The notes beneath the pieces were generated by a model, which saw only the letters and a list, made by a program, of their open reading frames with translations, searched no databases and was not told the origin of the DNA. Source: an uncultured Bacteroidales bacterium (GTDB lineage: Bacteria > Bacteroidota > Bacteroidia > Bacteroidales > ML635J-15). From it: 64,000 nucleotides of DNA. The first letter of the stretch is position 1. Every line of letters starts with the position of its first letter. Where the stretch lies: assembly GCA_905234755.1 (NCBI GenBank), contig CAJOIT010000003.1, positions 73,135 to 137,134 of the forward strand, given 5' to 3'. Shown piece by piece: positions 1-64,000 of this stretch. The position numbers and the translations under genes were made by a program.

Positions 1-327
1 AATCCGGTTGGAATTTTGAATGTGCCGTATCCTATTTCGTGGGCTGATGAGGAACGCGACCTTACCGCATGGCTTGGAAACGAACTGCAGAACGAGGCCT
101 TCGAGAACTTGTATAAACTTTTTGAACGCGTAAAGGAACTCGATGACCCGGTACTCTGGCGCGACTGGCTCTACCTGCAGACTAGCGACCACTTCTACTA
201 CATGTGTACCAAGTGGTTCTCCGATGGTGATGTCCACAAGTACTTCAATCCGTACAGTTCGCCCTACGAGGCATTCATCAACTACATGAACATCTTGAGT
301 GATTTCAGAATTAGGTTGGGATTATAG
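1..327 (+). CDS. GH57 alpha-amylase-like protein, C-terminal end (partial)
   Basis: The reading frame is open from the first base and ends at TAG 325-327, giving the last 108 residues of a protein that starts outside the window. The segment with PISWADEERDLTAWLGNE and the ending FINYMNILSDFRIRLGL resemble the C-terminus of the Bacteroidota glycoside hydrolase family 57 alpha-amylases, cytoplasmic enzymes that act on alpha-1,4-glucans and glycogen. The catalytic residues lie upstream and cannot be checked, so the family call rests on recognising this tail. No terminator is evident after the stop. Confidence 0.75.
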   Translation, partial: NPVGILNVPYPISWADEERDLTAWLGNELQNEAFENLYKLFERVKELDDPVLWRDWLYLQTSDHFYYMCTKWFSDGDVHKYFNPYSSPYEAFINYMNILSDFRIRLGL

Positions 328-383
328 GAATAATTTTGTGCTTGTATTTAATACAGAGCACTTGTTATAGAATATTTACAAAA

Positions 384-428
384 CTAGTTTGACTAGTCTT
401 TCTAGTTAAACTAGTCTAACTAGAAAAT
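384..428. repeat. Five CTAG units at exact 9-bp spacing
   Basis: CTAG begins at 384, 393, 402, 411 and 420, so five 9-bp units follow one another. Several overlap local palindromes such as AAACTAGTTT (381-390), GACTAGTC (391-398) and CTAGTTAAACTAG (402-414). The array ends a few bases before the start codon at 434, so it occupies the leader and ribosome-binding region of the four-helix-bundle gene. It may be an operator with repeated binding sites; that is inference. Confidence 0.85.
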
Positions 429-433
429 ATATT

Positions 434-1027
434 ATGATTGACTCAAATAATAAAGGCAATAAAGGAAACTCAGATAAGAGCACAGGATTTCTACGGAGTA
501 ATGGTAGTTGTCGAAATATGTATTTTTATCGAAAGTCAGTGGTAATATATGACTTGACCTTTTATTTTGCTAATAAGTATTTGAATAAAAAAGATAGGAC
601 TGTTGACCAGATGATACAGGCAGCACGCTCTGGAAAGCAAAATTTTGTAGAGGGAATGGCTGATGGTGTCACATCCATTGAAATGCAGATAAAACTATTG
701 AATGTAGGCAAGAGCAGTTTGTTGGAACTCAAGGAGGATTATGAGGATTACTTGCGTACAAGAAATCTAAATTTGTGGACAGAGACATTTCCTCGTTATG
801 CTAAGATGGTTGAATATTGTAAGGTTCATAATGATTTGGTTGATTACCAGGGATATTTTGAGAAATGGAACGATGAGGAAATAGCAAATGTTGCTCTTAC
901 ATTAATGCACCAGACCGATAGAATGTTGCAAAGTTTTTTGCTATCATTGGAAAAACAATTTATTGAGCAGGGCGGCATAAGAGAAGCAATGTATAGGGCG
1001 AGAATGGCTGGTGGAGCAAAAAAATAG
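434..1027 (+). CDS. Four-helix bundle (suffix-domain) protein
   Basis: This 197-residue protein matches the four-helix bundle family related to the S23 / 23S rRNA intervening-sequence proteins and to Avd of diversity-generating retroelements. The core runs from about residue 29 (MYFYRKS) and includes DRTVDQMIQAARSGKQNFVEG and EDYEDYLRTRN, the most conserved stretches of the suffix-domain subgroup. The ATG at 434 is preferred over the internal ATG at 518 because the subgroup normally has an FLR-containing lead-in, present here at about residues 19-21. Function in this subgroup is unknown. No reverse transcriptase or template repeat lies nearby, so a retroelement role is not supported here. The upstream 9-bp CTAG array is the notable context. 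Confidence 0.85.
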   Translation: MIDSNNKGNKGNSDKSTGFLRSNGSCRNMYFYRKSVVIYDLTFYFANKYLNKKDRTVDQMIQAARSGKQNFVEGMADGVTSIEMQIKLLNVGKSSLLELKEDYEDYLRTRNLNLWTETFPRYAKMVEYCKVHNDLVDYQGYFEKWNDEEIANVALTLMHQTDRMLQSFLLSLEKQFIEQGGIREAMYRARMAGGAKK

Positions 1028-1125
1028 CAAATTCTACCTAGTATTTTCACATCAAGCAATATTGTACTTATTACTGCTGTCGCATTTCCTTTTTTTCTTA
1101 TTTTTGCATTCTAAAATTTTCATTT

Positions 1126-2049
1126 ATGGATGCGAAGGATGTAAACCTTGAAATGTTTCCGCAATACGATAACCTTGAGTTCCTTGCAAGTCAGGTAGTC
1201 GAAGGGTTTATTACGGGTTTGCATAAAAGTCCTTTTCATGGGTTTTCCGTCGAATTTGCAGAACATCGTCTTTACAACAAGGGCGAAAGTACCAAGCATA
1301 TCGATTGGAAACTATATGCCCGCACCGACAAACTGTTCGTAAAGCGTTACGAGGAAGAAACCAACCTTCGTGGACAAATTATAATTGATGTGTCATCATC
1401 GATGCTGTTCCCGTACAAGGAAAAGCGCATGAACAAACTTCAGTTTTCGATTTATGCGGCTGCATCGTTGGTGTATTTGCTTCACAGGCAGCGCGATGCT
1501 GTAGGCTTGACTTTGTTTGATGACGATGTAAAATTTCATCTTGATGCAAAGTCTTCGCAGGTGCATTTGTCGATAATGTACAACGAAATGCGCAAGTTCC
1601 TTAAGCCCGATAGCATTCAGTTGCAAAGGCGTACCGATACGGCTGGCACTTTGCATAAGATTGCAGAAATGATACATAAGCGTTCGTTGGTGATACTATT
1701 CAGCGATATGTTCATCGATGGAGACACAGAGGCGTTGTTTTCCGCATTGCAGCACTTGAAGTACAGCAAGCATGAAATAATAATTTTCCATGTCATCGAC
1801 CGCAAGATGGAGGAGGAGTTTGCCTTTGCAAACCGTCCGTACAAGTTTGTGGACTTGGAGACTGGCACTACCATGATGCTGAATCCTGCTGAGGTTCGCG
1901 AAGGTTATGTGAAAAAGATTTCGGCTTTGACATCCGAACTTAAGTACAAGTGCGGTCTGTTTGGTATCGATTTCGTTGAAGCTGACATTAACAAGCCAGT
2001 CGATGAGGTGTTGAAGCCATATCTGATAAAGAGGGCAAAGTTCTTCTAA
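1126..2049 (+). CDS. DUF58 domain protein (vWA-like)
   Basis: A 307-residue DUF58 protein. The N-terminal part carries the family block with EHRLYNKGE and HIDWKLYARTDKLFVKRYEE (about residues 46-77). A vWA-like fold follows, with the metal-site motif D88-V-S90-S-S92. DUF58 proteins usually accompany a MoxR ATPase and are thought to help assemble or activate protein complexes. Here no MoxR gene is adjacent; menG begins 13 bases downstream, so the gene appears to head a menG-menA transcription unit. A Bacteroidota -7 box, TATTTTTG, lies at 1099-1106, 20 bases before the start codon. Confidence 0.9.
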   Translation: MDAKDVNLEMFPQYDNLEFLASQVVEGFITGLHKSPFHGFSVEFAEHRLYNKGESTKHIDWKLYARTDKLFVKRYEEETNLRGQIIIDVSSSMLFPYKEKRMNKLQFSIYAAASLVYLLHRQRDAVGLTLFDDDVKFHLDAKSSQVHLSIMYNEMRKFLKPDSIQLQRRTDTAGTLHKIAEMIHKRSLVILFSDMFIDGDTEALFSALQHLKYSKHEIIIFHVIDRKMEEEFAFANRPYKFVDLETGTTMMLNPAEVREGYVKKISALTSELKYKCGLFGIDFVEADINKPVDEVLKPYLIKRAKFF

Positions 2050-2062
2050 AAATAGTATTGAA

Positions 2063-2746
2063 ATGGAAGGCATCGGGGCGCTTTTCGATAGTATATCAAA
2101 TCGTTACGATAGGTTTAATCATACTTCATCGATAGGCATTGACCGTATATGGCGGCGAAAAGCGATAAAGTCATTGCCAAAATGCGAAACAATACTTGAT
2201 GTGGCGGCAGGGACTGCCGACCTTTGCATAGGTGCGGTTAAGCGAGGCAAGGCAGAGAAGGTTGTGGGGATCGATATTTCGGAAGGAATGTTAAATGTCG
2301 GACGCGAAAAAGTTAGCAAATCGGGATTTGATGGTTCGATTGAACTGATTGTAGCAGATTGTGCCAAACTTCCTTTTCCTGACAATTCATTCGATGCGGT
2401 GACATGTGGCTATGGAGTAAGAAACTTTGCAGAACTTGACCGTAGCCTATCAGAAATGTATCGCGTACTAAAGCAAGGCGGACAACTTAGGATTCTAGAG
2501 TTTACATATCCGCAAAGCCGCTTTGTACGATTTTTCTATGATTTTTATTTTACGCGGATAGTGCCAAAAATAGGTCGTAAACTTACTGATAACGATGAGG
2601 CATTTGCGTATTTTGTCAATAGCGTTAAAAACTTTGCGAAGGGAAAAGATTTCTTGGCGATTCTTGAAAGGATTGGTTTCGCAGACACAAGGTTCAAATC
2701 GCAAACATTTGGAATTTCAACACTTTATTCAGCATGCAAAAGATAA
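2063..2746 (+). CDS. menG: Demethylmenaquinone methyltransferase
   Basis: A 227-residue SAM-dependent C-methyltransferase of the UbiE/MenG family, which converts demethylmenaquinone to menaquinone in the last step of the pathway. Seen in the sequence: FDSISNRYDRFNH near the N-terminus (residues 8-20), IDRIWRRKA, and the SAM-binding motif I LDVAAGTAD (residues 45-53). The C-terminus ends SACKR. It overlaps the next gene, menA, by 13 bases, which implies translational coupling. It is named MenG rather than UbiE because of the adjacent menA and the anaerobic menaquinone-using lineage. Confidence 0.95.
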   Translation: MEGIGALFDSISNRYDRFNHTSSIGIDRIWRRKAIKSLPKCETILDVAAGTADLCIGAVKRGKAEKVVGIDISEGMLNVGREKVSKSGFDGSIELIVADCAKLPFPDNSFDAVTCGYGVRNFAELDRSLSEMYRVLKQGGQLRILEFTYPQSRFVRFFYDFYFTRIVPKIGRKLTDNDEAFAYFVNSVKNFAKGKDFLAILERIGFADTRFKSQTFGISTLYSACKR

Positions 2747-3597
2747 AATTATGGTTTGGCGTTTGTCGCCCTTATTCGCTGTTTATTTCGGCAAGTCCTG
2801 TATTGGCGGGATTGCTGGTGCTGGGATATGTCCCTAATATTCTTGTTGCTGTGGCGACTTTGCTGTGCGCTATGTCGTTGCAGGTGTTTTCTAATCTTGT
2901 CAACGATTACTACGATTTTGTGCGCGGTTGCGACAAGGCAGGGCGTTCTGGTCCGCAGAGACCTTTGGCAGAAGGTATTGTGAATATAAATCAGATGCGT
3001 ACCGCTTGCATTGTTGCATTGTCGGTATCGCTGTTGCTTGGCGCTTACCTTATATGGGTTGGCGGTTGGGTGATACTGATAGTGGGCGTGCTGGCTGTTA
3101 TCTTTGCATGGCTGTATACAGCAACGCGTTTTTCGCTTGCATATCTTGGTGTTGCCGATTTTGTTTGTTTCCTGTTTTATGGACCGGTAGCATCGGCAGG
3201 TACTGTTTATTTGCAAGTGGCAGAATTGTCGCTTGAGGCAGTGTGGGCTGGTTGTGCATGCGGATGCATCTCCGTATGTGTGTTGGCATCCAACAATATT
3301 CGCGACATAGAAGAGGATAGGTCTGTTGGCAAGCGGACATTTCCTGTGCGGTTTGGAAAGGTCGCTGCATTGGTCGGCGTAGCAACATTGCTTTTAGCAT
3401 CGGTGGCATTCGCTGTTTTAGGTTTCCGTTCATGGTTGATGCTCGTCTTGCTTGTGACTAATATTTTCCTGTTTATACGCCTTGTTCGTGCAGAAGGTAA
3501 ATCATACAACAAGTGCCTTTTTAGTTTCGTCATTCTCGATGCTTTTGTCGTGGTATTGGCGGCAGGGGCATTTGCAATCGAAAAGTTGTGTATGTAG
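2734..3597 (+). CDS. menA: 1,4-dihydroxy-2-naphthoate polyprenyltransferase
   Basis: A 287-residue polytopic membrane prenyltransferase of the UbiA superfamily. It attaches the polyprenyl tail to DHNA, giving demethylmenaquinone, the substrate of the overlapping menG product. The first aspartate-rich motif is N57-D58-Y-Y-D61 with D67, followed by GPQRPLAEG. The second motif is NNIRDIEED at about residues 185-193. About eight or nine hydrophobic segments are visible. The start is fixed by the 13-base overlap with menG and the N-terminal KLWFGVCRPYSL typical of the family. Confidence 0.95.
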   Translation: MQKIKLWFGVCRPYSLFISASPVLAGLLVLGYVPNILVAVATLLCAMSLQVFSNLVNDYYDFVRGCDKAGRSGPQRPLAEGIVNINQMRTACIVALSVSLLLGAYLIWVGGWVILIVGVLAVIFAWLYTATRFSLAYLGVADFVCFLFYGPVASAGTVYLQVAELSLEAVWAGCACGCISVCVLASNNIRDIEEDRSVGKRTFPVRFGKVAALVGVATLLLASVAFAVLGFRSWLMLVLLVTNIFLFIRLVRAEGKSYNKCLFSFVILDAFVVVLAAGAFAIEKLCM

Positions 3598-3720
3598 TTG
3601 TTTGAATATCTGCATGTTGTGTTAGGTATAATAATTTATTCGATTGCTATAAGAATTAATTGTTGTTGATTCTTTTGTGAGGAAAATGTGTATATTTGTC
3701 GCTATTAATGGTTTTATAAT

Positions 3721-4635
3721 ATGAAAAGTTCGGAACATATATTCAAGGCAACTGATGGCACAAATATTTTCTATCGTGTTTTTCTCCCCGATGCAGCGCC
3801 AAAGGCAATTTTGCAGATATTTCATGGTATGGCGGAACATTCGGCCCGTTATGCTGATTTTGCAAAATATTTGACCGACAATGGTATAGCTGTATATGTA
3901 AACGACCACAGGGGACATGGAAAATCAATTGCCGAGCCTCGTGATTATGGAGTGTGGCCGCATTGTGACGAGTGGTGGCGTATTGTTTCCGACTTAAAGC
4001 AACTTAAGGATATTGCAACTGCAGAATTTCCAACGATACCATATTTTATTATGGGACATAGCATGGGGTCGTTTCTTGCACGAACTTTCATAACAAGGTA
4101 TAGCACAGAACTTTCGGGTGTAATAATAAGCGGAACGGGAACCAATCCGACACCAGTTTTGCGTTTTGGAAGGTTTGTGGCATGCGTGGCATGTGCGTTA
4201 GAGGGGCGCAGGTCGAAAGCAAGCCTGCTCGACAAACTTTCGTTCGGTGGGTATAACAAGGGCTACAATGCTCCATACCAGTGGTTAAGCCGTGATGATG
4301 CTCAAGTGAAGAAATATATTGATGATGAATATTGCGGTGGTGTGTTCTCTAATTCTTTCTACCGAGCATTCTTTTCAGGCCTAATCTACATAAATAAGCA
4401 TTCTTCTGGTGAGTTGATAAACAAGAATTTAAAGATGCTTTTTGTTTCTGGAGACAAAGATCCAGTTGGTAATTGTGGCAAAGGTGTAGAGGATGCGGTG
4501 GAATTCTATAAGGAACTTAACATCGCCAATGTGCAGATGAAGTTGTATCCCAATGCTCGTCACGAAATACTAAACGAAATAAACAGGAAAGAGGTGTACG
4601 CAGACCTGTTGCAATGGATTGCTGAAAAAATATAG
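3721..4635 (+). CDS. Alpha/beta hydrolase, monoacylglycerol lipase-like
   Basis: A 304-residue alpha/beta hydrolase of the serine aminopeptidase S33 / monoglyceride lipase type, with no signal peptide. It shows the oxyanion region HGMAEHSARY (residues 35-44), NDHRGHGKS, the nucleophile elbow G-H-S114-M-G, a likely acid in SGDKDPVG, and the catalytic histidine in NARHE near residue 282. These place it with lysophospholipase or monoacylglycerol lipase homologues; the true substrate cannot be read from sequence. It has its own promoter: a -7 box TATATTTG sits at 3691-3698. Its stop is 10 bases from the stop of the convergent yqaE gene. Confidence 0.85.
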   Translation: MKSSEHIFKATDGTNIFYRVFLPDAAPKAILQIFHGMAEHSARYADFAKYLTDNGIAVYVNDHRGHGKSIAEPRDYGVWPHCDEWWRIVSDLKQLKDIATAEFPTIPYFIMGHSMGSFLARTFITRYSTELSGVIISGTGTNPTPVLRFGRFVACVACALEGRRSKASLLDKLSFGGYNKGYNAPYQWLSRDDAQVKKYIDDEYCGGVFSNSFYRAFFSGLIYINKHSSGELINKNLKMLFVSGDKDPVGNCGKGVEDAVEFYKELNIANVQMKLYPNARHEILNEINRKEVYADLLQWIAEKI

Positions 4636-4645
4636 TACAGCAATA

Positions 4646-4798
4646 TCAATCTTTATTGAGTATAATAAGAGCTCCAATAACTCCCGGTATCCATCCGCAT
4701 AATGTAAGTAGAAATACTATCACAAAGGAGCCGCATCCTTGGTCAATTACGGTCAATGGTGGAAATATTACTGCCAGTATGACGCGCAGACACGACAT
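4646..4798 (-). CDS. yqaE: YqaE/Pmp3 family small membrane protein
   Basis: This is a 50-residue protein read on the minus strand from ATG at 4798 to TGA at 4646. It begins MSCLRVILAVIFPPL, continues with a Gly-Cys-Gly turn (IDQGCGS) and ends with GWIPGVIGALIILNKD. Two hydrophobic segments separated by that turn are the hallmark of the UPF0057/Pmp3 family (YqaE in E. coli), small inner-membrane proteolipids linked to salt and membrane stress. Its ATG directly follows the TAA of the upstream amidase gene with no base between, so it is probably read by reinitiation, and any ribosome-binding site lies inside the amidase coding end. Confidence 0.9.
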   Translation of the reverse strand: MSCLRVILAVIFPPLTVIDQGCGSFVIVFLLTLCGWIPGVIGALIILNKD

Positions 4799-7700
4799 TT
4801 ATTCAACGATAAACTTGATCCTGTTTTCTCCAATCCGTGCAATGTAAATTCCTGCAGAAATATTGCCGAGGGAAATCTCTGTATTTTCGTCATCAATTTT
4901 CCTAACAAACACGATTTTTCCGTTTATGTCGCTGATAGTAAGTTGCTTGCTAATATATTTCTTGTCAATGTTGATGTTGAAATTTCCATCGTTTGGAGTA
5001 GGGTAGAGTGTGATTCCGTTGATGCTTTCTGATGCGATGCTAACAGTAGTCGAATCGTGAGCAACTGAATAGTTATGTAATGCAATATTCTGTGCTGAGT
5101 CTATTGTGATTGATGTTATTGTTGCAAATTCATCGTTTTCATCTGGTGTTACGCTGGCAATGTCGCCGTTTTCTCCGACGGTTATTGTAGCTGATGTTCC
5201 GCGTGAGCGATAAATCCTAAAATCGTCAAAGTCGGCTGTCGCTCCTCCGTTTCGCAGTGCAACAATATTGCCTTCTGTATAGAAGTTTGCAGCAGTGTAC
5301 GAACCATAATACCTGTCATCGTAGTATATTGAACTCTTTCCATTGGTGCGGTCGTAAATCAACTTTACATTGTGCCAGTTGTTTGTGTTTAATGGCAAGT
5401 CAATGCACTTGTCTTGCGAATAAACATCGTTTTCAACCCTGTAGAATTCAACTCTTGATGAGCTTGTTGACAAGCGGAAATAAATGAAATATCCGTTGCC
5501 GTGGTTTTCGGTCTGTCCGTTGGTACTCATGTAGTGCAGACCTACGCGCTGGTTGTTGGAGCCGTCCGACATCCTGAATTTGAATTCGTACATATATTTG
5601 TCGGCTATGGTCTGGTCAACTGTTGCATAAAGGTTGGATGTTCCAGTTTCGGTTTGTGTCAAATGTCCGTTTACTATGCTCCACGAACCGGCAACGCTTG
5701 TCCATTCATCACCGATAACTCTGTCGAAGTCGCTGTTTGCAAAGCCGTTAGCGTTTGTTGCAACCCAGTCTTCTCCGTTGAACGACTTGACATTGTAGAA
5801 GCGTTCTGCAACAAAGTTGTTGTCGGTGTCATCGAACTGCACTTCAAAGTCGGAGTTGGTATTTTCGCTGTCGGTGCTGATGTCGGTTTCGGGTGCAGTC
5901 CAGTCAACTTTTACATCGTGCTCGAAGTAGTCCGACCACATTCCGTTGTTGCCAAGCATGATGGTTCTGATTCGTCCTGCCATGCTTCCATTTTCGCTTT
6001 CGGTGCGGATGTCGCCGTTTTCTCCAATGGTTGCGGTAATGTCGGAATTACGCATACGGGTTACATAAATGTCCTTGTATTCGGTGTTGCATCCTGCCGA
6101 GCGTAGCGAGAAGCATTCGCCTGAGGTAAATGGATTGTCGTCGTTGAGAGTAACGGCAATAATGTCATCCACATAGCAGGTTATTTTGCCTGTGTTGCTG
6201 TCGAATAAAATCTTAATGTCGTACCACTGACCTGCATTTATGGTGTACGAAAGCGATGTGTATGTTCCTCCGTTCTCCGAGTACGATCCATTTACATATT
6301 TGTAAAGCTGTGCGGTATTGTGGTCGGGGCGAATGAACATCATATAGCCGTTCTGTCGTTCTGCATTATCGGTAAAGAAGTAAAATCCAGCACGGCGGTT
6401 AGAACCTTCGCCTGTGATTTTCATCTTGGCATGGTAAAGATAGGTATATCCGCCTTCTTGATGCAATGCGCAGTGCAGATTTGTACCAGTGAGGTCTTCA
6501 TCGCTTTGCATGATAGAACCAGAATTCATTTCCCAAGTTCCATTGGCATTTGTCCAGTTTTCTGGAATGGTCTGCTCGTCAAAGGGTTCGTAAAGTGTTC
6601 CGCGTGATGTGTTGGTTGTCCATTTGCCATCTTTCTTGTCGAGAATCTGGTAGAAAGCCTTGCTTGTGCTACTTCTGTCGCTGAACGAAACATTGAAGTT
6701 GCCGTTGTTCCATTCGTTGGCAGTGATTTCGGTTGTAGGCGGAACTGTATCTTCTTCGGGCAGAACGATGTTCCATCCGCAGTCGTTCATTTTATGGGCA
6801 ACTTGAACTCTGAAATTCGGTAGCATTGCGTATAGTGTTTCGCCAGGGCATGTTGTTCCAAGCGAACCTGTTGCAGTCTGGTTTACATCGCGATGTCCCG
6901 AAATGCGGTAGCGGCTGAATGTGAATGCTCCAGCTTGATTTGTTATGTCAGCCGATGAAGTCGGGTCGAGTTCCTTGTAATCGTACCACCATGCAAGCAT
7001 ATCCCAGCATTTTTCAAGTTGAATTTCAGTTGGCGCGGTTGCAAGCGTGTCGGAGTGACCAATGAAGTTAAGTCCGATTGACTTGGAGTTGCAATGGCCG
7101 GCGTGAGCTCCCTTTACATCGGTAGTTGGCAAGTTTGGATTGTGCCGCCCTTGAAACATATTGCCATATTTGTCGAAAAGGTAGTTGTAGCCAATGTCTT
7201 CCCATCCGTTGCTGTTGACATGGTAGTTCCAGTACGAGCGCACAACAGCGGCACCATCGGTGTACGAATATGGACTTGCCCCGTGATGGATAATCGTATG
7301 GGTTGGCGTTATAGTAGTCGGCGAGTATGTCGGGTTGTGACATTCTGTATAGCTTCCGCACCACGATGAGCGTGGAACATATTCAGGAAATTCAAGGCAG
7401 TCGCCATCGCGGGTAGCGTTGACATTTGTAGTCTGGTTTGCTGCTTTTTCGTTTTCGGATGTTATGTCCTGAAATACGAGTTCGATTTTTGTAAGTTGTA
7501 CATTTACAGGTGGAAAGATTAGAAAATCAATGGAATCGTGCATGTTGAAGTCGAATCCGAAAAGCAAATCGGTATAGAAAATGTTCGGCTCAATATCTTC
7601 GGGACGGAAATATCCGTGGTCGTCCTGCCAGTTTGTCCATTTTTCACCCTGCGATGTGCGGTAGTAAACAATGAAATGTCCTTCTTGGGCACTGCGGTCG

Positions 7701-7918
7701 GTTGCATCAAAACCAATTGCAAACGATGTAAAGGGAATCGGCGCCTTCATGCGGAATCCGTATGCGCCGTCTGCATTTTGTATCAAGGGTTCGTCAATGC
7801 CAATGCGAACGAGCGTTGTGCCGTTTTCGGAATGCGTCTTTATGGTCTTGTAGTTCACCTGAGCGAAAGATGCCAACGATATGGCAATCATTGTTATGAT
7901 AATCAAAATCCTCTTCAT
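4799..7918 (-). CDS. Secreted N-acetylmuramoyl-L-alanine amidase (PGRP) with T9SS sorting domain
   Basis: A 1039-residue exported protein. The ATG at 7918 is chosen over 7942 because it opens directly onto a signal peptide (MKRILIIITMIAISLASFAQ). An amidase_2/PGRP domain covers about residues 178-365: THTIIHHG gives the first zinc histidine, GYNYLFDKYGN and GLNFIGHSD follow, and SGHRDVN plus TTCPG supply further ligands. The middle half holds two similar LamG-like modules (each with W-x-N-x-NGTWEM or WTSVAGSW type starts). The C-terminus, from YPTPNDGNFNINID to the end, is a type A T9SS sorting domain, so the protein should be attached to the surface or released. It probably cleaves peptidoglycan or acts on competitor walls. 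A -7-like TATTTTTG lies upstream. Confidence 0.9.
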   Translation of the reverse strand: MKRILIIITMIAISLASFAQVNYKTIKTHSENGTTLVRIGIDEPLIQNADGAYGFRMKAPIPFTSFAIGFDATDRSAQEGHFIVYYRTSQGEKWTNWQDDHGYFRPEDIEPNIFYTDLLFGFDFNMHDSIDFLIFPPVNVQLTKIELVFQDITSENEKAANQTTNVNATRDGDCLEFPEYVPRSSWCGSYTECHNPTYSPTTITPTHTIIHHGASPYSYTDGAAVVRSYWNYHVNSNGWEDIGYNYLFDKYGNMFQGRHNPNLPTTDVKGAHAGHCNSKSIGLNFIGHSDTLATAPTEIQLEKCWDMLAWWYDYKELDPTSSADITNQAGAFTFSRYRISGHRDVNQTATGSLGTTCPGETLYAMLPNFRVQVAHKMNDCGWNIVLPEEDTVPPTTEITANEWNNGNFNVSFSDRSSTSKAFYQILDKKDGKWTTNTSRGTLYEPFDEQTIPENWTNANGTWEMNSGSIMQSDEDLTGTNLHCALHQEGGYTYLYHAKMKITGEGSNRRAGFYFFTDNAERQNGYMMFIRPDHNTAQLYKYVNGSYSENGGTYTSLSYTINAGQWYDIKILFDSNTGKITCYVDDIIAVTLNDDNPFTSGECFSLRSAGCNTEYKDIYVTRMRNSDITATIGENGDIRTESENGSMAGRIRTIMLGNNGMWSDYFEHDVKVDWTAPETDISTDSENTNSDFEVQFDDTDNNFVAERFYNVKSFNGEDWVATNANGFANSDFDRVIGDEWTSVAGSWSIVNGHLTQTETGTSNLYATVDQTIADKYMYEFKFRMSDGSNNQRVGLHYMSTNGQTENHGNGYFIYFRLSTSSSRVEFYRVENDVYSQDKCIDLPLNTNNWHNVKLIYDRTNGKSSIYYDDRYYGSYTAANFYTEGNIVALRNGGATADFDDFRIYRSRGTSATITVGENGDIASVTPDENDEFATITSITIDSAQNIALHNYSVAHDSTTVSIASESINGITLYPTPNDGNFNINIDKKYISKQLTISDINGKIVFVRKIDDENTEISLGNISAGIYIARIGENRIKFIVE

Positions 7919-8130
7919 GTTCGAATATTTTAGAACGAACAAAAATAATAATTTTGATGAAAAGAATTTATAAAAAGCAAATTATTTATGTTAGGAATAT
8001 TCCATATAAATGAATATATTTGCAAAAAGTTTATATATGCTCGCTTTATCACAATTGGAACAATACCTAACAAAATCCGCATGGATTCTGCTGTAGGATG
8101 TTAGTATTTTGGTTATTTGATAAAAACAAC

Positions 8131-9146
8131 ATGGAAAATAAAATAGAAAATACAGGTGACATCATTATTTATCAGACCGAAGACGGTTTGACGAAAATTA
8201 ATGTGAAATTAGACAACGAAACGGTTTGGCTCAATCAGCAACAGTTAGTTCTTCTGTATCAATCCAGTAAGTCTAATATCAGCGAACATATTAAGCATAT
8301 TTTTGCCGAAGAAGAATTGGACGAAAATTCAGTTGTTCGGAAATTCCGAACAACTGCCGATGATGGCAAAAACTATGATGTTACTTACTATAACCTTGAC
8401 ATGATCATATCGCTTGGCTACCGTATAAAATCGGCAATTGCCACGCGTTTCCGCATTTGGGCAACGCAGCGACTGAAAGAATATATGGTCAAGGGTTTCA
8501 CCATGGACGATGAGCGACTGAAAGGCAACGGCGGTGGCAATTATTGGAAAGAGTTGCTCGACCGCATTCGCGACATTCGTTCTTCTGAAAAGGTGCTGTA
8601 TCGTCAAGTGCTTGACCTTTATGCCACCAGCGTGGATTACAACCCCAAGAGCGATGAATCCATTCTATTTTTCAAGATGGTACAGAACAAATTGCACTAT
8701 GCCGCCCATGGTCATACAGCCGCCGAAGTTATCTACGAACGCGCTGATGCTGACAAACCTTTTATGGGACTGACAACATTTTATGGAGAACTGCCTGCTT
8801 TGAAAGACATTGCATTGCCAAAAACTATTTGAATGAGAACGAGTTGAAGATTTTGAACAACCTCGTTTCCGGTTACTTCGACATTGCAGAAATTAATGCG
8901 CTTGAACATAAGCCCATGTATATGAGTGACTATATCCGCCAATTGGATTCTGTGCTTACATCTGGCAACAGACCTTTGCTTGAGGGCTCTGGCTCTGTAA
9001 GCCATGCACAGGCTTTGGAGAAAGCCACGGCCGAGTATCGCAAGTACCAGAATAACACACTTTCGCCAGTTGAGGAAGCTTATCTGGAAATTGAGAAAGC
9101 CACAGCCAATTTGGTAAAGCAAAAAGCAAAAGGAAAGAAGTTGTGA
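8131..9146 (+). pseudogene. rhuM: RhuM family protein, frameshifted
   Basis: The N-terminal part (8131 to the TGA at 8830-8832) reads as RhuM: GDIIIYQTEDGLTKINVKL, then VWLNQQQLVLLYQSSKSNISEH and YYNLDMIISLGYR. The C-terminal part continues one frame back, from about 8820 to the TGA at 9144-9146 (YLNENELKILNNLVSGYFD, YMSDYIRQLDS). Joined, they give about 338 residues, the normal family length. The break is near 8812-8825: the family usually reads DIAIAKNYLNE, and restoring one base in GCATTGCC would give it. An AAAAA run in the same place could alternatively allow slippage. RhuM proteins are found in accessory islands and beside restriction systems, with unproven function. The ATG at 8131 is chosen over 8098 by family alignment. 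A -7 box TATATTTG is at 8015-8022. Confidence 0.85.
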
Positions 9147-9239
9147 ACTAACTAATTAATCAATAAAATGTTTTAGCGAACAATGTCCTTCGCCGAAATA
9201 ACTTAGTTCATTTTTCAGTCTTGCAAACCATTAATGCAT

Positions 9240-9271
9240 TTTGTTTCCCAAGCTTTTTTGTCGTATCTTTG
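9240..9271 (+). promoter_or_regulatory. Bacteroidota-type promoter of the flavoprotein gene
   Basis: TTTG at 9240-9243, a 20-base spacer, and TATCTTTG at 9264-9271 match the TTTG-N19-TAnnTTTG consensus recognised by the primary sigma factor of this phylum. The start codon at 9288 follows by 16 bases, so the leader is very short. Confidence 0.75.
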
Positions 9272-9287
9272 TGGAAAATTGTTGAAG

Positions 9288-9908
9288 ATGAAAGTTTTAC
9301 TTATAAATGGAAGTCCTCGTGCCAATGGAAATACTGCCATTGCTTTGCACGAGATGGAAAAGGTTTTTGCTGAAAATGGCATTGAAACAGAATACATCCA
9401 AATTGGAAATCTGCCGATTAGAGGCTGTGTGGCTTGTGGGGCGTGTGCTACTTTGGGCAAATGCACATTCGATGACATTGTCAATGAGGTTGCGCAAAAG
9501 TTTGCCGAGAGTGATGGTTTAGTTGTTGGAAGTCCTGTTTACTACGCATCGGCAAATGCTACACTTGTTGCTTTTCTCGACAGGCTGTTCTACAGCGCAA
9601 ATTACGATACGACCATGAAGGTTGGAGCAAGCGTTGTTGTTGCTCGTCGTGGCGGATTGTCGTCAACATTTGATGAGCTGAACAAATATTTTACCATAGC
9701 AGGTATGCCTATTGCATCGAGCCAGTATTGGAACAGTGTTCACGGACGCTTGCCCGGTGAAGCTGAAAAGGATGCAGAAGGCTTGCAGACTATGCGCACC
9801 CTGGCAAGAAACATGTCGTTCCTTATGAAGAGCATTGCGCTCGGCAAGGAAAAGTATGGCTTGCCAGAAAAGGAGGAGAGGGTCGCGACTAATTTTGTGA
9901 GAGAATAG
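9288..9908 (+). CDS. NADPH-dependent FMN reductase / flavodoxin-like oxidoreductase
   Basis: A 206-residue flavodoxin-fold protein. It starts MKVLLINGSPRANGNT, the phosphate-binding loop for FMN, and has GCVACGACATLGKC (about residues 45-58), a cysteine cluster typical of the NAD(P)H-dependent iron-sulfur flavoprotein-like family, then VGSPVYYASANA. It should be a cytoplasmic reductase of quinones, nitro-compounds or similar acceptors; the substrate is unknown. The ATG at 9288 is chosen over 9234 because the family begins at that methionine and a promoter lies between the two. Confidence 0.88.
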   Translation: MKVLLINGSPRANGNTAIALHEMEKVFAENGIETEYIQIGNLPIRGCVACGACATLGKCTFDDIVNEVAQKFAESDGLVVGSPVYYASANATLVAFLDRLFYSANYDTTMKVGASVVVARRGGLSSTFDELNKYFTIAGMPIASSQYWNSVHGRLPGEAEKDAEGLQTMRTLARNMSFLMKSIALGKEKYGLPEKEERVATNFVRE

Positions 9909-9917
9909 ATACTTATT

Positions 9918-11324
9918 TTAGTTTGTTGGTGAATCCTCTACATTTTCCTGCTTAGCTGGATTGTTGCTTGTTATTGCTTTTACGGAGCTATTGTCCAGTA
10001 TTGTCTTTGTAGTGTTGATTCCAAGTTTTTTCATATTTTCCATTTGTGCAGCTAGGTTGCCTCTTCCGTTAAGCAATTGACCTTCGGTGTCGTGATATGT
10101 ATTGATTGCTGTATTTAACTGTTTGCCAAGTTTTTCGTAATTGTCGGCAATATTTGCGAATTTGTCGTACATTTTGGTGGCAATATCCAGTATTTCTTTG
10201 CAATTGTCCTCCTGTCGGCTGTTATGCCAAGCCTGAAGTACAAGGTGGAGTGTGAGCATAAGGTTTGTCGGATTAAGTATAATCACGCCCATTTTGTATG
10301 CTTTCATTGCCAGGTCGTTGTCGTAGTTCATGGCGAGAAGGTAGGCTCCTTCGTTAGGCACAAACATCATTACATAATTTATTGAATTTGGAACATACTT
10401 GTGGTATTCTGCATTACTGAGTTCTTTGACATGCTTAAGAACAGACTCCCAGTTGTTTTTCTTGGCAACCTCGCGTTCTTCATCGTTTTCAGCGGCCAGG
10501 TAATCATAAAATGCAGTAATTGTCACTTTTGAATCGACTATTATGTGGCTTCCATCTGCGCAGTTTATAATGACATCAGGTCTGATTGATGTGTTTTTCG
10601 CTCCAGTAAAGCATTTCTGTTTCTCAAATTCGTAGCCTTCGCGCAGACCGCTGCCTGCCAATATGGAATCGAGTACATGTTCGCCCCAGTCGCCTTGTAC
10701 TTTTCCTTTGTTATGTAAAGCATTGGCAAGATTTTCGGCTTCCTTGCCAAGTGTTTTGGAATGTTCAACCATAACATTAAAAGCTCCTTGCAGGGACGAT
10801 GTATTTTTGTCGCTAGCCGATTTTACTTCAGAAATTTCTTTTCTGACATTTTCCAGCTCTTTCAGCATTGGGCTCATAAGATTGTCCATAGTTTGCTTGT
10901 TCGACTTTGCAAAATCCTCTTGCCGTTCCTTTAGCAAGGATTGAGAGGTGTTTTCAAATTGTTCGCGCAATAATTGCATTTGTTGCTTTGACAGTTCATC
11001 GCGTTCTTCCTTTTGCTTTTCTTGTTCTTCAAGGCGCGTTTCGGCAGAAGATAGCTTACCTTGCAACTGCAATTTATCTTCCTGGAGTTTTTTGTTTTCT
11101 TCGGCAATCGAATCTTTTTCCTTTAGGAGTTCATTCGCTCTATCTTGAGCTTTTCCCAGTTCTGTTTCGATACGGATACGCTCAATGCTTGCTTCTGTCG
11201 AAATTTGGTTCTTTGAAAGTTCGAGTTGCTTGGCAAAATTCTTGTGCATATAAATTATTGCGATTGCCGCAAATGCAACTATTACAACTAATACAATTAC
11301 AAGTACTATCATAGGACAATTCAT
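9918..11324 (-). CDS. rmuC: DNA recombination protein RmuC
   Basis: A 468-residue RmuC family protein. An N-terminal membrane segment (about residues 5-25) is followed by a long coiled coil (about 35-160) and the RmuC nuclease-like core, with KVQGDWGEHVLDSILAGSGL, RPDVIINCADGSHIIVDSKV and MMFVPNEGAYL. RmuC limits DNA inversions and rearrangements in E. coli and is proposed to be a nuclease. The start at 11324 is preferred over 11402 because it leads straight into the membrane anchor. The stop is ten bases from the stop of the convergent flavoprotein gene. Confidence 0.93.
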   Translation of the reverse strand: MNCPMIVLVIVLVVIVAFAAIAIIYMHKNFAKQLELSKNQISTEASIERIRIETELGKAQDRANELLKEKDSIAEENKKLQEDKLQLQGKLSSAETRLEEQEKQKEERDELSKQQMQLLREQFENTSQSLLKERQEDFAKSNKQTMDNLMSPMLKELENVRKEISEVKSASDKNTSSLQGAFNVMVEHSKTLGKEAENLANALHNKGKVQGDWGEHVLDSILAGSGLREGYEFEKQKCFTGAKNTSIRPDVIINCADGSHIIVDSKVTITAFYDYLAAENDEEREVAKKNNWESVLKHVKELSNAEYHKYVPNSINYVMMFVPNEGAYLLAMNYDNDLAMKAYKMGVIILNPTNLMLTLHLVLQAWHNSRQEDNCKEILDIATKMYDKFANIADNYEKLGKQLNTAINTYHDTEGQLLNGRGNLAAQMENMKKLGINTTKTILDNSSVKAITSNNPAKQENVEDSPTN

Positions 11325-11403
11325 TTTTTTATAGATACGCAAATTTAATATGAAATTGCCGTGTCGCCAAATTTTATGGCAACTATTTTTATTAACAAGC
11401 AAA

Positions 11404-11456
11404 AATCCCCCTTTTTCAGATACTGAAACAAGTTCAGGATGACAAAAAGGGGGATT
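11404..11456. terminator. Terminator built on a palindromic repeat core
   Basis: An outer stem AATCCCCCTTTTT (11404-11416) pairs with AAAAAGGGGGATT (11444-11456). Inside lies an interspersed core whose arms are ATACTGAA (11420-11427) and TTCAGGAT (11433-11440), with one mismatch. It follows the stop of the TPM-domain gene on the minus strand. The same core occurs at 17185, 25622 and 39457. Confidence 0.8.
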
Positions 11457-11462
11457 GTTGTT

Positions 11463-12299
11463 TTAGAAACCTCCGCCAGAGTGTCCGCCACCTGACGAAC
11501 CGTGCCCGCTGCTGCCACTGCCGCTGCTTTTGGGCGAGTATGTCCTCGTGGTAAACGTTCTGACAAAATTGGTTTGCTTTTGTGTCAATTTGAAAGAACC
11601 TTGCTTTTTGTAATTATTTGCATTTGTGGCTTTAAACTTGAGCTTGTATTTCTTGCGGTGAATGCTAAAGAACAGCAGGGCGAAAATCAGGGCAAATATA
11701 CTGCATTTCCATATTGGAAACGAAATTTCATATAGATAGTCATCTTCGACATTGTCGATGAACCACATTATTTCGCCATAATAATCCTCGCTCTGATAAA
11801 GAGGCTTCATGTTTTCGGCGTAACGGTCAACCCTTCCGCCAATAAATGACATCTCGTATGGTTTGCCAGCGTCGTAATAGCGGTTTCTGCCGTAGTCCTG
11901 GTCGATAATCAGCATGACGCCGTCTTCCTTGAAGTCGTTGTAATCGTAAAAATCCTGAATATATACATCGGATGGAGCGTAGTCGTTGAACGATGGTTTG
12001 GGATTTTCGTTGATAGTCACAATTGCGATGTCAAGGCCAGTTTTGCTCATAAATTCACGGCAACGTTGCTTGATTTGAATGCGCTGTGTCTCTGTCAGAA
12101 GCTCTGCGTAGTCGTAAATCTTGTAGGAAGTATCGACATAAGGTGTTGTAAGAACGTATTCTATGTTTGCCTCCGTTACTTGGAACTTTTTTACATACGG
12201 TTCACTTTCTGTCCTTTGCCCTATAGAATAAATGTCGTTTTGTGCAAATGCGTTAAATCCGACAATTAAAAGCAATATGATTGAAAAGATTTTTTTCAT
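11463..12299 (-). CDS. TPM domain membrane protein
   Basis: A 278-residue protein with a signal peptide (MKKIFSIILLLIVGFNAFAQ), a TPM domain over about residues 60-170 (IYDYAELLTETQRIQIKQ, TGLDIAIVTI, DGVMLIIDQD), one membrane segment at about 195-213 (SIFALIFALLFFSI) and a cytoplasmic tail ending in a Ser/Gly-rich stretch, SSGGGHSGGGF, characteristic of TPM proteins. TPM domains (Psb32/TLP18.3) have acid phosphatase activity in plants; bacterial roles are unclear. It sits 21 bases after the zinc-ribbon gene 12314-13381 on the same strand, a pairing seen in other bacteria, so the two probably work together. Confidence 0.9.
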   Translation of the reverse strand: MKKIFSIILLLIVGFNAFAQNDIYSIGQRTESEPYVKKFQVTEANIEYVLTTPYVDTSYKIYDYAELLTETQRIQIKQRCREFMSKTGLDIAIVTINENPKPSFNDYAPSDVYIQDFYDYNDFKEDGVMLIIDQDYGRNRYYDAGKPYEMSFIGGRVDRYAENMKPLYQSEDYYGEIMWFIDNVEDDYLYEISFPIWKCSIFALIFALLFFSIHRKKYKLKFKATNANNYKKQGSFKLTQKQTNFVRTFTTRTYSPKSSGSGSSGHGSSGGGHSGGGF

Positions 12300-12313
12300 T
12301 GTTTCCTCCTTTT

Positions 12314-13381
12314 TTAATCAAATAACATTGCAATTAAAGCCGCGATTCCGAATCCCAACGCTATAAGAATCAAAAAGAAACATATCGCTTTGCCTTTAGA
12401 AATCGGAATGTCACCAACGATTTTCCCTGTCTGTCCGTTCATTGCAAAAGTGTAGGCTTTACCTTTAATAAAAGTGTTTAGCATCCATACAGGTAGCAAT
12501 ACATAATCGACATATTCTATCTTGCATTTAATATCTTCTTTGGACGAGACAAGTGTGCCGTTGATTGTTGATGTAAGCGACTGTTTCAGCGAATTGTTCA
12601 TTCTGAGGGTTGCACGATTTTCGTCGTCTTCTGCGCTGACATCGTATTTTTCTGCTAGGAATCCCGACAAATATGAATAGTTGAACGGTACTAATTCTTC
12701 GAGTTTGAACGGCTCTATGGAGTCCATCAGGTCGTCGTCAAATTTTTCGCTACCGTCGGCAGGAACATCCTCAAAACTTTCCATTCCCTCGCGGTATTCA
12801 TGGTAAACGTCGGTTTTCTTGCATACGTAATCGCCTTCGCGCCATTTGGTTACTTCATGTCTTTCGCCTTCAACGTATCCTTCCGATTGTCCGTCGTAAA
12901 GCCAGAAAGGAATGTAAATGCCAGAAATTTTTTCAATGTTTTCCTTCTTGCCGAACTCGCTAGGAGCAAGGAAACGCTTTTTCCTTAGACCGTTATATGC
13001 TGCAATAGCTTGTTGCTTTGTCGTGGAAAAAGGGATTACATATTTCGGGCGGAATTTGCCTTCAAGCCTCGACTTTAGAATTCCAGTGCTGCCACAGTAA
13101 ACACAGAAAGTAGAAGCCGTGTTCTCATCGGTAACCATTTCTGCACCACAGTTTTGGCATCGGTAAAGATTGAGTTGCGGTTGATCTGGGTCTGGAGTCG
13201 TTTCTTCCTTGTAATCAGACTTGTTGATGTCGATGTCTGCATCGGATTTTGCCTCCGTCATTTTCAGGATTTCTTCTTCGGAGAACTCCGCGCCGCAGGT
13301 TTCGCACACCCAAAGCCCTTTTTCGGCATTGTATGGCAACGACGAACCACAGCCCGGACATTTTAATACGGTAGTATCCAT
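12314..13381 (-). CDS. Zinc-ribbon membrane protein
   Basis: A 355-residue protein opening with two zinc ribbons: C-P-G-C at about residues 8-11 with a CETC pair about 18 residues later, then CQNC and CVYC. A beta-rich middle follows (KYVIPFSTTKQQAIAAY, IYIPFWLYDG), and one C-terminal membrane helix is at about 330-352. It resembles the TFIIB-type zinc-ribbon proteins often encoded next to TPM-domain genes. The function is unknown. The ATG at 13381 places the first ribbon close to the N-terminus as in homologues; a longer in-frame start at 13441 cannot be excluded. Confidence 0.8.
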   Translation of the reverse strand: MDTTVLKCPGCGSSLPYNAEKGLWVCETCGAEFSEEEILKMTEAKSDADIDINKSDYKEETTPDPDQPQLNLYRCQNCGAEMVTDENTASTFCVYCGSTGILKSRLEGKFRPKYVIPFSTTKQQAIAAYNGLRKKRFLAPSEFGKKENIEKISGIYIPFWLYDGQSEGYVEGERHEVTKWREGDYVCKKTDVYHEYREGMESFEDVPADGSEKFDDDLMDSIEPFKLEELVPFNYSYLSGFLAEKYDVSAEDDENRATLRMNNSLKQSLTSTINGTLVSSKEDIKCKIEYVDYVLLPVWMLNTFIKGKAYTFAMNGQTGKIVGDIPISKGKAICFFLILIALGFGIAALIAMLFD

Positions 13382-13817
13382 TTTTATAAAATTGAGGACT
13401 TCAGTTTTTGTAACTTCCTCATACTTTGTGAAGTCCGACAAACAAAGTTTGAGAATAAAGACATTGCAAATTTACATTATTTTTCTGTTCTTGAATATTT
13501 TTTGTTGAATATAAAATCCGATTTGCCCAAGAAAGGAAAGGCGTTCTTGAATTTTGTGAGATAGTAGGGGTATTTTTTTGCCAATTCATTTTCAGTTTGT
13601 ATTTTTGCCTTTCGTATAAGGTATGGATTGATGTATTCAAACGGTGCTGATATTGACACTGATTTTGCAGGAAAAGTATTTGAATTTTCTTGTAATATAT
13701 TAAATATCAATTAATTATCTCTATATGCCCTCCCAAATGCAGGTCTAAAAATCATAAGAAATATAGTTTCTTGTGCTGTGATGGCTGTCGCAGTGGCAAG
13801 TTTAATCTTTTAAATTC
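13382..13817. other. Intergenic region with a plus-strand promoter
   Basis: No gene is supported in these 436 bases. A near-perfect plus-strand promoter lies at 13577-13607. After it comes a 27-codon open stretch starting ATG at about 13630 (MYSNGADIDTDF), with no homologue known to me. A 77-codon minus-strand reading frame (13477-13710) also crosses the promoter but is not supported. The leader to the next gene, at 13818, is about 200 bases long. Confidence 0.6.
13577..13607 (+). promoter_or_regulatory. Consensus Bacteroidota promoter
   Basis: TTTG at 13577-13580, exactly 19 bases, then TATTTTTG at 13600-13607. This is a full match to TTTG-N19-TAnnTTTG. It points toward the secreted-protein gene at 13818, leaving an unusually long 5' leader of about 205 bases. 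Confidence 0.8.
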
Positions 13818-14333
<516 letters not shown>

Positions 14334-14334
14334 C

Positions 14335-14431
14335 GATGCGGCGCGCCACATCGCCACAATTAATGTGGTGTATGAATGTAGGGGCGCAATGTTTTGCGCC
14401 ACACAATGTAAGGATACAAAATTTTGTGTCC
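14335..14431. repeat. Four consecutive palindromes
   Basis: Between two secreted-protein genes lie four palindromes in a row: GATGCGGCGCGCCACATC (14335-14352, one mismatched pair), CCACAATTAATGTGG (14354-14368), a GGCGCAA/TTGCGCC hairpin (14383-14400) and GGATACAAAATTTTGTGTCC (14412-14431). The last two are preceded by the same spacer AATGTA. The latter two belong to a family also seen at 39505, 45351 and 56509. Confidence 0.8.
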
Positions 14432-14466
14432 CAATGTAATAAAGAAAATAAAAAATAGAATAAAAT

Positions 14467-16287
14467 ATGAAGAAATTGTATCTTACCCTCTGCCTCCTTA
14501 TGGCAGCAATGTTCCTGACGGCACAGGATGTTCCGCAGGCGATTAATTTCCAGGCGATAGCCCGCGATGCGAACAGCGAAGTGATGGCAAACACGCCTAT
14601 TATGATTCAGTTGACAATCCTCGATGGCAGTCCCGAGGGCGAACTGGTTTACCGCGAAATACGCTCGCTGACGACCAACGCCTACGGCTCGTTCTCGTTC
14701 CAGATTGGCCGCGACCCATATATGGCGGTTGGCGAGTTTGCCGAAATCGACTGGGCTGGCGGTCGCAAGTTCCTCAAGATTGACTACGACCCCACGGCAA
14801 CCCTCTCGTTCAACCTCTCGCTTGGCACGGTAGAGTTTGTAAGCGTTCCCTACGCATTTGCGGCAGGTTCTGTATCTTACATTGATGCCACGGGAGCAAA
14901 CGATGGCGATGTACTTGCCTACAATGCAACGACTGGTCGTTTTGAACCTCGTACACTGGAAGGTGACGGTGTTGGTACAAACACAATTCCAAACCTATCG
15001 GCAGTACTGGCTGAAGGCAATTCGGCGAATAGCCAGATAAAGAATGTTACCGACCCCACCGATGCACAGGATGCAGTTACGAAGGCATACGTTGATGCTC
15101 TTGTTGCACAGTTGCAGGCTGCAATCGATATGCAGAATTCCTATTTTGTGCCAGCCGTGACTACAGGCACAGCCTCCAATATTACAGCCACAAGTGCAAC
15201 CCTTTCAGGTAATGTGACCTCTGCTGGTGTTGCAAGTGTAACCTCACGCGGTTTCCTCTACGGTACAAACTCCAGCGACCTTACGCTGACCGTGCTTGGC
15301 GGCAGCGGTACTGGTAGTTATACAGCAAGCCTTTCGGGACTTACCTCTGGCACAACCTATTATTATAAAGCCTTTGCCACCAACAATGCAGGTACGGCAT
15401 ACGGCGAAATAATGTCGTTTACAACGCCAAACCTTCCGACCGTAACCACGGGTTCTGCCTCTAGCGTAACCGCCGCAGGCGCAACTCTCTCTGGCAATGT
15501 AACCTCTGCTGGCGGAGCAACAGTAACCGCCCGCGGTTTCCTTTATGGTACAAACTCCAACAATCTTTCACAAGCCGTGCAGAGCGGTAGCGGAACAGGT
15601 AGTTTTACCAAAGCTCTTACTGGCTTGACCTCTGGCACAACCTATTATTATAAGGCATACGCCACCAACAGTGCAGGTACGGCTTACGGTGAATTAATGT
15701 CGTTTACTACTCAAACCGCCTCTACCTCTTACAGCGACCCGACTGGCTATTTGAACGGCTATGGCTATGTTGACCTAGGCCTGCCAAGCGGTACCAAGTG
15801 GGCAACATGCAATGTTGGCGCAAGCACACCGACTGCATACGGCAACTACTACGCTTGGGGCGAAACGACAACTAAGGAAACATACAACAGCAGTACTTAT
15901 ACCTATTCTGGCAATCAGACCACACTTCCGTCAAGTGCCGATGCAGCCACTGCAAATTGGGGATCGGGCTGGAGAATGCCGACTCAGACAGAAATGCAAG
16001 AATTGATTGATAACTGCACCGTAACTTGGACAACTCAGAACGGAGTAAACGGATGCTTGTTCACCGGACCTAACGGCAATTCTATCTTTCTGCCCGCTGC
16101 TGGCCGCCGCCGCGATGGTAGTCTCTACGATGCCGGTTCCAGCGGCTACTACTGGTCGAGTTCGCTCGACTCTAGCAATACCTACTGCGCGTGGTACCTC
16201 TACTTCAATTCTGGCTATTGCAGCATGTACGGCGACTACCGTTACTTCGGGCTATCCGTTCGCGCTGTTTGCCAGTCCCAGAACTAA
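14467..16287 (+). CDS. Secreted protein with FN3-like repeats and Fibrobacter major paralogous-type domain
   Basis: A 606-residue exported protein. Signal peptide residues 1-19. An N-terminal module (about 22-140, PQAINFQAIARDANSEVM) is common in Bacteroidota surface proteins. Two nearly identical FN3-like repeats of about 95 residues occupy about 228-418 (ATLSGNVTSAG, GFLYGTNS, SGTTYYYKA), 285 bases apart in the DNA. The C-terminal domain (about 430-606) starts GYVDLGLPSGTKWATCNVG and ends YWSSSLDSSNTYCAWYLYFN then FGLSVRAVC. It matches the Fibrobacter succinogenes major paralogous / DUF1566 C-type-lectin-like fold. It is likely a surface adhesin; the ligand is unknown. No T9SS tail is seen after the lectin-like domain. 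Confidence 0.85.
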   Translation: MKKLYLTLCLLMAAMFLTAQDVPQAINFQAIARDANSEVMANTPIMIQLTILDGSPEGELVYREIRSLTTNAYGSFSFQIGRDPYMAVGEFAEIDWAGGRKFLKIDYDPTATLSFNLSLGTVEFVSVPYAFAAGSVSYIDATGANDGDVLAYNATTGRFEPRTLEGDGVGTNTIPNLSAVLAEGNSANSQIKNVTDPTDAQDAVTKAYVDALVAQLQAAIDMQNSYFVPAVTTGTASNITATSATLSGNVTSAGVASVTSRGFLYGTNSSDLTLTVLGGSGTGSYTASLSGLTSGTTYYYKAFATNNAGTAYGEIMSFTTPNLPTVTTGSASSVTAAGATLSGNVTSAGGATVTARGFLYGTNSNNLSQAVQSGSGTGSFTKALTGLTSGTTYYYKAYATNSAGTAYGELMSFTTQTASTSYSDPTGYLNGYGYVDLGLPSGTKWATCNVGASTPTAYGNYYAWGETTTKETYNSSTYTYSGNQTTLPSSADAATANWGSGWRMPTQTEMQELIDNCTVTWTTQNGVNGCLFTGPNGNSIFLPAAGRRRDGSLYDAGSSGYYWSSSLDSSNTYCAWYLYFNSGYCSMYGDYRYFGLSVRAVCQSQN

Positions 16288-16320
16288 TCTTTTTGTTCTC
16301 CACCCAAAACGCGCAAAGCG

Positions 16321-16388
16321 GCGGAAACATTGCTGTGCGGTGCGTGCGCGGTAGCGCACACAAGGGCACCGCAGGGCAAGGTTTCCGC
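16321..16388. repeat. Nested palindrome
   Basis: GCGGAAAC (16321-16328) pairs with GTTTCCGC (16381-16388), GGTGC (16339-16343) with GCACC (16366-16370), and at the centre GTGCGC-GGTA-GCGCAC (16344-16359). It stands between a secreted-protein stop and the RAYT transposase, and is much richer in G+C than its surroundings. Confidence 0.75.
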
Positions 16389-16437
16389 GCGCGGGGAAGG
16401 AAAATTTCATTAACAACCGTAATTTTTGCGGTGTATT

Positions 16438-16466
16438 GTAGGGGCGGGTTTGAAACCTGCCCCTAC
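16438..16466. repeat. REP-like palindrome, copy 1
   Basis: A 29-base palindrome with arms GTAGGGGCGGGTTT and AAACCTGCCCCTAC around a single G, with one mismatch. Weaker flanking pairing (GCGGTGTAT with ATACACCCGC) extends the stem. It lies about 115 bases upstream of the REP-associated transposase. Other copies are at 16872-16900 and 41223-41250. Confidence 0.9.
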
Positions 16467-16580
16467 AAATATACACCCGCAACCTTCTCCATTTTATGTC
16501 ATTTTGCCGAAAAAATGAATGACAGAAATGCTCTTTTCCGTTTTTTTTTTTATTACATTTGCAACAAACAATATGCATTT

Positions 16581-17120
16581 ATGCCATTCGACCCGAATAT
16601 ACACCATCGCAGAACAATCCGCCTAAAGGAATACGATTATTCGCAAAACGGATTGTATTATGTGACAATATGCACCAAGGACAGGGAATGTTTGTTCGGT
16701 GAAATTGCCGATGGCAGAATGAATACAAATGTATATGGTGAAATCCTAGAATCCGTATGGAATGGTTTGCCGTCGCATTATCCGAATGTTGTTTTGCACG
16801 AACACATTGTAATGCCCGATCATTTTCATGCGATAATACAAATTGATAATGAATGTGTTGGTGTTTCCAATGTAGGGGCAGGTTTGAAACCTGCCCCTAC
16901 AAATGGACAACCACCCACAAAACATGGTTTGCCTGAAATTGTTCGTGCGTTGAAAACATTTTCATCCCGCAAAATCAATGAATTACGCCAAACACAAGGC
17001 GCATCCGTATGGCAACGCAATTATTACGAACACATCATCCGCGACGGCGAGGATTATACCATGATTGCCAATTACATAATGGAAAATCCATTACGATGGG
17101 AAGAAAATAAAGAGATGTGA
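16581..17120 (+). CDS. REP-associated tyrosine transposase (RAYT)
   Basis: A 179-residue Y1/HUH transposase of the IS200-like superfamily, REP-associated branch. Seen: RLKEYDYSQNGLYYVTICT near the N-terminus, the HUH motif in MPDHFHAII, and the C-terminal block with WQRNYYEHIIRDGEDYTMIANYI, which carries the catalytic tyrosine, then ENPLRW. RAYTs are single-copy domesticated transposases that nick REP palindromes. The palindrome at 16438 and one inside this gene are the obvious substrates. The start at 16581 is chosen because upstream codons are non-conserved and cross the palindromes. A -7-like TACATTTG is at 16554-16561. The residues VGAGLKPAPT are encoded by the internal palindrome. Confidence 0.92.
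   Translation: MPFDPNIHHRRTIRLKEYDYSQNGLYYVTICTKDRECLFGEIADGRMNTNVYGEILESVWNGLPSHYPNVVLHEHIVMPDHFHAIIQIDNECVGVSNVGAGLKPAPTNGQPPTKHGLPEIVRALKTFSSRKINELRQTQGASVWQRNYYEHIIRDGEDYTMIANYIMENPLRWEENKEM
16872..16900. repeat. REP-like palindrome, copy 2, inside the RAYT gene
   Basis: A perfect 29-base palindrome: arms GTAGGGGCAGGTTT and AAACCTGCCCCTAC around one G. It lies in frame in the transposase gene and encodes about ten residues (VGAGLKPAPT) between the HUH motif and the conserved IVRALKTFSS segment, a region of variable length in RAYTs. Confidence 0.92.
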
Positions 17121-17170
17121 TTTACGGCAGTCGGCAAAAGTCGGCTGCTGTTTGTTTTTGAGTGGGAAAT

Positions 17171-17222
17171 AAATCCCCATTTCAGATCCTGAAACAAGTT
17201 CAGGATGACGAAATGGGGATTT
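17171..17222. terminator. Bidirectional terminator on the same palindromic core
   Basis: Outer stem AAATCCCCATTTC (17171-17183) pairs with GAAATGGGGATTT (17210-17222). The inner core has arms ATCCTGAA (17186-17193) and TTCAGGAT (17199-17206). It separates the convergent RAYT and alaS genes and repeats the design of 11404-11456 with different outer bases. Confidence 0.82.
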
Positions 17223-17238
17223 TGTTGCATATAGTCTA

Positions 17239-19863
17239 TTACAATACCTTTTCTATTTCAGCCTTTGCGAACGAAATGGCATCGTCAATCTTTGAGATGT
17301 CCTTTCCGCCTGCGGTTGCCATAAACGGCTGTCCACCGCCACCGCCTTGCATGAGTTTTGCCGATTCGCGTACAAGGTTTCCTGCGTTCAAGCCTTTGTC
17401 CTTCACAAGGTTGTCGGACAAAGCAATTGCAAGTGCCGGCTTGTCGTCGCAAACGCTACCAACTATGCATGCAAAGTTGCTGAGTTCGCCACGAAGCTGT
17501 GTGCAGATTTCCTTTATGTCGTTGCCGTTGTGACCGTCGATGCGCGTGCAGATGAAAGTGGTTCCGTTGCGGTTTTCTGCTTTTTCAACCAATGATTTCT
17601 TCAACGACTTCAATTCTTCCAACTTGTATGCTTCGACTTGCTTCTTGAGCGTGGCGTTTTCGTTCATCATTGTCTCGATTCCGCCTACAAGGTTCTTAGC
17701 GTTGTTGAACTTGGCCGAGATTTCGCTCAAGGTGTCGATTTGCTTGAAGATGTATTCCTGTGCTGCAACACCTGTTATTGCTTCGATACGGCGTACGCCT
17801 GCGGCAATTGCGCTTTCGGAGATAATCTTGAAGAAACCAATTTGTCCTGTGCTTGCAACGTGAGTACCACCGCAGAGTTCTATAGAGTCGCCGAACTTTA
17901 TTACGCGGACAACCTTTCCGTACTTTTCACCGAACAAAGCCATTGCGCCCATTGCTTTGGCTTCCTCAATGTTTGCCGAACGGTTTTCTTCCTTTACGAT
18001 GTTCTTGCGGATTAACTCGTTGACAATGATTTCGGTCTGGCGAATTTCCTCGGCAGTCATCTTGTTGAAGTGAGCAAAGTCGAAACGAAGTCTTTCATCG
18101 TTAACCATCGAACCCTTCTGCTCTACATGTGTTCCGAGAACCGAACGCAAAGCGTAGTGGAGTAGGTGTGTTGCCGTGTGGTTGTTGGTGATTTCGGTAC
18201 GGCGTGCAGCATCAACAATGATTTCAAAATTGCCGTCGATGTTCTGTGGCATTTCCTTGGTGACATGGATGCGCAGGTTGTGTTCTTCTATTGTATTAAT
18301 AATAGGTATGCGCTTTTCGCCGTCAACGATTACGCCCTTGTCGCCAACCTGACCGCCTTTTTCGGCGTAGAACGGTGTGCGGTCGAAGACAATGTGGTAC
18401 AAAGTTTCGTTTTTCTGTACGACCTTGCGGTAGCGAAGTATGCTAGCGTTTTCGCGGAGGCTGTCGTAGCCGGTGAATTCGCAGTCGGCTTCATCGACGA
18501 TTACCCAGTCGTCGGTGTTGACCTCGGCGGCGTTGCGTGCGCGTTCCTTCTGCTTTGCCATTTCAGCATCGAAATCGGGCTTGTTGACGGTATAACCCTT
18601 TTCGCGAGCAATAAGTTCGGTAAGGTCGAGCGGGAATCCGTAGGTGTCGTACAGCAGGAATGCCTGAACACCCGAAATTTCGGTTTTGCCTTCCGATTTC
18701 AGTTTGTCCATTTCGGTGTCGAGCAGACGCAGGCCGCGTTCGAGTGTGCGCAGGAATACGGTTTCTTCCTCGTTGATGACCTTTTCAACCAAATTCTTCT
18801 GCGAAACAAGTTCGGGGAACGAGTCACCCATAAGGTCAACCAAAGTATCTACCAACTTGTACATGAACGGCGTCTTGATGTCGAGGAAGGAGTATGCGTA
18901 GCGTACTGCACGGCGCAAGATTCGGCGGATTACATATCCGGCTTTGTTGTTAGATGGCAACTGACCGTCGGCAATAGCGAACGAAACTGCTCTCAGGTGG
19001 TCGGCAACAACGCGCAAAGCGATGTCGGTTTTGTTGTCCTCTCCGTATTTTTTGCCCGAAATCTTTGAGATTTCGCCAATAATTGTCTGGAAAATATCGG
19101 TGTCGTAGTTAGATTTCTTGCCTTGCAGTACTGCGCACAGACGTTCGAATCCCATACCAGTGTCAATATGCTTCTGTGGCAGCGGTTCTAGTGTGCCATC
19201 TGCCTTGCGGTTGTACTGAATGAACACAAGGTTCCATATTTCAATAACTTGCGGATTGTCCTTGTTAACGAGTTCGGCACCTGCAACTTTGGCACGCTCG
19301 TCATCATCACGCAGGTCGATGTGAATTTCGGAGCATGGTCCGCATGGGCCTTGATCGCCCATTTCCCAGAAATTATCCTTCTTCGAACCATAAATTATGC
19401 GGTCTTTTGGAACATATTTCATCCAGAAGTTTTCGGCTTCGTGGTCGATGTCGAGGTTTTCCTTCGGGTCGCCACCGAAAACTGTTACATATAGACGGTT
19501 CTTGTCGATTCCATATTCTTCGGTAAGCAGATTCCATGCAAGACGAATGGCATCTTCCTTGAAATAGTCGCCAAACGACCAGTTGCCAAGCATTTCGAAC
19601 ATGGTGTGATGGTAGGTGTCGTGTCCAACATCTTCAAGGTCGTTGTGCTTTCCCGAAACACGCAGGCATTTCTGCGAGTCGGCAACGCGAAGCGATTCAG
19701 GTTTTCTTATTCCAAGGAAAATATCCTTAAATTGGTTCATACCTGCATTGGTAAACATCAGGGTAGGGTCACCCTTGACAATCATCGATGAACTTGGCAC
19801 AATCTTGTGTCCGTTTCTCTCGAAGTAGCTCTTGAATCTTGCTCTAATTTCCTTTGAGTCCAT
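17239..19863 (-). CDS. alaS: Alanyl-tRNA synthetase
   Basis: A full-length 874-residue class II synthetase charging tRNA-Ala. The N-terminal catalytic core starts [19 protein letters not shown] and contains [15 protein letters not shown] and [15 protein letters not shown]. The editing domain has HTATHLLH and the distal CGGTH zinc motif, and the C-terminal domain ends with the glycine-rich [18 protein letters not shown]. The length is normal for the family. It is transcribed divergently from the M23 peptidase gene, as in many Bacteroidota. Confidence 0.98.
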
Positions 19864-19914
19864 TTTGTTAATATATTGATTATCAATATTATTTTTATAA
19901 GTCGTTTCAAAAAT

Positions 19915-19945
19915 TTTGCAAAATTAAACAATATTGTTAATTTTG
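19915..19945 (+). promoter_or_regulatory. Consensus promoter of the M23 peptidase gene
   Basis: TTTG at 19915-19918, a 19-base spacer, and TAATTTTG at 19938-19945 match the phylum consensus fully. The start codon follows at 19979. Confidence 0.85.
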
Positions 19946-19978
19946 CACCGTTTTTTGTTAAAAACTCATCGGTAGAGG

Positions 19979-20956
19979 ATGAAATTGTTTAAGAAAAAAT
20001 ACAAGTTCAATCGCGAGTCGTTGCAGTACGAGGAGGTGAAATTCAGTTTCAAGAAATTCCTTGTGAGAATGATTCCGTACACGATTTCATCTTTGATATT
20101 TGGTGCAGTGATAATGTTTCTGTATATAGTTGTCTTTGAATCTCCTGAAGAGCGCATTTTGCGTTCCGAAAACGAATATCTGGAGAAAAACTTTGCGGAA
20201 ATGAGCCGCCGTTTGGAGCAGAGCGACAGTCTTCTGAACGAAATGGCAAAACGCGACAACTATATATACCGCACAATCTTTGAACAGGATACGATACCTT
20301 GCACTATTCGTAATGCTGGCGTTGGTGGTTCGGACAGGTATGCAAAATACGATGGCTACGAAACTTCCGACCTTGTGAAAGGCATTGCAAAGAAACTTGA
20401 CCGCATTGAGTCGAAAATGAATGTGCAAAGTTTATCGTATCTTACTTTACTTGATGAAATCAAGCATCGCGAGAAACTAAGTGCATCATTGCCGGTATTT
20501 CAGCCGATTCGTCCGGGAGACTTGACGAGTATTGGTTCGTATTTCGGTTATCGTATGCACCCTGTGCTTCATTTCCTGCGTATGCATACTGGCATCGACA
20601 TGAATGCGGCAACCGGAACACCAGTGTATGCTGCTGGCGATGGCGTTGTTGTTACTGCTGATGGAAACAATCATGGTTACGGCAATATGATAGAAATCGA
20701 CCATAAGGTTGATGGTCTTTCATCGAGGTATGCGCACCTTAGCAAGATTCTTGTGAAGAAAGGTCAGCAAGTTAAGCGTGGCGAACTGATTGGCAAGGTT
20801 GGAAGCACAGGAATGTCAACAGGTCCGCATTTGCATTATGAGGTGCTTATCAATGGCAAGCAGATAAATCCATTGAGATATATGATTACGCCCACCGCAG
20901 ACGAGTACAGGGCTATGATTGAGGCTGCGAACTACACGGGTGTGTCGTTTGATTAG
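19979..20956 (+). CDS. M23 family metallopeptidase, membrane-anchored
   Basis: A 325-residue LytM-type peptidoglycan endopeptidase. One membrane helix at about residues 34-53 follows a basic cytoplasmic start, then a coiled coil (about 60-95), and the M23 domain at about 180-290: GYRMHP, HTGIDM and PHLHYEV supply the zinc ligands, with SRYAHLSKI between. It probably trims or opens peptidoglycan cross-links in the periplasm, or regulates such enzymes. All zinc-binding residues are present, so it should be active. The gene is divergent from alaS and has its own consensus promoter. Confidence 0.93.
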   Translation: MKLFKKKYKFNRESLQYEEVKFSFKKFLVRMIPYTISSLIFGAVIMFLYIVVFESPEERILRSENEYLEKNFAEMSRRLEQSDSLLNEMAKRDNYIYRTIFEQDTIPCTIRNAGVGGSDRYAKYDGYETSDLVKGIAKKLDRIESKMNVQSLSYLTLLDEIKHREKLSASLPVFQPIRPGDLTSIGSYFGYRMHPVLHFLRMHTGIDMNAATGTPVYAAGDGVVVTADGNNHGYGNMIEIDHKVDGLSSRYAHLSKILVKKGQQVKRGELIGKVGSTGMSTGPHLHYEVLINGKQINPLRYMITPTADEYRAMIEAANYTGVSFD

Positions 20957-21221
20957 GACTGTTTCAATGCCTACGGCGTTTCAATGGGCTAAAGCCCGTT
21001 TCAAGTTTCATGTTTTTATGGCTTCGCCGTTTCAAGGGCTAAAGCCCGTTTCTAGGTTTGGCTTACGCCGAGCTAAAGGTTAACTTCGTTGAGGGCTGCG
21101 CCGTTCTACGCTGCGCTGTTTCTATGGCTAAAGCCGTTCTGGTTCAATGTTCAAGTGTTCAAGGTTCAGTGTTCGAACATTTGATGGGCTGACTAGACTG
21201 TTAACTCTTAACTTTTAACTA
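20957..21221. repeat. Cluster of micro-hairpin repeats (cluster 1)
   Basis: The region is a mosaic of 9-12-base hairpins such as GGGCTAAAGCCC, GGCTTCGCC, GGCTTACGCC and GGCTGCGCC, mostly followed by GTTTC or GTTCT. The segment 21056-21107 recurs at 54951-55002 with three differences in 52 bases. Related clusters are at 39324-39440 and 40826-41050. No gene is present. Confidence 0.85.
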
Positions 21222-21938
21222 TTAACTGATAATCAGTTTTGCTGAATAGTCGTAGTGTTCGCCTTCGCGAATGAATTCCATTTTCAGTCCGCATTGTGTG
21301 GCGTAGTCCTCAACTGAATACGGATCGGCAAAGAACCAGTTGAATTTGCCAGAGCGCTGTCTGTGGAAGGAGATGTCGTACACGAGTTCACCGTAGTATT
21401 TGCCACCAAGTGGAATGTTCATAGAACCATCATCTTCCAGATAAAGGTACTGCAAATCCGATGAGTCGAAGACAATTTGTCCGCCATCGTTTAGCAGCGA
21501 TTTAAGGTGGGAGAGGAGCTTCGGCAGTTCTGGCAAGGTGCCTGCCATGCCTATGCCGTTCATCAGCAAGAATATGGTGTCGAACTTTTGTTCGCTGTAG
21601 TCGAAAATGTTTTTGCAGACAACCTTTTTTATTCCGCGCTTTTGCATTACTTCGTAGCAGCCTTCAGATATGTCGAGGGCGGTAACATCGAAACCTTTGT
21701 CCTGCAGGTATAGCGAGTGGGAGCCGGCACATGCGCCAATGTCGAGGATTTTGCCTTTGGCTTCGAGCAGGGCGGCTTTTTCATGTTCGGGCATCTCGTC
21801 GAATCCGCGGAAAAGGTAGTCGGCTGGAAGATAGTCGGTTTCGGCGATGTCGGTACGGACTGTGATTTTTGCTTTCTTGTCGCCATCCAAGTACGCCTTG
21901 CAGCAAAGTCCGAAAATGTCGGTATTATTGGTTGTCAT
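21222..21938 (-). CDS. Class I SAM-dependent methyltransferase
   Basis: A 238-residue methyltransferase. The SAM-binding motif I is KILDIGACAGSHSLYL (about residues 62-77), followed by the acidic end of strand 2 in VTALDIS and the motif-IV region FDTIFLLMNGIG. Nothing in the rest indicates the substrate; the C-terminal part (FFADPYSVEDYATQCGLKM) is typical of small-molecule methyltransferases. It stands alone, 102 bases from the HTH gene 22041-22388 on the same strand. Confidence 0.85.
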   Translation of the reverse strand: MTTNNTDIFGLCCKAYLDGDKKAKITVRTDIAETDYLPADYLFRGFDEMPEHEKAALLEAKGKILDIGACAGSHSLYLQDKGFDVTALDISEGCYEVMQKRGIKKVVCKNIFDYSEQKFDTIFLLMNGIGMAGTLPELPKLLSHLKSLLNDGGQIVFDSSDLQYLYLEDDGSMNIPLGGKYYGELVYDISFHRQRSGKFNWFFADPYSVEDYATQCGLKMEFIREGEHYDYSAKLIIS

Positions 21939-22040
21939 TTGTTTAATAAATTACAAAGATTTTTGTTTTTAAGTGGGTAAAAATACAACAAAAAATGTTC
22001 CAAATATAGAACATTTTTCTTGTGAAATTATAATCATATT

Positions 22041-22388
22041 TTAGTTGTCTTCAGATTTACTTGACTTTTCAATGAAGTTCTGCATTTGCTGGATGAGAGT
22101 TTCCTGTTCCTTGATTATCTGATTCTTGCTTTCAATAATGCTATCCTTTATTTTGCAGTTCTGACATTCCGAGGAGGTTTGTTCCAGGTTTTCTATTTCG
22201 GCTTCTTTTAGAAAAACAGAAATATCAACATTCAAGTATTGCGCAATCTTTTGCAATGTACGAATCTTGAAATCGTCGTTTGAAAGTGCTTGTCTGAATC
22301 CAGTAAGGCTCATGCCTATGCCTTCTGATAATTCTTTTTCTGTAACTTTCTTGAGTTTTCTTATTTCTGTTATTCTTTTAGAAATCAA
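22041..22388 (-). CDS. XRE-family HTH protein with C-terminal coiled coil
   Basis: A 115-residue DNA-binding protein. The helix-turn-helix covers about residues 1-58 (ITEIRKLKKVTEKELSEGIG, SLTGFRQALS, TLQKIAQYLNV). The C-terminal half (about 68-110) is a polar coiled coil after a C-x-x-C pair (ECQNCK), suggesting dimerisation. It is likely a transcriptional regulator. It is divergent from the PKD lipoprotein at 22498, so the shared 109-base space is a plausible target. Confidence 0.85.
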   Translation of the reverse strand: MISKRITEIRKLKKVTEKELSEGIGMSLTGFRQALSNDDFKIRTLQKIAQYLNVDISVFLKEAEIENLEQTSSECQNCKIKDSIIESKNQIIKEQETLIQQMQNFIEKSSKSEDN

Positions 22389-22497
22389 TTTATTATTGCG
22401 TTTGTGTAAAAAATGTTATATCCTAATTGTAAATTTTGTTGTATTATAATTGCAGATAATGTTATATTTGCATTATAAATTTAATAAAATTACTGTA

Positions 22498-23235
22498 ATG
22501 AGAAACTTTAAATTTTTAATGATTTTAGCTGTAGCAGCTATTTTCTTTTCGGGATGTGCCAAAGAACCGTTGGCTTTATTTTCGGTGGATAATGATGTGG
22601 TTTATGTAGGAGATGAGGTTGCTTTTACCAATGCTTCTGTAGATGCTGATACCTATTACTGGGATTTCGGTGATGGAAAATCATCAACTAAGTTTAGTCC
22701 CAAACATACATATGAAACAGCAGGAACATATACGGTATATCTCCATGCTAATACAAAAAAGGATGCATCTGTTGCTTCTTTGACAATTACAGTCAAGAAA
22801 CATAACGAGTTTGTTGTGGAAAATGTTCATTATCCGATAACGGAATTTAAGGTCATCCGTGATAATTCAACAAATGGTGGTAACAATTATTATTTGTATT
22901 TCTACAATAAAAACGAGTTGGTTTATAATTCTACATCTGAATGGTTTACAGGCAGGGGAAGTATGCTAGAGGTTGATATATATGCAAATTCTTTAGAAAG
23001 TGGAACATATAGGTATAATGAAGAAGTAACCCCAATTTTAGGTACTGCTAGTTGGATTGAGGCATATACAGATTATAATTTTGACATTGACGATGGTTTG
23101 TCAAGATTTGCTGATTCTGGTTCTGTAGTAGTGATAAGAAATGGAGATAATTACATTTTTGAAATTGAATTTACTAATGCTAGTGGTATAACAGTTACAG
23201 GATATGTTGAATGTAAAATTACGGCAGCAGTATAG
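22498..23235 (+). CDS. PKD-domain lipoprotein
   Basis: A 245-residue lipoprotein. The start at 22498 opens onto a lipobox signal (MRNFKFLMILAVAAIFFSGC), with the lipidated cysteine at about residue 20. One PKD domain follows (YYWDFGDGKSSTKFSPKHTY, about residues 57-76). The remaining about 140 residues form an unrecognised beta-rich domain. It is expected at the outer or cell surface, possibly binding glycans or proteins. A -7 box TATATTTG lies at 22463-22470. Confidence 0.85.
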   Translation: MRNFKFLMILAVAAIFFSGCAKEPLALFSVDNDVVYVGDEVAFTNASVDADTYYWDFGDGKSSTKFSPKHTYETAGTYTVYLHANTKKDASVASLTITVKKHNEFVVENVHYPITEFKVIRDNSTNGGNNYYLYFYNKNELVYNSTSEWFTGRGSMLEVDIYANSLESGTYRYNEEVTPILGTASWIEAYTDYNFDIDDGLSRFADSGSVVVIRNGDNYIFEIEFTNASGITVTGYVECKITAAV

Positions 23236-23257
23236 TAAGTCGTTTTTGTAAATGATA

Positions 23258-23292
23258 AATGCAGCTCAATTTTAGGGCTGCATTTTTTTTTT
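23258..23292 (+). terminator. Terminator after the PKD lipoprotein gene
   Basis: AATGCAGC (23258-23265) pairs with GCTGCATT (23277-23284), followed by a run of T residues. It ends transcription of the gene stopping at 23235. Confidence 0.88.
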
Positions 23293-23325
23293 GCATAATT
23301 CGAGACTAATAATTATTGTGTAATA

Positions 23326-23400
23326 CTTTATTTGAAATAGTTTTATTTGAAATAGTTTTATTTGAAATAACTTTATTTGAAATAATCTTATTTGAAATAA
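23326..23400. repeat. 15-bp tandem repeat, five units
   Basis: Five head-to-tail 15-base units (23326, 23341, 23356, 23371, 23386) share TTATTTGAAATA, with variation at the first, second and last bases. A degenerate sixth follows at 23401. The unit centre ATTTGAAAT is nearly palindromic. The array lies between the convergent lipoprotein and ABC transporter genes, downstream of both. Confidence 0.92.
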
Positions 23401-23453
23401 GTTTATTTCATTGAAAATAGTTAATAAATTGACTATTATTGATTTATGAAAAA

Positions 23454-26093
23454 TTATTGTCGTTTTATGAACTTTGTCAGTCCGATTAATGCTATGCATA
23501 GCACTAAATTCATCAGCAAAAGCACAATGATATTGTATTGAAAAGTGCGCAAAGTTATGTCAGCAATGGTTTTGTGTCCGCAGAGAAAAATCGTCTTTCC
23601 ACCTTGTTGTGTGCTGTAAATTGGCGGAATGCCTGTTTTCGAATTGGTTACGATTTTTGAAATGTACATGTTACCGAACTGCTTGTAAACGCTGTCGTGA
23701 TTTGGTATGTGCTCAAGTCTGCGGTCAATTTCTGTTTGAGCATCATTTTTCTGTTTCCTGAATTGTGGTTTTAGTGCATTGTCTTGCAATGAATTTAGTT
23801 TGTCGGTTGCATCGTAAAGTGAGACTTTTGCATCAAAAATTTCCTGTTCGATGGGATTTGCTAGATATGCTTCGGTCATGCAGGCTTCGTCTGCCCAACG
23901 GATTGGCATAAGGTCGGCGAAGAGCGGAATGCCGTTGTCCTTCACAAAATGGCTGTTGAAATTGTCGTATTGCACAAGTCCGCCCGAAAAAATCATCTGT
24001 GGAATTACTATTATAGGGATAAGCAGATAAACCGTAGAGATGCTTCGGAAGAGCATTGACAAAATCATTGAGGTCAGGCATCCGCAGAATGTTAGTAACC
24101 AAATGGTTGCGAACGTGCTTGGAAACAGGAAGATGCAAACTTCAATAGCTGTTGCTGGCAAAGTCATCAGCACAGAAATTATGCCCGAATGGACTATGTA
24201 TTTTGTGATTTTTGCCAATGTTAGTGAGGTGCTTTTGTCGACAATGACATGCTCGTTGCGGTGGAATTGCCGTAGGAAAATGAACTCGTGGGCAGAAAGC
24301 ACCAATCCGATGAAAAATGCCGTTATGAGCATCATCATTAGCCATGCAGGAATGTTTGGATTGGAGAAGTATGCGTAGTCATCCGAATGCGAAAACCTTG
24401 TAATCAGCGACATGGCAACTGTCATCGCTGGCGGAATAGCAAAGAGCATTGCCGTGCGCAACTTGTTGTGGAAATCGCAGCGGAACGAAAATTTCAGTTG
24501 AGAGGCAAAGGATTTGAATGGGTTTAATTTCCTGTGTTCTACTTCCTTTATGTCGCTTTGTAGTGGTGTACTTTTGTTTGTTTCCGTAAACTTGGCGTAC
24601 CATTCTTCGGGCGAGGTAATTCGTTGTGGTGTAGGATCTTCCGTATTATGAACGGTTTCCGTTATCATGTTTAGGATTACGCCCGGGTTGAAATGCGTTT
24701 CGATTAGTGATTCCTTGTCGATTTTGCCTGCAAGACGGCGGAAATATTCTGCAGATTCGGCTGGAGTTCCGTAGAATACGGGGTAGCCGCCATCATCGAT
24801 GATGAGAATCTTGTCGAACATCATGAAGGTTTCGTAGTCTGGCTGGTGGATTGAGGCAATTACGACTTTTCCCTCGGATGCTATTTTGCGTAATAGGGCG
24901 ACAATTTTTAGCGAATCGGTTGACGAAAGTCCGCTTGTTGGTTCATCTAGGATAAAGACATCGGGATTGGCTAACATTTCCATCGCTATGCCGAGACGCT
25001 TCTGCTGTCCGCCCGAAATTTGCCACGGAGTGCCATCAGATTTTGCGACAATGTTGTTTGCAAAATCTTCAAGTTCAACACTTTCCAATGCCTGCTTTAT
25101 TCTTTCGGCGCGGTTGTCGCATTCTTGCAGAAAATTAAGCCTTTGTTCTAAGTGTTCCCTGACGGAGAAAAGCGGAATCAAAGCATTCGCTTGTGGCAGG
25201 TACGAACGCGAAAAGTGCGAATCTCCATTGCCCGAACGCTTGTATATTTGCCCCGAATACGACTTTTCAACTCCAGCAATCGCTTTTAGCAAAGTGGTTT
25301 TGCCCGAGCCGCTTCGTCCCATTATGCCTACGAGTTCGCCGCTTCGCATTTCGCAAGATAGGGGATGGAGGAACGTTTTTCCTTTACGCTTTATGCAGAT
25401 GTCGTTGAGTATCAGACTGAATTTGTCGTCATTATTGCTTGCTCCTGCAAGAGAAATAAGGTCTTTAAGGTAGTATTTTCTATGGTCGGCAGTGCTTACA
25501 ACCGAGTTTATGCCAACAAGTTCGGTTTCTCCTTTTGCTATTTGTTGACCATTGACAGAAATTTTGCCAAATGACTTTATTGCTGCTAAGTTGTTGGAAA
25601 GCATGATAAAGACGGCAACAGATTCTGAACCAAGTTCAGAATGACAATTGTTGCCGTTTTCAGTTATTTGATGGCAGTTTGTGGGATTTTCGGCGTGTAG
25701 TTTTTCTATGTTAGTGAGGATATTTGTATTAATCTCGTAAATGTCGGCAACGAGACGCATAAATTCTTCCGACTGCTCGTTGGCTGGATAAAGAAGTTTT
25801 TCGAGGTAGAAAAGCACCTGTATGCGGTCGTCATGCGAAAGATTCCGGCTGGTTTCGTTGCAAATCTTTATCAGTCGTACCGAATTGAGCGACAATCGTT
25901 TGTTAGAAAATGATGCGTACTCTTCGAGTGCTTTTTCAAATTCGGCTGTGTATTCGTTGATGTATCTGTCTTCGATTGTTCTGCTAAGGAATGTCTTGAA
26001 TTTTATGACGATGCCATTGGAATCTTCGCTGTTGCATTTGTTTGCCGAGATTGCAAACAGTTTCAGGATTGATGACAAAGTTTCCCTATTCAT
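23454..26093 (-). CDS. ABCG-like transporter, ATPase fused to permease
   Basis: An 879-residue half-transporter in the order nucleotide-binding domain then ABC-2-type permease, as in the ABCG/White family. The ATPase domain (about residues 230-440) has Walker A GRSGSGKTT, signature ISGGQQKR, Walker B VFILDEPTSGLS and the switch IASIHQPDYE. About six membrane helices follow (about 555-875), with an extra-membrane loop. The first about 190 residues are an unusual helical N-terminal extension (YLEKLLYPANEQSEEFMRLV). Residues about 148-160 (NGNNCHSELGSESVAVF) are encoded by a palindromic repeat at 25612-25657. It overlaps the antiporter gene by eight bases, so the two are co-translated. The substrate is unknown. 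Confidence 0.87.
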   Translation of the reverse strand: MNRETLSSILKLFAISANKCNSEDSNGIVIKFKTFLSRTIEDRYINEYTAEFEKALEEYASFSNKRLSLNSVRLIKICNETSRNLSHDDRIQVLFYLEKLLYPANEQSEEFMRLVADIYEINTNILTNIEKLHAENPTNCHQITENGNNCHSELGSESVAVFIMLSNNLAAIKSFGKISVNGQQIAKGETELVGINSVVSTADHRKYYLKDLISLAGASNNDDKFSLILNDICIKRKGKTFLHPLSCEMRSGELVGIMGRSGSGKTTLLKAIAGVEKSYSGQIYKRSGNGDSHFSRSYLPQANALIPLFSVREHLEQRLNFLQECDNRAERIKQALESVELEDFANNIVAKSDGTPWQISGGQQKRLGIAMEMLANPDVFILDEPTSGLSSTDSLKIVALLRKIASEGKVVIASIHQPDYETFMMFDKILIIDDGGYPVFYGTPAESAEYFRRLAGKIDKESLIETHFNPGVILNMITETVHNTEDPTPQRITSPEEWYAKFTETNKSTPLQSDIKEVEHRKLNPFKSFASQLKFSFRCDFHNKLRTAMLFAIPPAMTVAMSLITRFSHSDDYAYFSNPNIPAWLMMMLITAFFIGLVLSAHEFIFLRQFHRNEHVIVDKSTSLTLAKITKYIVHSGIISVLMTLPATAIEVCIFLFPSTFATIWLLTFCGCLTSMILSMLFRSISTVYLLIPIIVIPQMIFSGGLVQYDNFNSHFVKDNGIPLFADLMPIRWADEACMTEAYLANPIEQEIFDAKVSLYDATDKLNSLQDNALKPQFRKQKNDAQTEIDRRLEHIPNHDSVYKQFGNMYISKIVTNSKTGIPPIYSTQQGGKTIFLCGHKTIADITLRTFQYNIIVLLLMNLVLCIALIGLTKFIKRQ
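25612..25657. repeat. Palindromic repeat inside the ABC transporter gene
   Basis: Outer arms ACGGCAACA (25612-25620) and TGTTGCCGT (25649-25657) enclose the core arms ATTCTGAAC (25622-25630) and GTTCAGAAT (25634-25642). The architecture equals the terminators at 11404 and 17171, but here it is in frame within coding sequence, on the N-terminal side of the ATPase domain. Confidence 0.88.
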
Positions 26094-28362
26094 GGTTGCA
26101 CAGCTTCTGTATGTCGCTCTTGTTGCCTACAACCCATACGACATCGTCGGTTTCAAACACAAACGATGGGTCGGGATTCATAATGGAATCCATTCCGCGG
26201 TCAATGCCGACAATCATGCACCCCAAATCCCTTGCGCCACAATCTTTTAAGCTTTTGCTATTTAATGGCGACTTGTCTTCAACCACAAACGATTCGAGCG
26301 AAACATTTGAATTGTCATCATCTTCTTGTTGTTCAATTAATTGTGCATCAAGGATTTCCTGTTGTTTCATAAACTCGGCAAAGTTGCTTTTTTGCTTTTC
26401 GGTACCAATGGTCAGGATTCTGTCGCCGGGGAAAATGCGTTCGTCGCCAGATGGCAGGTTTATGTGCCGTTTGCCACGGTCAATTTTTACAATGTTTATT
26501 CCAAACCTCTGGCGCAGATTGAGTTCCTTGATTTTGAAGCCAACAAGTTCGGATGTGGTCGGTACAATGTATGGCGTAAGTTCGATGTCGTGTTCCTTGA
26601 AATTTTCGTTGAAGCCCTTGCGGATAGGTTTGTTTTCATTTTCTTCGTTGGCTTTCGAGTTTAGGTTTGTAATAAACTGCTGCTCAATTCGTGAGAATCG
26701 TTTTAGAGTGCGTGATGAAAGTACCAATATTATTACAAGACCGATGGCGATGAGGATTATCACCCATGCGTTCCAGTTGAATGTCTTGAATAGGGCAAGT
26801 GTAATGAATCCGGTTGCGATGAAATAGCGCAACAGCGTGAATGCCACGATTCCGCCACGATTGAAACGGCTGTCGTTCCATAGTTTAAGCACGGTTGGAC
26901 GAATATCTTTTTTCTGTACCATAAGTCCGCGCAGGAATGGTGCCATGACAAGCACGGTGATAAGGAAGTTGATGATTCCTATGAGGATAGGGTGTAGGTC
27001 GCTGAGCTTGTCGTTCATGAACGGATAGAGCCATTTAACGGCTGCTAGAAATATTGCAGTGAGGATTATGCCGTAAATGATGATTCGGACAGCATAGTAT
27101 TTGATGAGTTTTTTCCAGTCGCTTTCTAGGTTTACAGAGTTCTGGCGCTGTGCATATCTGTCCAATTTGTCCTTAATTTTCTGTGGTAGCCGTTTTTCTA
27201 TTACATTGGCTATAGGCGAGGCGAGGCGTATTCCGTAAGGTGTTGTGAATGTTGTTATTACCGAAACTGCTACAATGACAGGGTAGATGTACGAATCCAT
27301 TACTCCGAGCGAGTTTCCAAGTCCTGCAATGATGAAGGCAAATTCGCCCACTTGCGCTAAGCTGAAACCTGTTTGCAATGCGGTCTTGATGTTTTTCCCC
27401 GCTATCATTACGCCAAATGCCGATACCAAAGTCTTGCCGAAAATGGTTATTAATGAGAGAATTAATATTGGAAGCCAATATTCTGCAAGTATTTTCGGGT
27501 CAACCATCATGCCGACAGAAACGAAGAATATTGCGCCAAACAAATCCTTGATACTCTTGAGGTTATGTTCAATGTGTTCACCTTCGACAGTTTCGCCAAG
27601 TATTGAACCCATGATGAACGCTCCGAATGCTGACGAGAATCCCGTGAATGTTGCCAGCGTAACCATGCCAAAGCAAAGTCCTACAGAAATGATTAGCAAG
27701 GTTTCATCGTTCATCAGTTTTTTGGAGCGCTTGAAGAAAGTTGGGAATACGAAAATTCCAATTAGGAACCAAAGCACTAGGAAGAAAACCATCTTCAATA
27801 TGCTTAAAATCAGTTCAGAACCTTCGAAGTTCTTGCCTGTTGCAATTGTCGGTAGCAAGACGAGCATAAGAATTGCTACGAGGTCCTGGATTATCAGCAC
27901 GACAAGTGAAATGTCGGCAAACTTTTCCCCTTTTAGTTTCAGGTCGTCAAATGCCTTGATAACGATTGTGGTAGATGACATTGAGAGCATACCGCCTAGG
28001 AAGATGCTTTCTATCATTGTCCAGCCCATGAGGTAGCCGGCAAGCGCGCCAATGCTGAATGTTAGCAGGATTTCGCAACCTGCCGTTATGAATGCCGTGC
28101 TTCCAACGGAAAACAGTTTTTTGAAACTAAATTCCAATCCTAAAGCGAAAAGCAGGAAGATGATACCGATTTCTGACCATTCAGCAACGCTTGCTTCTTC
28201 GATTACGGTGGGGAAGAAGTCAAAATGCGGACCTACAAGGAAGCCAGCAACAATGTATCCAAGAACGAGCGGTTGCTTCAATTTCTTGAATATCAATGTC
28301 ATTACGCCTGCCGATATTAGTATCAGCGCGAGGTCGTTGAGAAGGTGCAGTTCTTCTTCCAT
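26086..28362 (-). CDS. Kef-type cation/proton antiporter with TrkA-C domains
   Basis: A 758-residue CPA2 monovalent cation:proton antiporter. The N-terminal about 390 residues hold about 12 membrane helices, including GYIVAGFLVGPHFDFFP, FLLFALGLEFSFKKLF and GAIFFVSVGMMVDP. A second membrane block is at about 420-565. Two regulatory TrkA-C-type domains follow, at about 605-665 (INIVKIDRGKRHINLPSGD) and 705-755 (CMIVGIDRGMDS). It probably exports potassium or sodium in exchange for protons, gated by ligand binding to the C-terminal domains. Its 3' end overlaps the ABC transporter start by eight bases. Confidence 0.92.
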   Translation of the reverse strand: MEEELHLLNDLALILISAGVMTLIFKKLKQPLVLGYIVAGFLVGPHFDFFPTVIEEASVAEWSEIGIIFLLFALGLEFSFKKLFSVGSTAFITAGCEILLTFSIGALAGYLMGWTMIESIFLGGMLSMSSTTIVIKAFDDLKLKGEKFADISLVVLIIQDLVAILMLVLLPTIATGKNFEGSELILSILKMVFFLVLWFLIGIFVFPTFFKRSKKLMNDETLLIISVGLCFGMVTLATFTGFSSAFGAFIMGSILGETVEGEHIEHNLKSIKDLFGAIFFVSVGMMVDPKILAEYWLPILILSLITIFGKTLVSAFGVMIAGKNIKTALQTGFSLAQVGEFAFIIAGLGNSLGVMDSYIYPVIVAVSVITTFTTPYGIRLASPIANVIEKRLPQKIKDKLDRYAQRQNSVNLESDWKKLIKYYAVRIIIYGIILTAIFLAAVKWLYPFMNDKLSDLHPILIGIINFLITVLVMAPFLRGLMVQKKDIRPTVLKLWNDSRFNRGGIVAFTLLRYFIATGFITLALFKTFNWNAWVIILIAIGLVIILVLSSRTLKRFSRIEQQFITNLNSKANEENENKPIRKGFNENFKEHDIELTPYIVPTTSELVGFKIKELNLRQRFGINIVKIDRGKRHINLPSGDERIFPGDRILTIGTEKQKSNFAEFMKQQEILDAQLIEQQEDDDNSNVSLESFVVEDKSPLNSKSLKDCGARDLGCMIVGIDRGMDSIMNPDPSFVFETDDVVWVVGNKSDIQKLCNHE

Positions 28363-28390
28363 GCTTGCTTATGGTTTGGCAATGGGTATG

Positions 28391-29260
28391 TTAGAATGTC
28401 TGTTCTGCTGCCTTGAGCGTGTTGAGTAGCAACGAAAGGCGTGTCATAGGACCAACGCCACCGGGAACTGGTGTTATGTACGAGCACTTGTCGGCAACAT
28501 TCTTGAAATCGACATCGCCGGTAAGTTTGAATCCGCTCTTTGTCTCGGTGGATGGCATACGAGTGGTGCCGACATCAATAACAACAGCGCCTTCCTTTAC
28601 CATGTCGGCAGTTACGAAATTGGGCTTACCCATTGCCGAAATAAGAATGTCGGCGTTTGCGCAGATTTCTTTCATGTTCTTGGTTGCGCTGTGGCATACG
28701 GTTACCGTGCAGTTCATGTCCTTTTGCGACATGAGTATGCTCAGCGGACGACCAACGATGTTGCTACGACCAATCACCACGCAGTTCTTTCCGCTGGTCT
28801 CAATGCCCGAACGCTTGAGTAGCAAGGTGATTCCCATTGGTGTTGCCGATACAAACGATGGCAGACCTATTGTCATCTTACCGACATTTGTCGGGTGGAA
28901 ACCGTCAACATCCTTTTCTGGATTTATGGCTTCGATAACCTTCTGTTCGTTGATGTGCTTTGGCAGTGGAAGTTGTACTATAAAACCGGTAACGCTCTTG
29001 TCGTTGTTCAACATTTCGATGGTGTCGAGGAGTTCCTTTTCGGTAACATCTTCTTCGAAGCGGATAAGGTCGGAGATGAATCCAACTTCCTGGCAATCCT
29101 TCATTTTGAAGCTTACATACGATTCGCTACCACCATCATGTCCAACTAAAATGGCAGTCAGTTTTGGCGTTTTGCCAGTCTTTTCTATGAGTTTCTTTGT
29201 CGATTCGGCAATTTCAGCCTTTATTTCCTTTGCAATTTTGTTTCCGTCAATGATTTGCAT
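28391..29260 (-). CDS. folD: Bifunctional methylene-THF dehydrogenase / methenyl-THF cyclohydrolase
   Basis: A 289-residue cytoplasmic enzyme interconverting 5,10-methylene-THF and 10-formyl-THF using NADP. Seen: [16 protein letters not shown] with the catalytic lysine (first signature), [19 protein letters not shown], the dinucleotide-binding [13 protein letters not shown] and the C-terminal [10 protein letters not shown]. The start at 29260 is chosen over 29305 because [13 protein letters not shown] is the family N-terminus. It lies 28 bases upstream of the antiporter start on the same strand, so the three genes may form one operon. Confidence 0.97.
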
Positions 29261-29400
29261 ATTCTTCTGTTTTTTTGAGTACGCAAAGTTAATGTTTAAT
29301 TGCAAGTTATGAAACTGAATAAAATAAATTTTTTATTGTTTTTTTATTGTAGTTATAAGAAATTTGTTATATTTGCCAAGTTAAGCAAAAAGTATGTGAT

Positions 29401-29754
29401 ATGAAAAATAGAGTTTTGGTGATTTTGTCGTGTGTATTGGCATTGGTATTGTCATTGGGTTCGTGCAAGTCTGAAAAAGACAATAATGAGGAAATTACAT
29501 TAGACGGAGCTATTGATGCGTTGGATAGGGCTTGTAAGTCTGGTAACAAAGAGGAAACAATTTCTGCTTACGAAGTTATGTTGAGGATTATATTGGATGA
29601 AACTGTTAAAAATGCTGATGTAGGTAATTATTCCGAAAATGCTGTAATTAATGAGGAACAGGAAAAAAGATTGGATGAAATTTCAAGTACTTGCGATTGT
29701 ATTTCTGATGAAGATATTCAGGCAATTACCGATAAGGTGGAATCGGAGTATTAG
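29401..29754 (+). CDS. Small lipoprotein, unknown
   Basis: A 117-residue protein with a lipobox signal (ALVLSLGSC, cysteine at about residue 22) and a short, acidic, mostly helical mature part (EEITLDGAIDALDRACKSGN, then EDIQAITDKVESEY). I do not recognise a family. A -7 box TATATTTG lies at 29368-29375 and a terminator follows, so it is a single-gene unit. Confidence 0.75.
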   Translation: MKNRVLVILSCVLALVLSLGSCKSEKDNNEEITLDGAIDALDRACKSGNKEETISAYEVMLRIILDETVKNADVGNYSENAVINEEQEKRLDEISSTCDCISDEDIQAITDKVESEY

Positions 29755-29780
29755 TTGTTTAAATTTTAAAGCATTGAAAA

Positions 29781-29812
29781 ATTGCTGCCATATTATGGTG
29801 GCAATTTTTTTC
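29781..29812 (+). terminator. Terminator after the small lipoprotein gene
   Basis: ATTGCTGCCAT (29781-29791) pairs imperfectly with ATGGTGGCAAT (29795-29805), followed by seven T residues. It also lies between this gene and the convergent gene ending at 29836. Confidence 0.82.
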
Positions 29813-29835
29813 TTTTAAATACGATGCTAATTAGG

Positions 29836-32085
29836 TTAGTCCTGTATGCAGCGGATGCTCATGCCGATATGGTTTTCGTTGTGGGATCTTGTTACATAAG
29901 TTCTGGTAAAGTGAATATACCTGTCCCAGTGGTGGTTGCTGTATTGTGTTGACGACCACCATGTTCCGTTTTCGTTAATATATGCGAATCGTCCATTTAA
30001 GGTTTTCCATCCTGCTGGTTTTCCGTTGAACCCGCTAGAATTGTTTTTTTCTTGTAGCAATCCCGGGGTGTTCTCAATGTCGGATGTAGACCAGTTGTAT
30101 GTGGATGCCAATGCCTTTGCAATTACATTGTGAGTTTCGCGGTCATTGTCGGTATCCACATATCCATCGAAGTTATGCCCGTTGTTTTCGAGGTAGATTT
30201 CGAGCTCTGTCCACTCGCTGTCGCTTGGCAAATGCCAACCTGCCGGACAGGCTGTCTGCGCTGCAATAAAATTGTAAAGAACGCCATATTCCGCATAATT
30301 GTATGTGTCTTTTGCCTCGTCAACATTCGTTCCTTGATAGTCGTAAACATAGTATCGGCTTTCCGACCACGATTCATCGGTGCCTCTGTTGACACTTGGC
30401 AGGTACCGGAGATTTTCGCCCATCCAGACCTGATTGCCTATCGTTATTGTGCAGTATGTGTTTCCGTCTCGTTCATCGGTGAAGCCGTTGCCAATGGAAA
30501 GTATTAGCGAAACCACACTGTCGCATCCATGAACTGATGTTAAAGTTTGCTGGTAGCTTCCGCTTTCTGTGTATGTTATGCCGTTCAGTGTGTAGCTCTC
30601 GTCGCAAGTTGAAATCCTTACTTCGTTGAAAATGTAGTCGCCAATATTCACATCAAGGATTATGATGCTGTCGCAGTGATATGTGGTTTGGTAGTGCCCG
30701 ATTTCGTAATGCCCGGTTTGTGTGTAGGTGATGCCATTGTATGTTATTGGTTCGCAGTCGTTTATTTCTATATGTGTGTACTTGTCATCGCAGAATGGAA
30801 CTTCAAACATAAATTCTATAGTTCCAGAGTATAGACTGCGTTGTGTTTGTTCCGAGTATATAGTTCCGCGATAAGAGGTGTAGCCTGTATATATCATTCT
30901 GTCGCCAGAGCTGGCGTTTCCGTTAATGTTAAGTTTTGTGTTCCCAAAATCCACATTCATTATGGTGTCTGGGAAAATTAGTGTTTGTTCCCAGTTCCTT
31001 GTTTGGTTCTGCACCTTTATGCTGTCGAGAGGAATGTACAAATATAGGTACTGGTAGTTCGTGCTATGTCCTCGGCTTGTGAAGGTTATAGTGATGTCGT
31101 GGTTGCCGTTTGGAGAATCTGTAGTGAAACTTTTAATTTCTCCAGTATAAATTACATCGTTGTGTATGGTGTATGCGCGGTAGAAATATGTCGTTCCCTG
31201 TTCAAGTCCCGACAGCAGGTACGAGAAGGTTCCTGAAGGACTTTGTGTAGTCGTTATATTGTTTGACATGTTGTTGGTGCTTGTTCCGTAGTAGAAGCCT
31301 GTAGCTTGCAGTGGTGCGCTGAATGTTGCCCTGCCGTGTATTGTGGCTGTCGTTTGACTTATATCGGTAGCAGGTAATGTGCTTACATCTGGAGTTTCAA
31401 CTGGTGTTGTGTTTATTGAAATTGGGAAGACTAATGTTATGTCTTCGCTACTGTACTGCCTTTGCGTAACAGAATAACTTGCGTATAGAATGCCTCCGTA
31501 GGCTGTGTAGCCAATGTATTTCATATCATCGCCAAGTTCAAATAACCCATTCACAATAAGTTTCTGCTGCAAGGTTTGACCAAGGTATGAAATTGAATTT
31601 GCACAGCCTTTCCCCGTGTTAATCATCTTTATCGATGATGTTTTGCCATTAATACTTGCCGAAAGTATGTAGGTTTGAGGTGCAGCCAGATTTATGTCAA
31701 ATTTGTGTGTGCCTGCGTTTAGGTTCTGAGTGCTTTGTGCATGTATTTTTCCGTTGATGTCGGATATTTGGATTGTGGTGGTACCGTCGTATGGAATTGA
31801 TATTGCGACTTCTGTTCTGCCGTTGAATGGATTTGGCGTATTTTGAGAAACGGAAAAGTCTGCGGACTCTTGGCTTTCAATGCTGTTCAGTATGGCAATC
31901 ATCACTGTGTCGGGGTATGTCAATGTTCGTTCCCATTGCTGGGAAAGGTCGTACACCTTTATGCTATCGAGTCGCATGTATGCATTGTCTTGCGATTTGC
32001 CAGTGAAACTGACGGTAATATTTTGTGCCATCAGTCCGCACAACGATATAAGCGTGATTAATAGTGTTAGAAGAGTTGTCCTCAT
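29836..32085 (-). CDS. Surface protein with internal T9SS-tail-like domain and Fibrobacter major paralogous domain
   Basis: A 749-residue exported protein. The signal peptide is residues 1-20 (ending CGLMAQ). Residues about 60-157 read as a Por-secretion-tail-like domain (NTPNPFNGRTEVAISI, ISDINGKIHAQ, LNAGTHKFDI), a fold that normally ends a protein. An FN3-like module (about 235-330, TTATIHGRATF, GTTYFYRAYT) follows. Two repeats of the type ITYNGITYTQTGHYE with a Cys-Asp-Ser ending come next (about 435-530). The C-terminal Fibrobacter succinogenes major paralogous domain (about 540-749) has DGNTYCTITIGNQVWMGENL, CPAGWHLPSDSEW and ends SIRCIQD. It is a paralogue of the gene at 35364. A surface-adhesin role is inferred. 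Confidence 0.85.
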   Translation of the reverse strand: MRTTLLTLLITLISLCGLMAQNITVSFTGKSQDNAYMRLDSIKVYDLSQQWERTLTYPDTVMIAILNSIESQESADFSVSQNTPNPFNGRTEVAISIPYDGTTTIQISDINGKIHAQSTQNLNAGTHKFDINLAAPQTYILSASINGKTSSIKMINTGKGCANSISYLGQTLQQKLIVNGLFELGDDMKYIGYTAYGGILYASYSVTQRQYSSEDITLVFPISINTTPVETPDVSTLPATDISQTTATIHGRATFSAPLQATGFYYGTSTNNMSNNITTTQSPSGTFSYLLSGLEQGTTYFYRAYTIHNDVIYTGEIKSFTTDSPNGNHDITITFTSRGHSTNYQYLYLYIPLDSIKVQNQTRNWEQTLIFPDTIMNVDFGNTKLNINGNASSGDRMIYTGYTSYRGTIYSEQTQRSLYSGTIEFMFEVPFCDDKYTHIEINDCEPITYNGITYTQTGHYEIGHYQTTYHCDSIIILDVNIGDYIFNEVRISTCDESYTLNGITYTESGSYQQTLTSVHGCDSVVSLILSIGNGFTDERDGNTYCTITIGNQVWMGENLRYLPSVNRGTDESWSESRYYVYDYQGTNVDEAKDTYNYAEYGVLYNFIAAQTACPAGWHLPSDSEWTELEIYLENNGHNFDGYVDTDNDRETHNVIAKALASTYNWSTSDIENTPGLLQEKNNSSGFNGKPAGWKTLNGRFAYINENGTWWSSTQYSNHHWDRYIHFTRTYVTRSHNENHIGMSIRCIQD

Positions 32086-32122
32086 TCAATGGCGTTTATT
32101 TGTTGCAAAGATAACATTTTTT

Positions 32123-34624
32123 TTACAATGTTATCGTCCATGTCAGTTTAAATGACCAATTTTCGATTTCCTTGTCCAAGTGGTATGGACCGTAGCGGTA
32201 GTAAACACCAAGACCGAAGCCTTCAATCGAGAGGCAGAGAAGGTTGTTGAGTTGGATGCCTGATTCGTAGTAACCCTTGTTCATCTTTTTCGCAAAGTCG
32301 CTTCCGTCAACATCTTGCGTTAACTTGCAGTCGCCCCAGCCGAGACTTGTGGTTATTGCAATGCTTGGCTTCGAGTATTTTTTCTTGTAGAGTACATTGC
32401 CGAAGTCGTGCATAAAGTGGAAGGTGCAGAACTTGTCGGAGATGAACTCGTTTGGGCGCATTGTGTTGAAGGTGTGGTCTATATTGAGCCACGAGTCTGT
32501 TCCCGATGCATAGTATAGTTCGCTGTAGCGCGGATTTCCGCCAATCATACCGCCAGTTAGTATCAAATAGGTGTCGCCAACGCGCTTGATTACGAAGTGC
32601 TTGTAAATCTGTGCCTCAATCTTGTAGTAGTTGTTGGCATTGGGCGTTACTGGCACCGACTTTATGAAGTTGAAATAAACAATCGGGTATTTTGTTCCCA
32701 AGCTGACTTTTGTTCCGCGTGGAGTCTGGAAGAATTTTTCCTTGTGGGCGTAGCGGAGGTAAATGCCGGCTTCGGCGGCGGTGTAGTGCTTGTCGATTGT
32801 GCCGAGGAAGTTGTACCTGTCGGTATTGATTATATCCTTGGTGTAGTGTCGGAATTGCAGTCGTGCTTTCAGGTATCGCAGTACCTTGAAGTCGATGTAT
32901 GCCTTATGTTCGGAAATCGAGTCCATTTCGCTGAGGAACCATTCGTAAACAGATTGCGAGGAGAGTTTTGTCGACCTTTTATTGAACGACATTCCATCGC
33001 TAAAGTCGAGGTCGCGCTTGTAGGTTACGCCTAATTTCAAGTCGTGCTCTGGCCAAAGGTTAAACTGAAGTTTTGCTCCGTATTTCCATGCCTTGTCGCC
33101 GAATCCGTATGCGCCGTAACCACCCAATGTTACCCATTTTGTCAGTCTTTCGTTGGTTTCGATGCCAAGACCGAGGCGGACTTTTTCGTATTCGTTGAAC
33201 CAGATTATGGAGCCGAGGTCGAAATTGATGAATTTCCAAGGAATGTAGCCTGCCGCAAGGATTTCGAGCACTTCTATTTTTTTGTCAAGGTTTATTTCCT
33301 TGCCGAGACTATCAATAACGCGATAAGTTTCAAGGTCTTTGCTTGTGAGAGAATCCTTGCGGTACTGGTTCCAGAAATCGTCGTCCTGCTTGGCGGCTTT
33401 GTCTTCGACAAGTACGCCTTGATTGATGAATTCGCGGCGTTTTATGTCGGGATTTAGGCTAATGTCGGAAATGTAGCTTTTCCCGATTCCGACCATTGGT
33501 GTGTATTTCTGTCTTTCGCCTTCGGCGGGCTTTGTGCCGTCAGGAACTTGTAATAAATTGAAAATGAGGTTTGTGTTCAATTGGACAGGAAACCATTGTA
33601 TGCTGTCGATGAGTTCGTATTTCTGCTGTATCGACACGGTGAAAACTTCCGATGGCTCGTATGGCTCTGCAGTTATGGTTTCAAGGGCATAGCCGTTTGT
33701 GTTGATGTTCATAACGCCTTTCAATCCGTCGAAAACCTTGTTTTTCAGCGGAATGAACGAAATGACAAACACAGTGTCCATTGAAGTGTTGTACATTGTG
33801 TCCTCGATTTGGAAGAAGTATTTCGATGTGCTACCTTTGCTTATTGGGCTAAGGAAACGCTTGTCGAGCAACGAAATATGGTCGCTGTAGAACGACATCG
33901 ACTGGAATTGCGTTGCGAGCAGAGTGAATGCCGGATTTTTCATCCCCGACATTCGGTGGGCGAGGACATTCTCCTTGTTGTTGTCTGGGTATCTGAAAAT
34001 GCGTTCAGTAACTGATTCTATTAGCAGAAGGTGCTGTTGAGAAAGAATTTTACTGAGTGTTTGTATCGTGTCTTTGTTCTGTGTTATTATTATCGAATCG
34101 TCAGATGGTTTTACATCGGCGGTAAAGTACATTTTGTTGTATGAGATATACGAGAACGAGCGCATTTTTTCTGGATTATTCTTGTTGGCGTTCTCGATGG
34201 CGAGGTTAACAATTCTGTGGGCGGGGTTTTCTCCAGGAAGCACGGTGACTTCGGCAAGACTTGTAATATCTTCATCTAGTGTTAGTTCGATGTAATGTTT
34301 GCTGCCAAGTTCTTCTTTGCTTATAATTTTGGTTGTGTATCCGAGATATGAAATGCGTAGGAATTCTATTTTCGAGTAGTCGTCAATCTTGAAATAGCCG
34401 TCTAGGTCGGTTGAGGTGCCTTGGTTCTTAGAGTTGTAGATTATGTTGACGAATGCCAATGGTTCTTTGCTCTTTGTGTCGGAAACTCGACCTGCGAACT
34501 TGGACTGGGCGAAAGAAGAAACTGCAAATAGTGTGATGATTAGCAGGGGAAAAAGGCGTTTCAAGTCACTATAAAAGTGAACCGTGCTTTTTCTCTGTTG
34601 AATATTTTTCTTTGCCGTTGTCAA
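32123..34624 (-). CDS. DUF5686 family outer-membrane protein with carboxypeptidase-like regulatory domain
   Basis: An 833-residue protein. A signal sequence ends near residue 40 (ITLFAVSSFAQ) after a longer than usual basic start. A carboxypeptidase-regulatory-like beta domain follows at about 41-125 (FAGRVSDTKSKEPLAFVNII, STDLDGYFKI). The rest is the DUF5686 region, ending in a predicted outer-membrane barrel with alternating hydrophobic residues and a C-terminal aromatic-rich end (WSFKLTWTITL). The family resembles TonB-dependent receptor-type proteins without a plug; its role is unknown. It lies 37 bases upstream of the surface-protein gene 29836-32085 and shares its strand. Confidence 0.88.
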   Translation of the reverse strand: MTTAKKNIQQRKSTVHFYSDLKRLFPLLIITLFAVSSFAQSKFAGRVSDTKSKEPLAFVNIIYNSKNQGTSTDLDGYFKIDDYSKIEFLRISYLGYTTKIISKEELGSKHYIELTLDEDITSLAEVTVLPGENPAHRIVNLAIENANKNNPEKMRSFSYISYNKMYFTADVKPSDDSIIITQNKDTIQTLSKILSQQHLLLIESVTERIFRYPDNNKENVLAHRMSGMKNPAFTLLATQFQSMSFYSDHISLLDKRFLSPISKGSTSKYFFQIEDTMYNTSMDTVFVISFIPLKNKVFDGLKGVMNINTNGYALETITAEPYEPSEVFTVSIQQKYELIDSIQWFPVQLNTNLIFNLLQVPDGTKPAEGERQKYTPMVGIGKSYISDISLNPDIKRREFINQGVLVEDKAAKQDDDFWNQYRKDSLTSKDLETYRVIDSLGKEINLDKKIEVLEILAAGYIPWKFINFDLGSIIWFNEYEKVRLGLGIETNERLTKWVTLGGYGAYGFGDKAWKYGAKLQFNLWPEHDLKLGVTYKRDLDFSDGMSFNKRSTKLSSQSVYEWFLSEMDSISEHKAYIDFKVLRYLKARLQFRHYTKDIINTDRYNFLGTIDKHYTAAEAGIYLRYAHKEKFFQTPRGTKVSLGTKYPIVYFNFIKSVPVTPNANNYYKIEAQIYKHFVIKRVGDTYLILTGGMIGGNPRYSELYYASGTDSWLNIDHTFNTMRPNEFISDKFCTFHFMHDFGNVLYKKKYSKPSIAITTSLGWGDCKLTQDVDGSDFAKKMNKGYYESGIQLNNLLCLSIEGFGLGVYYRYGPYHLDKEIENWSFKLTWTITL

Positions 34625-34779
34625 TTTTATGTCTGTTTAACATATTTTTTGCAAAGGTAGTGAAAAAGTGTATTAATCACCACAAATGTTTTTCTAATCT
34701 GGAAAAACCAATAAATGAATAATTTGAATAAACCCCAATCAAATATTGTTTACATTTGTGGTCTTAAATTTTAGAAAGT

Positions 34780-35280
34780 ATGAGAAAGTTGGCTGAAATT
34801 TTCGGATATGCTCTTGGCGGACTGATGTTTGTGATTTTAATCCCAGCAATAATGTGGTTTGCTTCGCTGATGCCTGACATTTGTGCGGTTGATGTTTGGC
34901 AAATAATTGTATCTGCGGTACTTGCGATTGTGGGGTTGGCGTTGAGCATTTGGTCAATCGTGTATATGAGGCACAAAGGCGATGGCAATCCGATGGATGC
35001 ATTCGGTCACGAGGTCGCACCGCGAACCAAGCATCTTATGACCGATGGTCCTTACCGTCTAAGCCGAAATCCAATGCTGACAGGAAGTTTCGTTTATAAC
35101 GTTGCCGCTTGTGTATGGTTGTGGACATGGCAGTCGGCGGTGGTTTTCGTTGTGTTTGTGGCTATTATGTTGGTGCAGGTGATGACCGAGGAAAAGCGAC
35201 TACGCCGTGATTTCGGCGAGGAATACGATGCATATTGCCGTAGAACTGGACGATTTTTGCCGTTTAGTTTAAAAAGATGA
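34780..35280 (+). CDS. Isoprenylcysteine/phospholipid methyltransferase-family membrane protein
   Basis: A 166-residue integral membrane protein of the ICMT/PEMT type. It has about four hydrophobic segments and the SAM-related C-terminal signature: GPYRLSRNPMLTGSF (about residues 90-104), then EEKRLRRDFGEEYDAYCRRTGRFLPF. Substrates of the bacterial members are mostly unknown. A -7 box TACATTTG lies at 34751-34758, shortly before the start. Confidence 0.85.
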   Translation: MRKLAEIFGYALGGLMFVILIPAIMWFASLMPDICAVDVWQIIVSAVLAIVGLALSIWSIVYMRHKGDGNPMDAFGHEVAPRTKHLMTDGPYRLSRNPMLTGSFVYNVAACVWLWTWQSAVVFVVFVAIMLVQVMTEEKRLRRDFGEEYDAYCRRTGRFLPFSLKR

Positions 35281-35363
35281 ATATTTGGAAGATAAAAAAA
35301 CATCAAATTAGTCTTAATTTCTCCCAATATTATTATCTTTGTGTGGCTATAAATAATGTATTT

Positions 35364-36944
35364 ATGAGAAGTTTTTTTACAAATTTACTGATTTTGATGT
35401 TTGTCTTGTCCGGATATTCACAAGAAATTACGGTCAGTTTTATAGGGCAGTTGAATAATTCAGAATATTGTACTATGGATAGTGTAGTAATTACCAATAT
35501 TACAAGAAACTGGACAGAATCTATTGTATATCCTGACACCATATTAGTGGTAGGTGGTATTGTTGGCAACAATTTAAACATTGTGTCCACTATGGGATTG
35601 GAGCAGAATGTTCCAAATCCGTTTGATTGCGAAACCCAAGTAGAACTCACTGTGTTGCACCGTGAAGATGTGCGTATGCAATTGCTTGATGTAGCAGGTC
35701 ATGTATGTGCCGAATACACAGGTTCCCTTAATGAGGGAGTACATGTTTTTGATATTTCGGCGGCAGATCCGCAGGTTTATCTATCGAATGCAATTATAGG
35801 AAACAATACATATTCTATAAGGATGGTGAATGTCGGTAGCGGTTGTTGTGCTAGAATAAAATACTCTGGAATAGGAAAGGACATTGTTAGAAAATTTGAA
35901 ACAACTAATGAATTCGAGTTGGGTGACGATATGCTGTATGTCGGTTATGTGACCATTGACGGAGATGTTGTGCCCAGTGATACTATAGAGCAGTTTTTGG
36001 CAGAAAGTCAGTGCGTAACTTTGCGTTTTACGCGAAGTTTCCAACCTAATGTCGAAACCATTGATGCTCGTCCCACAATAAATATGACGGCTACTTTGCG
36101 AGGTCGAATAATAGATACGGGTGGATCTCCCATTGTTGCTTGTGGGTTCTATTACGGAATATCTGAGGATAGTTTGTCGCATAATGTTGTTTTAACAGAG
36201 GCGTCGACGGTTTTTTCAGATACTCTAATTGGATTGTCACAAGGAATTACCTATTATTATGTGGCTTACGCTACCAATAGTGCTGGGACTGGTTATGGTG
36301 AAGTGAGGACATTTATCATTGGACCTGTGGGAGAGCCAGGAGAACCATTTACTGATACTCGTGATGGAAACATTTATCCTACAGTAATAATAGGTTCTCA
36401 AATATGGATGGCAGAGAATCTGCGCTATGCAGGCGACATACCATTGGGTAGTGAAACAAGCTATGTTTTGCCGTATATTTATTATCCTCATTGTAATTCT
36501 AGCAATGTTGAAGCTTATGGTTATCTATATAACTGGTCTGCAGCAATGAATGGAGCAAGTAGTAGTGCTAGCAATCCGAGCGGTGTACAAGGCATTTGTC
36601 CGGAAGGCTGGCATTTGCCGAGCAATGCGGAATGGACTCAACTTTCCAATTTTTTGGGAGGAACAACCAATGCTGGTGCAATGTTGGCTGGAAATGAATA
36701 TTTGTGGACAAGAGGGGAACTCACTAACTCGTCATACTTTGGAACAACAGGATTCGATGCTTTACCTGCTGGGTTTTATGGAGCAGATTACGATGATTTT
36801 GGGCGTAGTGCAGATTTTTGGTCTAGTACCGTGAATATTGATACTAACGCATATGGACGCAGTATTGAATATTATTCTTCAGTCTTGTATAATAGCATTG
36901 GCAGGGAGTATTTGGGGCGTAGTATTCGTTGTGTAAAGGATTAA
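35364..36944 (+). CDS. Surface protein, paralogue with internal T9SS-tail-like and Fibrobacter-type domains
   Basis: A 526-residue exported protein. The start at 35364 opens the signal peptide MRSFFTNLLILMFVLSGYSQ; the frame is open upstream to 35277 but a -7 box TATCTTTG (35334-35341) lies inside that extension. A tail-like domain follows at about residues 75-160 (NVPNPFDCETQVELTVL, LLDVAGHVCAEY, LNEGVHVFDIS). Then an FN3-like module (about 225-325) and the C-terminal Fibrobacter major paralogous domain (about 335-526: DGNIYPTVIIGSQIWMAENL, CPEGWHLPSNAEWTQL, FWSSTVN, SIRCVKD). It lacks the two extra repeats of its paralogue at 29836 but shares the unusual domain order. Confidence 0.85.
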   Translation: MRSFFTNLLILMFVLSGYSQEITVSFIGQLNNSEYCTMDSVVITNITRNWTESIVYPDTILVVGGIVGNNLNIVSTMGLEQNVPNPFDCETQVELTVLHREDVRMQLLDVAGHVCAEYTGSLNEGVHVFDISAADPQVYLSNAIIGNNTYSIRMVNVGSGCCARIKYSGIGKDIVRKFETTNEFELGDDMLYVGYVTIDGDVVPSDTIEQFLAESQCVTLRFTRSFQPNVETIDARPTINMTATLRGRIIDTGGSPIVACGFYYGISEDSLSHNVVLTEASTVFSDTLIGLSQGITYYYVAYATNSAGTGYGEVRTFIIGPVGEPGEPFTDTRDGNIYPTVIIGSQIWMAENLRYAGDIPLGSETSYVLPYIYYPHCNSSNVEAYGYLYNWSAAMNGASSSASNPSGVQGICPEGWHLPSNAEWTQLSNFLGGTTNAGAMLAGNEYLWTRGELTNSSYFGTTGFDALPAGFYGADYDDFGRSADFWSSTVNIDTNAYGRSIEYYSSVLYNSIGREYLGRSIRCVKD

Positions 36945-36994
36945 TAAGCCGTTTATATAATTATAGTAGATGGTTGTCTGCTGTTTTTTTTACT

Positions 36995-38131
36995 CTATTT
37001 CGTTTGCTTATACAAACCCAGAATTTTTCCCGTCATAATATTCCACGCATACTTGCTTTTTTCGGTGTGGACGGCTTGGATGAATTCGTTGCTGCGTTCA
37101 TTTTCAAAGAAATCCGATAGTGCATTCGCAATCTCATCTGCTTTCGGCTCAACCACATATCCGCTTTTGCCGTTGATGACAATTTCGCCAAGTCCGCCGA
37201 CATTTGTTACTAGCATTGGCTTCTCGAAATGGAAGGCAATTTGCGTTACTCCGCTTTGCGTTGCCGACTTGTAGGTCTGAGCAATAATATCAGCTGCCGA
37301 GAAATATAGGTTTACCTTGTCATCTGGAATAAACTCGTTGTGTATTATGATTTTGTCTTCGATTCCATGTTCGGCAATCTGCTTGCGGTAGATGTTTTCG
37401 TCCTGATAGAATTCGCCTGCAACAATGAGTTTTATATTTGATTTGCGCAGTTTGCTGCCGGCAAAGGCGTCAATAAGCAAGTCTAGGCCTTTGTATGCGC
37501 GGACAAGACCAAAAAACAGAACATATTTGTAATTTGCATCTAGACCAAGTTGTTGCATAGCTTCTGTGCGTTCGAGCAAGGTTCCATAGTGGTCGTAGAT
37601 GGGGTGGGGCGAGAATGTCCGCGGTTTGCCTTGCTTGTCGAACTTACCAATGTCGTCGGCTACCGACTTCGAAAGGGCAATGAATCCATCCATCGACTTT
37701 ACAAAATATGGTGGTAAAATCTTGTCGATAATATTCTGCTCGTGCGGTATCATATTGTGTACAAGCGCAATGCATTTTGTTTTGCCGTTTCGGCGGACGA
37801 TTCGGGCGATTTTGCCAAAACTTGGTGCCATAAACGACATCCAGTAGCAGAAAATCACCATGTCTGCATTTTTGTCGCGGATTTCGCGTCCGACTTTCAT
37901 CCAGTTGAACGGATTTGTGGAGTTTATTCTACGCGATATGCTAAGTCCTTCTGGCTTAGGGGAATCGGTGAACTGAGTTTTGCCTGGGAATAGGAAAGAT
38001 GGATATTGTAGCGTGAATGTTACAATTTCCACATCGTGACCTTCGGCAACAAATTCATGCGCCAGTCTTTCGTTGAAACTGGCTAAACCTCCACGGTAGG
38101 GGTGTGCGCTTCCTACAATGATGATTTTCAT
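36995..38131 (-). CDS. Glycosyltransferase, GT4-like
   Basis: A 378-residue GT-B glycosyltransferase. The N-terminal MKIIIVGSAHPYRGGLASFNER is the acceptor-side glycine-rich start of GT4 enzymes. The C-terminal half holds VLFFGLVRAYKGLDLLIDAF and the donor-binding stretch with TQSGVTQIAFHFEKPMLVTN and VGGLGEIV. It is cytoplasmic and probably works in surface polysaccharide or lipid-linked sugar synthesis. It follows manC by 14 bases on the same strand, which suggests use of GDP-mannose or a derived sugar. The start at 38131 is chosen by family alignment over 38224. Confidence 0.88.
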   Translation of the reverse strand: MKIIIVGSAHPYRGGLASFNERLAHEFVAEGHDVEIVTFTLQYPSFLFPGKTQFTDSPKPEGLSISRRINSTNPFNWMKVGREIRDKNADMVIFCYWMSFMAPSFGKIARIVRRNGKTKCIALVHNMIPHEQNIIDKILPPYFVKSMDGFIALSKSVADDIGKFDKQGKPRTFSPHPIYDHYGTLLERTEAMQQLGLDANYKYVLFFGLVRAYKGLDLLIDAFAGSKLRKSNIKLIVAGEFYQDENIYRKQIAEHGIEDKIIIHNEFIPDDKVNLYFSAADIIAQTYKSATQSGVTQIAFHFEKPMLVTNVGGLGEIVINGKSGYVVEPKADEIANALSDFFENERSNEFIQAVHTEKSKYAWNIMTGKILGLYKQTK

Positions 38132-38145
38132 TGCGTTGTGCCGGC

Positions 38146-39231
38146 TTATTTTATCCCTTCGCCAAACTTTACCTTGGCATCGTTGAGCATTTCGGTAAGC
38201 GTCTGTTCGTTTTCGCGCTTGCAAATGAGCAATGCCTTGTCGGTATCGACAACGATGAAATCATCAAGGTCGCGAATGATGGCTATCTTGTTGTCGCCCT
38301 GAATGTTAACATAGTTTCCATTGGAATTGGCGAACAAGGTGTTCTTGTAAAGGTCTGTGTTGCCGTTTTCGTCACGGTTGGCAATGGTGTAGAGCGAGTT
38401 CCATGTTCCAAGGTCAGACCAGCCGAAGTTTGTCTGCATCACATACACATTCGATTCCTTTTCCATCACGCCGAAGTCGATTGAAATGCTCTTTGCACCG
38501 GAATAAATTTCAGTGATGGTTTCTTTTTCGCGCGGTGTGTTGAAATTCTTTATGCCTTCCGAGAACAGCGAGTACAACTCTTTCAGGTGGTTCTTTATCG
38601 CATCGCGGATTGAGGTTTGTTTCCAAAGGAAAATACCTGAGTTCCAAAGGAAGTCGCCGCTTTCGAGGAAGAATTTTGCAAGTTCGAGTTGTGGCTTTTC
38701 GGTGAAAGTTTTTACTGGGATGAACTTTTGGTTTTCAGCATTTTCCGACATCTGAATATATCCGTATCCCGTTGCTGGACGGTTTGGCGTAATGCCAAGC
38801 GTGAGCAGAGCATTGCTTTCGGTGACGAATTCGAGACCTTCGGTGATGTTGTCCAAGAAGAGATCCTCGTTGAGAATCAGGTGGTCTGCTGGGGTTACGA
38901 CAATCTTTGCATCGGGATTTTTCAGTCCGATTTTGCAGTTGGCGTACATTATGCAGGGCGCGGTGTTGCGGCGCATCGGTTCACCGAGAATGTTCTCTAC
39001 GGGGACTTTCGGCAGTTGCTCGTGTACAATGCTGCTGTATTCCTCGTTGGTTACAACATATATGTTTTCGTCGGGGATAATCTTTGTGAAACGGTCGAAT
39101 GTCTGCTGTATTAATGTGCGTCCAACGCCAAGAATGTCAAGGAATTGCTTCGGCATGTCGGAACGGCTTACCGGCCAGAAACGACTTCCGATGCCACCTG
39201 CCATTATTACGCAGTAGTATGTTTTGTCCAT
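38146..39231 (-). CDS. manC: Mannose-1-phosphate guanylyltransferase
   Basis: A 361-residue nucleotidyltransferase making GDP-mannose from mannose-1-phosphate and GTP. The signature VIMAGGIGSRFWPVSRSDMP lies at about residues 8-27; VVTPADHLI, TGYGYIQ, KTFTEKP, WNSGIFLWK and FGWSDLGTWNSLY are all family motifs. It lacks the isomerase domain of bifunctional enzymes. ATG at 39231 is used; one at 39240 is three codons earlier. It appears to be co-transcribed with the glycosyltransferase. Confidence 0.93.
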   Translation of the reverse strand: MDKTYYCVIMAGGIGSRFWPVSRSDMPKQFLDILGVGRTLIQQTFDRFTKIIPDENIYVVTNEEYSSIVHEQLPKVPVENILGEPMRRNTAPCIMYANCKIGLKNPDAKIVVTPADHLILNEDLFLDNITEGLEFVTESNALLTLGITPNRPATGYGYIQMSENAENQKFIPVKTFTEKPQLELAKFFLESGDFLWNSGIFLWKQTSIRDAIKNHLKELYSLFSEGIKNFNTPREKETITEIYSGAKSISIDFGVMEKESNVYVMQTNFGWSDLGTWNSLYTIANRDENGNTDLYKNTLFANSNGNYVNIQGDNKIAIIRDLDDFIVVDTDKALLICKRENEQTLTEMLNDAKVKFGEGIK

Positions 39232-39323
39232 TGTATGCATAGTGAATCTCGTATTTTTTATTATTCTGCAAAGTAACAACAAATATTTGGGATTGGCGAA
39301 TTAAATTCAAATGATTTTTTGAG

Positions 39324-39440
39324 GCTTCGCCGTTTCTATGCCTTCAGCGTTTCTGGGTTTCTTGGTTTCTATGGCTTCGCCGTTTCGATGCCTTCAGCGT
39401 TTCTTGGTTTCTATGGCTGACGCTGTTTCTGTGTTTCTTT
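39324..39440. repeat. Micro-hairpin cluster 2
   Basis: Repeats of GGCTTCGCC and GCCTTCAGCG, each followed by GTTTC or TTTCT, recur about every 17-50 bases. The unit resembles those of the clusters at 20957, 40826 and 54951. Confidence 0.8.
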
Positions 39441-39453
39441 TGTTCCCAGTGTG

Positions 39454-39480
39454 GTCATGCTGAACTTGTTTCAGCATCTG
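39454..39480. repeat. Palindromic core copy without outer stem
   Basis: ATGCTGAA (39457-39464) and TTCAGCAT (39471-39478) flank CTTGT. It is the reverse-orientation copy of the core found in the terminators at 11404 and 17171. The outer G+C stem of those copies is absent here, and the site lies between divergent genes, so it is not a terminator. Confidence 0.8.
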
Positions 39481-39545
39481 TAAGGACAAATGATTTTATC
39501 GTTGAGACGCATAATTTTGCGTCTGTACAATGAGAATTTAATTTG

Positions 39546-39626
39546 TTGATTATCATGGATTATGTTAGTGGCATAATGTTAATAGCATAATTTTATTAGC
39601 ATAATGTTTGTAGCATAATTTTTTAT
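39546..39626. repeat. 14-bp iteron-like array, upstream copy (five units)
   Basis: After the prefix TTGATTATCAT (39546-39556), five 14-base units start at 39557, 39571, 39585, 39599 and 39613. Four begin GCATAAT and the first GGATTAT. Unit four contains the promoter's -33 TTTG and unit five lies in its spacer. A shorter copy with the same prefix lies downstream of the gene at 41110-41162. Confidence 0.9.
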
Positions 39627-39637
39627 TGTTACATTTG
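39607..39637 (+). promoter_or_regulatory. Consensus promoter of the first ATPase, overlapped by repeats
   Basis: TTTG at 39607-39610, 19 bases, TACATTTG at 39630-39637: a full match to the phylum consensus. Because 14-bp units cover the -33 box and spacer, a protein bound to them would block or control RNA polymerase. The start codon follows at 39655, so the leader is under 15 bases. Confidence 0.88.
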
Positions 39638-39654
39638 CGGTATAAAAATGTGAT

Positions 39655-40821
39655 ATGGAAAAGATTTATAATCCGTTTATAATCAAGGGTAAAGTTCCTG
39701 CAGAATATTTTTGCGATAGGGAAAACGAAACCAAAATGCTTGTTAGTCGTATCAGGAATGGGCATAATGTAGTGGTTATGTCGCCACGAAGGATTGGAAA
39801 GACAATGCTGATTGAACATTTTTTTGATACAGAGGAAATTTCTAGCAACTATTATACATTTTTTGTTGACATATTGCATACGTCAAGTCTTGCTGAGCTT
39901 ACATATTCTCTTGGCAGACAGATATTTGACACATTGAAACCAATTGGCAGCAAAGTGCTTGACGGATTTATCCAGACGGTTCGTTCGCTTAGTGCCGAAT
40001 ATGGCTACGATGCACAAACTGGGCTGCCGAAATTCAATTTTTCGCTTGGCGCAATACGCGACCCACAATGCACTTTGGAAGAAATTTTCGAGTACATAGG
40101 CAAGGCCGACAAGCGATGCCTTGTTGCGATTGATGAGTTCCAGCAGATTGCAAACTATCCTGAAAAGAATGTCGAAGCCATATTGCGCACCCACATTCAG
40201 CACTGTTCCAATGCTGATTTTATATTCGCAGGTTCCGAAAGGCATATTCTTGAGGAGATGTTCAATTCGTATTCAAGGCCTTTTTATGCAAGTTCTTCCA
40301 TAATGATGCTTGATGAATTGCCGTTGGATAAGTACATTGAGTTTGTTGTCGAGCATTTCGCAGAATTTGGCAAAAAGATTTCGGAAAGTGATGTGGAAAA
40401 GGTTTACAAGTTATTTTCGGGCAACACCTATTGTATGCAAAAGACCTTCAATGTGGCATTTGATATGACAGAAAGGAAGTCGGCGTGTACATACGGGATT
40501 TTGTGCGATGCGATTGATGACATTTTGCTTGAAAACGAGCGGATGTTTCAGGGACAACTTTCGCAGTTGACGCCCAAGCCCAAGGAGTTGCTCTACGCTA
40601 TTGCCGTTGATGGTACTGCTGAAAGGTTGACTTCTGGTGAATTTATTCGCCGTCATCGTTTGGCATCTGCAAGTTCAGTGCAATCGGCAATAAAGCAACT
40701 GTTGGATAACGATTGGATTACATATAGTTCAAGCGAAAATGGCAACAAAACCTATTATCTTTCCAACAAATTCCTTATGCTGTGGATTCAGAAGAATTTT
40801 GGGCAATGGTATAAATTGTAA
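39655..40821 (+). CDS. AAA/STAND-type ATPase (archaeal ATPase family) bracketed by repeats
   Basis: A 388-residue P-loop ATPase of the ATPase_2/MNS type, expanded in Bacteroidota and archaea. Walker A is SPRRIGKTML (about residues 43-52), Walker B RCLVAIDEFQQI (about 155-166), and a sensor-like FIFAGSERHILEEMF follows. The C-terminal about 90 residues look like a winged helix (LTSGEFIRRHRLASASSVQS, DNDWITY), so DNA binding is plausible. Functions in the family are largely unknown. The gene stands alone, with its own repeat-overlapped promoter and a second repeat copy 289 bases after its stop. It is a distant relative of the gene at 47167. Confidence 0.88.
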   Translation: MEKIYNPFIIKGKVPAEYFCDRENETKMLVSRIRNGHNVVVMSPRRIGKTMLIEHFFDTEEISSNYYTFFVDILHTSSLAELTYSLGRQIFDTLKPIGSKVLDGFIQTVRSLSAEYGYDAQTGLPKFNFSLGAIRDPQCTLEEIFEYIGKADKRCLVAIDEFQQIANYPEKNVEAILRTHIQHCSNADFIFAGSERHILEEMFNSYSRPFYASSSIMMLDELPLDKYIEFVVEHFAEFGKKISESDVEKVYKLFSGNTYCMQKTFNVAFDMTERKSACTYGILCDAIDDILLENERMFQGQLSQLTPKPKELLYAIAVDGTAERLTSGEFIRRHRLASASSVQSAIKQLLDNDWITYSSSENGNKTYYLSNKFLMLWIQKNFGQWYKL

Positions 40822-40825
40822 TGGC

Positions 40826-41050
40826 TGACGCCCGTTTCTATGCCTTCGGCGTTTCTGGGTTTAACTTCGTTGAGGGCTGCGCCGTTCTATGCCTGCGGCG
40901 TTTCTGGGTTTCTATGCCTTCGGCGTTTCTAGGTTTCTATGCCTTCGGCGTTTCTTATTGTTTCTAGGATTCTCCGACCCCTGCGATGCACTGAGCTTGC
41001 CGAAGCGAGCCTGTCGAAGGGTGGCTGGCGCCGTTTCTATGTTTCTTTTG
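40826..41050. repeat. Micro-hairpin cluster 3
   Basis: Units GCCTTCGGC and GCCTGCGGC, each followed by GTTTCT, repeat at about 25 bases near 40850-40955. The segment at 40859-40887 matches the clusters at 20957 and 54951 (TTCGTTGAGGGCTGCGCCG). The 3' end carries GCTTGCCGAAGCGAGCCTGT, part of a very widespread bacterial interspersed repeat. Confidence 0.82.
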
Positions 41051-41073
41051 TCCCCTGTATTGGTGAACTGCCT

Positions 41074-41091
41074 CCTGAGCGGAGTCGAAGG
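41074..41091. repeat. 18-bp G+C repeat, reverse copy
   Basis: CCTGAGCGGAGTCGAAGG; its reverse complement differs by one base from 41311-41328, which lies inside the coding end of the next gene. Confidence 0.85.
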
Positions 41092-41109
41092 ACAGCATCT
41101 GATAACATA

Positions 41110-41162
41110 TTGATTATCATAGATTATGTTGATAGCATAATGCTATCAGCATAATTATTTGC
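41110..41162. repeat. 14-bp iteron-like array, downstream copy (three units)
   Basis: The prefix TTGATTATCAT (41110-41120) is identical to that at 39546. Units follow at 41121, 41135 and 41149, two of them starting GCATAAT. The middle forms a perfect palindrome, GATAGCATAATGCTATC (41131-41147). With the array at 39546 it brackets the ATPase gene as direct repeats. Confidence 0.88.
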
Positions 41163-41222
41163 AAGACAAATGGATTTGTTTGTGTACAAATACATTACGG
41201 TTAATTTTGTGTGTAGATAATT

Positions 41223-41250
41223 GTAGGGGCAGATTTGAAACCTGCCCTAC
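41223..41250. repeat. REP-like palindrome, copy 3
   Basis: Arms GTAGGGGCAGATTT and AAACCTGCCCTAC; one base changed and one lost relative to 16872-16900. It stands just beyond the stop of the leucine-rich-repeat gene, far from the RAYT gene. Confidence 0.88.
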
Positions 41251-41273
41251 AATATACCACAAACATTTTGTTT

Positions 41274-42461
41274 TTATTCCTTGATGAATTTCTTTTGGAC
41301 AACATTCGCCCCTTCGGCTCCGCTCAGGGTGCGAACCAGAACCACATACACCCCGTTTGCCAATCCTTCCACGTCGCAAACCGCATTGTTCCCATTCACA
41401 TCCGTGCGATAAACAACCTGTCCCGTCACATTGACAATTTCGATTTCGGAAATTTTTTCTGGTGATGTGATGTTTAAGATATTGTTTGTTGGATTCGGGA
41501 AAATCTGTATGTCTGCAATTTCTGTTTTCTCTATACCGGAACAATCGTCTTGAATATTAGTGAAATCGCTCCAAAGTTCGGCATTGTCGTATGCTGATAC
41601 GCTACCACAGGGAACTATGACAGGAATATTATGTAATACATAAAAGAAACTATCATCACATATTTGAGGAGGATTTTGAGCGTTTGAATATATAGTATCT
41701 ATGCTTGTACAGCCACAAAATGCACTACAACAAATGATAGTAATACTATTGGGAAATATAAGAGATGATAGTCCTGTGCAATTATTAAATGCATTTTCGG
41801 CTATACCTATTGTATTTTCAATTATAGTTAAATTTCCTATAGGTTCATCGCCTTTGTATCCAAGACACCAACCATCCAAATATAATATGCCATCTTCTTG
41901 GTTGTTGTACCATCCTGTGCCATAAAATACATCATAACCAATGATTAGGACTGAATTTGGAATTGACATCAATGTCAGTCCGCTACAATTATAAAATGCT
42001 CTACTGCCAATGTTTGTAACAGAATTGCCTATTGTTACAGATGTCATACCTGTACAGCCATAAAATGACTCATATTCAATAATTTTAACAGAATTGGGAA
42101 TTGTTATTGATGTCAACCCGACACAACCATTAAATGCACTTGCCGCAATAGTTAATACAGAATTAGGGATTGTTACAGATAATATTTCACTGCAATAATA
42201 AAATGAATGATGACCAATCCTAGTGACAGAATAAGATAGCCCTTCGTATATAACAGAAGAAGGGATAATAAGATTTCCTGTTGGATTGATAATATAACCG
42301 CTAGAATTTTCAAATGTCACTTCCACCGTATAAGGTTCTGCACTTGATGTAATGTTATAATACAACGTCTGCCCGCTTTCACATACTGCGGAGAAGTCGT
42401 AGGCAAATGCTTTACTACACACAACTATGATAATTGCTATAAGTATAACCCTCGTTTTCAT
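41274..42461 (-). CDS. BspA-like leucine-rich repeat secreted protein with T9SS tail
   Basis: A 395-residue exported protein. Signal peptide residues 1-21 (ending SKAFA). LRR_5/BspA-type repeats run from about residue 75 to 255 with the recurring IPNSVxxIxxxAFxxC pattern (TIPNSVLTIAASAFNGCVGL, IGNSVTNIGSRAFYNCSGL). A type A sorting tail begins IQIFPNPTNNILNITS (about residue 322). The tail's penultimate hairpin contains RTLSGAEGAN, encoded by the interspersed 18-bp repeat (41311-41328), an insertion relative to normal tails. BspA-like proteins usually bind host or matrix proteins; the ligand is unknown. The start is the second ATG, at 42461. Confidence 0.88.
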   Translation of the reverse strand: MKTRVILIAIIIVVCSKAFAYDFSAVCESGQTLYYNITSSAEPYTVEVTFENSSGYIINPTGNLIIPSSVIYEGLSYSVTRIGHHSFYYCSEILSVTIPNSVLTIAASAFNGCVGLTSITIPNSVKIIEYESFYGCTGMTSVTIGNSVTNIGSRAFYNCSGLTLMSIPNSVLIIGYDVFYGTGWYNNQEDGILYLDGWCLGYKGDEPIGNLTIIENTIGIAENAFNNCTGLSSLIFPNSITIICCSAFCGCTSIDTIYSNAQNPPQICDDSFFYVLHNIPVIVPCGSVSAYDNAELWSDFTNIQDDCSGIEKTEIADIQIFPNPTNNILNITSPEKISEIEIVNVTGQVVYRTDVNGNNAVCDVEGLANGVYVVLVRTLSGAEGANVVQKKFIKE

Positions 42462-42598
42462 AAGCATAGCATTTTAATTCACATTGGCAAATTTAAGAAT
42501 AATTTCAAAATGTGATAGAAAAAATCACATCTCCCAAACATTTTTCTTCGCTAATTAAAAATACTTGACTACCTTTGTAGTCGCTTGAAAAGGAAGGT

Positions 42599-43342
42599 AT
42601 GAATTTATTTGTAACCATGGGAAAATACTTCTCGTTGATGGGTTCGGTGCTTTCGAAACCTGTCAACAGAAAGATATTTTTCCGTCGGCTAAAGGCTGAA
42701 ATAGAGCAGATTGGCTTCGATTCGGTTGGTATCGTCTGCATAGTTTCGGTGTTTATGGGCGCCGTGCTTACAATACAGATGGGTATCAACTTCGAGTCGC
42801 CGATTATACCACGCTACATCATCGGTTTGAGTACGCGCGATACTATGATTCTTGAATTCTCGAGTACAATCGTCTGCCTTATCCTTTCGGGACGTGTCGG
42901 TTCAAACATCGCTTCCGAAATTGGTACAATGCGTATCACCGAACAGATTGATGCATTGGAAATAATGGGTGTCAACAGTGCTAACTACCTCATTCTCCCT
43001 AAGATTGTAGCTGCATTTTTTACTTTCCCGTTCCTTGCATTGCTTAGCATTATGTTAGGTATAGTAGGTGGCTTTTTCATTGCATTTACTTCACCCGATA
43101 TTGTTACGGTTGCCGATTACATATACGGTTTGCACTACGCATTTGTGCCGTTCTATGTGACATATACTGTCGTAAAAATTGCTGTTTTTGCAATCCTGAT
43201 AACATCCATATCGGCATTTTTCGGCTACTATACCGAAGGCGGTGCTCTCGAAGTCGGTAAAAGCAGTACTAAGGCCGTTGTTTACAGTATCATAGCTGTA
43301 CTTTTGTTCAACCTCATTTTAACACAGGTAATGCTCACATGA
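42599..43342 (+). CDS. mlaE: MlaE-family ABC transporter permease
   Basis: A 247-residue membrane permease of the MlaE/YrbE family, part of the ABC system that moves phospholipids between the outer and inner membranes. Seen: VCIVSVFMGAVLTIQMG, the conserved GSNIASEIGTMRITEQIDAL (about residues 101-120) and MGVNSANYLILPKI. A near-consensus RBS (AAGGAAGG) precedes the ATG, and TACCTTTG at 42570-42577 is a -7 box. The gene overlaps mlaF by four bases (ATGA). No MCE-domain substrate-binding gene is in the window. Confidence 0.94.
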   Translation: MNLFVTMGKYFSLMGSVLSKPVNRKIFFRRLKAEIEQIGFDSVGIVCIVSVFMGAVLTIQMGINFESPIIPRYIIGLSTRDTMILEFSSTIVCLILSGRVGSNIASEIGTMRITEQIDALEIMGVNSANYLILPKIVAAFFTFPFLALLSIMLGIVGGFFIAFTSPDIVTVADYIYGLHYAFVPFYVTYTVVKIAVFAILITSISAFFGYYTEGGALEVGKSSTKAVVYSIIAVLLFNLILTQVMLT

Positions 43343-44100
43343 TAGAAGTTGTAAATGTAAATAAGACATTTGGCGAGAAGCATGTGCTAAAGGACATAAA
43401 CGCCACTTTCGATGCAGGTAAGGTCAATATGATTATTGGCCGAAGCGGCTCGGGCAAGACTGTGTTGCTGAAGAACATAGTAGGACTTGTTACTCCCGAA
43501 ACTGGCGAGATTTATTTCGATGGTCGTGAGTTTGTGAAGGTTGACGAAAAGCGTAAGCGTGAAATCCGCAAGGATATGGGCATGGTTTTCCAGGGTAGTG
43601 CGTTGTTTACATCAAACAATGTGGAGGAAAATGTGATGCTTCCGCTAGACCTGTTTACCAAGATGTCGAAAGCCGAAAAGCAGAAACGTGTGGATTTCTG
43701 CCTCGACCGCGTAGGTATTGTCAATTCCCACCATTCTTTCCCATCGGAAATAAGCGGCGGTATGCAGAAGCGTGTTGCAATAGCAAGAGCTATAGCATTG
43801 AATCCCAAATATTTGTTCTGCGATGAGCCAAACTCAGGTCTCGACCCGCAGACTTCCATCCTTATCGACCAGCTGATAAAGGAAATCACTGTGGAATACA
43901 ACATTACGACCATTGTCAACACCCACGATATGAACTCCATAATGGAGATTGGCGACAATATTTGCTTCATCTATCAGGGCAACAAGTGGTGGCAAGGTTC
44001 CAAGGACGACATTTTCACTACCGACAATCCCGAACTCAACGATTTCGTATTTGCATCCAACCTATACAAGAAGATAAAAAAGGCGCACAATGATGAGTAG
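43339..44100 (+). CDS. mlaF: MlaF-family ABC transporter ATPase
   Basis: A 253-residue ATPase. Walker A GRSGSGKTVLLKN (about residues 34-46), Q-loop MVFQGSALF, signature SGGMQKRVAIARA, Walker B YLFCDEPNSGLDP and the H-switch VNTHDMNS. It pairs with MlaE as the motor of phospholipid transport. Its last 11 bases overlap the next gene. Confidence 0.95.
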   Translation: MIEVVNVNKTFGEKHVLKDINATFDAGKVNMIIGRSGSGKTVLLKNIVGLVTPETGEIYFDGREFVKVDEKRKREIRKDMGMVFQGSALFTSNNVEENVMLPLDLFTKMSKAEKQKRVDFCLDRVGIVNSHHSFPSEISGGMQKRVAIARAIALNPKYLFCDEPNSGLDPQTSILIDQLIKEITVEYNITTIVNTHDMNSIMEIGDNICFIYQGNKWWQGSKDDIFTTDNPELNDFVFASNLYKKIKKAHNDE

Positions 44101-44518
44101 GTGTGTTTCGGTTCTTTTGTTTGTGACAGCCATTGTGTTGATGGTTGCTTGCAATATGCCTGACAAGCAGAAGCAGCTTGTTCCAAAGGAACGGATGTTG
44201 GAAGAAGAGACAATGGAAAACATATTCTACGAAATGAATATCGCTGATGCTGTAGTGTCATTGCGTATGGTTCAGGTTAACGGTCATACATCGTTGACGC
44301 AGTATCAAGTCGATAGCCTAATTTACGAAAGCATTTACGACAAGTACAACTGCACCCGCGAATCGTTTGAGGAGAGCATTTTGTGGTATTTGCAGAACGA
44401 CCCCGAACAATTGAAGGATATGTACGAGCATGTGGTGGAGCGGTTCAATCAGGACATTGCTGAGATTGGCAATGCAAAGTCCGATTCAGTTGCCACAGTG
44501 GAGAGCAATACATTATGA
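44090..44518 (+). CDS. DUF4296 lipoprotein
   Basis: A 142-residue lipoprotein with the lipobox VLMVAC (cysteine at about residue 21) and the DUF4296 body (ERMLEEETMENIFYEMNIAD, YQVDSLIYESIYDKYNCTRE, then EESILWYLQNDPEQLKDMYE). The function is unknown. It overlaps mlaF by 11 bases, a coupling that suggests it belongs to the lipid transport unit. A second ATG at 44093 is equally good as the start. Confidence 0.88.
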   Translation: MMSRCVSVLLFVTAIVLMVACNMPDKQKQLVPKERMLEEETMENIFYEMNIADAVVSLRMVQVNGHTSLTQYQVDSLIYESIYDKYNCTRESFEESILWYLQNDPEQLKDMYEHVVERFNQDIAEIGNAKSDSVATVESNTL

Positions 44519-44859
44519 TGCATTTCGCTGCAAATTATGTTTTTACTGGTTCCAATTTCGTAAGAAATTGCTGTTTGTCGTTTTCCGATGAGGGCAAACT
44601 TGTGGAAATTGGTGAAGAAGGTTCTGGTTTGGTGGAGAGGGAAAGGATGATTTTCCTGAACGGAATAATTTGTCCGCATTTTGAATCCAAGAGATTGGAC
44701 AATATTGATTTAACTTTGAGGGATTTTCTTTTTTCTTTGGGATTGAAATTCGATGAAAATACTTGTCTGCCTGTTGTTTTGCTCGAAGGCGTTGACTTGC
44801 AGACGATGAGTTTTACAAAAGATACTATTGCAAAGGAGATTTACTATGGCAAAGGATAA
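44515..44859 (+). CDS. Short protein resembling the beta-sandwich flank of amidohydrolases, barrel missing
   Basis: A 114-residue protein overlapping both neighbours (4 bases with DUF4296, 14 with ybaK). The N-terminal half reads like the first strands of amidohydrolases related to aminodeoxyfutalosine deaminase (ANYVFTGSNFVRNCCLSFSD, then MIFLNGIICPHF where the metal motif would follow). The C-terminal VVLLEGVDLQTMSFTKDT resembles the closing strands of the same family. The catalytic TIM barrel and its histidines are absent. It is either a remnant that lost the barrel or a small protein derived from it. The similarity call is from memory and uncertain. Confidence 0.55.
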   Translation: MMHFAANYVFTGSNFVRNCCLSFSDEGKLVEIGEEGSGLVERERMIFLNGIICPHFESKRLDNIDLTLRDFLFSLGLKFDENTCLPVVLLEGVDLQTMSFTKDTIAKEIYYGKG

Positions 44860-45337
44860 AATACAAAAGACCAACGCCGCCCGTTTGCTCGACAGCAAAA
44901 AGATTGCGTACGAACTTATTCCCTACGAGGTTGACGAGAACGATTTGAGCGCAGTTCATGTGGCTGCCCAACTTGGAGAACCTATTGACCGTGTTTTCAA
45001 GACTTTGGTTTTGCATGGCGACCGTACAGGTTATTTTGTCTGTGTAATCCCGGGCGAAAAGGAAGTTGACCTGAAACTTGCTGCAAAGGCAACAGGCAAC
45101 AAGAGTTGCAACTTGATTCCGATGAAGGAATTGCTTCCGCTTACTGGTTATATTCGCGGTGGCTGTTCGCCAATAGGCATGAAAAAGCCGTTCCCGACAT
45201 ATATTCATTCAACATGTATGAATTTCGACTATATTTATGTCAGTGCAGGTGTGCGCGGTTTGCAGTTCAAGATAAGTCCGTCGGATTTGTGCAAGGCGGT
45301 AGGGGCGAAGACGGGAGATTTGGTCGTTGAGAGTTGA
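44846..45337 (+). CDS. ybaK: Cys-tRNA(Pro)/Cys-tRNA(Cys) deacylase YbaK/EbsC
   Basis: A 163-residue editing domain protein that hydrolyses mischarged Cys-tRNA-Pro. Seen: KIAYELIPYEVDENDLSAVHVA, VFKTLVLHGDRTGYFVCVIPG with the conserved lysine, and GYIRGGCSPIGMKKPFPTYI. The ATG at 44846 follows a clear AGGAG at 44834-44838 and fits the family N-terminus better than 44828. Confidence 0.93.
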   Translation: MAKDKIQKTNAARLLDSKKIAYELIPYEVDENDLSAVHVAAQLGEPIDRVFKTLVLHGDRTGYFVCVIPGEKEVDLKLAAKATGNKSCNLIPMKELLPLTGYIRGGCSPIGMKKPFPTYIHSTCMNFDYIYVSAGVRGLQFKISPSDLCKAVGAKTGDLVVES

Positions 45338-45343
45338 AAAGTG

Positions 45344-45391
45344 AAAATTGAAAGTAGGCACGCAATGCATTGCGTGCCTACTTTCAATTTT
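45344..45391. terminator. 48-base perfect palindrome, bidirectional terminator
   Basis: The 24 bases 45344-45367 are exactly repeated in reverse complement at 45368-45391, with A residues on one side and T residues on the other. It lies between convergent ybaK and the S41 protease gene. The central part (GGCACGCAAT and its complement) belongs to the palindrome family seen at 14381 and 56509. Confidence 0.92.
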
Positions 45392-45454
45392 TTCATACAT
45401 TTACGGACGCAAAATATTGCATCTCAACAACATCAAACCATTTCAAACAAACTA

Positions 45455-47056
45455 TTATTTCTTCTTCAGCAGCGAATTGTACAGTTTGTCATCGTTTATG
45501 ATTTCAAAGGCTCGTTTTACCGTCGGGTCTTTTTCGTTGAATACGCGCCAGAATGCTGAATTTCCCCAGACATCGCTTGCCATTGATGATTTGATGTGGT
45601 TCTTCAGGTAAAGTTCCTGCTCTGGTGTTGCCTTTGTCAGAGAATCTACATTTATTTTCGTGTCCTTTGCCTTTGCCAGCATAATCTTCATAAATTCATC
45701 TGGAACAGTGAAATTCTGTGCAAAATTCTCGACATCCTTGTACTTCTTCTTCAGTTCGACCTTGTGCTTGTCGATGTATTCCGAAATTGTCGGGAAGAAA
45801 ATGTTTTTGCGCTGCAAGGCAAGGTGATAGTCGGAACGCAAGGTGGTATCGAGCGGAACAAAGTCATCGGGCATAACGCCTCCGCCACCATAAACCGTGC
45901 GCTTGTATTTCAAGGTGTTGTATTTCAAGCTATCGTTGAACTTTATGCTGTCCTTGTGGTAGTATTCGCCGTGGTTGTAACGATTCAGCAGGTCTTTGTT
46001 GTATTCCTCGTAGCTGCTGTAAGGCTTTTGTATGCAACGTCCCGATGGGGTGTAGTAGCGGGCGATTGTCAGACGGACAATGGAACCGTCTGTAAGGTTC
46101 ATCTCCCTTTGTACCAGACCTTTACCGAACGAGCGACGACCAACGATGACGCCTCTGTCCCAGTCTTGTATTGCTCCCGATGTGATTTCGCTTGCCGATG
46201 CAGAGTTTTCGTTAATGATGACGACGAGTTTTCCGTTGCGGTTAATCTTGTCGGCGGACATTTCTTTGGAATTGTAGTCGTAGCGAGGCATTTTTTCGCC
46301 TTTGGTGTAAACTATCGACTTGTTCGGCTCGATGAATCGGCTGCACAAAGTAACGGCCTGGTCGAGGTAGCCGCCAGTGTTGTCGCTGAGGTCGAGGATT
46401 ATGTTCTTAACCTTCTTTTGTGTGAAATATTGGAAGGCAGAGTCCATTTCGGCTTCGGTGGTGCGTGCGAACTTGTTGAGTTTCACATATCCTACATCGC
46501 CAACTGTGTAGAAAGCATCAACGCTGTGAATAGGAATTTTGTCGCGGATAATCTCGAAGTATAGGAGATCCTTTTCTCCAGCACGCAAAATTCCAACAGT
46601 AACTTTAGTGCCTTTTTTGCCACGCAGACGCTTTGCTACGCCCGAATTGTCGATTTTTATTCCAGCGACAACTTCATCGTTAACCTTTACAATGCGGTCG
46701 CCCGACTTCAGTCCGACTTTTTCTGATGGTCCGCCTGAGATAACATCCTGTATCACAATAGTATCCTGGATTAGACGGAATTGTACGCCAATGCCGTCGA
46801 AACTACCCTCGAGCTGTTCTTTCGACTTGGAAACATCATCGGCACTTATGTAAGCGGAGTGCGGGTCGAGTTCTTGAAGCATCTTGACAATTGCAGTTTC
46901 GGTTATCTTGGCAATGTCGGCGGTGTCAACATACATGGCATCAATGTAGTTGAGCAGTCGTTCGAATTTCTTTGCTTGCTTTACTGGTTCAGTCTGGGCA
47001 AATAGGGTAGTACCTATTAATATTATGCTTGCTAGTATTGCGAATATCTTTTTCAT
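45455..47056 (-). CDS. S41 family C-terminal processing peptidase
   Basis: A 533-residue CtpA/Prc-like serine protease. Signal peptide residues 1-20 (ending TTLFA). The PDZ domain covers about residues 85-165 (DVISGGPSEKVGLKSGDRIV). The S41 domain contains the catalytic dyad: serine S287 in NENSASASE and lysine K312 in SFGKGLVQ. It cuts proteins from their C-termini in the periplasm. The ATG at 47056 is chosen over 47191 because it opens the signal peptide and a -7 box TATCTTTG lies at 47081-47074 (minus strand). Confidence 0.94.
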   Translation of the reverse strand: MKKIFAILASIILIGTTLFAQTEPVKQAKKFERLLNYIDAMYVDTADIAKITETAIVKMLQELDPHSAYISADDVSKSKEQLEGSFDGIGVQFRLIQDTIVIQDVISGGPSEKVGLKSGDRIVKVNDEVVAGIKIDNSGVAKRLRGKKGTKVTVGILRAGEKDLLYFEIIRDKIPIHSVDAFYTVGDVGYVKLNKFARTTEAEMDSAFQYFTQKKVKNIILDLSDNTGGYLDQAVTLCSRFIEPNKSIVYTKGEKMPRYDYNSKEMSADKINRNGKLVVIINENSASASEITSGAIQDWDRGVIVGRRSFGKGLVQREMNLTDGSIVRLTIARYYTPSGRCIQKPYSSYEEYNKDLLNRYNHGEYYHKDSIKFNDSLKYNTLKYKRTVYGGGGVMPDDFVPLDTTLRSDYHLALQRKNIFFPTISEYIDKHKVELKKKYKDVENFAQNFTVPDEFMKIMLAKAKDTKINVDSLTKATPEQELYLKNHIKSSMASDVWGNSAFWRVFNEKDPTVKRAFEIINDDKLYNSLLKKK

Positions 47057-47130
47057 CGTATGTGCTTTTTCTGCAAAGATAAGAATTATTGTAGATGTGA
47101 AATGTTGTTTTGTTGTTAAATTTGTTTTTA

Positions 47131-47163
47131 TTACGAAAAGTTTCGTTACGAAATTTTTCGTAA
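47131..47163. repeat. Paired palindromes, downstream copy of the second ATPase bracket
   Basis: Two 14-base palindromes, ACGAAAAGTTTCGT (47133-47146) and ACGAAATTTTTCGT (47148-47161), are spaced 15 bases start to start. The 33-base block matches 48236-48268 at 29 positions. It begins three bases after the ATPase stop codon. Confidence 0.9.
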
Positions 47164-47166
47164 TAA

Positions 47167-48234
47167 CTATGAGGCGAAGTCCAAAATCCATTTCTTGAAG
47201 AACGGGTCTTCGATTTCGTAACGGTTTGAATATATCACAAGTCCCTGCTTTTGCATTTTCTTTAGTGCGCTATATATCGTACTAGTGTGCAAGTCGGTCA
47301 TTGTCAATTGAGTATCCGAAGCAAGACTTTGCAAAATTTTCTTGTCGGTACGATTCAGTCGAATCCATATTCGTTCAAAATCTAAGTTGTGTGTTTCTTC
47401 AATTTGATGTAATGCTTTGGAAAATAAGTCTGTACATTCAGGATTAATAATTGCCGTCTGCCAGATTTGCGAAGCAAGCTGTTGCGAATAATATGGGTGA
47501 CAATCGGTATAATCAAGTATTTCCTTTGTGATTTCAGTGTAATTTTGTGGCAAAATACTCTTTAACCTTGATGATATGTATTGCTCGAACTCGTTTCTTG
47601 GCAATTTGCGCAATCGCATCAGTTGTCCGAAATGGTAGAATGGTGATTTCTTCTTTTCAAAAATATCTTCCATCATCGATTCCTGGCTACCAAGCAATAT
47701 ATAATTGATGTTCTTTTGTTCTTGCATAATAGCACGCAATTGCTTGTCCAAACCAGTCTCTATTTCCAGTATCTCTTGAAACTCGTCGAGAATGACAACT
47801 AATCTATTGCTTTCATTTCCAATGTTTTCTAATGTTCCTAAAACATCTTCAAGCATCACATTTGCGTTTTTTGATGGTTGGAAACTGACTTCTACAGCAC
47901 CTGTCAATGCGTTGGTATTCAATGTCGGAATTATTCTAAAGTTGGAAATTAATCCGCGAAGTTTTTCCCGTGTATTGTGCTTGTAAACTTCAGTGAGCAA
48001 TTTTGCTGCAAAATCTTGAACCGACATAACTTTTTGCAGGTTAAGATATATGTATTTGCGTCCCGACTGCTTCACAGCCTTCAAAACGACACTGCTCTTT
48101 CCAAAACGGCGTGGACTTATAAGAATCAAATGGTTCGCACTATTGATAAACTGTTTTATATAAGCCACTTCCTCAACTCTGTCGGTAAAGAAGTCTCCTT
48201 CGACTATTGTCCCGAATTTGAATGGGTTTTCCAT
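47167..48234 (-). CDS. AAA/STAND-type ATPase bracketed by paired palindromes
   Basis: A 355-residue ATPase of the same family as the protein at 39655. Walker A SPRRFGKSSVV (about residues 39-49), Walker B RLVVILDEFQEILE, sensor-like ILLGSQESMMEDIF, and a C-terminal winged helix (about 270-355: LTMTDLHTSTIYSALKKMQ, QGLVIYSNRYEI). Sequence similarity to the first copy is low but the layout is the same. Its promoter lies within and next to the upstream repeat, and the start codon is directly at the repeat edge, so no room is left for a standard RBS. It is convergent with nothing; the S41 gene follows on the same strand. Confidence 0.88.
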   Translation of the reverse strand: MENPFKFGTIVEGDFFTDRVEEVAYIKQFINSANHLILISPRRFGKSSVVLKAVKQSGRKYIYLNLQKVMSVQDFAAKLLTEVYKHNTREKLRGLISNFRIIPTLNTNALTGAVEVSFQPSKNANVMLEDVLGTLENIGNESNRLVVILDEFQEILEIETGLDKQLRAIMQEQKNINYILLGSQESMMEDIFEKKKSPFYHFGQLMRLRKLPRNEFEQYISSRLKSILPQNYTEITKEILDYTDCHPYYSQQLASQIWQTAIINPECTDLFSKALHQIEETHNLDFERIWIRLNRTDKKILQSLASDTQLTMTDLHTSTIYSALKKMQKQGLVIYSNRYEIEDPFFKKWILDFAS

Positions 48235-48235
48235 A

Positions 48236-48268
48236 TTACGACTTTTTTCGTTACGAAATTTTTCGTAA
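48236..48268. repeat. Paired palindromes, upstream copy of the second ATPase bracket
   Basis: ACGACTTTTTTCGT (48238-48251) and ACGAAATTTTTCGT (48253-48266), again 15 bases apart start to start, in the same orientation as at 47131. The block covers the expected transcription start and leader of the ATPase gene, whose ATG is at 48234. Confidence 0.9.
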
Positions 48269-48296
48269 AGGTATGAATATTTTTCTTAACGGCAAA
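48266..48296 (-). promoter_or_regulatory. Promoter of the second ATPase
   Basis: On the minus strand TTTG (48296-48293), exactly 19 bases, then TACCTTTA (48273-48266), one base off the TAnnTTTG consensus. Transcription should start inside the paired palindromes, the usual position for a repressor site. Confidence 0.72.
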
Positions 48297-48455
48297 AAAT
48301 AAATTTGCTGGAGTCGTTATCTTGAGAATCGTTCCCAAATTCGGCTAATTGAAACATAAAATCAGTTCACTGTTAATCAGCGACTTAATGTAAAATTGTT
48401 CCTTTTCTTTATATTTGTTTTGAGAGTCGTTCCCTGTTTTTTGAAAAAAATAAAA

Positions 48456-48480
48456 ACCGATGCCTATAATCCGCATCGGT
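48456..48480. terminator. Terminator of the vWA gene
   Basis: ACCGATGC (48456-48463) pairs with GCATCGGT (48473-48480), with A-rich sequence on one side and T residues on the other, so it can stop transcripts in both directions. It follows the stop of the minus-strand gene 48513-50024. Confidence 0.88.
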
Positions 48481-48512
48481 TTTTTATTATTATCTAATTT
48501 CTTTTGTTGGGT

Positions 48513-50024
48513 TTAAAAATGAATACCAAAATTTAGAGATATAGCAATATTTCCTATGGGAACTGCTTCTAAAAACATATAGAAATGATTCTTTGTAGCA
48601 AAACCTATACGCAATCCCATTCCTGCAGTAGGTGATCCAGTAGTATGTGAATTATACCAGTTGATATCAATCCCTGTGCCTAAATATAATGACATTTTAT
48701 TGAAGTTAATGAGAGCCAAAGGACCAAATCCTACATCTGGAAAACCTCCGAATAAATAAAAACCAAGGTTTAATTTTCTGTTGGCAGGAAAAGCAACGTC
48801 TAGTCCCAGTGAGCCTCTAGGCAGAATCTGGGTACTTAACCTATCTATACCATCAGAACTCCTCCGCCAAACTCTTGAAATAGATAATCCTGCACCAAAA
48901 TTTATTCCTAAAAATAATTCTTTACGTTCCTTATTTTTCTGCGGATAAGTCCATGCCACTTGTCCCTTGAACGAGTTTGGAACATAGCAGTTCAGCACTC
49001 GCCATTCGTTGATAAGACTTAATGCAATATTCTCAAAGTCGTTGCTCAGTTCCGAAATGCTACCAAGCAGCTTAAAGTCGCCAAGGCTTTCGCCAACGCT
49101 CTTGAACTTCCCCAACTGTGCCGTTGAAATTATATCGTCGCCCTGCACGCCCCTAATCAACGAGCGCAACGGCACTCCGTTTATCTGCCTGTCGGTCTTT
49201 TTGAGTACTTCCTTATAGTAGTCGTCTGCCGTAAAAATGTTTCTTTCCGCATCGCGTGAAGTCTGGTCAAGACCGTCGGTGAATGTTACCATCATGGCGG
49301 TTGACAGCGGCTGTTCTGGCGAAATGGATGTCTTGCAATATTCTTCCACAATGTCAATCGACTTGTCCATGGCATAGTATAGCGCTGTTCCGTTCTGCAT
49401 CGAAAGGCCGTTTATGAAGCGTTCAATCTCCGAGTACGAACCACTTGTCAAAGGTCTTATGTCCAAAAATTTAGTTTCGTTTATTTTTGAGAATGACACT
49501 ATACCTATTTTTATATTTCCACCCTTTGAAGCATTAAGCAGGTTTCTTGCGAAGTTCTTTGCGGCCTCCTGCACAAACTTGAAATCCTCGCCCAATGATG
49601 TCGAGCAGTCGAGCACAAGCATTACAACCATCGACTTTGTCTCTTCCATACCAGCACTGCCTTGCCGTGTTTCTACGTCGGGCTGCCATTCGTTAATCGA
49701 CTCGTCGTAACGCCAGAAATCCAATTTGGTTTCAATGCCATCGGGATAGTCGGTCTTAACGTGCGAAAACTGGAAAAGCACATCTTCCTTGTCCGTCTCC
49801 TTGCCAGTTATAAATTTTCCCGGGTCCTTGAATGTTATGCCCTTGCTGCTTATATCGCTCAACTTGTAAACTGGCTTTCCCGCATTTCCCATTTCGATTG
49901 AAAGATTTCCCTTTATGAAATAGTTAGCCTTGTCGGGATTGGTACGAACATTCTGCGCTTCAACAAAATATGACACAACAAATAAACTTAGTGCCAACAG
50001 CAGAAAACTCTTTAAGTTTTTCAT
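48513..50024 (-). CDS. von Willebrand A domain protein with C-terminal barrel-like region
   Basis: A 503-residue exported protein; signal peptide residues 1-23 (ending YFVEAQ). A beta-rich domain is followed by a vWA domain at about 128-315 with the metal-site motif VLDCSTSLGED (D138-x-S-x-S) and the conserved threonine and aspartate of NGTALYYAMD and TFTDGLD. The last about 150 residues show alternating hydrophobic residues and glycines ending in a phenylalanine (SLNFGIHF), typical of an outer-membrane barrel or OmpA-like end. The combination of vWA and barrel is unusual; vWA modules bind protein ligands, so a surface-assembly or adhesion role is likely. Confidence 0.82.
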   Translation of the reverse strand: MKNLKSFLLLALSLFVVSYFVEAQNVRTNPDKANYFIKGNLSIEMGNAGKPVYKLSDISSKGITFKDPGKFITGKETDKEDVLFQFSHVKTDYPDGIETKLDFWRYDESINEWQPDVETRQGSAGMEETKSMVVMLVLDCSTSLGEDFKFVQEAAKNFARNLLNASKGGNIKIGIVSFSKINETKFLDIRPLTSGSYSEIERFINGLSMQNGTALYYAMDKSIDIVEEYCKTSISPEQPLSTAMMVTFTDGLDQTSRDAERNIFTADDYYKEVLKKTDRQINGVPLRSLIRGVQGDDIISTAQLGKFKSVGESLGDFKLLGSISELSNDFENIALSLINEWRVLNCYVPNSFKGQVAWTYPQKNKERKELFLGINFGAGLSISRVWRRSSDGIDRLSTQILPRGSLGLDVAFPANRKLNLGFYLFGGFPDVGFGPLALINFNKMSLYLGTGIDINWYNSHTTGSPTAGMGLRIGFATKNHFYMFLEAVPIGNIAISLNFGIHF

Positions 50025-50142
50025 TATTAAATCAATATTAAAATTTTACGCTACTCTTACGGCTTTGTAGCTCTTGCCAGACAAAATTTGTCCGTTGCAA
50101 AATTACCTTCTTTCAGTAGGCCATATTGTTCGTTGGAGTGAC

Positions 50143-50385
50143 CTATTTGGACATAGTGTCTAATTTGGACACACTATAATCCGAATTGTAAAAATCGTCG
50201 GAAAGGTCGCGGAAAAAATCGTGGTCTAATGCACGGGAAATGCGTTGTAGCAGGCCAATGTCAATGTTATCCTTGCGGAAAATCTTATGTATATGGGTGC
50301 GGGTACAGCAAATGTCCATTGCCAACTGCGTGGCTGTCACTCCTTTCTGCTTCATTACTTCCTTTATGTGCTGACCTATATGCAT
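50143..50385 (-). CDS. Small XRE-family HTH protein
   Basis: An 80-residue helix-turn-helix protein: IGQHIKEVMKQKGVTATQLA, CTRTHIHKIFRKDNIDIGLL and ISRALDHDFFRDLSDDFY match the short DNA-binding proteins common in Bacteroides. The last nine residues come from a short duplicated TTTGGACA element (50147-50171) that also forms an inverted repeat, so the natural C-terminus may be the end of the conserved part. The ATG directly abuts a T-run terminator, so translation may start weakly, or the gene depends on the leader RNA at 50386-50603. Confidence 0.82.
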   Translation of the reverse strand: MHIGQHIKEVMKQKGVTATQLAMDICCTRTHIHKIFRKDNIDIGLLQRISRALDHDFFRDLSDDFYNSDYSVSKLDTMSK

Positions 50386-50603
50386 AAAAAAGCGTGGAAT
50401 CTATTGCTTGCCGGCTCAAGGGTTTCCACGCCCACTTCAACAACAAGTTATCCCACGCCCTTATAGGCGTTTCGTAACGTTTTCTTGTTGAAGATTCTCT
50501 TTCGAGATGTGGAAATTTTGAGCCAAGAACTCGTCCTGAAATGCTAATAATTAATCACTTATTTTCTGTTTTTATTTTCTGTCTATATCAATTTTTTAGT
50601 TAA
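50386..50603 (-). ncRNA. Candidate structured RNA / leader with competing terminator
   Basis: On the minus strand several helices nest: GGCTCAA/TTGAGCC (50524-50518 with 50419-50413), TTTCCAC/GTGGAAA (50515-50509 with 50429-50423), CTTCAACAA/TTGTTGAAG (50493-50485 with 50443-50435) and an inner ACGCC/GGCGT hairpin (50470-50455). A separate TCTC-GAAA-GAGA hairpin (50507-50496) has a GNRA loop only on the minus strand, which supports that orientation. A terminator hairpin (GCGTGGAA at 50431-50424 with TTCCACGC at 50399-50392, then six T) uses some of the same bases as the TTTCCAC/GTGGAAA helix. It is promoter-driven and ends just before the HTH start. The RNA family is not recognised. Confidence 0.68.
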
Positions 50604-50609
50604 TAAATG

Positions 50610-50639
50610 CAAAGATACGCATTTATGACGAAATGCAAA
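50610..50639 (-). promoter_or_regulatory. Promoter of the structured RNA
   Basis: On the minus strand TTTG (50639-50636), 18 bases, TATCTTTG (50617-50610). The transcript should start near 50603. It lies after the stop of the preceding glycosyltransferase gene and is independent of it. Confidence 0.8.
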
Positions 50640-50669
50640 AAATCTTTTTCAAAAGAGGTTTTGTGTGTT

Positions 50670-51779
50670 TTACTTCTTTATGGTTTGGTCAAAAGTTTCT
50701 ACCACCTTGTCTTCCCAGGCGGTAACCGAGAAGCGTTCCTCGACTGTTTGTCTGGCATTCTTGCCAATTTCGCGGCGTAGATCCTCGGATTCGATGAGGG
50801 CAGATAGTTTTTTTACCCATTCGTCTTCTGTGTCGGCAAGGAAGCCATTTTTGCCCTCATCTATTATGTCCTTGTTTACTCCAACTGGCGACATTACCAC
50901 AGGAAGTTCGAGCGCCATGCACTGCAATCCCTTGAATCCGCACTTACCGCGGCTCCACTTGTCATCTGGAAGCGGCATTATGCCGATGTCGAACTCGCAA
51001 AGCTCCTCAATTTCGTTTTCCGCCGACCATTGCACGATTTTAGTGTCGGGAATTTCGCTCTGCCAAGTTTTCGAGTTCATTATTACCTTGAAGTACACTT
51101 TGTCACCATATTTTTTCTTTATGCGTTTCAGCACTGGGAAGGCAGTTTCGTAGTGCTTGAGCGTGGGCTGCGTGCCTGTCCATCCGATGCAAATGCCGTT
51201 GTGTGGCTTTTTCTCGGTTGGCTTATGGTAGTTGGTGTTTATTACAGTCGGCAGTATGAAAATGTTATCGTTGAACTGTTTTGCGTAGTCGGCAAGATAT
51301 TGGTTGCCAACGCTTACGAGCGTAGCATAATGACAGATTTCGTTTGTCTTTTCGGTGCGTTTCAGCCATGCAAGGTTCTGATTGCCTTCGCTGGTGTCGT
51401 TTAGCCAAATGGAGTCGTCGAAGTCGAAAATCATTGGCACACCGCTCTTTGCAATTTTGCGCTCGAAGATTGTCGTGCCTAGCATATATGCTTCGCGATA
51501 GACGAACACTAGGTCGAAATTCTTAGCTCTCCGTACATCCTTCATACGATGGAAGAAGCTCTTTATCACGAACATAAGTTTTCCAAAGTAATGTCCGTGC
51601 GAGTAGAATGTACGGTCGTCATTTTCGCTGATGATGTTGGAGAATGTGACTTCGTAGCCTGCTTTTTCGAGGCGTGGCAAAAACTGCTCGATTCGGAAAC
51701 GTTGTCCGGGCGAGCGGTTTGGTCGGTGATGCACTATGAGTAGAAGTCGCTTCGGCACGATGTGTGATTTTGTGTGCAA
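50670..51779 (-). CDS. Glycosyltransferase, GT-B fold
   Basis: A 369-residue family-4-like glycosyltransferase. N-terminal KRLLLIVHHRPNRSPGQRFR is an unusual start, with arginines and histidines; the C-terminal half has ICIGWTGTQPTLKHYETAF and the donor site KWSRGKCGFKGLQCMALELP, where the usual glutamate pair is replaced by C-G-F-K-G-L-Q. It is cytoplasmic and probably acts in surface polysaccharide synthesis. No polysaccharide operon surrounds it. Confidence 0.85.
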   Translation of the reverse strand: MHTKSHIVPKRLLLIVHHRPNRSPGQRFRIEQFLPRLEKAGYEVTFSNIISENDDRTFYSHGHYFGKLMFVIKSFFHRMKDVRRAKNFDLVFVYREAYMLGTTIFERKIAKSGVPMIFDFDDSIWLNDTSEGNQNLAWLKRTEKTNEICHYATLVSVGNQYLADYAKQFNDNIFILPTVINTNYHKPTEKKPHNGICIGWTGTQPTLKHYETAFPVLKRIKKKYGDKVYFKVIMNSKTWQSEIPDTKIVQWSAENEIEELCEFDIGIMPLPDDKWSRGKCGFKGLQCMALELPVVMSPVGVNKDIIDEGKNGFLADTEDEWVKKLSALIESEDLRREIGKNARQTVEERFSVTAWEDKVVETFDQTIKK

Positions 51780-51845
51780 AGATAAAATTTTATTTACGAT
51801 TGACGAAGTACGATTTACGATTCTATGGTAAAGATTGATAACAAA

Positions 51846-51870
51846 AAGGTCGTCCCGATGGAACGACCTT
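51846..51870. terminator. Terminator after rocD
   Basis: AAGGTCGT (51846-51853) and ACGACCTT (51863-51870), flanked by A and T runs. It ends the rocD transcript on the minus strand. Confidence 0.9.
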
Positions 51871-51889
51871 TTTTATAATTGAAAAAATC

Positions 51890-53110
51890 TTAGCAGAATG
51901 AAAGAATCGACTTTTTGATCTTTTCGATAGCGTCACGCAATTCTTCTTCGCTGATAACCAGAGGAGGAGCGAAGCGGATGATGTGCTGGTGTGTCGGTTT
52001 TGCAAGAACGCCGTTTTCAGCCATCTTCAAGCAAACATCCCATGCTTCCTTGCCGTTCATAGGCTTAATGATAACTGCGTTCAACAAACCTTTACCGCGA
52101 ACCTTTTCAATCATAGGAGATTGAATCTTCATGATTTCTTCACGGAAAATCTTACCAAGGTATTCTGCTCTTTCGGTGAGCTTTTCTTCCTTGATAACTT
52201 CCAAAGCTGCGATACTTACGCGGGTTGCCAATGGGTTGCCACCAAATGTTGATCCGTGTTCACCTGGCTTTATTGTTAACATGATTTCATCGTCTGCCAA
52301 TGCTGCCGAAATCGGGAATACGCCACCGCCGAGTGCCTTACCGAGGATAAGGATGTCGGGACGAACACCTTCGTGGTCGCAAGCGAGCATCTTACCTGTA
52401 CGAGCAATACCGCACTGTACTTCGTCTGCCATGAACAATACGTTGTACTTCTTGCAGATGTCGTAGCATTTCTTGAGGTAGCCTTCGTCTGGAACATAAA
52501 CACCAGCTTCGCCCTGGATTGGTTCAAGAAGGAAACCAGCAACCTTGTCGCCCTTTTCTGCGAGTACTTTTTCCAAAGCAGCAGGATCGTTGTAAGGTAT
52601 GCGGATGAAACCAGGAGTCAAAGGTCCATAGTTTGCATACGAATCTGGGTCGTTCGACATGGTGATGATGGTGATTGTACGACCGTGGAAGTTGCCTTCG
52701 CAGCATACGATCAAAGTTTCATCGTTTGGAATACCCTTTACTACAGTACCCCAGCGGCGAGCGAGCTTAAGAGCTGTTTCGTCAGCTTCTGCACCAGAGT
52801 TCATCGGGAGAACCTTGTCGTATCCGAAATACTTGGTTACGTATTCTTCCCATTCGCCAAGGCAGTCGTTGTAGAATGCTCTTGAACTCAATGTGAGCTT
52901 CTGTGCTTGGTCGGTCAATGCCTTAACGATTTTCGGGTGGCAGTGACCTTGGTTTACTGCTGAATATGCAGAAAGAAAATCATAATATTCCTTTCCTTCA
53001 ACGTCCCATACCTTTGCGCCTTTAGCCTTTGCAAAAACTACTGGTAGCGGATGATAGTTGTGTGCTCCGTACTTTGCTTCCAGTTCGATGTAATCTTTTG
53101 AAGTCTTCAT
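51890..53110 (-). CDS. rocD: Ornithine aminotransferase
   Basis: A 406-residue class III PLP aminotransferase converting ornithine and 2-oxoglutarate to glutamate semialdehyde and glutamate. Seen: [20 protein letters not shown], the substrate-side [47 protein letters not shown] and the PLP lysine in [14 protein letters not shown]. The full length and order match OAT. It is transcribed 36 bases after the C69 dipeptidase gene, consistent with amino-acid use from peptides. Confidence 0.95.
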
Positions 53111-53146
53111 TTTATTAATTTGTTTTTTAGTTGTTTATGTTAATGT

Positions 53147-54862
53147 TTATTTTGCTTCTAATAAATGATTTGTGTCGTCTTCGACGATTCTTCTGTACCA
53201 GTCGTTGCCATACTTTGGCTGTTCAACCTTCGGTGCATAGTACTTGTAACCTTCTGGAACTTCGCGTTCGGTCTTGATGTTACCGTCAACATATTTGGTA
53301 AATAAGCTAGCAAAGAGGTTCTGCCATGTTACCATTGTATTTTCGGATGCCTTAGCCGAGTACTCGGTAAGTTTCATTGCAACATTCTGCGGATTGTTTG
53401 CTGCTTCTTCGCGGAGGTCACCTTCAATCTTTGCGGTCTCGTCCTTAAAGCTTCTGTGAAGGTCTTTTCTTACAGATTCAATTTCGGGATACATGTCGCA
53501 GTAGCGAGTGTATGCGAAGTTTGATACGAGGTTGAAAATCCAGAATGCTGCATCTGGTTTAAATTTCATCATCGAGCCGTTGCCTTCGCGGTAAGCATAT
53601 GGAATTTCGGTGATTGATGCGTACATAGGAACATAAACTGTTGTTGCGCAGTCGTCAACACCAAACCAATTGATTGCACCAAGTACATCTGGCAAATTGC
53701 CACGAAGCTGTGCTACAAACGAGAATCCAGTCTGCTGTGTTCCTGTTGCTCTTTCGTGGATGTAGTTCTTTCCGTTGTAATCCCAAGTCATTGGTCTCCA
53801 GCGGTAAGGACAGTTGAACGGACCAGCACCCATTCCCTTGCTCATGTCGAGTTCTGTACCTTCGAGGTGGTTGCCCATGTTGTGCATTACTGTTTCGAGA
53901 GTTACTGGCTTAGCAGGTTTTACCCAAAGAGGCATTCTGTTGGTTGCGTAGCCGTTTGCATCGTATTCAATCTTGGTGCCCTTTGCATATTCCCAGTACT
54001 TGTCCATTCCTTCAGCAACATCGTTGAAGAAAGCCCAAACGCGGATTTCGCAGAAGCGAGCGCCGCTGAAATCAACTGGTGCGTATGTGTCGGAGAAACT
54101 GAAATCAGCATCGTTGCCCTTGAAATAACCTTTTTCGCGAGCGAAGGTGATAACATCGTCAGCGTAAACGCAGGTTATGTTCTTGTCGGTGAGGAGCTTG
54201 TCGATGTTCTTGAAAGTTACGACATCCTTGCTCTTCTTTGTTGCCTGTGGGAAAGTGGTGATTCTTGCCTGATTAGCGTGAGCCGAAACATATCCGTCGG
54301 GAATCATTCTTGCAACCCAAACAGCACCTTTCTGACCTTTGCCCTTGCCGATAACTTCGAGAATCCAGGCTTCGTCCTTGTCAACGATTGAGAACGATTC
54401 GCCTTCGCTGACATATCCGTACTTGCTCATGAGTTCGGTCATAACCTTTATGGCTTCGCGGGCGTTCTTTGCGCGTTGCAACGCGAGGTAAATGAGGCTT
54501 CCGTAGTCAATGATACCATCGCCTTCCCAGAGTTCCTCGCGACCACCGTAAGTGGTTTCACCTATTGCGAGCTGGCATTCGTTAACGTTTCCAACTACGT
54601 TGTAAGTGTGGAGAACCTGTGGAATGTCGCCAAGATATTGTCCTGTATCCCAATTGTATATTTTCATCATCGTACCTGGCTGGTAGTCTGCTGCTGGACG
54701 ATAGTAAAGTTCACCGTAGAGTACGTGGCTGTCGGCAGCATAACTTAAAAATGCTGAACCATCGTTTGATGCGCCCTTGGTTACTATGAAGTTTGTGCAT
54801 GCAAAACTTGCACTTGCGCCGAACATCAGCGCGATTGTCAATAATGCGAATAATTTTCTCAT
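53147..54862 (-). CDS. C69 family dipeptidase (peptidase U34)
   Basis: A 571-residue exported peptidase. The signal peptide ends SASFA and is followed at once by the nucleophile Cys22 (CTNFIVTKGASNDGS), as expected for the Ntn-hydrolase family C69, which uses the N-terminal cysteine. IGETTYGGREELW, ILEVIGKGKGQKGAVWVA and RWRPMTWDYNGKNY are family segments. It cleaves dipeptides in the periplasm. The operon with rocD suggests peptide and amino-acid catabolism. Confidence 0.93.
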   Translation of the reverse strand: MRKLFALLTIALMFGASASFACTNFIVTKGASNDGSAFLSYAADSHVLYGELYYRPAADYQPGTMMKIYNWDTGQYLGDIPQVLHTYNVVGNVNECQLAIGETTYGGREELWEGDGIIDYGSLIYLALQRAKNAREAIKVMTELMSKYGYVSEGESFSIVDKDEAWILEVIGKGKGQKGAVWVARMIPDGYVSAHANQARITTFPQATKKSKDVVTFKNIDKLLTDKNITCVYADDVITFAREKGYFKGNDADFSFSDTYAPVDFSGARFCEIRVWAFFNDVAEGMDKYWEYAKGTKIEYDANGYATNRMPLWVKPAKPVTLETVMHNMGNHLEGTELDMSKGMGAGPFNCPYRWRPMTWDYNGKNYIHERATGTQQTGFSFVAQLRGNLPDVLGAINWFGVDDCATTVYVPMYASITEIPYAYREGNGSMMKFKPDAAFWIFNLVSNFAYTRYCDMYPEIESVRKDLHRSFKDETAKIEGDLREEAANNPQNVAMKLTEYSAKASENTMVTWQNLFASLFTKYVDGNIKTEREVPEGYKYYAPKVEQPKYGNDWYRRIVEDDTNHLLEAK

Positions 54863-54950
54863 CTCTGTTTTTTATTTGTTAGACCGCAAATTTAATATTT
54901 ATTCCAATATCACGGCATAGCAAGAAATGTTTTTTTTGATAGGTTTATAA

Positions 54951-55002
54951 GTTTGGCTTACGCCGAGCTAAAGGTTAACATCGTTGAGGGTTACGCCGTT
55001 CT
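54951..55002. repeat. Micro-hairpin cluster 4 (copy of cluster 1)
   Basis: Differs from 21056-21107 at three of 52 bases. Contains GGCTTACGCC and GGGTTACGCCG hairpins with the linker GAGCTAAAGGTTAACA. Confidence 0.9.
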
Positions 55003-55024
55003 GGTTTAAAGATTTATGGTGGTA

Positions 55025-55107
55025 TAGCAGAGTCGTTTGCTCCCCAACTTTAAAGCTATTAAGGTCTTTAAAGACCTTATGGCTTGGTGGGCAAAAACAT
55101 TCTGCTA
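55025..55107. repeat. Imperfect inverted repeat with internal palindrome
   Basis: Arms 55025-55047 (TAGCAGAGTCGTTTGCTCC and on) and about 55084-55107 (ending CTGCTA) pair with a few mismatches. The loop contains a perfect palindrome at 55060-55079 (TAAGGTCTTT and AAAGACCTTA). It may be a small mobile repeat or a structured RNA. Confidence 0.6.
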
Positions 55108-55164
55108 GACCGCATTCACGGAAACAAGAAATTAGAAACCCAGAAACGGCGCAGCCATATAAAC

Positions 55165-56442
55165 TTATAAACCAGAAACCTTCTTCATAATCTGGTATCC
55201 GATATTGCAGTTGAGGCATCTCTTATGGTCGCAGTAGTTCTTTTTGAGGTTTAGCAGTGCTTGCGAGTCAAAAGCGTTGTTGTTTTCCATTCCGTGTATT
55301 CCTGCGAATGACCTTGTTTCCCTGTTGTTTTCTGCTTTGACAGTGCGTAGCATATCGATGATTTTTTCGCTGTCGAAATTGTGATTTGTGGTTTTGCCGT
55401 AGATGTACGAAAATGGTATTACGGTGTTAATCAAAATTGTATCAATTGCTTGCTGACCTAGTCCTGTCGATTTGCTTTTCGATGAGGTTTCGCCAAGCGA
55501 GAAATGAGTTCCCCAGTATTCGGAAGTTTTTAAGTTGTCGAAAAACTTCGGATTGAACCTGCCATTCAGTATGTCATCAATGAGGATTTGGAAATTTTGC
55601 ATTAGTGCGGCAAACTGGGCGAGGCGAGTTTCGGGGAAATTTGTCGGATGCATCTTCGAGCGTTTCCACATCGATTCGGCAATTGGAGACAGATTGTATT
55701 TTGCTTTTTGGAAAGAGTATTCGTTGGCAAGTTTTCGTGTATATTCGTCTTTTGGTTGACCGTTTAGCATTCCTGCCTGGCCGAATGTTATTGCCTCGAG
55801 GGCAAACAGATTGTCGGCATTGTGGAGCATAATGTTTAGCGGCGTTTGCATTGCTAGCATCTCGAATGGTAGGGCATTTGTGCCGAATCCAAAATTCCTT
55901 GCAACGACAATGTAGAGTGTTTCGTTCCAGTTTCCGTTGGTATGTTGTAGGATTTCGCTTATATGTTCCGACTTTTGTTCCAATCTTTCAATAGCCATCT
56001 TTTCCATCCACATTGTTATATGGAAATCGTCAACGAGGTCGATGTAATCTGCGCAGGCGATTGCTTTTTCGTTGAGTTTGAAGTCGGAATAGCGGTTGAA
56101 TATGGCTTGCGGAAACGAAATTTCCCAAGTCGGTAGAGTCCGACCGTTTTGCAGTGTTATGTCGCAATCGTAGTTATATACGATATGCAGTATTACATTG
56201 TCGTAGGCATGGTCGCCATCGTGGTGGTGCTTGTGCCAGTCGGAGGCGTTGACATGGATTTCTACATTGCCAACCCATACAATTCCGTCAATTTTGATTT
56301 TTGCATTGAAGAAATCGGGACCGGAATCATGGTTGTGCTGACCTGTTTCTATTATTTCGAAAGGAGTGTTGTCGGTAAGCAGTTCCGTGCCTTCAATCCA
56401 AAGGCGGTTCTTGTATATGAAATGTAGAAAATCCTCGTGCAT
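55165..56442 (-). CDS. DUF2851 family protein
   Basis: A 425-residue protein of DUF2851, widespread in Bacteroidota and of unknown function. Seen: HEDFLHFIYKNRLW, ETGQHNHDSGPDFFNAKIKI (about residues 34-53), VGNVEIHVNASDWHKHHHD and the cysteine-rich tail CDHKRCLNCNIGYQ. No signal peptide is seen. The start at 56442 matches the usual family N-terminus; the longer start at 56466 is possible. Confidence 0.9.
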   Translation of the reverse strand: MHEDFLHFIYKNRLWIEGTELLTDNTPFEIIETGQHNHDSGPDFFNAKIKIDGIVWVGNVEIHVNASDWHKHHHDGDHAYDNVILHIVYNYDCDITLQNGRTLPTWEISFPQAIFNRYSDFKLNEKAIACADYIDLVDDFHITMWMEKMAIERLEQKSEHISEILQHTNGNWNETLYIVVARNFGFGTNALPFEMLAMQTPLNIMLHNADNLFALEAITFGQAGMLNGQPKDEYTRKLANEYSFQKAKYNLSPIAESMWKRSKMHPTNFPETRLAQFAALMQNFQILIDDILNGRFNPKFFDNLKTSEYWGTHFSLGETSSKSKSTGLGQQAIDTILINTVIPFSYIYGKTTNHNFDSEKIIDMLRTVKAENNRETRSFAGIHGMENNNAFDSQALLNLKKNYCDHKRCLNCNIGYQIMKKVSGL

Positions 56443-56508
56443 GATGTCGTTTTTGTTTGTGTGCAAAAATAATTTACAATTGACAATTTACAATGAATAA
56501 TTAATAAT

Positions 56509-56540
56509 CTGTAGCGGCGCAATGTATTGCACCGCTACAG
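56509..56540. repeat. Interspersed palindrome (GCGCAAT type)
   Basis: Arms CTGTAGCGGCGCAAT and ATTGCACCGCTACAG, 32 bases long, with one mismatched pair. It belongs to the same family as 14383-14400 and the centre of 45344-45391. It lies between the DUF2851 gene and a terminator. Confidence 0.85.
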
Positions 56541-56542
56541 AC

Positions 56543-56580
56543 AAAAAAAATCCCCGCATCGATTGATGTGAGGATTTTTT
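56543..56580. terminator. Terminator of the secreted protease gene
   Basis: ATCCCCGCATC (56550-56560) pairs with GATGTGAGGAT (56565-56575) with one mismatched pair, preceded by eight A and followed by T residues. It stops the minus-strand transcript from 58871. Confidence 0.85.
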
Positions 56581-56597
56581 TGCCTTTATGCAAATGA

Positions 56598-58871
56598 TTA
56601 TTCTACAATTACCTTCTTTGTTATTGTCTTGTCCTGCATCTTGATGCTGAAGAAATACATTCCTCTTTCCATTCCTTCAAGCGAAATTGTTTCTGATGTT
56701 GAGGCGGTTTCAACGGTTTTTACAATCTGACCGAGAACATTCACGATGTCGATTCTTGCGTTGTCTTCTGGTAGGCTTACTGTTACATTGTCCTTTGCTG
56801 GGTTAGGGTAGATGCTGATATTGTCTGCTTCAAAAGTTTCTGCGCCAGCATTTACACCGATGGCAATGTCGTCGATGAAGAAAGCAAACACATCGTTTGA
56901 TACGCACATTATTGCCAGATACAATGTTTGTCCTGCATATTGTGATAGGTCGTATGTATATCGAGTCCATTGTACAGGGGCGGAAATACTTGTTGTATCA
57001 GAACCTGCAATGTAAGTGTAGGTGTAGTCATCTTCGGAAACGCCAACGCGGAACTGTTCGAGTCCGTAAGTGTTGTTTGCCGAGCGAGCCCAGAACGAGA
57101 ATTTTGTTCCGTTACCTATTGTCACAGCAGGAGTGATGAACCAGTCGTTGTTTGCTCCGTTTGTGCCGGCGGACATGCAGCATCCGAATTTTGTTCCTCC
57201 GTGAGCTGTGAATCCGTTAGCCTTACCATTTTGGAAAGCTATGTAAGAGCCTGTGTAGCCGGAATTTGTAAAGCTAACGCCATTTATTCCGCATGTTGAA
57301 AATCCGTCTCCATCCCAAGTTGAACATGGAGAAAAGTCGTCAACAGCCCATGCTGTGCATGATTCGAAATCGTAAGTGAATGAACTGCCTACAGGTGGAT
57401 TGGGAGGTGTGACACCTGCCGGGTCGTAGTAGTCGCAGGTTGTAGCACCTGTGTTATTGGGGTCGAGCCATGGTTTCAGCTTGTATGCATTTGTGCTGCC
57501 GTTTGCTGAATTGTCCCAGTGGAATGACATTTTTCCATACAGGTCGTATCTGTAGAATGATGATGCCGAGCATGATGAACTACCGCCGCTCAATGTGCCG
57601 AATACTCTTCCTGCTGAATTGAATATTGGAGAACCTGACGAGCCACCTTCGGTAACGCCAGTCTTGTCACCGCTGTTTACCCAAGATATTTTCCAGTGTG
57701 CGTTGCTAGCACCAGTCATGGAACTACCACCGTTATAAGTGGCTGTTGATGGCGTTGATGTGAAGAATGAAATTTTCTTTATGTCGCCTGATGGATGATG
57801 GATTCCAGCGCCTCCGCCAGTCGGTGCTGTTGTGCTTCTGTCCCAGCCGTTATATATGGCATTTACAGCAATAGCATTGCTTGTGGTAAAATTCTTGAGT
57901 TGAAGCAGATAGAAGTCGGAGCCGCCATTGTTAGCGCCTTCGGCAACCTTTGTACATCCAGTGAAATCGGTATAGTTGATTGAAGATTCGGAACTTGGAT
58001 TCGAGCATCCGGGTGCTTCGTAGTTGAAACGGAACTTCCACTGGTTGAAATTGGAAGCTGTTGCATTAGGACCGCAGTGGTCTGCTGTGAGGAAATATGG
58101 TGTTCCATCGTTGCTTGTGTTGTTTATAAGTGTTCCAGTGCAGTAACCGGCGGAGAATCCTTCCCTGACATAAATTCTTGCAACACCGCGCTGCTGGATT
58201 CTCCAGTCGGCACCAACCGAGCAGTTTACATTTACTTCGCAACTTTCGGAAGAACCGAATTCTGCGCGAACGCCTCTTTCGAATCCGCCTTCGTCGCGAT
58301 ATACATAGCCGTATTCTCCTATATTAATTATAGGTGTAGTATTGTCGCATGAAACGATTCCATCTATAGATTTGTTCTTTGGAGCAACATATTCTATTGT
58401 AATGTCGTTGCCAACGATGTTGCCAATCATGTATTCCTGACCGTCGGGGTTGTCGCTACGGAAGTACGGACCGTCAACGATTTTCTTGTCGCTGGTGTAA
58501 ACATATACGGTAGCACCTGCAGGAATGTCGAACTTGTCGAAATACAAAGCCGATGCCTTTGCACCTTCGCTCGAAAAACGAAGTCTCCAGATGAGCTGAC
58601 CGTCGTTGAGAGTTTCCCATGTACCAGAATTTTTAACGGTTGTGTTTACTGGCATAAGTCGAGCTACTTTCAGGAATGTGCCGTTTTTCTGGTCTTCGGC
58701 TTCTTCTTCATAAATCGATTGAGCTGATGGTGGATATACCTGAATGTGGTCAACTTCTTCACTTGCCTTGTTGTAGAAACTAGGAGGCAGTTGTATTGTT
58801 TTCGTTTTTGTTTGCGCCGAACAGAATATTGACGCTAACATAATGACTATAATTGCAAATGTCTGTTTCAT
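56598..58871 (-). CDS. Secreted trypsin-like serine protease with adhesin-type domain and T9SS tail
   Basis: A 757-residue exported protease. Signal peptide residues 1-19 (ending FCSA). A propeptide-like beta domain at about 25-170, then a trypsin-fold domain (about 195-455) with H265 in FLTADHCGP, D319 in GGSDFYLLQL and the likely nucleophile S412 in EGGSSGSPI. This resembles lysyl endopeptidase-type enzymes of Bacteroidota. A cleaved-adhesin/choice-of-anchor J module (about 505-675, DFESCTAWAVDDF) follows, then a type A sorting tail from ISIYPNPAKDNVTVSL. It should be surface-attached or released by T9SS and degrade extracellular proteins. Confidence 0.9.
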   Translation of the reverse strand: MKQTFAIIVIMLASIFCSAQTKTKTIQLPPSFYNKASEEVDHIQVYPPSAQSIYEEEAEDQKNGTFLKVARLMPVNTTVKNSGTWETLNDGQLIWRLRFSSEGAKASALYFDKFDIPAGATVYVYTSDKKIVDGPYFRSDNPDGQEYMIGNIVGNDITIEYVAPKNKSIDGIVSCDNTTPIINIGEYGYVYRDEGGFERGVRAEFGSSESCEVNVNCSVGADWRIQQRGVARIYVREGFSAGYCTGTLINNTSNDGTPYFLTADHCGPNATASNFNQWKFRFNYEAPGCSNPSSESSINYTDFTGCTKVAEGANNGGSDFYLLQLKNFTTSNAIAVNAIYNGWDRSTTAPTGGGAGIHHPSGDIKKISFFTSTPSTATYNGGSSMTGASNAHWKISWVNSGDKTGVTEGGSSGSPIFNSAGRVFGTLSGGSSSCSASSFYRYDLYGKMSFHWDNSANGSTNAYKLKPWLDPNNTGATTCDYYDPAGVTPPNPPVGSSFTYDFESCTAWAVDDFSPCSTWDGDGFSTCGINGVSFTNSGYTGSYIAFQNGKANGFTAHGGTKFGCCMSAGTNGANNDWFITPAVTIGNGTKFSFWARSANNTYGLEQFRVGVSEDDYTYTYIAGSDTTSISAPVQWTRYTYDLSQYAGQTLYLAIMCVSNDVFAFFIDDIAIGVNAGAETFEADNISIYPNPAKDNVTVSLPEDNARIDIVNVLGQIVKTVETASTSETISLEGMERGMYFFSIKMQDKTITKKVIVE

Positions 58872-59049
58872 TGCTAAAAAATATTAATTAAAGGCGCAAA
58901 TTAACTTTAATTATGCCGAAGTGCCAAGAAAAAACTTGTGTTTTTTTTATCAAAATGCAATTATTATTGTTGATTTGCTTGATTAAAGTATTGATATACA
59001 GTATATTGTATTTGGTGTTAATAAAAATCTTCAAAAACATTGGAAAAAA

Positions 59050-59081
59050 TTTGTTGGAATGGCAAAAAAGTGCGACTTTTG
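59050..59081 (+). promoter_or_regulatory. Probable promoter of the rpmB cluster
   Basis: TTTG (59050-59053), 20 bases, GACTTTTG (59074-59081): one base off the TAnnTTTG consensus. The rpmB start is 38 bases downstream. The region 58872-59049 shows nothing else. Confidence 0.6.
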
Positions 59082-59119
59082 CAGTCCGAAATTTTAAAGA
59101 GAAATAATATAAAAGAGTT

Positions 59120-59356
59120 ATGGCACGAGTTTGTCAAATTACAGGAAAAACGGCTATGGTGGGAAACAATGTATCTCACTCAAGACGCAGAACGAAAAGG
59201 ATTTTCGATATTAACATGAAGTCCAAGAGAATCTTTGACGAGGAATCTGGCAAGTGGATTGAAATGAGACTCACCACTTCTGCAATGAGAACCATCGCAA
59301 AGAAGGGTTTGAAGGCTGCTCTTAAGGATGCCGAAATTAAAGGTTATGTTAAATAG
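59120..59356 (+). CDS. rpmB: Ribosomal protein bL28
   Basis: A 78-residue protein of the large subunit: ARVCQITGKTAMVGNNVSHS then RRRTKRIFDINM and LTTSAMRTIAKKG. The order rpmB-rpmG-DUF4295-ftsY is characteristic of Bacteroidota. Confidence 0.97.
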   Translation: MARVCQITGKTAMVGNNVSHSRRRTKRIFDINMKSKRIFDEESGKWIEMRLTTSAMRTIAKKGLKAALKDAEIKGYVK

Positions 59357-59377
59357 TTTTAGTCGGGAGGATTAAAA

Positions 59378-59566
59378 ATGGCAAAGAAAAGTAAAGGAAA
59401 CCGCGTACAGGTGATACTTGAATGCACCGAGCACAAAGAGTCTGGTTTGCCCGGAACTTCAAGGTATATAACCACAAAGAACAGGAAGAATACTCCTGAC
59501 AGATTGGAGATGAAGAAGTACAACCCGATTTTGAAGAAGGTTACAGTTCACAGAGAAATTAAATAG
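59378..59566 (+). CDS. rpmG: Ribosomal protein bL33
   Basis: A 62-residue protein: [20 protein letters not shown] then [20 protein letters not shown]. The C-x-x-C zinc pairs are absent (only a single cysteine), so this is the zinc-independent form. Confidence 0.97.
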
Positions 59567-59574
59567 TTTAGGTT

Positions 59575-59727
59575 ATGGCAAAGAAAGTTGTTGCAACACT
59601 TAAGAAGGAAGGCGGACAGGTCTTCGTTAAGTGCATAAAGATGGTTAAGAATCCTGAAACCGGCGCATATCAGTTCAAGTCGGCTATCATGGACAAGGAT
59701 TTAGCTAAGGATTTTTTTAAGAAATAG
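59575..59727 (+). CDS. DUF4295 small protein
   Basis: A 50-residue basic protein (MAKKVVATLKKEGGQVFVK, then GAYQFKSAIMDKDLAKDFF). It starts nine bases after the rpmG stop. DUF4295 is a Bacteroidota-specific small protein encoded in this ribosomal cluster and probably associated with the ribosome. Confidence 0.93.
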   Translation: MAKKVVATLKKEGGQVFVKCIKMVKNPETGAYQFKSAIMDKDLAKDFFKK

Positions 59728-59749
59728 TTGTTTTATCAATCAAACTTAT

Positions 59750-59786
59750 AGCACCTGCCGCTTATAATTATGACAGGTGCTTTTTG
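59750..59786 (+). terminator. Terminator after the ribosomal cluster
   Basis: AGCACCTG (59750-59757) pairs with CAGGTGCT (59774-59781) and is followed by five T. It sits between DUF4295 and ftsY, so part of the transcript stops before ftsY. Confidence 0.88.
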
Positions 59787-59810
59787 TTGTTTTATTTAAA
59801 TAGTCTCGTT

Positions 59811-60761
59811 ATGGCATTCTTCGGTTTGTTCGGAAAAGAAAAGAAAGAAAAACTTGACAGCGGTTTGGAAAAGACCCGTACTGGCTTGTTCTCAAAGATT
59901 AGTCGTCTTATTTTCAGCAAGTCGAAAGTTGACGAAGATGTGCTTGACGAGCTTGAGGAAATCCTCATTACTTCCGATGTCGGTGTTGATACTACCGTAA
60001 AGATTATCGAAAAGATACAGGAAAGAGTTAAGACCGAAAAGTATGTCGGAACCGATGAACTGAACGAACTTCTGCGTTCTACAATAGCTTCGTTGCTCGA
60101 GGATGGTCCCGACATGAAGAATCCCGATTTCACAACGCCAGATGGTTCTCCTTATGTAATTATGGTAGTCGGTGTGAATGGCGTTGGAAAGACGACGACA
60201 ATCGGAAAACTAGCAAACAATTTCAAGAAGGCGGGCAAGACGGTTTATATCGGTGCTGCCGATACTTTCCGTGCCGCTGCAATTGACCAGCTTCAGGTGT
60301 GGGCCGATAGGGTAGGTGTACACATGATTCGTCAGGATATGGGATCAGACCCTGCATCGGTGGCATACGACACTTTGGCATCGGCAAAGAAGTCGGGTGC
60401 GGATGTGGTGCTGATTGACACCGCTGGTCGTTTGCATAACAAGATAAACCTCATGAACGAATTGTCGAAGATTAAGCGCGTGATGCAGAAACTTGTTCCA
60501 GAGGCCCCGCACGAAATTCTTCTTGTGCTCGATGGTTCAACAGGACAGAACGCCTACGAGCAGGCAAAGCAGTTCATGAAGGCCACCGAAATAAACTCGA
60601 TGGCAGTTACAAAGTTGGACGGAACGGCAAAGGGCGGTGTTGTCATCGGCATTTCCGACCAGTTCAAGATTCCAATTAAGTATATAGGTGTGGGCGAGGG
60701 CATCGATGACCTTCAGATGTTCGACAAACGGGAGTTTGTTGATTCGTTGTTCAAGAAATAG
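59811..60761 (+). CDS. ftsY: Signal recognition particle receptor FtsY
   Basis: A 316-residue SRP GTPase. The N domain is about residues 1-100. G1 is GVNGVGKTTTIGKLA, then DTFRAAAIDQL, DTAGRLHNKINLM, TKLDGTAKGG and the closing GVGEGIDDLQMFD. It docks ribosome-SRP complexes to the membrane. No extended acidic A domain is present. ATG at 59811 is chosen; the upstream extension crosses the terminator. Confidence 0.97.
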   Translation: MAFFGLFGKEKKEKLDSGLEKTRTGLFSKISRLIFSKSKVDEDVLDELEEILITSDVGVDTTVKIIEKIQERVKTEKYVGTDELNELLRSTIASLLEDGPDMKNPDFTTPDGSPYVIMVVGVNGVGKTTTIGKLANNFKKAGKTVYIGAADTFRAAAIDQLQVWADRVGVHMIRQDMGSDPASVAYDTLASAKKSGADVVLIDTAGRLHNKINLMNELSKIKRVMQKLVPEAPHEILLVLDGSTGQNAYEQAKQFMKATEINSMAVTKLDGTAKGGVVIGISDQFKIPIKYIGVGEGIDDLQMFDKREFVDSLFKK

Positions 60762-60767
60762 CTTGGC

Positions 60768-61580
60768 ATGAGGTCGCTAACCGTTACATTGTGCATTATT
60801 CTTATTTCATTTTTCTGTTGTGGTCAGGTATGGATTCCTGTCACTGCATCAGATGCTGTTTCGTGCGAAAAATATTCCCGAAACATAAAGGAAAATGCTC
60901 TACATTCATCGGTAACATGGAAAGTGACAGTGAAGGATAATGTTATTTCGCGCACTAAGGTGCTTTTTTCGGAAACATTCTATAATTCAAACGGTCAGCC
61001 GTCCAAGATTATATATTTTAACGGAGCTAATCGCCCAAGTTCGTTTACCATTGTGAAATATAATTCGCACAATCTTCCATTCGAGGAGGTGAATTTTACT
61101 GCCGATTCGGTAATGATAGGCGGAACATTGTATGAATACAACGATAAAAATCTGTTAGTAAGCCAAATTTCGTATTTAGGTTCGGCTGTGACAAATCATT
61201 ACCGCATTGAACATACTGCCGACAGCATTGTCGTTTCGGAAGTCGATTCGCTTGGCAAAGTTATCAGCAGTGGTTCTATTTCGACAATTGCGTCCGACCA
61301 GAAGGAATTGGTTTTCAGAAGGGTGCAGAAGCATGAAAAAGTTACTGGCGATTATGATATTTTGTCGGAAATCACTCGTAAGCATATAGTAGGGGTGGCA
61401 GAGAAAAAGGTTTTCATCTACGAAAACGACAAGGTTGTGAAAACGTCAGTTTTCGACAGCGACGGCGAGGAGATTTCAAGTGCCTCGCTTGAGTATGATA
61501 GGTCGGGTAATATAAGTCGTATTATCGAGCGGCGCGAGAGGGACGGTGCCACCAATGTTTATATGATTAATTATAGGTAA
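60768..61580 (+). CDS. Exported protein with YD-like repeats, unknown
   Basis: A 270-residue protein. A hydrophobic N-terminus (MRSLTVTLCIILISFFCCGQ) acts as a signal peptide; it may be a lipoprotein through the FFCCG cysteines. The body is a series of short beta units with Asn/Asp-Gly and Tyr-Asn/Asp patterns (FYNSNGQPSKIIYF, LYEYNDKNLLVSQISY, SLEYDRSGNISRI), similar to YD/RHS-type repeats. It starts six bases after ftsY and is likely co-transcribed. In many Bacteroidota rimO occupies this place; here it is absent. Confidence 0.72.
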   Translation: MRSLTVTLCIILISFFCCGQVWIPVTASDAVSCEKYSRNIKENALHSSVTWKVTVKDNVISRTKVLFSETFYNSNGQPSKIIYFNGANRPSSFTIVKYNSHNLPFEEVNFTADSVMIGGTLYEYNDKNLLVSQISYLGSAVTNHYRIEHTADSIVVSEVDSLGKVISSGSISTIASDQKELVFRRVQKHEKVTGDYDILSEITRKHIVGVAEKKVFIYENDKVVKTSVFDSDGEEISSASLEYDRSGNISRIIERRERDGATNVYMINYR

Positions 61581-61582
61581 AC

Positions 61583-61613
61583 GAAAAAAGCCGTAGCATT
61601 GCCACGGCTTTTT
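61583..61613. terminator. Bidirectional terminator
   Basis: AAGCCGT (61587-61593) pairs with ACGGCTT (61603-61609), flanked by A residues and T residues. It separates the convergent 60768-61580 gene and fba. Confidence 0.9.
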
Positions 61614-61630
61614 TGTTTGTGCGAATTCTA

Positions 61631-62632
61631 TTATTCAGCCTTTCCTGCGCTGCCAAGAACGTTGATGATCTTGTGCATGTAGAGTTTCTTCATGCTGTCG
61701 CGAGCTGGACCTAAGTACTTTCTTGGGTCGAATTCGGCTGGTTTTTCAGCGAATACCTTGCGGATAGCAGCTGTCATTGCAAGGCGGCTGTCGGAATCGA
61801 TGTTGATTTTGCAAACTGCCGACTTAGCTGCTTCGCGAAGCTGTTCTTCTGGAATACCAACTGCAGCCTTCAAAGCACCGCCGTACTTGTTGATTGTGTC
61901 AACTTCTTCCTGTGGAACCGATGATGAACCGTGCAATACGATTGGGAATCCAGGAAGCTTCTTTTCAATTTCGTGAAGTACATCGAATGCCAGTGGAGGA
62001 GGAACAAGACGACCTGTTGCAGGGTCAACCTTGCACTGTTCCGGTTTGAACTTGTATGCTCCGTGCGATGTGCCTATTGAGATTGCCAACGAGTCGCATC
62101 CGCTGCGGGTTGCAAATTCGATAACTTCTTCTGGCTTTGTGTAGTGAGATTCTTCTGCCGAAACTTCGTCTTCTACGCCAGCCAAAACACCAAGTTCTGC
62201 TTCTACAGTAACATCGTACTTGTGAGCATATTCAACAACTTGCTTTGTGAGCTTGATGTTTTCCTCGAAAGGAAGCGACGAAGCATCAATCATAACTGAT
62301 GAGAAGCCCATGTCAACGCAGCTTTTGCACAGTTCGAATGTGTCGCCGTGGTCGAGGTGGAGGCAAATCTGCGGGTGTTCCCAGCCGAGTTCCTTAGCAT
62401 ACTGAACAGCGCCTTCAGCCATGTATCTCAAGATAGTCTGGTTGGCGTACTTGCGTGCTCCGCTCGAAACCTGAAGGATAACTGGTGATTTTGTTTCTGC
62501 GCAAGCCTGAATGATAGCCTGCATCTGTTCCATGTTGTTAAAGTTGAATGCGGGGATTGCATATCCGCCGGCAACTGCCTTCTTGAACATCTCAACGGTG
62601 TTGACAAGACCTAAATCCTTGTAATTTACCAT
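61631..62632 (-). CDS. fba: Class II fructose-bisphosphate aldolase
   Basis: A 333-residue zinc-dependent aldolase of glycolysis and gluconeogenesis. Zinc ligands and active-site segments are visible: HLDHGDTFELC, FSSVMIDASSLPFEEN, AELGVLAGVEDEVSAEES, GTSHGAYKF and IVLHGSSSVP. The ATG at 62632 follows an upstream TATCTTTG box (62693-62686) and matches the family N-terminus; a longer in-frame start at 62686 would cross it. Confidence 0.96.
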   Translation of the reverse strand: MVNYKDLGLVNTVEMFKKAVAGGYAIPAFNFNNMEQMQAIIQACAETKSPVILQVSSGARKYANQTILRYMAEGAVQYAKELGWEHPQICLHLDHGDTFELCKSCVDMGFSSVMIDASSLPFEENIKLTKQVVEYAHKYDVTVEAELGVLAGVEDEVSAEESHYTKPEEVIEFATRSGCDSLAISIGTSHGAYKFKPEQCKVDPATGRLVPPPLAFDVLHEIEKKLPGFPIVLHGSSSVPQEEVDTINKYGGALKAAVGIPEEQLREAAKSAVCKINIDSDSRLAMTAAIRKVFAEKPAEFDPRKYLGPARDSMKKLYMHKIINVLGSAGKAE

Positions 62633-62843
62633 AATGAAAATTTTATTGTTTTTTAATCGTTTATATTTTGCATTTAAAATTTCCACAAAGATAAGAATAT
62701 TTGTAATACGAAAATCCTAAATAAAAATGTTAGTTAGCAGAAAAATATTGAGGTGTAAGAAAAAAACTAAAATAAATCCCAAATCGTAAATCCCAAATCG
62801 CAAATTAGTTTTACCTTTGCGCCGTTTTTTCTATATTTATCAA

Positions 62844-63797
62844 ATGATACAAACAGACATATTGTTGTCGCAAGCCGACACCACAATTTCCGATACAGTA
62901 AAGGAAGTGGGCGAAAAAATGGTTTCGATTGATCCCAAAAGTCCACAAGAGATTGTGAGCCAAAGTATTTCGTGGTTTGATTCTGCTATAAACTGGCTAA
63001 CTACCAGTGGCTTGTCGTTCTGTGTATCGCTTATGGGAGCCTTGGCTTTCCTCTTCATAGGATTCTGGGTCTCTAAGTTGATTGTTAAGGCATTGCGGAA
63101 AATGATGGCTCGCAAGAATGCCGATCCTGGACTTATTTCTTTTGTATCAAGTCTCGCAAACATTGCCCTTAAGATAATGATTATCATCAGCGTTATGGGC
63201 ATGGTCGGAATCCAGATGACCTCGTTCATCGCTGTTTTGGGCGCCGCAGGTATTGCAATAGGTATGGCATTGCAGGGAACACTCTCGAACTTTGCCAGCG
63301 GTGTCATGATATTGATATTCAAGCCGTACAAGGTTGATGACTATGTCGAAGCTCAAGGAGTTTCGGGGTTTGTTAAGGAGATTCAGATATTCAATACGAT
63401 AATTACTACTGTTGACAACAAGACCACAATAGTGCCTAACAGTGTGCTGGCTACAAACACGCTTACAAATTACTCTAAACAGCCTACGCGCAGGGTTGAT
63501 TGGGAAGTGGGCGTATCGTATGGAACAGATTTCAATGTGGCGAAAGATGTTATTATGCGTATTCTCGATGCCGATGAACGGGTATTGAAAGATCCAGCCG
63601 TTTTCGTGTCGATTACCGGACTTGGAGATTCGTCGGTCAACATTGTGGTAAGGGCATGGGTGAATTCTCCCGACTATTGGGGCGTATTCTTTGATTTTTA
63701 CAATAAGGTATATTCAACATTCAATGAGGAAGGAATCGAGTTCCCGTTCCCGCAGGTGGATGTTCATTTGAAAGGAAATAACGAAATAAATAAATAA
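62844..63797 (+). CDS. Mechanosensitive ion channel, MscS family
   Basis: A 317-residue MscS-type channel that releases solutes on hypo-osmotic shock. Three membrane helices lie at about residues 55-80, 95-115 and 120-145, the last with the pore pattern [20 protein letters not shown]. The beta domain follows ([35 protein letters not shown]). A -7 box TACCTTTG is at 62812-62819. Start at 62844, [10 protein letters not shown]. Just upstream, AAATCCCAAATCG occurs twice (62775 and 62790 region). Confidence 0.94.
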
Positions 63798-63799
63798 TT

Positions 63800-64000
63800 A
63801 TGAAAAAGTTTTTAATTGTATTATTGTCAGTATTGTTGAGCGGAACAATAGTGTTCGCACAGGAAGCAGCCGATTCATCGGCTAAGAAAAAAAATGAGAA
63901 CTGGAAACTTGGTGGTACGGCAGCGTTGAATTTTTCGCAGGTTTCGTTCAAGAATTGGTCTGGTGGTGGTGACCCGTCTATATCGGGTAATGTATTTTTC
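63800..64000 (+). CDS. DUF3078 family outer-membrane protein, 5' part
   Basis: The first 67 codons of a gene that runs off the window. Signal peptide residues 1-21 (MKKFLIVLLSVLLSGTIVFA, then Q), a short charged linker (about 22-33, SSAKKKNEN), then WKLGGTAALNFSQVSFKNW and GGGDPSISGNVF, the conserved start of DUF3078. It is probably a beta-barrel outer-membrane protein. It starts two bases after the mscS stop. Confidence 0.85.
   Translation, partial: MKKFLIVLLSVLLSGTIVFAQEAADSSAKKKNENWKLGGTAALNFSQVSFKNWSGGGDPSISGNVFF

What the first reader, a model, noticed from the sequence alone, without database searches (positions are those of the whole stretch)
47131..48268. Second ATPase gene bracketed by paired palindromes
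The same design recurs with different bases: a 33-base block of two palindromes (ACGAAA and TTTCGT arms, 15-bp spacing) lies three bases after the stop codon and again one base before the start codon, 29 of 33 bases identical. The upstream block sits where transcription should begin. The gene plus brackets (47131-48268) looks like a minimal cassette: an ATPase, its operator and a copy of the operator at the other end.
Basis: partly seen in the sequence, partly recalled or inferred. Interest (0 to 1): 0.7.

Follow-up and report, generated by a model that had tools for sequence, protein, structure and literature searches.

The report
ATPase cassette bounded by own operator
In a group of Bacteroidales bacteria a gene for an ATPase carries the same paired palindrome at both ends, and seven close relatives that lack the gene keep one copy of the palindrome at the matching spot, so the gene likely comes and goes as a small cassette that would use its own control site as its address.

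Summary
In detail: two 33-nt paired-palindrome blocks (29/33 identical) bracket an ATPase_2 gene (47167-48234, minus strand), far beyond chance. It is not a one-off: of 99 ATPase_2 genes of the genus, 34 genes in 11 of 27 clades share a palindromic segment between their two flanks (control 2 of 600), each clade with its own motif. The upstream block is the conserved part: 62 of 68 Bacteroidales relatives have it, 17 have it downstream (control 2 of 1198 windows). Here it overlaps the promoter's -7 box, so it is likely an operator. At this site 3 of 11 close genomes have block-gene-block, 7 have one solo block and no gene, 1 has neither. Between two genomes the gene is 99.3% identical while the next gene is 85.0%, similarity falling off at the blocks. 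Solo/filled alleles recur at two loci of a 55% relative and with an unrelated motif, where the ATPase occupies either of two block sites. No recombinase is encoded; binding by the ATPase and how blocks recombine are inferred. Genome order is fluid here, so lost synteny alone proves little. Best reading: a mobile single-gene cassette whose ends are copies of its own operator.

The parts
47167..48234 (-). ATPase_2 (PF01637) gene, 355 aa, AAA+/STAND-type ATPase with a C-terminal winged-helix-like region
   Evidence: PF01637 42.9 bits, cut-off 33.2; HTH_24 16.8 bits, below its cut-off 21.9; 2fna, 2qen
48236..48268 (-). upstream block (two palindromes, 15-nt period), ends one base before the ATG; likely operator
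48267..48295 (-). promoter-like TTG-N19-TACCTTT of the Bacteroidota kind (consensus recalled); its -7 box overlaps the first two bases of the upstream block
   Evidence: -61 to -33 from the ATG; consensus match only
47131..47163 (-). downstream block, three bases after the stop codon; seven relatives without the gene have a single such block at the site
47131..48268 (-). whole unit block-gene-block; near-identical between G000 and G020 while flanks differ

Best explanation
The unit at 47131-48268 is an ATPase gene with one 33-base paired palindrome at each end, it sits where seven of eleven close genomes have a single such block and no gene, and it is likely a mobile single-gene cassette whose ends are copies of the ATPase's own predicted operator. 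Shown: block-gene-block versus solo block at the same site; a unit nearly identical between two genomes whose flanks have diverged; the same filled/solo pattern at other loci and with an unrelated block sequence; a block motif that goes with the protein clade. Inferred: the winged-helix end of the ATPase binds the upstream block and controls its own promoter, whose -7 box the block overlaps. Inferred: recombination between block copies removes the gene (leaving one block) or, with incoming DNA or an excised block+gene circle, inserts it at a solo block (giving two). Who catalyses it is open: ordinary homologous recombination or slippage between ~33-nt repeats is enough for loss; for gain a host recombination pathway is the simplest choice, since the unit encodes no recombinase.
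For: S41-peptidase site: filled G000, G011, G020; solo block G002, G008, G009, G019, G021, G022, G023; neither G007 (11 of the 26 genus genomes examined, those with the S41 gene at >=90% identity; in G021 the glycosyltransferase and the S41 leader flank the block on one contig, the S41 gene being on another). Filled genomes are scattered on the tree of the flanking genes, G020 being sister to solo G019 (0.994). G000-G020: ATPase 99.3% versus S41 85.0%; 38-40 of 40 identical in every 40-nt window from the upstream block through the downstream block, 24/40 and 12/40 in the two windows upstream of it, 34/40, 25/40 and 22/40 in the next three downstream. 55%-identical relatives: locus A filled in 6 and solo in 2 (G009, G019) of the 8 genomes compared, the solo flanks matching filled G020/G024 on both sides; locus B filled in G007 and G011 and holding a decayed block in G021 and G023; homology between the two loci starts at the first base of the left block pattern and ends 4 nt (G022 versus G007) or 24 nt (versus G011) past the right one. 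Unrelated motif TTATTCAATTTGCATTATTCAAAATGAATAA: ATPase at the site before RhuM-Fic in G019, G020, G022 with a solo block at the site before fusA; in G009 the ATPase sits at the fusA site; G009's gene is 92.5-93.9% identical to those three, as fusA is (93.0-93.6%), so it does not look like an old duplicate. A fourth motif has a solo block at one shared intergenic place in two genomes. Bracketing: 34 of 99 genes, 11 of 27 clades, control 2 of 600. Motif-clade link: upstream core within 2 substitutions in 62 of 68 relatives of >=280 bits, 0 of 8 more distant ones, control 2 of 1198 windows.
Against: No recombinase in the unit and no binding data. The promoter-bearing left flank outside the upstream block is shared by the three filled genomes and absent from the solo ones, so in at least one case the exchanged piece was longer than block-gene-block, or the promoter decayed after loss. 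The block is not at one fixed distance from the S41 gene: 74-75 nt in G000, G002, G008, G009, G020, G022 but 155-156 nt in G011, G019, G023, with different spacers. In G007 a 29-codon 3' remnant of the gene with one block lies by an aspartokinase gene, where none of the 11 other genomes scanned shows a block, two of them with shortened flanks: an insertion away from a visible block, or a lost block. Genome order is fluid here: 72 of 112 ATPase pairs within the close genomes share neither flank, 14 of 51 if the genes are >=85% identical; control genes give 0 of 36, 0 of 45, 14 of 45 and 16 of 36, so lost synteny alone proves little. S41 may be a fast comparator: the OAT gene is 95.9% identical in the G000-G020 pair. 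At locus A the right flank itself differs among genomes, and its genes diverge about as the flanks do, i.e. look vertically inherited. In 16 of 27 clades no bracket was detected, and 51 of 68 named relatives lack a downstream copy within 130 nt. At the RhuM site the identity break between G019 and G020 is inside RhuM, not at a block. For the third locus RhuM rather than the ATPase could have moved.
Confidence: 0.57

Rival explanations
1. Ordinary autoregulated gene: the blocks are operators only. The upstream one controls the ATPase, the downstream one controls or insulates the next gene; solo blocks are operators left after gene deletion or bound in trans by a paralogue.
For: The upstream block overlaps the promoter and is widespread in the clade (62 of 68); in L230 promoter plus block is repeated in front of the next gene; the seven solo blocks at the S41 site keep 0-2 mismatches to the 28 fixed positions of the pattern although the gene is absent.
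Against: Does not by itself explain why the gene-less state carries one block at several loci and with two unrelated motifs, nor the 99.3% versus 85.0% identity with edges at the blocks.
Confidence: 0.25
2. The blocks are sites of a host site-specific recombinase (like Xer/dif modules), and the ATPase is only one of several cargo genes.
For: Works like dif modules: genes between short direct sites; another gene (RhuM-Fic) also lies between two blocks in several genomes.
Against: Each ATPase clade has its own block sequence, which one host recombinase would hardly read; block motif and ATPase clade go together across Bacteroidales.
Confidence: 0.1
3. The blocks are RNA-level features: a 3' hairpin that ends or protects the transcript, duplicated by chance upstream.
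For: The downstream block folds at -14.8 kcal/mol, z -4.9.
Against: Not called as a terminator; a palindrome folds by construction; the upstream copy is the conserved one.
Confidence: 0.05

Closest known systems
Archaeal ATPase_2 family (PF01637), solved members SSO1545 (2fna) and PABY2304 (2qen); MNS group of STAND ATPases (group name recalled)
   Different: Bracketing paired palindromes and solo sites were not found described for it in the papers searched (the library lacks most subscription papers).
Orc1/Cdc6 initiators with origin recognition boxes (boxes recalled)
   Different: No origin features were tested; here the sites bracket the gene and are found vacated.
dif modules of Acinetobacter plasmids (PMC13141974, abstract and outline seen)
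   Same: Genes between short recombination sites, shuffled as modules; most of the plasmids there carry a toxin-antitoxin module.
   Different: One kind of site (pdif, read by XerC/XerD, recalled) for all modules; here every bracketed ATPase clade has a private site, and the unit was seen in chromosome-like contigs.
RAYT/REPIN (PMC3116915, listing and start of abstract seen)
   Same: A single gene bracketed by paired palindromes (architecture recalled).
   Different: No tyrosine transposase; the block pattern occurs 1 to 4 times in the 11 of 26 genomes that have it, not in high copy.

Membership tests
ATPase_2 (PF01637) | score above the curated Pfam cut-off | tested here: met
   42.9 bits versus 33.2
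STAND/ORC-type AAA+ with winged helix | fold | tested here: inconclusive
Insertion sequence / transposon | encodes a transposase | tested here: not met
   the only gene between the blocks is an ATPase; no transposase family among its 9 Pfam hits up to E = 1
Insertion sequence / transposon | target-site duplication | tested here: inconclusive
   by eye the only duplication is the block itself
RAYT/REPIN | Y1 tyrosine transposase | tested here: not met
   not among the Pfam hits
dif modules | one common site sequence for all modules | tested here: not met
   block sequence differs from clade to clade; the dif motif itself was not searched for
Integron cassette | integrase gene and attC sites | not tested
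   no integrase in the unit itself; the genome was not searched
Autoregulated operator system | protein binds the block | not testable with these tools
   position and clade conservation only
Known anti-phage defence systems (PADLOC) | match to a system protein | tested here: inconclusive
   partial weak hits to candidate families PDC-S01 (3.7e-6, 60 residues) and PDC-S27 (2.2e-4)

The most novel reading that the evidence does not exclude
A class of self-addressed single-gene elements: an ORC-like ATPase recognises its own operator, uses it as attachment site, and itself directs insertion of the gene at any solo copy; each ATPase clade has evolved a private address, so many non-interfering lines of the same element share one genome.
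Probability: 0.2. Interest if true: 0.88.

Novelty: new variant of a known kind. Interest (0 to 1): 0.7.

Why it matters
ATPase_2 genes are multiplied in many bacteria and archaea without a known role (recalled). If their ends are copies of their own operators and double as recombination sites, both open questions become testable: what they bind (a predicted site for each clade, by gel shift) and how they spread (block-block recombination, by long reads). A mobile unit with no recombinase, carrying only a likely DNA-binding ATPase and its address, would be a very small kind of mobile cassette.

Tried and rejected
Dispersed REP-like repeat: rejected, the block pattern occurs 0 to 4 times per genome in 26 genomes and the reversed control never. 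Xer/dif as sole explanation: disfavoured, see rivals. Intrinsic terminator: not called. Plasmid or phage vehicle: only distant relatives (22-26% identity in the 10 rows listed, of 26 plasmid and 2 phage records). Lost synteny as proof of mobility: my first counts (118 of 178; 110 of 165 and 68 of 111; control 0 of 45) used a filter that missed flank matches starting within 100 nt of the gene; the corrected counts, with four control genes, are used instead and take that argument away. RhuM exchange as block-bounded: withdrawn, the identity break is inside the gene. The first repeat survey (54 of 99) included long dispersed repeats, with a 130-nt window and a palindrome requirement, replaces it. 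NCBIfam gave nothing above a cut-off. Paper searches for the arrangement listed no paper that describes it; the library lacks most subscription papers, and the SSO1545 structure paper is not held.

Full report
What was claimed and what is there. The sequence bears this out: two 33-nt blocks, 29 of 33 identical, one base before the ATG and three bases after the stop of a 355-aa gene on the minus strand. Chance is excluded by shuffling and by the genome: the two-palindrome pattern with up to 3 mismatches has three places in 3.3 Mb, the two brackets and one solo block at G000:C3:228284, and none for the reversed pattern.

The upstream block is the constant part. Of the 68, 53 have the exact CGA-N6-TCG-N3-CGA-N6-TCG core within 130 nt upstream and 16 downstream; with two substitutions allowed, 62 and 17. 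The 8 more distant ones have none, and 130-nt windows elsewhere in the same loci give 0 of 1198 (exact) and 2 of 1198. The named set is not fully independent of the genus set: by equal contig length, 6 of the 17 loci with a downstream block (L218, L234, L236, L238, L239, L240) are the G011, G024, G011, G020, G022 and G021 copies; 11 are others. In the window a TTG-N19-TACCTTT promoter-like sequence ends inside the block; TAnnTTTG lies in the 22 nt before the core (or overlaps it) in 24 of 55 loci with an exact forward core. This is what an autoregulatory operator would look like.

Other clades have the same design with other letters. From the hits, 100 distinct ATPase_2 genes plus the window's own copy fall into 27 clades; 99 had usable flanks. 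34 genes in 11 of 27 clades share a palindromic segment between the 130 nt upstream and the 130 nt downstream (2 of 600 mismatched pairs between clades). Examples: TATACATTNATGTAT repeats, ACTATCTATTTTGCATAATGCAAAATAGATAGT, GCAGCACTTTTGGTGCAGCACCAAAAGTGC, TTATTCAATTTGCATTATTCAAAATGAATAA.

The empty site. All 26 genus genomes have an S41-peptidase match. In the 11 close genomes (S41 at 90% or more) the ATPase site between the glycosyltransferase and the S41 gene is filled in 3 (G000, G011, G020), carries one solo block in 7 (G002, G008, G009, G019, G021, G022, G023) and neither in 1 (G007). The other 15 genomes were not examined at this site. The nearest block edge lies 74-75 nt from the S41 gene in G000, G002, G008, G009, G020 and G022 but 155-156 nt in G011, G019 and G023, so the spacer differs between lineages. 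On the tree of the flanking genes the filled genomes are scattered (effectively S41 and glycosyltransferase, since the other genes were missing from most stretches). G000 and G020 share the ATPase at 99.3% but S41 at 85.0%; windows of 40 nt are 38-40 identical from the upstream block through the downstream block and fall to 24 and 12 upstream and 34, 25 and 22 downstream. This looks like recent transfer of the unit. OAT, another core gene, is 95.9% in this pair, so 85% is not the only yardstick, but 99.3% exceeds it too.

More loci. The 55% relatives (motif TTGCG...) sit at locus A in G002 and G020-G024 and at locus B in G007 and G011; the homology between loci is the cassette, G022 10123-11331 versus G007 and 10123-11351 versus G011, with the outer block patterns at 10123-10153 and 11297-11327. 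Locus A is solo in G009 and G019 with both flanks matching filled G020/G024. Locus B holds a decayed block in G021 and G023 with homologous flanks (81% on one side, 71 and 69% on the other); the six other genomes displayed have, by eye, different neighbours there. With the unrelated TTATTC motif, 9 of 26 genomes match: ATPase at site 1 and solo block at site 2 in G019, G020, G022; ATPase at site 2 in G009; both sites solo in G023; half a block at site 1 and solo at site 2 in G011 and G021; G007 has the bracketed ATPase without RhuM; G008 has one block beside RhuM elsewhere. RhuM here is a RhuM-Fic protein. Either the ATPase or the RhuM piece moved, in both cases with the break at a block. A fourth motif has a solo block at the same intergenic place in G011 and G022. 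The S41-type block is also solo beside an outer-membrane-like gene (by eye) in both G000 and G007.

Results against. Synteny is loose in this genus: after a correction, 72 of 112 ATPase pairs in the close genomes share neither flank (14 of 51 for genes at least 85% identical), while control genes give OAT 0 of 36, acyl-CoA dehydrogenase 0 of 45, S41 14 of 45 and aspartokinase 16 of 36 (the last two stand beside such insertion sites). The G007 remnant lies where none of the 11 other genomes scanned shows a block. The promoter outside the upstream block exists only in the filled genomes. At locus A genes and flanks diverge alike. In 16 of 27 clades no bracket was detected.

Mechanism. Loss by recombination between two block copies explains the solo sites and needs no special enzyme. 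Gain at a solo block is suggested by the G000/G020 transfer and by the two alternative sites of the third locus; the simplest route is host recombination of incoming DNA, or of a block+gene circle, with the solo block. That the ATPase directs this is the bold reading and is untested.

Verdict. A real and general architecture, best called a mobile single-gene cassette bounded by copies of its own likely operator; it works like dif modules and integron cassettes but is not filed as either. On checking, the confidence was lowered by 0.01 because the fair comparison of synteny (14 of 51) lies within the control range.

Noticed in passing
39540-41160: The first ATPase (39655-40821) is flanked by 14-nt-period CATAAT/ATTATG repeats, more upstream than downstream; its relatives L115 and L117 show the same motif in both flanks.
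   Followed up: partly
L131 (G007), upstream of the S41 gene: The one close genome with neither gene nor block has instead a tandem array containing CGACTTCGGAGAAGTCG palindromes at this site.
   Followed up: no
L346 4939-5919 (minus strand) and orthologues: A RhuM-Fic fusion protein (PF13310 + PF02661) lies between two ATPase-type blocks in several genomes and is itself mosaic between genomes.
   Followed up: partly
left of locus A (L208-L213, L216, L217): A short palindromic repeat GGGACGCAATGCATTGCGTCCC or a close variant stands beside locus A in the eight genomes shown.
   Followed up: no
L230: An 85-bp direct repeat containing promoter and block stands before the ATPase and before the next gene, perhaps an aminotransferase (guessed by eye from its first residues).
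   Followed up: no
G000 genome: 15 ATPase_2 genes reach the Pfam cut-off; 4 are short-form relatives of the query, the other 11 have open frames of 444-503 codons and were not examined for brackets.
   Followed up: no
48513-50024: A gene that looks by eye like a von Willebrand A-type protein stands between the ATPase and the glycosyltransferase in the window genome and in none of the 9 others compared there.
   Followed up: no
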